The notes under the pieces are model-generated. The model ran no database searches, had not been told where the DNA came from, and saw nothing but the letters and a program-made list of their open reading frames with translations. Shown piece by piece: positions 1-24,424 of a stretch of DNA of 24,424 bases. The position numbers and the translations under genes are program-made. The stretch lies in NCBI GenBank assembly GCA_027886925.1, contig JAPCJN010000016.1, forward strand, positions 3,373-27,796. Direction: 5' to 3'. Position 1 is the stretch's first letter. Each line of letters begins with the position of its first letter. Source of the stretch: Nitrososphaerota archaeon. GTDB taxonomy: Archaea; Thermoproteota; Nitrososphaeria; Nitrososphaerales; UBA183.

Positions 1-63
1 AATGATTCGCTTTGGAAACCAAATCGTCACAGTCGTCGTCGACGCTAGAAGGAGAGGCCAAGT

Positions 64-654
64 TCATGTGACCTCTGGTCTCGGGGTCTGCAGGTTGACT
101 CGAGACCCTCCGCTACCCCGACCCGGTCTGCTGCCACCTTTCTTCAACGCAACCCCGGATAGCCCTTCATCGCTCTCACATATCTTCCTGATCGCTTTCA
201 GTCTCGTCAGAGCGAGCTCGCCTATCTCATCGACGGTGCTCCCAGCCTCGACGTGGTCGAACCGTTGCGCGACGCTTGCCACTCTGAAGCTGAACTCGAC
301 GTAGCGGCGGGATACGACCTCGTCCTCCTTCTCTCCAAGCTGCCGGATGCCTCTGCGGTATCGCGTCGTTTCCGATACGGTGATTCCCAGGGATCGGTAT
401 TCCATGAGAGTCCGCTCGATCTCGTCGCGGCCGAAGCGGGTCTCCTCCTTTCCAAGCTCGATTATGGTGACACCGCAGTAGACTTGAATCGCATACTCCC
501 CAATCCCCTTTCGCCAGCACCGAATGGTGAAGTCGGCAAAATGGTCCCACTTCCTCCTCTTGGTTGCCTTGAACACGCTCAAGGTGAGGCCGCTGTCCGT
601 TGCTGACGCCTCCTCCACCGTTGAGGACGTCCTCATGTTGGGGAAGAGGGTCAC
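64..654 (-). CDS. hypothetical protein, 5' end disrupted by IS630 remnant
   Basis: I do not recognise the family. The GTG start at 654 is only the first usual start in the frame. The frame stays open and coding-like upstream: the residues before it read LLILDRIAEEIDRR, a plausible amphipathic helix, up to about position 715, where it runs into the end of a truncated IS630 transposase read in another frame. The true start was therefore probably lost or displaced. The product of about 196 residues is soluble and charged, with a central alpha/beta-looking part (YAIQVYCGVTIIELGKEE, residues about 53-70) and a Gly/Ser/Arg-rich tail. No transmembrane segment, signal peptide or metal motif is visible. 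It may be a gene remnant rather than an expressed gene. Existence as a coding frame is moderately supported; function is unknown. Confidence 0.5.
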   Translation of the reverse strand: MTLFPNMRTSSTVEEASATDSGLTLSVFKATKRRKWDHFADFTIRCWRKGIGEYAIQVYCGVTIIELGKEETRFGRDEIERTLMEYRSLGITVSETTRYRRGIRQLGEKEDEVVSRRYVEFSFRVASVAQRFDHVEAGSTVDEIGELALTRLKAIRKICESDEGLSGVALKKGGSRPGRGSGGSRVNLQTPRPEVT

Positions 655-692
655 GGTGCGACGGTCTATTTCCTCTGCGATTCTGTCAAGAA

Positions 693-1031
693 TCAGCAGG
701 GACAGTTCATCCCCACCTTCGTAGGATCCGTCAGAGCGACCCTGACGATCTCGTCCTTCTGCTCGTTCGTGATGGACGGCGGCCTACCGGGAGGCGGCCT
801 CGAGTCGAGCCCTCCGTCCAGCCCGGACTCGTCGAACCTCCTTATCCAGAGCCTCACGGTGTGCTTGTTCAGCTGGAGCTTCGAGGCTATCTTCGCCACG
901 CCCGCCCCATTATCTGATTCGAGCACAATGGCTGCCCTGACTCTCCCAGTGAAGTCTTTCGATGCAGCAATCGAGGCGAGTCTCGTGCGCTCTCCGGCCG
1001 TCAGGCTCCTGACGAACAACGGGTTTCCCAT
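693..1031 (-). pseudogene. truncated IS630-type transposase (N-terminal HTH part only)
   Basis: The ATG at 1031 opens with MGNPLFVRSLTAGERTRL and continues into a helix-turn-helix region (AKIASKLQLNKHTVRLWIRRF) followed by an Arg/Pro linker (DSRPPPGRPPSIT). This is the usual N-terminal layout of IS630/Tc1-like transposases. The frame stops at 693 just after a DPTKVGMNCP segment, where intact relatives go on into the second HTH and the DDE/D catalytic domain. That catalytic domain is absent from the window, so the copy cannot transpose. An in-frame ATG at 1118 exists, but the residues before 1031 do not look like transposase. The downstream junction runs into another coding frame, which marks an insertion or deletion breakpoint near 695-720. 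Confidence 0.75.
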
Positions 1032-1035
1032 GCAC

Positions 1036-1049
1036 CAAGCATATGCTTG
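1036..1049. repeat. 14-bp perfect palindrome upstream of transposase start
   Basis: CAAGCATATGCTTG is a perfect 14-bp palindrome whose edge lies 4 nt from the transposase ATG at 1031. Its position would let it fold over the translation start or bind a dimeric protein. Confidence 0.6.
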
Positions 1050-1175
1050 CTGACTCGATAGCGTGACGAGACGAAATCGTTGAACTGAGTTGTTATATCT
1101 CCTTAATCCGGGGTCCACTTAAGTTACTCGAATCCCCGAAGGTTGGTCGTGCGAGCCACTCACAACCGCGGAGTG

Positions 1176-1379
1176 TCAGCCGCGATTGGACTCCACGAGG
1201 AAGTTCTTTCCACACTGAGGGCATCTCTGATATCTTATCAGGCCTTGAGCCATGAGCGTTCTAGCATTCCTCGGGTCAGTGGTTGTGTACCGTCGGTATG
1301 CTTCCTCAAGGAGCTCTAGGAGCCGGACGGAACGCGTAGTATCGAACTGAGCCAAGGCTACAATTGACTTGGCGTGCAA
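1176..1379 (-). CDS. small hypothetical protein with one CxxC knuckle
   Basis: A 67-residue frame from a TTG at 1379. Residues 1-45 look helical, and the C-terminus holds a single zinc-knuckle-like pair (RCPQCGKNF, residues about 52-60). One CxxC pair alone would need a dimer or a partner to bind zinc, so this may be a fragment of a longer zinc-ribbon protein. No clear ribosome binding site precedes the TTG. It lies upstream of the IS630 remnant on the same strand. Family unknown and existence uncertain. Confidence 0.35.
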   Translation of the reverse strand: MHAKSIVALAQFDTTRSVRLLELLEEAYRRYTTTDPRNARTLMAQGLIRYQRCPQCGKNFLVESNRG

Positions 1380-2055
1380 GTAGGAGGTGTTGGCTTCGGA
1401 TGGAGAGGTGAATCTCCCCCACCCGAGAAGCTCGTCGTGGAACGCTTAGAGATGGGGCGCGTGGGCGAAGGCTTGTCTCTCACCTAGTGATGCATTCCAC
1501 TCGACATCGGTCATCAAATCGGGCGCTTTGCGAAAGCTTGCTTTTCTAAAAAACCTATGTGGTCAATTCTTGACCCTTGCAGATTCTCGCGTCATTTGGC
1601 CGTGACTGGATATTGCCTAACACGAATTTGAACCTCATTACGTTAAGAACCCCGGCGACCGCAAACCATCTCCAGGCTGAGACCATTGCAAGAGGTACGC
1701 TATTTTCTGTCTACGCTAACCGCGTGGAATCGGTTCAATTTCGATTCTCCCGATATTTGAACCCACATATGTATGCCAACATCCTGCCCTTGGCACACTT
1801 TTGTGCGCCCAGGTCATCCTGCGCATGTTCTTTCTCATTTAAGTTCAAGCTAATCAGTAATCTCGTAGCTGGCTTCCATTATTGCTGGGTTTAGGGTCCG
1901 TCTGGTTCCGATGCGTGGTCGCTGTGCAATTTCACAAGTACCCAGGGCTCGTCTTCCCATTGGTCGGGCTTGAAGAGAGAAGGTCGAAGCAAGTAATAAT
2001 AGAAGGCCGCGGTCGACTTGGCAGGTTGGCCGAACCGGAATTGTCAAGGGGTCGC
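1380..2055. other. intergenic region, no supported gene
   Basis: About 675 bases. A 105-codon plus-strand frame (1577-1894) is present but has no recognisable domain or convincing composition. The stretch is more AT-rich than the flanking genes. TATA-like sequences (TTTAAG near 1840 and AATAATAG near 1992) could serve the downstream regulator. I see no RNA gene here. Confidence 0.4.
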
Positions 2056-3003
2056 ATGTTGCCTCTCGATCGGCTCGACATGCAGCTCGCGAGAGAAATC
2101 AAGGGTCTTCATGCCAATTCCGCAGGGGACCCTTCTTTCAGAGAGCCTATTCATTCAATTGCGAAGAAATTTGGGATAGATGAAAACACGGTAAGGAGTC
2201 GCATAGAGCGATGGAGAGAGACGAAGTATCTCAGAGGCTGGTGGCTCGGAATCAATCCTACGCTTCTAGGATTTCAGATGTATGAGGCATGGCTGGACGT
2301 TCATCCAGAGTCTTTCAAGGTCAAAGCCATAAAGAAGGTCGAAGCCCTCAACGAGGTCGGGTCGATTAAGGATTACTTCGGGGATTCCTTTTCAGTATCG
2401 CTCTATTGTCGAACCGAATCGGAATTCAAGAACAAGTTAAACCTGATCTCAAGGATCTGCAACTCTGAAAGGGTGAACTGGATCAGAGCGTCGTTCCCAG
2501 AATGCCAGATTTCCCTTTCGAATACTGATTGGAGGATAATCGCCTCCCTTCAGAGCAACCCCTGGAAGTCATTCACAGCCGCCTCTAGGGAAGTCGGCGT
2601 ATCCACTAGGACGGTCAAGAGGCGTGTCTTGAAGATGGCGAAGTCAAACACCGTGTTCCTTCTGGTGGACATCAATCCCAAAGCGATGAAGGGTGCAAGT
2701 TTCGCAGACCTCCTTGTATTCTACGAAGACGGTGAGGCCGGTAGGGAGGCTGACGCGAGAGCGACCGAGCGGTTGGACGAGATGACCATCTTCAAAGAGC
2801 GGGGACCCAACCACTGCATGTTCGCCTTGCAATTGGAGAACATATCTAACGTCAAAGAGATCCTCCAATGGATAAGGAACGTGTCAGGGGTAAGGGACGC
2901 GAGACTGGACATCCTCGAGGACATAATTCTGCTGAGGGACGCGAGACGTGTGGAATCGGGAACAAGACTTAATGACATGATAATCCCTGCCAAGAAAGGA
3001 TGA
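2056..3003 (+). CDS. Lrp/AsnC-like transcriptional regulator with two HTH domains
   Basis: A 315-residue protein built as a tandem repeat. The first winged-HTH is at residues about 4-60 (recognition-helix region DENTVRSRIERWRE) and is followed by an alpha/beta segment. The second HTH is at about 153-200 (REVGVSTRTVKRRVLKM) and is again followed by an alpha/beta domain resembling a RAM-type effector or dimerisation fold. Doubled Lrp/AsnC-like regulators are common in Thaumarchaeota. I chose ATG 2056 because it is preceded by AAGGGG about 4 nt upstream and because the protein-like pattern begins there. The frame is open back to a TTG at 1882, but that N-terminal part looks non-conserved. No metabolic gene adjoins it, so the target regulon cannot be guessed; autoregulation is possible. 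Confidence 0.8.
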   Translation: MLPLDRLDMQLAREIKGLHANSAGDPSFREPIHSIAKKFGIDENTVRSRIERWRETKYLRGWWLGINPTLLGFQMYEAWLDVHPESFKVKAIKKVEALNEVGSIKDYFGDSFSVSLYCRTESEFKNKLNLISRICNSERVNWIRASFPECQISLSNTDWRIIASLQSNPWKSFTAASREVGVSTRTVKRRVLKMAKSNTVFLLVDINPKAMKGASFADLLVFYEDGEAGREADARATERLDEMTIFKERGPNHCMFALQLENISNVKEILQWIRNVSGVRDARLDILEDIILLRDARRVESGTRLNDMIIPAKKG

Positions 3004-3182
3004 AGCCTCCTCCAATCTTTGGCGACCTATCAAGCCTGTCACCAACTCATCCTGCCCGGGCACTGTCGAGTCGCTCGGCGCGCGCTAGATTCCATCCTTC
3101 GGGTCCAATGATTTCGTGTCAGGAAAGCCTGCCTCGCGATTAGCATCGGCACGGGGCAAGGCATCGGCTTCCAATGCAACCT

Positions 3183-3560
3183 CTAGGGGATGAATCTATT
3201 GAGCAAGAAAGTCACCGTCACGATTAACTGCGCAATATCGTCTCCGAATGCAATCTGGTCGCCCATTTCGTTGTAAAGTCCGAAGAAGGTTAAAGCAATC
3301 ATCACTCCGACGACGGCCACGACCATCGTGTTCGTCGATTTCAGTTGATCGGGCGTGTTCTTCTTCCATCTCAAGGCGATGATGACGATGGCGATTAGTG
3401 CCAGGACGACCAATCCACCATCGTCAATTATGTCGCTCACATCGGCGATTTCGTTAATCAGCACCCCAAGAAAAGCCACCAAGGTCACCGAGGAGAAGAA
3501 TAGGTTAACCCTCCTGCGTGAGAACTCTCTCAGAAGGCTCGTCTGTTCAATTGTGGTCAT
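3183..3560 (-). CDS. small integral membrane protein, three predicted TM segments
   Basis: From ATG 3560 the product is about 125 residues: a short basic cytoplasmic N-terminus (LLREFSRRRVNLFF), then hydrophobic segments around FFSSVTLVAFLGVLI, GLVVLALIAIVIIAL and MVVAVVGVMIALTFFGL, with a final moderately hydrophobic stretch near the C-terminus. The longer frame from 3623 adds a non-hydrophobic, poorly coding-like leader, so I prefer the internal ATG. No family is recognised. It is followed on the same strand by nothing for about 1.5 kb and preceded by the IS200-like element, so it is probably monocistronic. Confidence 0.6.
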   Translation of the reverse strand: MTTIEQTSLLREFSRRRVNLFFSSVTLVAFLGVLINEIADVSDIIDDGGLVVLALIAIVIIALRWKKNTPDQLKSTNTMVVAVVGVMIALTFFGLYNEMGDQIAFGDDIAQLIVTVTFLLNRFIP

Positions 3561-3638
3561 CGTCGAAGGTCTACAATATTGTAAGTTAATTTCTCCATGA
3601 GTTGGGCTCACAAAACCGGACACTTACACTGAACTACG

Positions 3639-3656
3639 TTCGGCCTGAAGGCCGAA
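3639..3656. repeat. right-end hairpin of IS200-like element
   Basis: TTCGGCC-TGAA-GGCCGAA: a perfect 7-bp stem with a 4-nt loop, 9 nt past the tnpA stop codon. Confidence 0.65.
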
Positions 3657-3664
3657 GGGTCTGA

Positions 3665-4138
3665 CTAGAAATCCGTCAGCGTGGCCTGCGCCTTCTCCTG
3701 TGGCCTGGTCTCGTAATCGTCGTATTTCATCCAATGCTTCCTTTGACTGTTCTGGACGTAGTACTGGACTGCCTCCGCCGTCGTCGAGCCCACCGACCGG
3801 TAGAAGTAGCCGTCGCTCCAGAAGCTATCGCCCCACAGCTTGCCCTTCACCCTCTCCCACAACTCGTGCCGTATCCTGTGAGCGGACGCGCCCTTGAACC
3901 TCTGCACCATGTGCGGGACCGAATAATTCTTACACCGACTGACGAAGAGGCGCACGTGATCCGGCCCGAACTCGCACGCCTCCATCTTTATCGAGAGCTT
4001 GTAGCACGTCCGCGCGAAGCTCTCCAGGCACGTCCTCCTCACCTCGTCATCCCTGAACACGTCCCTCCGATACTTGGGCGTGAAGATCAGATGGAAGTTT
4101 GACTCCCCGCGACTAGAGCCGACGCTGACCAGCTGCAA
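3665..4138 (-). CDS. tnpA: IS200/IS605-family Y1 transposase TnpA with altered HUH motif
   Basis: A 157-residue protein, normal length for a Y1 HUH single-strand transposase. It opens with the family signature FHLIFTPKYRRDVF, has the region that normally reads DHVHL, and ends with a helix carrying the candidate catalytic tyrosine (EAVQYYVQNSQ). The metal-binding HUH motif reads H-V-R here (GPDHVRLFV): the second histidine is an arginine encoded by CGC, one transition away from CAC. In known TnpA enzymes both histidines hold the divalent metal, so this copy may be inactive or bind DNA only. The TTG at 4138 is the only sensible start for the complete domain. No partner tnpB lies beside it. Confidence 0.85.
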   Translation of the reverse strand: MQLVSVGSSRGESNFHLIFTPKYRRDVFRDDEVRRTCLESFARTCYKLSIKMEACEFGPDHVRLFVSRCKNYSVPHMVQRFKGASAHRIRHELWERVKGKLWGDSFWSDGYFYRSVGSTTAEAVQYYVQNSQRKHWMKYDDYETRPQEKAQATLTDF

Positions 4139-4150
4139 TTTGCCAATGCA

Positions 4151-4189
4151 CCTCCTGCTCGGCGCCGACCAGGAGGCCGCGAAGCGGCC
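4151..4189. repeat. paired GC-rich hairpins upstream of tnpA
   Basis: CCTCCTG (4151-4157) pairs with CAGGAGG (4170-4176), with a palindromic TCGGCGCCGA inside the loop. It is followed, overlapping by 2 nt, by GGCCGC-GAA-GCGGCC (4175-4189). Both lie between the tnpA start and the left-end hairpin. They could be part of the left end or an RNA structure covering tnpA translation. Confidence 0.5.
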
Positions 4190-4240
4190 CCGCGACTTGA
4201 GGGTCGATTTTGGTTGATAAGCCCTAGCGCAGGAGACTAT

Positions 4241-4252
4241 CGGCTGAAGCCG
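4241..4252. repeat. left-end hairpin of IS200-like element
   Basis: CGGC-TGAA-GCCG shares the stem core and loop of the right-end hairpin, in the same orientation, about 100 nt upstream of the tnpA start. Confidence 0.55.
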
Positions 4253-4494
4253 CTAGGATTCTTCCCATCACTAAAACAATTCATCGCTATGTTGTAGCGG
4301 ATTATTGTCCAAATACTCTTTAAGATGTCCGAACCAAATCCAAGGCTCAAACCATTATGTCGTGTTATTTCTTGGTTGGGTTTGCGCCTAAAGGCCATGG
4401 ATTCTTCTCGAAACGTTCTTAGCTTTTCTGGATTGTCCCTCCTTAAAGAAGATATAGAACTTCTAGCTAAACAGCGTCGCACCGGCTGGAAGAG

Positions 4495-4839
4495 TTGGAG
4501 TCGCCTAGTTACCCCCATCCATGGGTTAGAGTTAGGCTCGGACCTGGAGAATTCAAAAATGGGAAATTCTTCGAACACACGCCGGGTAGGTGGTATCTCA
4601 TTTGCGGGGAGCTTGGACCGAATGGCGAGAAGCTCACGAAGATAGTCTGGGAAGAAGCCAAGGGAAGGCCAGTGTTGGTTCTCGGGCATGAGACCAAGTT
4701 CGCGTTCAAAGACCTTGAGCTGATATTCGATGGAACGATTGAGCAGCTGGCATATGTCCCAAAGTCGGCATCCCTGACCCTAGATAACGCAGATCTCAAG
4801 CCGCCGAATTCCCCCGCCGAAGTCCCCCGGGGCACTTAG
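4495..4839 (+). CDS. hypothetical protein, possibly partial
   Basis: A 114-codon frame from a TTG. The middle looks protein-like: GPGEFKNGKFFEHTPGRWY, then ICGELGPNGEKLTKIVWEEA, then a segment rich in beta-branched residues, ending in a Pro-rich tail. No family is recognised. The frame is closed by TAA just upstream (4468), so the protein cannot be much longer. A different plus frame (4325-4645) overlaps its 5' half and also looks partly protein-like, so an older frameshift is possible. A T8 run lies about 100 nt downstream. The gene starts about 240 nt beyond the IS200-like left end. Confidence 0.4.
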   Translation: MESPSYPHPWVRVRLGPGEFKNGKFFEHTPGRWYLICGELGPNGEKLTKIVWEEAKGRPVLVLGHETKFAFKDLELIFDGTIEQLAYVPKSASLTLDNADLKPPNSPAEVPRGT

Positions 4840-5181
4840 CGAGACTAGAGCGCCGCTCAAGCGCGAAATCTAACCTTTTGCTTCAGCGTCCGGGGGGCAG
4901 GCATGTGATATCCTGGCGTTGCCACACCGTGACATTCTTTTTTTTACCATGCTAAGGTTCTACCGTATTCTCAAACCGATGTCATAAATGATGAAGTGTC
5001 GGGCATCTCTGAGAAAACCGGGTGTTCAAATCTTACTGGCCATCTCAGTACACCATCCGAATCCACCTCACTCACAACGTTAAACACACAATTGAAGCCG
5101 TGGGCTTCTTGCTGCTCTTCTAGGAATGCCCAGAGATTGGAGCCCTAGGGTGTTGAGAACCGTTGCAATGGTTGCGATTTG
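4840..5181. other. intergenic region, no supported gene
   Basis: About 340 bases. It contains a T8 run, a tRNA T-loop-like string (GTTCAAATC near 5025) enclosed by a CTGAGA/TCTCAG inverted pair (5009-5014 and 5043-5048), but no cloverleaf I can fold. I see no coding frame. Confidence 0.4.
4938..4945 (+). terminator. T8 run, candidate archaeal terminator
   Basis: Eight consecutive T on the plus strand, about 100 nt after the stop of the preceding plus-strand frame. Archaeal RNA polymerase terminates on T-rich tracts, usually without a hairpin. Confidence 0.35.
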
Positions 5182-5628
5182 CTAGCTCTTAGCTTGTCGT
5201 GCTGCTGCGGCTTTGGCAGCCAAATCTGCAAACTCTTCGCGTCCGAAGGCCGTCCCGGCTAGTCCCCAACCACCCTCGGCCGCCTCGGTGAGCAAAACCC
5301 ACGTGCGACTGGCTTGGGTCGGATCTCCTGTGATCTTGGCCACGATCTCCGTGATTTCCTTGACGAGCTGCTTTTGTCCCTCTCTCGTCAGCGCAGAAGG
5401 AGGGGTGATAACTTGGACTCGCACGGTGCGAGCGGCGTCCGTCGCAGCGGTATGGACGGACCTTGGATCCATCCGATGAATGTACGCAGCTGTGTTGTTC
5501 AAATGGAAGGGACCTGGCTTGGCGACGCCCTCAGCCCGCAGGACCGCAAACGTGAGCTCCTCGCCAAGTTGGCGGTCGGTGCCAGGTGGGAAGAGATCAT
5601 TTCTTGCATAGACGTCGATCATTGGCAA
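5182..5628 (-). CDS. tautomerase-family protein (4-OT/MIF superfamily)
   Basis: Starting at TTG 5628 the protein is 148 residues and begins M-P-M-I-D-V-Y. After Met removal this leaves the N-terminal proline that serves as catalytic base in the tautomerase superfamily. An ATG two codons later would lose that proline, and the longer frame to 5790 reads through the TATA-like box, so TTG is the best start. Other visible features: FHLNNTAAYIHR in the middle, TVRVQVITPPSALT, and a C-terminal WVLLTEAAEGGWGLAG-type segment matching a longer, single-chain tautomerase group often found beside HxlR regulators. The substrate is unknown; isomerisation of an unsaturated oxo-acid or quinone-like compound is possible. 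It is divergent from the HxlR-family gene, which probably controls it. Confidence 0.85.
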   Translation of the reverse strand: MPMIDVYARNDLFPPGTDRQLGEELTFAVLRAEGVAKPGPFHLNNTAAYIHRMDPRSVHTAATDAARTVRVQVITPPSALTREGQKQLVKEITEIVAKITGDPTQASRTWVLLTEAAEGGWGLAGTAFGREEFADLAAKAAAARQAKS

Positions 5629-5660
5629 AGTGATTACTTTGTCCGATGCTGACCGGTCGG

Positions 5661-5670
5661 GTAATAAAAT
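5661..5670 (-). promoter_or_regulatory. TATA-like box for tautomerase gene
   Basis: ATTTTATTAC on the minus strand, centred about 38 nt before the TTG start. This gives a predicted short leader of about 10 nt and lies in the shared divergent region with the HxlR gene. Confidence 0.45.
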
Positions 5671-5778
5671 GTAAAGTGAGCAAAAAGAAAGCTTGCGACA
5701 AAAGGGACGGTTGTGCTCGGTTGCACAGCGAATCAATGGGTAGACATTTCTAGTCGCCCCTCGATCATCTAGGACGCC

Positions 5779-6249
5779 TTGCAAAGACAAGAGTTCAAGT
5801 TAGAAAGTGAGTACAGAAGGACACACAAGAATCTGAAATCGCCCTTTGTCAAGGTTGACTTCGCTGATTGTCCTGTCGAGACTTCTCTCGGCGTTATTGG
5901 CAAAAAGTGGACGATGGCGATTATTCGTGACATCGGCGCCTACGGAGTGGATAGGTTCAGTGGGCTTCTTCGTTCTTTGCCTGGGATTTCCCCGAAGGTT
6001 CTTGCTACCAGGCTGAAGCAATTGGAGCACGAAGGATTCATGATGAAGAAAGTAGAGAAGAGCGTTCCGCCGAGGGTCGTGAGGTGGTCGTTAACCGAGA
6101 AGGGGGTAGATGCGATACGGATTGGCATGCTGCTCGCCGTATTTGGGTCAAAGTGGTACGCCAGGAGAGTATTTGACGACGAGAGACCTCGCAAGATGAA
6201 TGAAATCTACAACCACGAAGGGATCGAGCTGTTCATGAAGGATTTCTGA
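5779..6249 (+). CDS. HxlR-family winged-helix transcriptional regulator
   Basis: A 156-residue protein with the HxlR signature from residue about 29: D-C-P-V-E-T-S-L-G-V-I-G-K-K-W-T, then IIRDIG, RFSGLLRSLPGISPKVLATRLKQLEHEGF (helix-turn-helix) and a wing ending in WSLTEKG. The cysteine in the DCPVE segment is the usual redox- or electrophile-sensing position of this family. TTG 5779 is the first start, with AGGA about 5 nt ahead; no ATG is available before the domain. The N-terminal extension of about 28 residues and the C-terminal tail are longer than the minimal fold. It probably represses or activates the divergent tautomerase in response to a reactive compound; this is inferred from gene arrangement. 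Confidence 0.85.
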   Translation: MQRQEFKLESEYRRTHKNLKSPFVKVDFADCPVETSLGVIGKKWTMAIIRDIGAYGVDRFSGLLRSLPGISPKVLATRLKQLEHEGFMMKKVEKSVPPRVVRWSLTEKGVDAIRIGMLLAVFGSKWYARRVFDDERPRKMNEIYNHEGIELFMKDF

Positions 6250-6342
6250 TTCAAATCCATCCAACTAAAGTACTATCTCCTGCCTTCTGATCAAGTCAAT
6301 CAGAGACGACTGGAAGTCCACAACGTTTATTACGAATCCGTC

Positions 6343-6411
6343 ATGTCAGTGTCTATGGCAAAAGCCAAAGCAAAGAAAGGATCTAAGGTAAAAGCGAAAG
6401 GGAAGAAGTAG
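6343..6411 (+). CDS. Lys/Ala-rich 22-residue micro-ORF
   Basis: ATG at 6343 encodes a peptide of 22 residues in which about half are lysine, in a KAKAKK/KVKAKGKK pattern like a histone-tail or nucleic-acid-binding peptide. The frame is open all the way from the HxlR stop codon (6247-6249) and is in the same frame as that gene, so the 53 codons could also be a former or read-through extension. A hairpin follows 8 nt after the stop. No ribosome binding site is obvious. It may be a real small basic protein or chance. Confidence 0.3.
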   Translation: MSVSMAKAKAKKGSKVKAKGKK

Positions 6412-6759
6412 TCTGCTTGGGAGCGTATTGCTCCCCATCAGGAAGGATACTTGTTTCAATAGATTCTTGGTATCGTTTATCTCAATCGCGTTTTGGAGCA
6501 ATGATGTTTAACTTCAAATCATGAGCGATTTCGAGTTTGCACCATTTGTTTTGACCCATACGTCTTTGACAGTTACCGAAAAGGACGTTGCAAAGCAAGT
6601 TAAGAAACATATCAAGACAGATAAGAAACGGAATGAAATGAATGCTCAACCAGATAGAATTGCCAGCGCACCGTAAGATCGAAAGGCCCGACACGCGGCT
6701 GATAAGAGCGACGATAGTGTTGACCTTAGGCAGAGAGACACGCCGACTCATCCACGCGG
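6412..6759. other. AT-rich stretch without a supported gene
   Basis: About 350 bases more AT-rich than the neighbours. An 89-codon minus-strand frame (6482-6751) encodes a hydrophobic, Cys-scattered sequence with no domain I recognise and no promoter evidence, so I do not call it. The stretch ends at the response-regulator stop codon. Confidence 0.35.
6419..6435 (+). terminator. hairpin after the Lys-rich micro-ORF
   Basis: GGGAGC-GTATT-GCTCCC: a perfect 6-bp stem with a 5-nt loop, 8 nt after the micro-ORF stop. No long T tract follows, so this could be an RNA-processing or stability element rather than a terminator. Confidence 0.35.
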
Positions 6760-7221
6760 TCAGGCGGGAACTTTTCTTTTTTCCGCTGTTTCCCTGGCAC
6801 TCCCAAGGACCTTGTTTATCCCCTCGGTCAATTTCTCGATCGAGATAGGCTTTTTGAAGAAACTTGCGGCTTGGATATCAGGGAATACGGTTTTGAATTC
6901 GGCCGAGTAGACGTCATATGCCGTCATGAAACAGATGCCTACGCGATCATCGATCTTCCTGAACTGTCGATATAGTTCGAAACCAGTCATCGTGGGCATC
7001 CGGATATCAAAGATTGCGAGGTCGTAGCCGTCTGCCTTCACCCTGGCCAATGCCTCGATCGGGTCGTTGTATGCCTCCACAAGGAAGCCTTTGTTCTCGA
7101 GCCCGACTTTGAGGCTGTTCGTGATGTCGGTCTCGTCGTCGACGATTAGGATTTTTCGCTTGCCATTTCTACCGTCTGGCACATTAGATCCACCCGCTCT
7201 TGTCGCGATGGGCGTGGGCAT
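6760..7221 (-). CDS. CheY-like response regulator (receiver domain)
   Basis: From ATG 7221 the protein is 153 residues: a 20-residue disordered lead, then one receiver domain. Key residues are visible: the acidic pair Asp28-Asp29 (ILIVDDE), phospho-acceptor Asp72 (IFDIRMP), Thr100 (CFMTAY) and Lys124 (FFKKP). No output domain follows, so it acts through a partner, plausibly the winged-helix protein encoded just upstream. GTG 7260 would overlap the upstream gene, but GGAGG at 7235-7239 and the 7-nt gap to the upstream stop favour ATG 7221. No histidine kinase is in the window; the cognate kinase would be elsewhere. Single-domain receivers are common in Thaumarchaeota. Confidence 0.9.
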   Translation of the reverse strand: MPTPIATRAGGSNVPDGRNGKRKILIVDDETDITNSLKVGLENKGFLVEAYNDPIEALARVKADGYDLAIFDIRMPTMTGFELYRQFRKIDDRVGICFMTAYDVYSAEFKTVFPDIQAASFFKKPISIEKLTEGINKVLGSARETAEKRKVPA

Positions 7222-7228
7222 TTTGCTA

Positions 7229-7555
7229 TCAGTTCCTCCGTGGAGTCGGTTCTCTCGCACTGGACACTTTCTTTGATGGCTTGACAGCCTTCGGCCGCTT
7301 CAGTTGGTCCTCGATGAATCGTCGCCCCTTCTCCGTCAATTTGAAATGGTCTTTTTCGTCGCCTGAAAGTGATATTCCTTCGATGAACCCCTTTTCCATC
7401 AAGACCTCGAGAACATCATTGACATTCACCTGCACGGCTCTGGTCAGCACGGTTTTCGACGTGTAGTCGGTACCGATAGAGCGCAGAACTACCATCATGC
7501 GTTCGCCTGCCATAGCATCATTCAGGGAACGACTACGGAGATAAACCGTCGGCAT
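7229..7555 (-). CDS. winged-helix DNA-binding protein
   Basis: A 108-residue frame. The core (residues about 15-90) reads as an archaeal winged helix: AGERMMVVLRSIG, VNVNDVLEVLMEKGFIEGISLSG (recognition region and wing) and FKLTEKGRRFIEDQL, with a Lys/Arg/Pro-rich tail. A TATA-like GGTTTATC lies about 30 nt before an internal ATG at 7513, so the leaderless product may be 94 residues starting MAGERMM. It is the first gene of a two-gene unit with the response regulator 7 nt downstream, so the receiver may control this DNA-binding protein's activity. Target genes are unknown. Confidence 0.75.
   Translation of the reverse strand: MPTVYLRSRSLNDAMAGERMMVVLRSIGTDYTSKTVLTRAVQVNVNDVLEVLMEKGFIEGISLSGDEKDHFKLTEKGRRFIEDQLKRPKAVKPSKKVSSAREPTPRRN
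7235..7239 (-). promoter_or_regulatory. Shine-Dalgarno GGAGG deciding response-regulator start
   Basis: GGAGG on the minus strand, 13 nt before ATG 7221 and inside the 3' end of the upstream winged-helix gene. This is the only strong SD nearby. Confidence 0.5.
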
Positions 7556-7634
7556 TATGTGCCATAAGGAGCAACCCTAGACGTCACGATGCAACTACCT
7601 GCATATGCATGAAGCAGATCAGCCATGGACTGTG

Positions 7635-7656
7635 ATTGAGTAACTTATTGAGTAAC
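7635..7656. repeat. tandem 10-bp direct repeat in divergent intergenic region
   Basis: ATTGAGTAAC occurs at 7635-7644 and again at 7647-7656, a 12-bp period (about one helical turn). It lies between the divergent winged-helix and RHH genes, so it is a candidate operator. Confidence 0.5.
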
Positions 7657-7708
7657 AATGTTGTCGGCGATAAACGGCGCGATTTTGACCGTAACTTGAG
7701 GGCACAGG

Positions 7709-7740
7709 GCACTTAAATACAATCACTTGCAACTAAGTGC
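7709..7740. promoter_or_regulatory. inverted repeat over TATA box and start site (operator candidate)
   Basis: GCACTTA at 7709-7715 is perfectly inverted as TAAGTGC at 7734-7740, with an extra CACTTG half-site at 7724-7729. The arms bracket the TATA-like TTAAATA and the expected transcription start. This is where an RHH or winged-helix repressor would block initiation. Confidence 0.5.
7713..7719 (+). promoter_or_regulatory. TATA-like box for RHH-type gene
   Basis: TTAAATA centred about 31 nt before the TTG at 7747, consistent with a nearly leaderless transcript. Confidence 0.55.
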
Positions 7741-7746
7741 GACTAA

Positions 7747-8295
7747 TTGTTGAAAAAATCGAACCAAACTGTTAGCAGGAATTTCAGGTTCAATGGAGAA
7801 GCTGCACTTTCTCTTGAGTTTGAAAGCCAGAGGAAGGGCATCAGCCTGAACTCACTCGTGAACAACATTTTCCGAAAGTATTCTGACTTCGACCGATTGG
7901 CAGAGAGGACCGACATGGTTACCTTGAACAGATATCTCCTGAGTTTGCTGTTGGAGTCGATTCCGGAGGATACGCTTGCAGAAAGAGTCTTCGAGTTCGG
8001 AAAGCAATCGGGTCACGATAATCTCCTATTCTGGAAGAAAGAAGTCTCCGTTGATACTCTTAGGGATTACATCACCAACATCCTCTGCGAATACTGCAAT
8101 CTTGCGGAATATGATGTCAAGGCCAACACAGACACCTTCGTGCTCACCCACGAGCTAGGCCCGCATGGAACAGTGTTCTTGAAATCGTACATCGCTGGAT
8201 TCATAGCCGGATGCTTGAGGGAGACCGTGCCTGTAGAAGCGGCCGGGTCGACGATCAAGTTCAGCCTGGACCATCAGACTCCCCGCAAGGCATAG
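7747..8295 (+). CDS. ribbon-helix-helix-type protein with C-terminal alpha/beta domain
   Basis: A 182-residue protein starting with tandem TTG codons. Residues about 9-45 fit a ribbon-helix-helix fold: a beta strand (SRNFRFNGEA), a helix (AALSLEFESQRKG) and a second helix after the ISLNSLVNNIF turn. The middle is helical. The C-terminal part (residues about 130-175) alternates strands and helices: DTFVLTHELGPHGTVFLKSY, IAGFIAGCLRE, then a strand TIKFSLDH. The overall layout resembles the protein encoded at 20202-20813, suggesting one archaeal family of RHH regulators with a sensor-like C-terminal domain. No ligand is evident. Operator-like repeats cover its own promoter, so autoregulation is likely. 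The surface-protein genes downstream have their own promoter. Confidence 0.7.
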   Translation: MLKKSNQTVSRNFRFNGEAALSLEFESQRKGISLNSLVNNIFRKYSDFDRLAERTDMVTLNRYLLSLLLESIPEDTLAERVFEFGKQSGHDNLLFWKKEVSVDTLRDYITNILCEYCNLAEYDVKANTDTFVLTHELGPHGTVFLKSYIAGFIAGCLRETVPVEAAGSTIKFSLDHQTPRKA

Positions 8296-8312
8296 GTCAA
8301 GTAGCTTCTGAC

Positions 8313-8322
8313 TACTTTAAGA
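8313..8322 (+). promoter_or_regulatory. TATA-like box for surface protein gene
   Basis: TACTTTAAGA centred about 29 nt before ATG 8346, so a leaderless mRNA is predicted. It also supports rejecting the upstream in-frame start at 8211. Confidence 0.5.
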
Positions 8323-8345
8323 GGTGCCGTGCCCATTGCGAACTC

Positions 8346-9830
8346 ATGATGACGAGGCGCCCACCCTCGGTCGTGATCGCATTGCTGTTCTTGATCTCGC
8401 TCACCCTGCAACAGGGGCTCGCCGATCCCAACCTAGCGCACGCCCAAGCGGCTCTAGGTAGCAACCCCAGCCAGGGCTCGTTCCTAGGACAGCCAGCGAA
8501 CATCGACGCCATTCAATCCGCCGCTTCGAGCAGCTCTTCCCAGGGTGCGTGCTTCGGTTACAATCATGTCAACGACTCATCGATTCCCAAAACCATCGGG
8601 TCGCTTCGCATCGCGGCCATTGAGACCGTCCTCACATCTACCCCGTACTCGCAATACAACACAGGGTCGTTTTACGCCTTTTACGCTAAGGAGCTAGGCG
8701 TCAATGCCAACGTGACCACCAATCTCAACCTGCTCAGCACCAACGTGGCGAGCGGTTTCGGCTTCAACCAAGGCTGGGGGCTAAGCAACGGGATGCACGA
8801 GTTTCTTACGTCCCAGACCGCCGCGAACTGCGGGCTAGAGATAGGAAAGAACGTCCAGGTCTTGACCGACATGAACGTGTCGCAGGGCGCCCTCTTCAAT
8901 GCTCAGAATGGGAGCCCGCGGTTCGACGTCGTCATTTTGCCATTCTCAGAGTACGTCACGGCCCAGGAGTACCTCGCCTACGAGGACTTTGTGGCGGGTG
9001 GCGGGACTCTCATTATGATGGCCCACTCTCTCGAATATCCGGTGACCTACAATGCGACGACCAATTTCGAAACGCTCGTCTATGGCCACGGATGGGCGTT
9101 CAACGGAAAGTACGCCTATCCCATCGCGTGTGCGTCAGACTCATACGTTGCTACGTGCCCGTGGGCCAAGAACAACACGGATTGGATTGGCAGCAATACC
9201 TGCGAGGCGAGCTGTTTCCACACTTACAAATTCAACGGGTCGGTGGTAAATCCCGGCAGCCCCATTGGTAGGGCGCTCTCCAACGAATTTGGGAACACTG
9301 TATTCACGTCATATGTTTCACACGAAGAGGACACCGTCATGAACATGACCGGCACTTCGATTGTGTCCGTTTTCGTGCACGATTCTACAAACTTGATCGC
9401 CGCGTACACACATCAATACAGGAAGGGGTTGGTGGTCTGCATGGGTGTCTTCGGTGACGACATCATCGCCACCGACCAGTCTGCCCAGTACTTCCTGTTG
9501 TTGGGAATGGTCTCTGGCAGGCTGCCATCCTTGTCAACCGTCTCGAGCACGACGACAACCCCCTCTAGCTCCACAACAGCGATCTCGAGTTCGACGACAG
9601 TTGCCACCAGTTCGACGACAGTTGCCACCAGTTCGACGACAGTTGCCACCAGTTCGACGGCGGCTCCAACCAGTTCTACCTTGGAGCGGACTTCTAATTC
9701 CACAGTGGCCACTCCTCCGTCACAGGGAACCATCCCTACAGCATTGATCGTGCTCGCGGGGTTGGCCGGGGTCGTCATCGTCGCCGGCGTCCTGGTCCTG
9801 CGTCGAATGCAGGCGAAGCCGGGCCGCTGA
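8346..9830 (+). CDS. secreted, membrane-anchored protein with amidotransferase-like ectodomain and Ser/Thr stalk
   Basis: A 494-residue protein: an N-terminal signal sequence (SVVIALLFLISLTL, residues about 8-21), an ectodomain to about residue 395, a Ser/Thr-rich stalk of about 65 residues with three perfect SSTTVAT repeats, and a C-terminal TM anchor (ALIVLAGLAGVVIVAGVLVL) followed by a short basic tail. In the ectodomain, FDVVILPFSEYVTAQEYLAYED then FVAGGGTLIMM resembles the strand-helix-strand core of class I glutamine amidotransferase-like (ThuA/DUF4350-type) domains, but I see no catalytic Cys-His-Glu set. Several N-x-S/T sequons suggest glycosylation. The start at 8346 places the TATA box 29 nt upstream. 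The exact role is unknown; an extracellular binding or hydrolytic function is possible. Confidence 0.75.
   Translation: MMTRRPPSVVIALLFLISLTLQQGLADPNLAHAQAALGSNPSQGSFLGQPANIDAIQSAASSSSSQGACFGYNHVNDSSIPKTIGSLRIAAIETVLTSTPYSQYNTGSFYAFYAKELGVNANVTTNLNLLSTNVASGFGFNQGWGLSNGMHEFLTSQTAANCGLEIGKNVQVLTDMNVSQGALFNAQNGSPRFDVVILPFSEYVTAQEYLAYEDFVAGGGTLIMMAHSLEYPVTYNATTNFETLVYGHGWAFNGKYAYPIACASDSYVATCPWAKNNTDWIGSNTCEASCFHTYKFNGSVVNPGSPIGRALSNEFGNTVFTSYVSHEEDTVMNMTGTSIVSVFVHDSTNLIAAYTHQYRKGLVVCMGVFGDDIIATDQSAQYFLLLGMVSGRLPSLSTVSSTTTTPSSSTTAISSSTTVATSSTTVATSSTTVATSSTAAPTSSTLERTSNSTVATPPSQGTIPTALIVLAGLAGVVIVAGVLVLRRMQAKPGR
9588..9660 (+). repeat. 21-bp tandem repeat, about 3.5 copies, coding for SSTTVAT
   Basis: Units at 9588-9608, 9609-9629 and 9630-9650 are identical, and a partial fourth starts at 9651. 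The array is in frame and adds seven residues of stalk per unit, so slippage would change stalk length without a frameshift. Confidence 0.9.
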
Positions 9831-9925
9831 GCCCACGGACGGCCCATCATCCTCAGGCGCAGTTTCGCTTTAGCAACCTCGATCCATGGCAAAGTCTAAG
9901 TCGCCCAGCCTCTCACCCCGAACTG

Positions 9926-11404
9926 ATGAGGCGGAGCCTCGTAATAGCCGCGGCCTTGGCGACAGTGCTTATCATCGCTGGATCTGTCTATCTCGCGGTG
10001 CCATCGCTGCTTAGCGCGCCCCAAAACGCAGGAACGACCACTAGCTCTACCGGATCCACATCCTCGATCTCCCTGAGCACCGGGATTTCGACGGGCTCCC
10101 ATAGCGTGAGTTTGTCCTCCGCCTCTTCTTCGTCTTCGTCCTCGTCCTCCAGCGCGGCTAACGCGGGAGATTGGACGACTTATCACGCCGACAACGCCAG
10201 GACTGGGTATCTGTCGGTCTCCAACTTCACTTCGGTCAAGAGCGACTGGACCTCTCCAACTCTCGACGGCGCCGTCTACGCGGAGCCGCTGGTCTTTCGG
10301 GGCGAAGTGCTCGTCGCGACGGAGAACAACTCCGTTTACGCCTTGAGCTCTCAGAATGGGAGCATCTTGTGGCGCACCAACCTCGGTCCCCCCGTCGCAG
10401 CCGACCTGCTGCCGTGTGGAAACATCAAACCGGTCACAGGGATAACGGGGACGCCGGTGATCGATCCTTCCACCGGGATGCTCTACGTGGTGTCGTTCAG
10501 CGCATTACATCACACGCTGTCGGCACTGGACATCTCTACGGGCGCCGTCGTCTTCCATCGGTCAGCGGTCCCTCCTGGGTTCAACGACACCACGCAGCAG
10601 GAGCGGTCCGCCCTCTCCCTCGCGAACGGGATCGTTTACGTCCCCTACGGCGGTCTTGCCGGCGACTGCGCCCAGTACTACGGATGGGTCGTGGGGCTAC
10701 CCGAAAATGGGACCGGAATCATGGAAGCATACCAAGTACCTGTGACGAGGGAGGGAGCCATCTGGACGCCGTCCGGGGCAGCGGTCGACTCGCTGGGAGA
10801 GGTCTACATCGCGACGGGCAACGGGGATTCCACCACGACCTTCGATCACGGGGACAGCGTCATCAGGCTCTCGCCCACGCTCAAGGAAGAGGGCTACTTC
10901 GCCCCCACGAACTGGGCGCAGCTGAATCAGAACGACGCCGACCTCGGCTCGCTCGGTCCCGCGATAGTCGGCCCCAACACGCTCTTCCAGATCGGGAAGG
11001 AGGGCGTAGGCTACCTTCTGAACTCAAGCCAGCTAGGCGGGATAGGAGGGCAGACTTTCAAGGCCAACGTGTGCAACGAAAGCTTCGGGGGGACCGCCTA
11101 CACAAGCCCATACATCCTAGTCCCCTGCATCAACGGTTTGTTTGAGCTCCAAGTCGCCAACGGGGCCTTCACGGTGGCGTTGCAGATCTCGGGCCTCAAC
11201 GCGGGTCCGCCGATAGTCACAGGCGGAGTGGCTTGGACGGTGGATACCAACACCGCGACGCTATATGGCTTCAGCGTCAAGACCGGCCATCAGGCTTACA
11301 CTTTCCCGCTAGGCTCCGTCGAGCACTTCACGAGCCCTGCCGCAGGCGAGGGGCGGGTGTTCGTAGCGGCGACGGACAAGGTTGCTTCCTTTTTGCTAGG
11401 CTAG
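9926..11404 (+). CDS. membrane-anchored PQQ-type beta-propeller protein
   Basis: A 492-residue protein with an uncleaved or cleavable N-terminal hydrophobic segment (residues about 5-25), a Ser/Thr-rich spacer with a long Ser run (about residues 33-77), then a beta-propeller. Propeller evidence: WTTYHADNARTGY at the start, blade repeats such as VLVATENNSVYALSSQNGSILWR, MLYVVSFSALHHTLSALDISTG and AWTVDTNTATLYGFSVKTG, each ending in the D/N-G-x-x-x-W/F pattern of PQQ-like/quinoprotein repeats. The cofactor-ligating residues of true quinoprotein dehydrogenases are not evident, so it may be a structural or binding propeller. It follows the other surface protein by about 95 nt on the same strand, suggesting joint expression. 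Confidence 0.85.
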   Translation: MRRSLVIAAALATVLIIAGSVYLAVPSLLSAPQNAGTTTSSTGSTSSISLSTGISTGSHSVSLSSASSSSSSSSSSAANAGDWTTYHADNARTGYLSVSNFTSVKSDWTSPTLDGAVYAEPLVFRGEVLVATENNSVYALSSQNGSILWRTNLGPPVAADLLPCGNIKPVTGITGTPVIDPSTGMLYVVSFSALHHTLSALDISTGAVVFHRSAVPPGFNDTTQQERSALSLANGIVYVPYGGLAGDCAQYYGWVVGLPENGTGIMEAYQVPVTREGAIWTPSGAAVDSLGEVYIATGNGDSTTTFDHGDSVIRLSPTLKEEGYFAPTNWAQLNQNDADLGSLGPAIVGPNTLFQIGKEGVGYLLNSSQLGGIGGQTFKANVCNESFGGTAYTSPYILVPCINGLFELQVANGAFTVALQISGLNAGPPIVTGGVAWTVDTNTATLYGFSVKTGHQAYTFPLGSVEHFTSPAAGEGRVFVAATDKVASFLLG

Positions 11405-11429
11405 AAAAGCCGCGTCGTGCGAGAACCGG

Positions 11430-11672
11430 TCACTTGCCGGGATTTTGCTCTACCACTCTCGCGACGACGTAGGTCCTGACTAGGGTCGTCCCCGCAGAGA
11501 GCATGACGAACCCGATCAGTGCAGAGAGCAGGGCGGCCACGACCGCTTGAACGGGCGGAGATATCAGCGTCACCGAGGCCAGGAAGAAGTACACCGAGAG
11601 GGCGATCAGCGCGATGCCGACCCAAAGAGAAACGGCTGCGAACCTCTTCGTTGTGCTGTAACTGCCGCTCAT
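11430..11672 (-). CDS. small two-TM membrane protein
   Basis: An 80-residue protein from ATG 11672. There are two hydrophobic segments: VSLWVGIALIALSVYFFLA (about 14-32) and a second from about 40 to 62 (VVAALLSALIGFVMLSAGTTL), with a short basic C-terminal tail. No family is recognised. It follows the DUF58 operon on the same strand but has its own TATA box (11708-11714), so it is probably transcribed on its own or also by read-through. It converges with the propeller gene, whose stop is only 25 nt away. Confidence 0.65.
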   Translation of the reverse strand: MSGSYSTTKRFAAVSLWVGIALIALSVYFFLASVTLISPPVQAVVAALLSALIGFVMLSAGTTLVRTYVVARVVEQNPGK

Positions 11673-11707
11673 CGGCCATCACTCGCAATCCTGAAACCCG
11701 TCCATAC

Positions 11708-11714
11708 TATAAAA
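11708..11714 (-). promoter_or_regulatory. TATA-like box for small membrane protein gene
   Basis: TTTTATA on the minus strand, centred about 39 nt before ATG 11672, in the short gap after the upstream operon's last stop codon at 11732. Confidence 0.5.
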
Positions 11715-11731
11715 GCCGAATGAATCTCGGT

Positions 11732-12763
11732 TCAACCCCAGAGCAGCCTGATTATGGCCCGGATGTAGTCCTCGACCTGCGCGAAGGCTATGTCGGCCCT
11801 GACCGTCAGGTTCTCGAACGAGCGCAGGGAGAACTGCTCCGCTGGAGAGGGCGAAGCGGCCCGCGGGTCGAAGACGCCGGCCAGGCCGTTGTAGAACTCC
11901 TGGTGCGGCAGGAAGGCGGCCATCGCCCCGACCATCCCGAAGCAGTAGGCCAACCCCAGCACTCCCCAAGCGAGCCCCCTCGACGGCCTGTAACGGACGA
12001 ACTTCCTTACCATCTTTGTCGTTGGCTCTATCTCCGACAACAGCTCCTTCTTCGCGTCTTCCCCGGTCAGCGTGAAGTGGAGGATAATCGGTTCAAGGAC
12101 CTGTCTGAGGACCCATATCGTCGCGCCCGCCACGAGCAGGGTCGTGAAGACCAGGCCGACCCGCGTCTCCAGGTAGAGAGAGGCCAGCGAAGAGAGGGGC
12201 TGGGGAAGGAGCGCTGCCTGGACGCCGAGGGCGCCGACGACCGCCTCCACGAGGGCGACGAGTGCCAGCGCAGCGACGAGGGGAAGGACGGACTCGAGGG
12301 CGATGCCGAGGACCTGGTAGCCCACAGGGCCCGAGGACGTCAACTTCACCTGCCGCCCTCCGAGGAGCTTCACGCTGCGGGCGTAGCTGAAGCCCGCCAG
12401 GGCTAGGAAGGATGCCGCTATCACGAGGAACACGACGTCGGCAAGGCCGAACCGGGCTCCGACGAACGTGATGGTGCTCGAGACGCTGGCGGCGATGAAG
12501 AAGGAAGCCACGAGCAGAGACACGAGGATGGAAGGGCGAAAAACGAAGACCGCGTAGACCGAGGCAAGGAGGAAGAGCCAGGGGAGGAATCGCACGAGCG
12601 TGACAAGGGCACCGTTGGGCGCCCCTTGCGAGGCGAGGACGCCGGGATTGGAAGTTATCGCGACTGAGAAGATAGCTTCGGCGACGATCGCTGGGAGAGA
12701 GAGGGCGTAATAGACCAGGGCGTCTTTCGTCGCATGCTTGGAAAATGCCAGTGCGGCTCTCAT
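11732..12763 (-). CDS. polytopic membrane protein of MoxR/DUF58 operon
   Basis: A 343-residue protein whose ATG (12763) overlaps the TGA of the DUF58 gene as ATGA, so translation is probably coupled. I see about seven or eight hydrophobic segments, for example YYALSLPAIVAEAIFSVAI near residue 18, WLFLLASVYAVFVF, ILVSLLVASFFIAASV, VVFLVIAASFLALAGFSYA, VLPLVAALALVALVEAVVGAL, VFTTLLVAGATIWVL and AWGVLGLAYCFGMVGAMAAFL. A charged loop lies between them (TGEDAKKELLSEIEPTTKMV) and a soluble C-terminal part of about 50 residues. I do not recognise a named family. Its fixed place at the operon's end suggests that it is the membrane partner of the MoxR/DUF58 proteins. The longer frame to 13099 is a shadow of DUF58. 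Confidence 0.75.
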   Translation of the reverse strand: MRAALAFSKHATKDALVYYALSLPAIVAEAIFSVAITSNPGVLASQGAPNGALVTLVRFLPWLFLLASVYAVFVFRPSILVSLLVASFFIAASVSSTITFVGARFGLADVVFLVIAASFLALAGFSYARSVKLLGGRQVKLTSSGPVGYQVLGIALESVLPLVAALALVALVEAVVGALGVQAALLPQPLSSLASLYLETRVGLVFTTLLVAGATIWVLRQVLEPIILHFTLTGEDAKKELLSEIEPTTKMVRKFVRYRPSRGLAWGVLGLAYCFGMVGAMAAFLPHQEFYNGLAGVFDPRAASPSPAEQFSLRSFENLTVRADIAFAQVEDYIRAIIRLLWG

Positions 12764-14103
12764 CAGGAGCCCCCCTTCCTCCTGAGCTCCTCCACCTGGA
12801 GGACTAGCTTGGCGAAAAGGTCGTCGGGACCCACGTCGAAGACGGGAACGCCTAGCGCCAGCGCCTGGTTCACGAGCCTCTTGCGCGTCCTCCATTGGTG
12901 GGAGGTCCCGATGGAGTAGATCATCCGGTCCAGCCCCTTCAGCCCATGGGCTTCGAAGAGCGGCGTGTATGGCGAGGTGACTATGACTTCGTGTTTCATC
13001 CCCAATAACTGCTTCAGCGGGAGCAGATCGCGGTCGAAGTCGAGGTCTGTGATGACGAAGAAGAGGGTCTTTCCCTTGACTCGCCCCAGGGCCAGGCATC
13101 TGTTGATCCCGTTCTTCAGCGCCTCAGCCGAGTACTTCTCGGGGCTCAGTGCGCCGAGGACCTTCAACAGCTTGTAGGTCTGGGCCTGTCCCTTCGCCAG
13201 AGGAAGCACCAAGGCTGGCGCATCTCCCTGGAGGACGGTGAGGCCTACGAAGTCCCCGCGCCTCGAGAGGTAGCTGACGAGAGACGCCACTGCCCGTGCG
13301 GCGTAGTCGAGCTTCGTCCTCCCCGCCTCGCCGTAGGCCATCGTCTCGGTCGAGTCGAGCACGACCATCACGTTGAGCTGCGTCTCCGCGTTGAGTTCCC
13401 TGACCATCAGGTTGCCGGTCTTCGCCGTCGCGTGCCACGCGATTCGCTTGAACGGGTCGCCGGGCTCGTATGGCCTGATGTCTGCGAGCTCCAGCCCCTC
13501 GCCCTTCTTCCTCGAGGTGACAATCCCTCCATATGCGGAGATCGCGGCTGCGGCTAGCACTCCCCGTGCGAGTTCCTTCGCGAGCGGGGTCACCTCGACC
13601 TCGTCCTGGACGCCGTCCTTGACCCTCCTCTCGTAGAAGAAGAGACCCGCGATGTCCCGGGTCACCAGCCTGAGAGGCCCAAAGGCGTTGGATCCGATGG
13701 AGGTAGGCGTTATCTCGTAGTGCAGTTCGGCGAAGCCCTTCGCGGGCGCTTGGATGAGGGCGACGTTCGTGCCCGACTTTAGCCTGAAGAAGGGGGGGTA
13801 GGAGTCGATGACCTCGAGGGAGAGCCTCACGAAGGTGCGATTCACGAAGCCCAGCCCTACGTCGAGGGTGGCCCCCTCGTCGATGCGCGGGCGGAACTTC
13901 CTCGATATGTCGAGCCTGTCGAGCGCCTTGACCTTCATCTGGAGCAGCAGCTTCGCGACGTAGTAGTAGAGGAAGAGCGCGACTCCCGCATAGAGAAGGA
14001 AGGCCTGCGACTCCAAGGCGCCCACTATCCCGAGCGCCACGAGCACCGCCGAGAGGAGAAGTATTGTGCTACCCCTGGGAGTCCGCCTGAATACCGCGCT
14101 CAT
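12763..14103 (-). CDS. DUF58 protein, membrane-anchored with VWA-like domain
   Basis: A 446-residue protein. Two N-terminal TM segments (about residues 11-53) are followed by a beta-rich region, then the DUF58 hallmark at about 202-236: EGLELADIRPYEPGD, the invariant IAWHATAKTGNLMVREL-type segment. A von Willebrand A-like fold follows with a metal-site motif at Asp250 that reads D-S-T-E-T-M, threonines replacing the usual serines of DxSxS. DUF58 proteins pair with MoxR ATPases in envelope assembly or cofactor maturation systems. The ATG lies 3 nt after the MoxR stop, and the gene's own stop overlaps the next start. Confidence 0.92.
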   Translation of the reverse strand: MSAVFRRTPRGSTILLLSAVLVALGIVGALESQAFLLYAGVALFLYYYVAKLLLQMKVKALDRLDISRKFRPRIDEGATLDVGLGFVNRTFVRLSLEVIDSYPPFFRLKSGTNVALIQAPAKGFAELHYEITPTSIGSNAFGPLRLVTRDIAGLFFYERRVKDGVQDEVEVTPLAKELARGVLAAAAISAYGGIVTSRKKGEGLELADIRPYEPGDPFKRIAWHATAKTGNLMVRELNAETQLNVMVVLDSTETMAYGEAGRTKLDYAARAVASLVSYLSRRGDFVGLTVLQGDAPALVLPLAKGQAQTYKLLKVLGALSPEKYSAEALKNGINRCLALGRVKGKTLFFVITDLDFDRDLLPLKQLLGMKHEVIVTSPYTPLFEAHGLKGLDRMIYSIGTSHQWRTRKRLVNQALALGVPVFDVGPDDLFAKLVLQVEELRRKGGS

Positions 14104-14106
14104 GCG

Positions 14107-15048
14107 CTAGGGGACCTTCACGGTCTGGATGAGCTGCTGGACTATGGTGAGCTGCGTCACCCCGTCGAGGACCGCCTCCTGTCTCAAGATGAGCCTGTGG
14201 GCGAGGACGTGCGGAGCGACCTTCTTGACGTCGTCGGGTATCACGTAGTTCCTCCCCTCGATCATTGCCAACGCCGCCGCGGCAGTCTGCAGGGAAGTCG
14301 CCGCCCTTGGGGACCCTCCCAGCCTCACCGCCGCGTGCGCCCTCCCCGCCTCGACGATGTCGGTGATGTAACCGCGGATGGAATCGTCGACGTTCACGCT
14401 CCAAATCGCCGAAGGGATCAGGCTCTGGAGCGTCTTCAGGTCTGTCACTTCGCTCACCTTCGACTCCATGATGGTCCTCAGGTTCTTCAACATCAGAATC
14501 GACTCTTCCCTCGTTGGGTAGCCGATCTCTATCCTCATCAGGAACCTGTCGATCTGGGCTTCTGGCAAAGGATAGGTGCCCTCGAATTCTATGGGGTTCT
14601 GGGTCGCGAGGACTACGAACGGGGACGGCAGAGGGATCGTCGTCCCTTCGATGGTCACCTGCCGCTCCTGCATCCCCTCGAGAAGGGCAGACTGCGTCTT
14701 TGGGGAGGCGCGGTTTATCTCGTCGGCGAGGATGATGTTCCCGAAGATCGGCCCCTTCCTGACCTTGAAGTCGGAGGTCTTCTGGTCGAACACGTAGCTT
14801 CCGATGATGTCGGAGGGGAGGAGGTCTGGCGTGAACTGTATCCTTTCGAACTGGACGCCGAGGGAGCCCGCGAGCGCCTTCGCCATGGAGGTCTTGGCGA
14901 CGCCCGGGACCCCCTCCAGGAGGACGTGCCCCCCGGCGAACAGGCATGCCACGATGAGCTTCAGCTCCTCCGTCTTGCCGACGATGACCTTGGAGACCTC
15001 TGATGCGATCCTCTCCGAGACGTCCTTCACTTGGGCTGCCTGGCTCAT
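14107..15048 (-). CDS. moxR: MoxR-family AAA+ ATPase
   Basis: A 313-residue protein of normal MoxR length. Walker A is GVPGVAKT (46-53), Walker B is IILADE (105-110), the sensor 1 region is ATQNP (148-152), and the arginine-finger segment IDRFLMR begins near 166. The C-terminal lid contains [14 protein letters not shown]. MoxR proteins act as hexameric chaperone-like ATPases that remodel or activate DUF58/VWA partner proteins. The protein is cytosolic and probably docks on the cytoplasmic parts of the DUF58 and DUF4350-like proteins encoded on either side. The intergenic gaps are 33 nt upstream and 3 nt downstream, so it is operonic. Confidence 0.95.
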
Positions 15049-15081
15049 GCGAGCTCACGTTGTTCCGTTCTCGGCAATTTC

Positions 15082-16623
15082 TTAGGCCCTCACTCGCTCC
15101 CTCATGCGGTATTCGACCTTTTCTTTGTCGGACTGCCTCTCGGCCTCCTGCTCTTCTCCGGCAATCGTGATGCCGAGCTGGTTCAGGAAGGCTTCGGAGT
15201 CCCGGGTCATCGCGGACGCGAGAGCTTTCCAGCGGAGGACGGGCGGGAAGAGGAACCTCCTTCTTCCGGTTGCGTAGTCGTGCAGCCGCGCAAGGCTGAG
15301 GAAAAGACGTTTTGCGCTTTGGGCGCCATCAGTGCCTATCTCGCGGGCGAGGTCGCTCTCCCCGATCGAGGATATGCCCTTCCCGAATTCGTCGAGCAGG
15401 ATGGAATCGAGCACCTCGTAGAGCTGCGCCAGCGTGGCGACATAGAAGCTCTTGGAGCGCGAGGTCTGGAGGAAGTCGAGCCTCGCCCTGGACTCGGCGA
15501 CGATGGTGCGCTCCACTTCGGGGGCGGGCTGGTCGTCCTTCCCCTTCTTCTCGGGGGAGAACCATTTGGTGATGGCGCCGTAGATGGAGATGAGCAGGAT
15601 GCTCGCGACGAGCGCCCTCGCGCCCGCGTCCGAGACGTGCACCCCCAGGCTCCCAAGGAAGCCGCTGACCTGAGAGGGGAAGCTGTTATAGTAGCCGTTC
15701 ATGCTCGAGAGGTCCTGCTCCAGGGCGTAGGTCACGAGAGGACCGATGGGGATGCCCAGCTGGAACTTCGGGGGCTGAGGCCCCGCGTAGTGAGCGTTGT
15801 CGAGCACGATGGTCACGTTCTGCCCAGGCCCAAGTCCGTTCAAGGCGGGCTGCGTCACGAGGCCAGGGTTGGGGTCCACCCAGTTTACCATCGCCGAGAC
15901 GAATCTCTTTTCGTCTATGCCTCCTTGCGGCTGCGCGTAGTCGAACAGGCCGTTGGTGAACGGCGCGGAGTCGGTTATCACCAGCGCCCGCGATCCTGCG
16001 GGAGAGGTCCCGGCGGCGATGACCGTCCTGGGGCCGAGAGCCGTGTTTGAGGCGTCGGATGACGATGCGCCGGTCGCGGCGACCGAGTGGAGGTTGGAGG
16101 GAAGGGTCAGGGACAACGGCGACGCGATGTCGATCACGCCCGAGGTGATGTTTCGCCCCAATGCGAGGTCCAACGTGAACACTCTCTTGTCCTGGAAGGG
16201 CGAGGATGGGTCGAGTATGGCCGCTCCGGTCACGTCCGCCCCCAGCTTTTGCAGCAAGGCCCTGTTGGTCGCGTTCCCCTCCGCCATCAGGAGGGATACT
16301 CTCCCGCTCTGGTAGCCAGCGACGACCGCCTGCGTCTCGCCTGCGGTGAGCGCGACGTCGGCGCCTATCAGGAAATACGCCACGTTCTGCTTTCCTCCCA
16401 AGGCGCTGACGACCTGTTGCGATTCGTTTGCGACTATGACGTGATACCCGCTCTCGTGAAGGTAGGAGAGAAACATCGATGTCCCTGACTGGGAGGTGTC
16501 CGCCGGGCTTGTCCCTCCGTCCCCGCTTCCGCCCGACCCGCTCACCCCGATCGAGGAGGGGGAGTAGATGACCGCGATCAGGGCGATGGCTCCGAGGACG
16601 GTCCCGAACTGCCGCAGCTTCAT
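15082..16623 (-). CDS. DUF4350-like membrane protein
   Basis: A 513-residue protein with an N-terminal anchor (residues 7-22), a Gly/Ser linker, a DUF4350-type ectodomain (about 44-330; YHVIVANESQQVV, ALTAGETQAVVAGYQSGRVSLLMAEGNA typical of this amidotransferase-like fold), a second TM (about 336-353), and a cytoplasmic helical tail of 150 residues rich in Arg/Glu. DUF4350 proteins commonly sit in MoxR/DUF58 operons. The ATG at 16623 overlaps the TGA of the upstream gene (ATGA). The cytoplasmic tail is where MoxR or the DUF4129-like partner could bind; that is inference. Confidence 0.85.
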   Translation of the reverse strand: MKLRQFGTVLGAIALIAVIYSPSSIGVSGSGGSGDGGTSPADTSQSGTSMFLSYLHESGYHVIVANESQQVVSALGGKQNVAYFLIGADVALTAGETQAVVAGYQSGRVSLLMAEGNATNRALLQKLGADVTGAAILDPSSPFQDKRVFTLDLALGRNITSGVIDIASPLSLTLPSNLHSVAATGASSSDASNTALGPRTVIAAGTSPAGSRALVITDSAPFTNGLFDYAQPQGGIDEKRFVSAMVNWVDPNPGLVTQPALNGLGPGQNVTIVLDNAHYAGPQPPKFQLGIPIGPLVTYALEQDLSSMNGYYNSFPSQVSGFLGSLGVHVSDAGARALVASILLISIYGAITKWFSPEKKGKDDQPAPEVERTIVAESRARLDFLQTSRSKSFYVATLAQLYEVLDSILLDEFGKGISSIGESDLAREIGTDGAQSAKRLFLSLARLHDYATGRRRFLFPPVLRWKALASAMTRDSEAFLNQLGITIAGEEQEAERQSDKEKVEYRMRERVRA

Positions 16624-17744
16624 GCCTCGTCTTTCCCCATTGTGAAGAAGGCCGTCTCAGCGCTGTCTGCATCGGGCTGTCCGACGCTCTGGCCGGAGAA
16701 CTTCGCCTTCTCGTAGAGGGAGCTAATCGTCTTGACGTGTGGCTCCTCCTGCCTGCTCTCGCACTTTGATGAGAATTCCCGAGCGGTCTCCGACTCGAGC
16801 TTGGGTACGCCCCTCCGCGCCATTAGGCTGACCGCCTTGCCGAAGTAGAATTCGATCCTCCTCCTGGGATCGCTGGGGATGAAGTCGGAATCGACGCCGT
16901 CGTCGCGCACGCCTCCAAACGAGGCTGGCAGGCGTGGAAGGCGCTGCGAGCCGACCAGTCTCATGACGCGGTTTCTTGAAAGGAACAACGCCGCGACGGC
17001 GGCGAGTATGATCACGGGGATGGCGACGACTGTGGGTGTGATGGCGGGAAGGCCTCCGGCGACGCCGCCGACTGAGACCGACGGTCCGCCGACGGATGGG
17101 AGGGAGAGGCCAGGGAACCCGGATACGCCTGGGAGCTTGATTGGCGAGCCCCCCGCTTGGCCGCTGCTTCCTGCGAAGGCGTTCTGGCTGAGGAGAGCCG
17201 AGTTCTGGAGCAGCTGGCTGGCGATGGCCGGATTCGCGTATTGCAAGAGATTCGCGAGGGTCTGCATGTCCACGGAGAGCTTCTGCTGCGTCTGACTGGA
17301 GGTGTTGGCGGCCTGGCTGGTCTGCGATGCGTTGAGGAGACTTGCCAGCGCGTTCGCGTCGATCGAAGCTCCGTTGCCCCCGACCGACATGCTCTGCAGG
17401 AGCGCGTTCAAAGACTCTGACACGTTGTTCTGCGGGTCAGAAGAGTAATTCTGGAGCTGGAGGAGGGTCGACGCCGCACCGTTGAGGTCCCCGCTGTTGA
17501 GCTGAGACTGCAACTGCGTCAGCAGCTGCTGGAGCTGGGTATCGTTACTCCCTTGCGCTAGACTGCCAAGAGCGGAGTTCAACTGCTGGGAACTGATGGT
17601 CGGGGCGGGGGTGAGCGGTCCTGAATTCGAGTCGTCCGCGGCGAGCGCTGGGACCGCGAGAAAGCTCCCGAAGAGCAGAAGCGTTGCCGTGAGCAGAATA
17701 AATGGCCGAGCGGCTAGCCCACGGCCCTTCCCTGTAGCCCTCAT
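16620..17744 (-). CDS. DUF4129-like protein with exported Gln/Ser/Asn-rich domain
   Basis: A 374-residue protein, first gene of the operon. A signal peptide (residues about 11-35, ending VPALAA) is followed by about 200 residues of low-complexity Gln/Leu/Ser/Asn sequence with helical periodicity and a Gly/Pro/Ser-rich stretch, then a TM (237-256), then a cytoplasmic domain of about 90 residues (RRRIEFYFGKAVSLMARRGV, ETAREFSSKCESRQEE, SSLYEKAKFSGQ) that matches the DUF4129 pattern. DUF4129 usually follows a transglutaminase domain in bacterial and archaeal MoxR loci; here none is present. A strong TATA box lies 29 nt upstream, so the mRNA is leaderless. Confidence 0.75.
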   Translation of the reverse strand: MRATGKGRGLAARPFILLTATLLLFGSFLAVPALAADDSNSGPLTPAPTISSQQLNSALGSLAQGSNDTQLQQLLTQLQSQLNSGDLNGAASTLLQLQNYSSDPQNNVSESLNALLQSMSVGGNGASIDANALASLLNASQTSQAANTSSQTQQKLSVDMQTLANLLQYANPAIASQLLQNSALLSQNAFAGSSGQAGGSPIKLPGVSGFPGLSLPSVGGPSVSVGGVAGGLPAITPTVVAIPVIILAAVAALFLSRNRVMRLVGSQRLPRLPASFGGVRDDGVDSDFIPSDPRRRIEFYFGKAVSLMARRGVPKLESETAREFSSKCESRQEEPHVKTISSLYEKAKFSGQSVGQPDADSAETAFFTMGKDEA

Positions 17745-17766
17745 AGAACCCAGTTGCCTGGCGCCG

Positions 17767-17778
17767 AATAATATAACC
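17767..17778 (-). promoter_or_regulatory. strong TATA box at head of MoxR/DUF58 operon
   Basis: GGTTATATTATT on the minus strand, centred about 29 nt before ATG 17744. It is the clearest archaeal promoter in the window and predicts a leaderless polycistronic transcript. Confidence 0.7.
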
Positions 17779-17830
17779 TTGTTAGACGCGTGCTCTATGT
17801 TTCACGGCGGCGGCGCCTTCAGCGAGACAC

Positions 17831-17835
17831 AAAAA
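17831..17835 (-). terminator. T-rich terminator after cystathionine gamma-synthase-like gene
   Basis: CTTTTTG on the minus strand, 14 nt after the stop codon, in a pyrimidine-rich context. It separates this gene from the operon that begins at 17744. Confidence 0.4.
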
Positions 17836-17848
17836 GAGGGAGAGGGCG

Positions 17849-19018
17849 CTAGCCCAACGCCTGGTCGAGGTCTGCCTGCAAGTCTTCTACGTCCTCGAGC
17901 CCGAGGGCGAGCCTTACCAGGTTCTCTCCTATCCCTAGCTCCTTCCGGACTGCGGGCGAGAGCGTCTTCGAAGCGCTCGTTATCGGATAGTTGAGGAGCG
18001 ACTCGGTGCCCCCTAGGCTCGGCGACGGCGTGATCAGTTTGATCTTCTTAAGGACGTCGAGAGCCTCTCGCTTTCCGCCCTTGACCTTGAAGCTCAAGAC
18101 CCCGCCGTAGAGCCCGTGCTCCAAGAATAGCTTCGTGGCCATCTTGTGGTAGGGGTCGTCCTCGAGGCCAGGGTAGTGGACGCTCTCGACCCTGGGATGG
18201 TCGTGGAGGAACTTTGCGAGCGAGAGGGCATTTTTGCATTGGACGTCGAAGCGCACCTTCAGGGTCGCAACCCCTCGGAGCGCGAGGAAGGACTCGAACG
18301 GCGCCATTATGGACCCCAGCCTCCGCCGAAACTCCCAGAGCTCGACCAGGTCGAGGGGGTCGTTCAAGGCCAATGCCCCGCCCACGATGTCGTTGTGCCC
18401 GCCCATGTACTTGGTGACGCTGTGGATGCTTAGCCATGCCCCGTTCTCCAGCGGGCGGTAGAGGAGCGGCGTCGCGAAGGTGTTGTCGACGACGAGCTTC
18501 GCCCCGACCTCCTTGCACCTCTTCGCGATCGATGGGATGTCTACCACTCTCAGGAGCGGGTTCGTTATCGTCTCTACGAGGACGAGCGCCACGCCGGGCT
18601 TGACCTTCTCGAGGAAGTCGTCCGTGTCTGGCCCGGCCAACACGGTCTTGATGCCGAACTTCGACAGGTTGAGCGCAAGGTCCTGAGTGGTCCCGTAGGA
18701 CTCCTTTGTGATCACGAGGGTATCTCCGGAGCTCAGCGCGGTGAGGTACACCGCCGATATGCTCCCCATCCCGCTGTTGAAAGCGAGCGCCTCCTTCCCT
18801 CTCTCAAGCTTCGCGACTACCTTCTCGAATCCTCTGACGGTGGGGTTCTCCTCTCGCGAATATTTTTGCTCGAAGCCCCGGTCGGACTTCCTCGCTTCGC
18901 CCGTCCTCCTGTCAGGGTGCTCGAAGATTGTGGAGAGGTAGAGGGGGACCTTGAACGCGCCGGTCTCCACGTCGTAGTAGTCGTGGCCGTGGATGCTCTC
19001 CGTGGAGAACTTGGGCAT
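17849..19018 (-). CDS. cystathionine gamma-synthase/lyase-family PLP enzyme
   Basis: From ATG 19018 the protein is 389 residues, standard for Cys/Met metabolism PLP enzymes. Key features are YSREENPTV (residues 53-61), the SGMGS phosphate-binding segment (82-86), Asp178 (LVVDNTFATP) and the PLP lysine Lys203 in SVTKYMGGHNDIVGG. The last third has SLGGTESLLNYPITSA, typical of the family. It could be cystathionine gamma-synthase, gamma-lyase, O-acetylhomoserine sulfhydrylase or methionine gamma-lyase; sequence alone does not decide. An 18-residue upstream extension to 19072 exists but is less family-like. It lies about 1.8 kb from the CysO-like/E1/rhodanese gene on the same strand, so a sulfur amino-acid role for the neighbourhood is plausible. 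Confidence 0.92.
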   Translation of the reverse strand: MPKFSTESIHGHDYYDVETGAFKVPLYLSTIFEHPDRRTGEARKSDRGFEQKYSREENPTVRGFEKVVAKLERGKEALAFNSGMGSISAVYLTALSSGDTLVITKESYGTTQDLALNLSKFGIKTVLAGPDTDDFLEKVKPGVALVLVETITNPLLRVVDIPSIAKRCKEVGAKLVVDNTFATPLLYRPLENGAWLSIHSVTKYMGGHNDIVGGALALNDPLDLVELWEFRRRLGSIMAPFESFLALRGVATLKVRFDVQCKNALSLAKFLHDHPRVESVHYPGLEDDPYHKMATKLFLEHGLYGGVLSFKVKGGKREALDVLKKIKLITPSPSLGGTESLLNYPITSASKTLSPAVRKELGIGENLVRLALGLEDVEDLQADLDQALG

Positions 19019-19118
19019 GAGCTCTAACGGGCATCCCACCGCTGACCCATTCATAAACATGACGAAATGCATAGTCGCATAGGAATAAGCCCGAGGGAGA
19101 GCGCCGGTCGCCCGGCAG

Positions 19119-20096
19119 CTACGATAGCAGCAACGGGGGTGAGATCGACGGCGGGGCCTCTTTATGCGACTTTGTGTCGTCGAAACGGTCAGGGTCGAGT
19201 TCCAGCATGGTGACCAGTGCCTTGCACCTGTTCCTGATGGTGACCTTTGTCAAGCCGGCGACCATGGCGAGGCGCGTCTTCGTGCTCCTTTCCCCCTCGA
19301 GCACGGACGCGATGTAGAGCGAGGCGGCCGCCAGCCCCATCGGAGAGTTTCCTGTGACCTCCCCCGCTCGTTGCGCTTTCTTGAGTATCTCTAGGCCTCT
19401 CCTCTCCACCCTGGTGCTCAGCCCCGCACCCCACGCTATCCGCGAGACGCACTTCGACGGGTCGTCCACCGGCTGCAGGATCTCGTTCTCGGTGAGCAGG
19501 AGCCTGTAGCTCCTCGCGATGTCCAGCCTGTCGAGGTTCGCGGCGTCGCCTATGTCCTTCAGCGTCCGGGGAGTCTGTGTGCTCCTGCACGCGGCATAGA
19601 GCGCGGCCGCGACCAGCGTCGTGATGGACCGGCCGTGCATCGAAATCATCGGGATAGACTTCCTGTAGATGTAGGCGGCCCTCTCCACCACCGCCTCGGA
19701 GACCGAGACCTTCTCCGAGAGCTTGGCCAGCTCGTCGAGCGCCCGTTTGAGGCTCCTGCCTCCGCCGCCGCGGGCTTGGCTCCGGTAGTCCCACACCCTC
19801 AGCCTGTCTGCCGCGAGCCGGACGCTATCGGACATAGCCCTTCCGGAGCCATCTATGCCTCCGCCGCCGATGATGGTGGTAAGGCCCATGTCGGGCTTGG
19901 CAATCGAGGCCGCCGTGGGAAGGTCACGGGTCCGGAGGACCCCCATGGCAGGGACGACCTCCTCGAGCCTCTCCTCGAGGACGAGGCCGCAGCCGCCGCA
20001 AAGGACCTGGCCCCCGAACCGGTCGGTGATGATGTTGTTCCGCGCCCCGCACTTCGGGCACTGCTTCCAAAAATCGAAAATCTGGGTCAAGGGCAT
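19119..20096 (-). CDS. tfb: transcription initiation factor B (TFB)
   Basis: A 325-residue archaeal TFIIB homologue. An N-terminal zinc ribbon (Cys13, Cys16, Cys33, Cys36) is followed by the B-reader/linker (residues about 50-100, DMGLTTIIGGG) and two cyclin folds at about 105-190 and 205-295 (repeat cores SITTLVAAALYAACRS and SPMGLAAASLYIAS). A 20-residue Pro/Ser-rich tail ends the protein. It recruits RNA polymerase to TBP-bound TATA promoters. Thaumarchaeota often encode several TFBs, and this copy may be one of a set. It is transcribed divergently from an RHH-type regulator 105 bp away, with a TATA-like TATGAAATA near 20132. Confidence 0.95.
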   Translation of the reverse strand: MPLTQIFDFWKQCPKCGARNNIITDRFGGQVLCGGCGLVLEERLEEVVPAMGVLRTRDLPTAASIAKPDMGLTTIIGGGGIDGSGRAMSDSVRLAADRLRVWDYRSQARGGGGRSLKRALDELAKLSEKVSVSEAVVERAAYIYRKSIPMISMHGRSITTLVAAALYAACRSTQTPRTLKDIGDAANLDRLDIARSYRLLLTENEILQPVDDPSKCVSRIAWGAGLSTRVERRGLEILKKAQRAGEVTGNSPMGLAAASLYIASVLEGERSTKTRLAMVAGLTKVTIRNRCKALVTMLELDPDRFDDTKSHKEAPPSISPPLLLS

Positions 20097-20171
20097 CTTT
20101 CGCGACGTTCGTCTATTGGCGTAGATGGCCTATTTCATACAGACTGTGCATTTTACCACCGACGGGTAGGG

Positions 20172-20178
20172 TTTATGT
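20172..20178 (+). promoter_or_regulatory. TATA-like box for RHH-type gene
   Basis: TTTATGT centred about 27 nt before ATG 20202, so a leaderless transcript is predicted. It lies in the 105-bp region shared with the divergent TFB gene. Confidence 0.5.
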
Positions 20179-20201
20179 GCAACCGTCCATACCTAGCTAT
20201 C

Positions 20202-20813
20202 ATGGCGAGGACGAACATCTCCATCGACGAAGAAGTCGCGGCCTCCCTTTCCGATGAAGCGACGAAGGAGAACAAGACGATCTATGCGCTTTCCAACGAA
20301 TCGCTGAAGGCGATCTTGAACATCTGCAGGAATGGCGGGCGTCCGGAGGAAGTCTTCCTGTCCTGGATGTTCACCCGCATCCTGAGAGACCTGGACACCG
20401 TCCCGACCCCCGGAGACCTGATAGAGAAGCTGCTGAAGAAGCTATACGAGAGCGACAAGGAGTGGTTGCTGCGCACATGGTTCGAGGAAGGCCAGAGGAT
20501 CGGAGCCTACCTTCGCCTCTCAACTCCGCGGATGCTCGACCTGGCAGAGGAGGCGAAGGACATATCGAAAATCGGTCTGTTGCCCGTCAAGAGGCTGGAC
20601 ATGGAGAACGAGGGCGACGATGGGTTCACGGTAAGGGTCGTGGGCGCTGGCCTCTCAGAGGAGAGCACGAGCTGCGCCGACCAGCTCATCAAGGGGATAA
20701 TCTCTGCGTATTCTCTTCACGTTGTAAGCAGCAAGATGTCCGAAGGCATCATAGAGCTAAGGGTGTCAGACAAGGGGGCCCCCGTTCCCATCCAAAAGCC
20801 GGCCTACCGCTAG
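20202..20813 (+). CDS. ribbon-helix-helix-type protein, divergent from TFB
   Basis: A 203-residue protein. The first 40 residues look like a ribbon-helix-helix or Arc/CopG-like N-terminus: strand TNISIDEEVA, helix AASLSDEATKENK, then IYALSNESLKAILNI. The middle is helical with Trp and Leu (EKLLKKLYESDKEWLLRTWF). The C-terminal part alternates strand and helix: DGFTVRVVGAGL, CADQLIKGIISAYSLHVV, IIELRVSD. The layout matches the protein at 7747-8295, though identity is low. The ATG at 20202 is fixed by a TATA box 27 nt upstream; the longer frame to 19635 is TFB shadow. Possible role: local regulator, perhaps of the adjacent tfb promoter. Confidence 0.8.
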   Translation: MARTNISIDEEVAASLSDEATKENKTIYALSNESLKAILNICRNGGRPEEVFLSWMFTRILRDLDTVPTPGDLIEKLLKKLYESDKEWLLRTWFEEGQRIGAYLRLSTPRMLDLAEEAKDISKIGLLPVKRLDMENEGDDGFTVRVVGAGLSEESTSCADQLIKGIISAYSLHVVSSKMSEGIIELRVSDKGAPVPIQKPAYR

Positions 20814-20825
20814 TCCCCGCCTCAA

Positions 20826-22259
20826 TCAGTATGTCGACAGCTCAGGCTGGACCTCGGAGACCCAGGCCCTCATACCGCCTTTGAGGTTCTTCGCCCTCTT
20901 GAACCCGAGCCCCTGGAGAAACCGGGTGGCCTGGGCCGACCTCGATCCAGACAGACACGTCACCGCTATCTGGTCGGCTGTGCTCAGCTCGTTGACCCTT
21001 TCAGGTAGCTCTCCCAACGGGATCAGTCGCGACCCGTCGATGTGATTTATCTCGTATTCCCAGGGCTCTCTGACGTCGACGACCACGACGTCCTTTTCGT
21101 GGGCGATCCAGTCCTTCAATTGCATCGGGGTCACCTCCAGGTCGGGAGCGAGCTCTTCGGCGACGCCGCAGAAGGCCTCGTAGTCGATCAGCTTCGTCAC
21201 CGAGGGATGAGGGCCGCAGACGGAGCAGTCCGGGTTCTTGCGGAGCTTCAGCTCCTTGAAGCTCATGTCGAGGGCGTCGAAAAGGAGGAGCCTCCCGATC
21301 AGCGGCTTGCCTTTGCCCAGTATCAGGTCGATGGCCTCCGCCGCCTGGATGCTCCCCATGATCCCTGGGAGGACTCCGAGCACGCCGCCCTCTGCGCAAG
21401 AGGGGACGAGTCCCGGCGGGGGCGGCTCGGGATAGAGGCACCTGTAGCAAGGCCCCTCCCTGGCGAAGAAGACCGATGCCTGTCCCTCGAACCTGAATAT
21501 GCTGGCGTAGACGTTGGGCTTGCTGAGGAGGACGCAGGCGTCGTTGACGAGGTAGCGCGTGGGGAAGTTGTCGGTCCCGTCGAGGATCACGTCGTAGCCT
21601 CCGAGTATGTCCAGCGCGTTAGAGGAGTCGAGCCTGACCTTGTGCACCTCCACGCTGACGTGCGGGTTGATCTGCAGCAGCCTCTCCCTTGACACCTCGG
21701 CCTTGCTCTTGCCCACGTCGGCCTCTGAATAGAGCACCTGGCGATGGAGGTTGCTCTTCTCTATCGTGTCGAAATCGAGGATCCCGATCCTGCCCACCCC
21801 GGCAGCCGCCAGGTATGTGGCCGAGGGCGTGCCTAGGCCCCCCGCACCGATTATCAGGACGCTGGCGGACTTGAGCTTCCTCTGCCCCTCCATGCCCACC
21901 TCTGGCATTATCAGGTGCCTGCTGTAGCGCGCGAACTCACCGCTCGAGAAGGAGACCTGCGGACGGCCATCGCCGCCGTCGTGAGCCCCCCCGGCGACGG
22001 CTGGGACTATCATCAGGGTGTCGCCGTCCTTCAGCGCGGTGCCTTCGCCGTCCCTGTATCTGATGTCCTCCTCGTTGAGGTAGACGTTGATGAAGTTCCT
22101 GAGCCGGCCGCTCTCGGAATAGAGGTGCTTCCGCAGGTTCGGGAAGGAGGTCGTGAGCTCCTTCAGGGCGTCGCCCACGGTGTGGGCGTTTAGCTGGAGC
22201 TCGTCCTCGTTGTTCGTATGCTGCCTCAGAGCGGTCGGGATGATCACCTTGACGGGCAT
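20826..22259 (-). CDS. CysO/MoaD-like Ubl - E1 (MoeB/ThiF) - rhodanese fusion
   Basis: A 477-residue three-domain protein. Residues 1-91 are a beta-grasp ubiquitin-like domain opening VKVIIPTALRQHT and ending VPAVAGG, closely patterned on mycobacterial CysO. The diglycine (Gly90-Gly91) is followed by a short linker AHDGGDGRP. Residues about 105-360 are a MoeB/ThiF-type adenylyltransferase: nucleotide loop GAGGLG (138-143), HRQVLY, DGTDNFPTRY, Cys288 in SCAEGGVLGVLPG, and zinc cysteines 271, 274, 345 and 348. Residues about 375-477 are a rhodanese with active-site Cys435 in CLSGSRS. The activity expected is adenylation of a Ubl C-terminus and conversion to a thiocarboxylate for sulfur transfer (cysteine, thiamine, molybdopterin or tRNA thiolation). 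It starts 7 nt after the JAMM gene, with GGAGG upstream. Confidence 0.95.
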   Translation of the reverse strand: MPVKVIIPTALRQHTNNEDELQLNAHTVGDALKELTTSFPNLRKHLYSESGRLRNFINVYLNEEDIRYRDGEGTALKDGDTLMIVPAVAGGAHDGGDGRPQVSFSSGEFARYSRHLIMPEVGMEGQRKLKSASVLIIGAGGLGTPSATYLAAAGVGRIGILDFDTIEKSNLHRQVLYSEADVGKSKAEVSRERLLQINPHVSVEVHKVRLDSSNALDILGGYDVILDGTDNFPTRYLVNDACVLLSKPNVYASIFRFEGQASVFFAREGPCYRCLYPEPPPPGLVPSCAEGGVLGVLPGIMGSIQAAEAIDLILGKGKPLIGRLLLFDALDMSFKELKLRKNPDCSVCGPHPSVTKLIDYEAFCGVAEELAPDLEVTPMQLKDWIAHEKDVVVVDVREPWEYEINHIDGSRLIPLGELPERVNELSTADQIAVTCLSGSRSAQATRFLQGLGFKRAKNLKGGMRAWVSEVQPELSTY

Positions 22260-22266
22260 GGTTCGG

Positions 22267-22716
22267 TCAGTCCTCCTCTTTCTCTTTCCCTTCAGCCACT
22301 CCGTCTACTATCTCTATCGTCTCCTCCGCAACGTCTGTGTGATTCTCATTCGGGAGCCATGACCTCGTGTCCTTGGCCTCTCCTTTTGGGACGGATACCA
22401 CGACATAGGAATACCACGGGAAGGAGTGCTCCAGGTCAAACTTCGAGAGGGTGGCCGGATAGTCAGGGTGCGAATGATAGATGCCGGCGATGGCCATGCC
22501 CTTTCTGGCGGCCTCCCTGTCCGCTTTGAAGAGCTCGAGCGGGTCGATGTGATAGCGGTCGTTCTTCGTTCCCGGAAAGGCGTTCCTCATACGCACCGCG
22601 TCGACGACGTTCTTCCCGTCGTTCGCGATCAGCAAGCCGCAGCACTCTTCAGGGTAGGTCGACTCTGCGTGCGCATGAACCTTCTCGAGGGTCCCTCTCC
22701 CAATCTTGATTACCAC
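22267..22716 (-). CDS. JAMM/MPN+ metalloprotease (Mec/SAMP-protease-like)
   Basis: A 149-residue protein with a complete JAMM zinc-protease signature: Glu24 in YPEECCGLL, then His81-Ser-His83-Pro, Ser91 and Asp94 in IYHSHPDYPATLSKFD. These match stand-alone prokaryotic JAMM enzymes such as mycobacterial Mec, which releases cysteine from CysO, and archaeal SAMP isopeptidases. A Glu/Asp-rich tail of about 25 residues ends the protein. The start is GTG 22716 with AGAGGG ahead. It is the first gene of a two-gene unit with the Ubl-E1-rhodanese fusion (7-nt gap), so it probably cleaves that fusion, its Ubl-cysteine adduct or Ubl conjugates. Confidence 0.93.
   Translation of the reverse strand: MVIKIGRGTLEKVHAHAESTYPEECCGLLIANDGKNVVDAVRMRNAFPGTKNDRYHIDPLELFKADREAARKGMAIAGIYHSHPDYPATLSKFDLEHSFPWYSYVVVSVPKGEAKDTRSWLPNENHTDVAEETIEIVDGVAEGKEKEED
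22272..22276 (-). promoter_or_regulatory. Shine-Dalgarno GGAGG for the Ubl-E1-rhodanese gene
   Basis: GGAGG near the 3' end of the JAMM gene, 12 nt before ATG 22259. It supports that start and translational coupling. Confidence 0.5.
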
Positions 22717-22762
22717 GCCCTCTTGGTCACACTACCACAATTCACAAGGGCCGAGACGTTGG

Positions 22763-22773
22763 AAAAGAAAAAA
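22763..22773 (-). terminator. T-rich terminator after thermosome gene
   Basis: TTTTTTCTTTT on the minus strand, about 140 nt after the thermosome stop and upstream of the JAMM gene. It is a typical archaeal T-tract terminator that would separate the two units. Confidence 0.55.
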
Positions 22774-22910
22774 GTTTCGGCGTCGCAGGCTGGCGTCAAG
22801 GTATTGAACGCAGTCTCGAACGCCGGCCCTGTTCATAAGGGTGACGGATGCGGTATTCCTATGAGAATGTCACAGGCAGTGACCGCGCGGAAGGATGGGT
22901 TTGTGGGGAA

Positions 22911-24424
22911 TTACATTCCGGGCATGCCGCCCATTCCGCCCATCCCGCCCATGCCTCCTCCGCCGCCCGCTCCCGGCGGTGGGGCGCTCATCTTGCTCGA
23001 GGCTATGACGTCGTCGATTCTCAGGAGCATCGAGGCTGCCTCCGTCGCTGCCTTGATTATCTGGAGCTTGACCGCGACTGGCTCCACCACTCCTCTGGTC
23101 ATCATGTTCGCCACCTTCCCGGACATCGCGTCGACTCCAGCCCACTTCTCGCCCTTGCCGTGCCTTGCCCTGAGTTCTACCTGGGTGTCGATTGGGTCCA
23201 TGCCCGCGTTCTCAGCGAGGATGGTCGCTATCGTCTCGATCGCCTCGGAGAACTTCAGCGCGGCCAGCTGCTCTCGGCCCGTGAGCTTCTGGGCCCACTC
23301 TCTCACTTGATATGCGATTTCGACCTCGGGTGCGCCTCCTCCTGCGACGATGGCGGGCTTCTCAATCACGTCCTTGACCACCATTATCGCGTCGTGAATC
23401 GACCTCTCCGCCTCGTCGACGACTCGCTGCGAGCCTCCGCGTATCAGGAGCGTGACCGCCTTGGGATTCTTTGCCCCCTCGATGAAGACCCACTTGTCCT
23501 CCTCCACCTTCCTCTCCTCCGCAATCTTGGCGTGCCCTAGGTCTTTCGAAGAGAGGTCGTCGAGGTTGGTGACTATCCTTGCGCCCGTCGCCTTTTGTAT
23601 CTTGGTCATGTCTGACTCCTTCACTCTTCTGACGGCGAGGATGCCTGCCCGCGCGAGGTAGTTCTGGGCGCTGTCGTCGATGCCCTTTTGGCAGACGAGG
23701 ACGTTCGCTCCTGCGTCGATTATCTTCTGGACCATGCCCTTGAGGATGTTGTCTTCCTCGTCAAGGAATGACTGCATTTGGTCGGGGTCGTTGATCCTGA
23801 TCTCGGCGCTGAACTCGGTCTTCTCGATCTCGAGCGGAGAGTTGATGAGCGCTATCTTCGCGTTGTCCACCTTCTTCGGCATCGCCGAGTGGACGACTTC
23901 CTTGTCGAGCGCGACTCCCGAAATTAGCTTTGTGTCCATCAGGGAGCCTCCGGGCTTCTTCTCGACCTTGACGTTGTCGATGTCCGCCTTGTAGCCGTCG
24001 CCGGACTTTTCTGCGACCTGCATGACCGCGTCCACGATGAGGCCTGCTAGGAACGGGGCGTCGTCAGAGACCAGCTTCGTCTGCATGCTCGTCGTCGCTA
24101 CCTTGACCAGGTCCACCTTCGAGGTCGGGTCAACTTTCTCGGCCAGCTTCTCGAGAATCTGCTCGGCCTTCTCCAGGGCCTTCATGTAACCGTCGACGAC
24201 GACTGTCGGGTGAACGTCTTGGGTGACCAGCTCCTCCGCCTTCTCAAGCAGGGCGCCGGCGAGTATCACGGCAGACGTGGTCCCGTCGCCGACCTCGTTG
24301 TCGGTGGCCTTGCTGATTTCCACCATCATCTTCGCTGCCGGATGCTGCACGTCGATCTCCTTCAACATTGTCGCCCCGTCGTTCGTGATGGTGACGTCGC
24401 CGAGCGAGTCGACGAGCATCTTGT
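22911..24424 (-). CDS. thermosome subunit (group II chaperonin), partial
   Basis: A chaperonin of the CCT/thermosome type, cut off at the window end; about 40 N-terminal residues are missing because the frame continues as K-M-L-V-D to the last base. Visible marks: the ATP-site motifs [11 protein letters not shown] and [12 protein letters not shown] near the N-terminus, the apical domain with [16 protein letters not shown] and [14 protein letters not shown], the second equatorial half with [12 protein letters not shown], and a Gly/Met-rich C-terminal tail ([15 protein letters not shown]) that projects into the folding cavity. It folds cytosolic proteins in a hetero-oligomeric double ring; archaea often carry two or three paralogues. 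Highly conserved and probably abundant. Confidence 0.97.

What the first reader, a model, noticed from the sequence alone, without database searches (positions are those of the whole stretch)
20826..22716. CysO-like modifier fused to its own E1 and rhodanese, next to a JAMM protease
Seen: the Ubl domain ends AVAGG at residue 91 and is followed without a stop by a linker, an E1 domain and a rhodanese; the JAMM gene lies 7 nt upstream. Known: in Mycobacterium tuberculosis separate CysO, MoeZ (E1-rhodanese) and Mec (JAMM) carry out thiocarboxylate-based cysteine synthesis, and JAMM enzymes trim extra residues after GG in some ThiS-like proteins. Inference: here three of these parts are one operon and two are fused. 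The diglycine can work only if a protease, probably the neighbouring JAMM, cuts after Gly91. This would be a self-contained precursor-processing sulfur-carrier system.
Basis: partly seen in the sequence, partly recalled or inferred. Interest (0 to 1): 0.78.

Follow-up and report, generated by a model that had tools for sequence, protein, structure and literature searches.

The report
Sulfur carrier fused to its activator
In this archaeon a small ubiquitin-like sulfur carrier is made as the front end of the enzyme that activates it, and comparison with relatives suggests that the neighbouring protease must cut it free before it can carry sulfur for making sulfur amino acids.

Summary
On the minus strand a JAMM protease gene (22716-22267) lies 7 nt before a 477-aa Ubl-E1-rhodanese fusion (22259-20826) with an internal diglycine at residues 90-91. 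The fusion is not unique: it recurs in Acidobacteriota, Gemmatimonadota, Armatimonadota and other bacteria, and in Nitrososphaerales. A JAMM ORF lies directly upstream in 68 of 80 related loci. GG is kept in every fused relative aligned, while the linker behind it varies. Natural splits act as an experiment. The 5 splits found in one archaeal class stop exactly at GG, and none of those genomes has a JAMM at E<=1e-10; all 114 genomes classed as fused do. Six other splits keep 1-26 residues after GG, and all have a JAMM in the locus. So JAMM maturation of the fused Ubl is well supported but not shown, and the rule has exceptions. The 2006 literature already lists the operon with cysteine synthase and suggests such cutting. 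New variant of a known kind.

The parts
22267..22716 (-). JAMM/Mec-like metalloprotease, 149 aa, GTG start; Glu24, His81-Ser82-His83, Ser91, Asp94
   Evidence: PF14464 79.1 bits; motif H[ST]HPx6Sx2D in 70 of 71 JAMM ORFs of this set and Glu24 in 70 of 71
20826..22259 (-). Ubl-E1-rhodanese fusion protein, 477 aa
   Evidence: widespread homologues
21987..22259 (-). CysO-like ubiquitin-fold (ThiS/MoaD) domain, residues 1-91, ending AVAGG
   Evidence: PF02597; best solved relative of this part 3dwg_C, E 4.9e-17 over 2-91 (identity as CysO recalled); GG invariant
21951..21986 (-). variable linker, residues 92-103; predicted cleavage between Gly91 and Ala92
   Evidence: 7-23 residues long among 121 rows, next residue Ala 75 / Ser 33 of 121; pLDDT under 50 at residues 88-98 only
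21210..21950 (-). E1-like adenylating domain, about residues 104-350; GAGGLG 138-143, CxxC 271-274 and 345-348, conserved Cys288
   Evidence: PF00899; motifs; Cys271, 274, 288, 345, 348 invariant in 66 sequences
20856..21128 (-). rhodanese domain, residues 378-468, persulfide-loop Cys435
   Evidence: PF00581; CLSGSR at 435; Cys435 invariant in 66 sequences
17849..19072 (-). cystathionine-gamma-synthase-family PLP enzyme, probable sulfur acceptor enzyme
   Evidence: PF01053 366 bits; NF006347 521.9 over cut-off 477; 76% and 65% identical to genes directly downstream of the fusion in L001 and L003
19119..20096 (-). TFB (archaeal TFIIB) gene between the fusion and the PLP enzyme; not thought to belong to the system
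   Evidence: PF00382

Best explanation
The locus makes a ubiquitin-fold sulfur carrier as the N-terminal pro-domain of its own activating enzyme. (1) The fusion is one open reading frame (read directly from the sequence). (2) The neighbouring JAMM metalloprotease cuts after Gly91 in a flexible linker, freeing a carrier that ends in GG and an E1-rhodanese that keeps residues 92-477 (inferred from comparison, not shown). (3) The E1 domain adenylates Gly91, and a persulfide on rhodanese Cys435 turns it into a thiocarboxylate, as in MoeZ/CysO (inferred from the families). (4) A PLP enzyme takes the sulfur onto an activated amino acid. In most bacterial relatives this is a CysM-type cysteine synthase. 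In the window's closest archaeal relatives it is a cystathionine-gamma-synthase-family enzyme, so the product is more likely homocysteine, then methionine (weaker inference, about even odds). (5) The same JAMM may also hydrolyse the carrier-amino-acid adduct and recycle the carrier, as Mec does.
For: GG at 90-91 in 121 of 121 rows while the linker varies from 7 to 23 residues; GG in 75 of 75 rows with those columns among 80 bacterial and archaeal loci plus the query. JAMM ORF ending within 250 nt of the Ubl start in 68 of 80 loci, and a JAMM upstream in 13 of 13 fetched fused loci of the window's archaeal kin. Of the 12 loci without it, 10 genomes have a JAMM over Pfam's cut-off, in 8 of them beside a CysM-type gene. 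Natural splits: 5 of 5 splits found in the archaeal class stop exactly after GG, and 0 of those 5 genomes have a JAMM at E<=1e-10, against 114 of 114 genomes classed as fused. Six splits with tails of 1, 1, 2, 7, 15 and 26 residues after GG all have a JAMM in the locus. Splits need 7 changes on the E1 tree, at least 5 forced. CysM-type gene upstream in 51 of 67 loci with room; cystathionine-gamma-synthase-family partner in 6 of the 13 archaeal loci and in the window, CysM-type in 5 of 13. The GG and linker are the only stretch with pLDDT under 50. Precedents (passages): MoaX of M. tuberculosis is cut at Gly82/Ser83 by an unidentified protease and needs the cut (PMC4326299); an archaeal JAMM cuts SAMP precursors (PMC6043591).
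Against: No cleavage was observed. JAMM also occurs without the fusion: 13 of 26 genomes with an E1 but no fused Ubl have one at E<=1e-10, one of them (G192) with a free bare-GG Ubl close to its E1 (L136), and genomes such as G085, G107 and G136 have a strong JAMM but no E1 match at all. The 1e-10 line was drawn after seeing the values: at 1e-12 the counts are 112 of 114, 0 of 5 and 10 of 26, and at 1e-3 they are 114 of 114, 2 of 5 and 24 of 26. Bare-GG CysO coexists with Mec in M. tuberculosis (3dwg_C ends at the residue aligned to Gly91; PMC3227635), so JAMM is not only a maturation enzyme. Genomes are not independent: the archaeal bare-GG splits fall at two places on the tree. In the Ubl-E1-TBP type, which makes up nearly all of the 114, no JAMM was seen in the fetched flanks, so there the link is presence in the genome, not neighbourhood. 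Two loci have JAMM and E1-rhodanese but no Ubl found between them (L209, L214). In the window a TFB gene separates the PLP enzyme. The enzyme's substrate cannot be read from the sequence. The fusion passes the cut-offs of two NCBIfam models named MoeB.
Confidence: 0.7

Rival explanations
1. The Ubl is mainly a protein modifier (SAMP/Urm1-like): JAMM matures it and removes it from tagged proteins, and sulfur transfer is secondary.
For: The JAMM's only NCBIfam match is desampylase and the Ubl matches SAMP1; HvJAMM1 and SAMP1 are such a pair in Haloferax (PMC4443979, start of abstract in search listings only).
Against: Both matches lie below their cut-offs (54.9 of 130; 58.2 of 60). A rhodanese domain and Cys- or Hcy-forming PLP neighbours are common in the loci. 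A dual role cannot be excluded.
Confidence: 0.15
2. Molybdenum cofactor role: the fusion is MoeB with an attached MoaD, as public records name it.
For: Four of the 120 listed relatives carry the source name MoeB (P0077, P0084, P0097, P0115). The fusion passes two NCBIfam models named MoeB: NF006444 453.2 over 449 and NF004281 297 over 266. In G014 the fusion is the only E1 found, and a free Ubl sits beside MoaE, so its E1 half probably serves MoaD too.
Against: It scores highest against MoeZ, and the equivalog TIGR02355 moeB is missed (236.2 bits, cut-off 376.55). No MoaE was found in G013, which has the fusion (draft genome). The recurring neighbours that were identified are CysM-type or cystathionine-gamma-synthase-family genes.
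Confidence: 0.12
3. The Ubl is released by some other protease, and the JAMM serves only to hydrolyse the carrier-amino-acid adduct, as Mec does.
For: MoaX is cut in mycobacteria by an unidentified protease (PMC4326299); Mec acts on the CysO-cysteine adduct (PMC3227635).
Against: The 5 archaeal genomes whose Ubl was split off right at GG lack a strong JAMM match, which an adduct-only role does not predict; splits with a tail as short as one residue still have a JAMM in the locus.
Confidence: 0.15
4. The Ubl is never released; it is a regulatory or docking domain and the diglycine is inherited but idle.
For: Iyer and others noted a different Ubl-ThiF fusion beside free ThiS and suggested a different role for that domain (PMC1779556, passages).
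Against: GG is invariant while the linker next to it drifts; split forms stop at or near GG. An idle internal GG would not be expected to be kept in every relative.
Confidence: 0.05

Closest known systems
CysO-CysM-Mec-MoeZ cysteine pathway of Mycobacterium tuberculosis
   Same: CysO-like Ubl, MoeZ-like E1-rhodanese and Mec-like JAMM; CysM-type gene in most bacterial relatives (PMC3227635, passages)
   Different: Ubl fused to the E1-rhodanese with an internal GG; the partner in the window is a cystathionine-gamma-synthase-family enzyme, not CysM
Operon type 4c of Iyer et al. 2006 (ThiS/MoaD, E1-rhodanese, JAB, cysteine synthase), listed for Acidobacteria, Actinobacteria, Bacteroidetes/Chlorobi, Chloroflexus and Proteobacteria (PMC1779556, passages and table rows)
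   Same: Same gene set; that paper also suggests that JAB may cut a fused ThiS/MoaD off to free its C-terminus
   Different: The passages read give the Ubl as a gene of its own and do not mention the three-domain fusion, Nitrososphaerales, or the link between fusion and JAMM
Ubl-E1-TBP fusion of Thaumarchaeota (Makarova and Koonin 2010, PMC2948915, section 3.3 read)
   Same: N-terminal Ubl fused to an E1; the similar fusions found here have an internal GG
   Different: No rhodanese in the two scanned; about 33-40% identical to the window's fusion; no JAMM hit in the flanks fetched; a separate deep branch of the E1 tree
MoaX (fused MoaD-MoaE) of M. tuberculosis (PMC4326299, abstract and passages)
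   Same: Internal Gly-Gly must be cut (Gly82/Ser83) to free the carrier
   Different: Fused to MoaE, not to an E1; protease unidentified
HcyS-HcyD-MetY homocysteine pathway of Wolinella succinogenes (details recalled; seen only as a citation in PMC5764234, original not held)
   Same: JAMM trims a carrier with a residue after GG; thiocarboxylate sulfur used for homocysteine
   Different: Carrier not fused to an E1; partner there is O-acetylhomoserine sulfhydrylase
CsJAMM and SAMP precursors of Caldiarchaeum (PMC6043591, passages)
   Same: Archaeal JAMM that processes Ubl precursors; one SAMP and the JAMM have consecutive locus tags
   Different: Precursors described as SAMPs; no E1 fusion mentioned in the passages read

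Membership tests
CysO-CysM-Mec-MoeZ pathway | CysO-like Ubl with C-terminal GG | tested here: met
   best solved relative 3dwg_C, E 4.9e-17 (CysO by recall); GG at 90-91, but internal
CysO-CysM-Mec-MoeZ pathway | carrier is a separate protein | tested here: not met
   one ORF of 477 aa, no stop after GG
CysO-CysM-Mec-MoeZ pathway | MoeZ-type E1-rhodanese | tested here: inconclusive
   architecture met; NF005902 MoeZ is the best family at 498.8 bits but below its cut-off of 647
CysO-CysM-Mec-MoeZ pathway | CysM partner | tested here: not met
   no PALP domain among the 20 window ORFs scanned; a CysM-type gene lies upstream in 51 of 67 related loci with room, identified by its best model TIGR01138, whose cut-off is missed in 5 of 5 tested; whole genome of the window not held
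JAMM metalloproteases | Glu and H-S-H-P-x6-S-x2-D motif | tested here: met
   Glu24, His81-Asp94; PF14464 79.1 of 25
MoeB (Moco) family | NCBIfam models named MoeB | tested here: inconclusive
   NF006444 453.2 of 449 and NF004281 297 of 266 passed; TIGR02355 236.2 of 376.55 and NF005646 496.9 of 633 missed
MoeB (Moco) family | works with MoaD and MoaE | tested here: inconclusive
   MoaE found in 2 of 3 related genomes, each beside a free Ubl and not beside the fusion; none found in G013
SAMP / desampylase system | SAMP1, UbaA and desampylase equivalog models | tested here: not met
   NF041918 58.2 of 60; NF047750 336.2 of 450; NF041370 54.9 of 130
HcyS-HcyD-MetY pathway | O-acetylhomoserine sulfhydrylase partner | tested here: inconclusive
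   same PLP superfamily, but TIGR01326 286.8 of 495.1; best is NF006347 cystathionine gamma-synthase family, 521.9 over 477
JAMM-processed Ubl precursors | cut after GG by JAMM | not testable with these tools
   only comparative evidence

The most novel reading that the evidence does not exclude
Fusing a sulfur carrier to its own E1 and freeing it with a JAMM is a widespread, repeatedly gained or lost way of making a 1:1 carrier-activator pair. It is used for cysteine in many bacterial phyla and for homocysteine in the window's archaeal kin. A distant Ubl-E1-TBP fusion that is common in the same archaeal class works the same way, so that JAMM maturation is a gateway for carrier activation across the class.
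Probability: 0.35. Interest if true: 0.68.

Novelty: new variant of a known kind. Interest (0 to 1): 0.52.

Why it matters
Some public records name such proteins MoeB (molybdenum cofactor). The neighbours and split forms point instead to sulfur-amino-acid synthesis through a carrier that must be cut out of its own activator. If true, it gives a wide natural case for the 2006 suggestion that JAMM proteases free fused sulfur carriers. It also makes that suggestion directly testable with two small proteins, and it offers a route by which uncultured archaea of this class could make homocysteine.

Tried and rejected
Viral origin: one viral-contig scan with the Ubl found no relative. The window's own genome could not be searched, so CysM, MoaE, E1 and free Ubls were looked for in three related genomes instead. 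JAMM-Ubl proteins P0071 and P0093 were set aside, because their E1 parts turn into unrelated sequence after a short stretch, as after a frameshift. A strict 'bare GG means no JAMM' rule was rejected, because CysO and Mec coexist in M. tuberculosis and because of G192. A simple horizontal-transfer story was not adopted: the archaeal rows sit at the base of the rhodanese-type clade with middling support, and the tree's bootstrap had not settled. Counting limits: I classified 145 of the 176 genomes that had a match, because that call's match list was cut off; the other 31, and the 24 without a match, are not in the table. Fused or split was read from the match span and the stops column, and checked in the DNA only for the fetched loci. 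Fisher values there (5.5e-9 for fused against split at 1e-10) treat genomes as independent and overstate the case.
Full report
What is there. The minus strand of the window carries a JAMM gene (22716-22267, 149 aa) and, 7 nt on, a 477-aa protein (22259-20826) with ThiS, ThiF and rhodanese domains in one frame. The Ubl ends PAVAGG at residues 86-91, and the frame runs on through a 12-residue linker into the E1. The E1 has GAGGLG, two CxxC pairs and Cys288, and the rhodanese has Cys435; these cysteines are invariant in 66 aligned sequences, as are Gly90 and Gly91. The JAMM has Glu24 and HSHPDYPATLSKFD. The window is archaeal (thermosome and TFB genes). The nearest row on the E1 tree is L001, a Nitrososphaerales archaeon, 89% identical there.

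It is widespread. A protein search limited to the Ubl part found 204 proteins. The 120 listed were aligned with the query, and all 121 rows keep GG, while the linker behind it ranges from 7 to 23 residues; the next residue is Ala in 75 and Ser in 33. In these, GG is present in all 75 rows that have those columns (74 loci and the query); the other 6 loci are split genes. A JAMM ORF ends within 250 nt of the Ubl start in 68 of 80 loci. Of the 12 others, 10 genomes have a JAMM over Pfam's cut-off and 2 do not (L030, L051). Of those 10, 8 lie beside a CysM-type gene, and one, in L012, lies just downstream of the fusion and lacks the full motif. Three of the 12 loci are cut by a contig end within 650 nt of the Ubl (L030, L051, L070). 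A CysM-type gene lies upstream in 51 of 67 loci with at least 1.8 kb held. 'CysM-type' rests on the best-scoring model, TIGR01138; in 5 of 5 tested its cut-off is missed, though the broader cysKM model is passed in 2. In L014 this gene is fused to the JAMM. A class-V aminotransferase, the cysteine-desulfurase fold, recurs in 12 loci and an Rrf2 regulator in 13 (one member of each cluster was scanned).

Natural splits as a test. In a sample of 200 genomes of the class of L001's genome, 176 had a match. From the listed matches I classed 114 genomes as fused, 5 as split by stops and 26 as E1 without Ubl; 31 more had only matches that the list left out. Nearly all of the 114 have the distant Ubl-E1-TBP type. 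In the fetched fused ORFs of that type GG is kept, in 20 of 20 and in two more (L196, L200). All 5 splits stop exactly after GG: L137, L140, L147, L192, L193. A JAMM at E<=1e-10 occurs in 114 of 114 fused, 0 of 5 split and 13 of 26 E1-only genomes. The line was drawn after seeing the values; at 1e-12 the counts are 112, 0 and 10, and at 1e-3 they are 114, 2 and 24. Two of the five splits have only a weaker JAMM match (7e-7, 2e-7) and three have none. L193 and L147 are close kin.

Elsewhere, L013, L048, L063, L066, L067 and L212 are splits that keep 2, 7, 1, 1, 26 and 15 residues after GG. All six have a JAMM in the locus, adjacent in five, and about 6 kb away on the other strand in L067. L051 ends at bare GG and its genome has no JAMM over the cut-off, but its locus starts at the contig edge and its Ubl frame has an internal stop. 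On an E1 tree of 115 rows the split state needs 7 changes, at least 5 forced by well supported branches. The archaeal bare-GG splits fall at two places on it (L193 was not in the tree). This pattern, residues after GG together with a JAMM and bare GG without one, is what a maturation role predicts. It is not a strict rule: bare-GG CysO and Mec coexist in M. tuberculosis, G192 has a free bare-GG Ubl near its E1 and a JAMM at 3.7e-12, and JAMM occurs in genomes with no E1 match (for example G085, G107, G136).

Archaeal partners. A search of 151 genomes of the order at E<=1e-100 matched 35. With the earlier loci, 13 distinct rhodanese-type fused loci of the window's kin were in hand: L001, L002, L003, L133, L201, L202, L203, L205, L206, L207, L208, L210, L213. 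One more match that starts at residue 1 (G272, at a contig end) was not fetched. All 13 have GG and a JAMM upstream. Six have a cystathionine-gamma-synthase-family gene in the same cluster (L001, L002, L003, L133, L201, L202). Five have a CysM-type gene (L205, L206, L207, L208, L213). For L203 and L210 none was found in the flank held. The window belongs with the first set: its enzyme at 19072-17849 is 76% and 65% identical to those of L001 and L003, although a TFB gene lies between. Two loci titled Euryarchaeota (L004, L055) also have the fusion, a JAMM and a CysM-type gene. By contrast, 14 archaeal loci with an unfused E1-rhodanese have no JAMM in the flank held, and 2 (L209, L214) have a JAMM but no Ubl found.

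In two related genomes (those of L001 and L002) a cystathionine-beta-synthase- or cysteine-synthase-like gene lies beside a cystathionine-gamma-lyase/synthase-like gene. In the L001 genome the first scores best against cystathionine beta-synthase, below the cut-off. Such a pair would allow cysteine to be made from homocysteine. I therefore favour homocysteine as the first product, at about even odds.

Other Ubls and E1s. In the genome of L002 the fusion is the only E1 found, and the only other Ubl found lies beside MoaE. After cutting, the E1-rhodanese probably also serves MoaD, as MoeZR serves both MoaD and CysO in mycobacteria (PMC3227635, abstract and passages). The genome of L001 has the fusion but no MoaE found. 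Against my reading, the fusion passes two NCBIfam models named MoeB (NF006444 and NF004281), though it scores highest against MoeZ; both enzymes share this E1 domain.

Structure. An AlphaFold2 model from 66 sequences has mean pLDDT 87.9 and pTM 0.66. The only stretch of three or more residues under 50 is 88-98, the GG and most of the linker. This fits an exposed cleavage site but does not show one.

What was known. Iyer et al. 2006 (PMC1779556, passages and table rows) list the ThiS/MoaD, E1-rhodanese, JAB and cysteine synthase operon and suggest that JAB may free a fused ThiS/MoaD. Makarova and Koonin 2010 (PMC2948915, section 3.3 and passages) report Ubl-E1-TBP fusions in Thaumarchaeota, shared with bacteria. 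Narrandes et al. 2015 (PMC4326299, abstract and passages) show that MoaX must be cut after its diglycine. Fuchs et al. 2018 (PMC6043591, passages) report that an archaeal JAMM cuts SAMP precursors. The Wolinella homocysteine pathway is recalled, and seen only as a citation in PMC5764234. I found no paper on the three-domain fusion or on the link between fusion and JAMM in the listings of searches, which cover open-licence papers only; most of the listed papers were not opened.

Verdict. The claim of a self-contained cysteine system is not: this is a widespread variant of the CysO/Mec/MoeZ kind, with a different acceptor enzyme in the window's closest relatives.

Noticed in passing
L141-L161, for example L153:1198-2529 and 2540-3757: A second Ubl-E1 fusion (about 440 aa, no rhodanese in the two scanned; TBP-like end only marginal in L141) with internal GG is common in the class. 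In L153 it lies beside a threonine-synthase gene (over the TIGR00260 cut-off), and similar ORFs of about 405 aa recur beside many others; thiocarboxylate use on a homoserine ester is conceivable but untested.
   Followed up: partly
L014:1-1470: One ORF, starting at the contig edge, joins a CysM-type PLP domain to the JAMM domain, upstream of the Ubl-E1-rhodanese gene.
   Followed up: partly
L016:10206-11426 and L032:9366-9818: Class-V aminotransferase (cysteine-desulfurase fold) and Rrf2 regulator genes recur in 12 and 13 of 80 loci, a possible sulfur source for the rhodanese.
   Followed up: partly
L209 and L214: JAMM directly before E1-rhodanese with no Ubl found between them.
   Followed up: no
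L194 and L198: JAMM beside a different E1 without Ubl fusion in two genomes of the class.
   Followed up: no
window 11732-17744, minus strand: MoxR-type AAA ATPase, DUF58/vWA and DUF4129 genes and a weak DUF4350 match (under its cut-off) in a row.
   Followed up: no
window 3665-4138, minus strand: IS200-like Y1 transposase; a response-regulator gene lies at 6760-7260, minus strand.
   Followed up: no
window 22911-24422, minus strand: Thermosome subunit gene cut off by the window edge, upstream of the JAMM gene.
   Followed up: no
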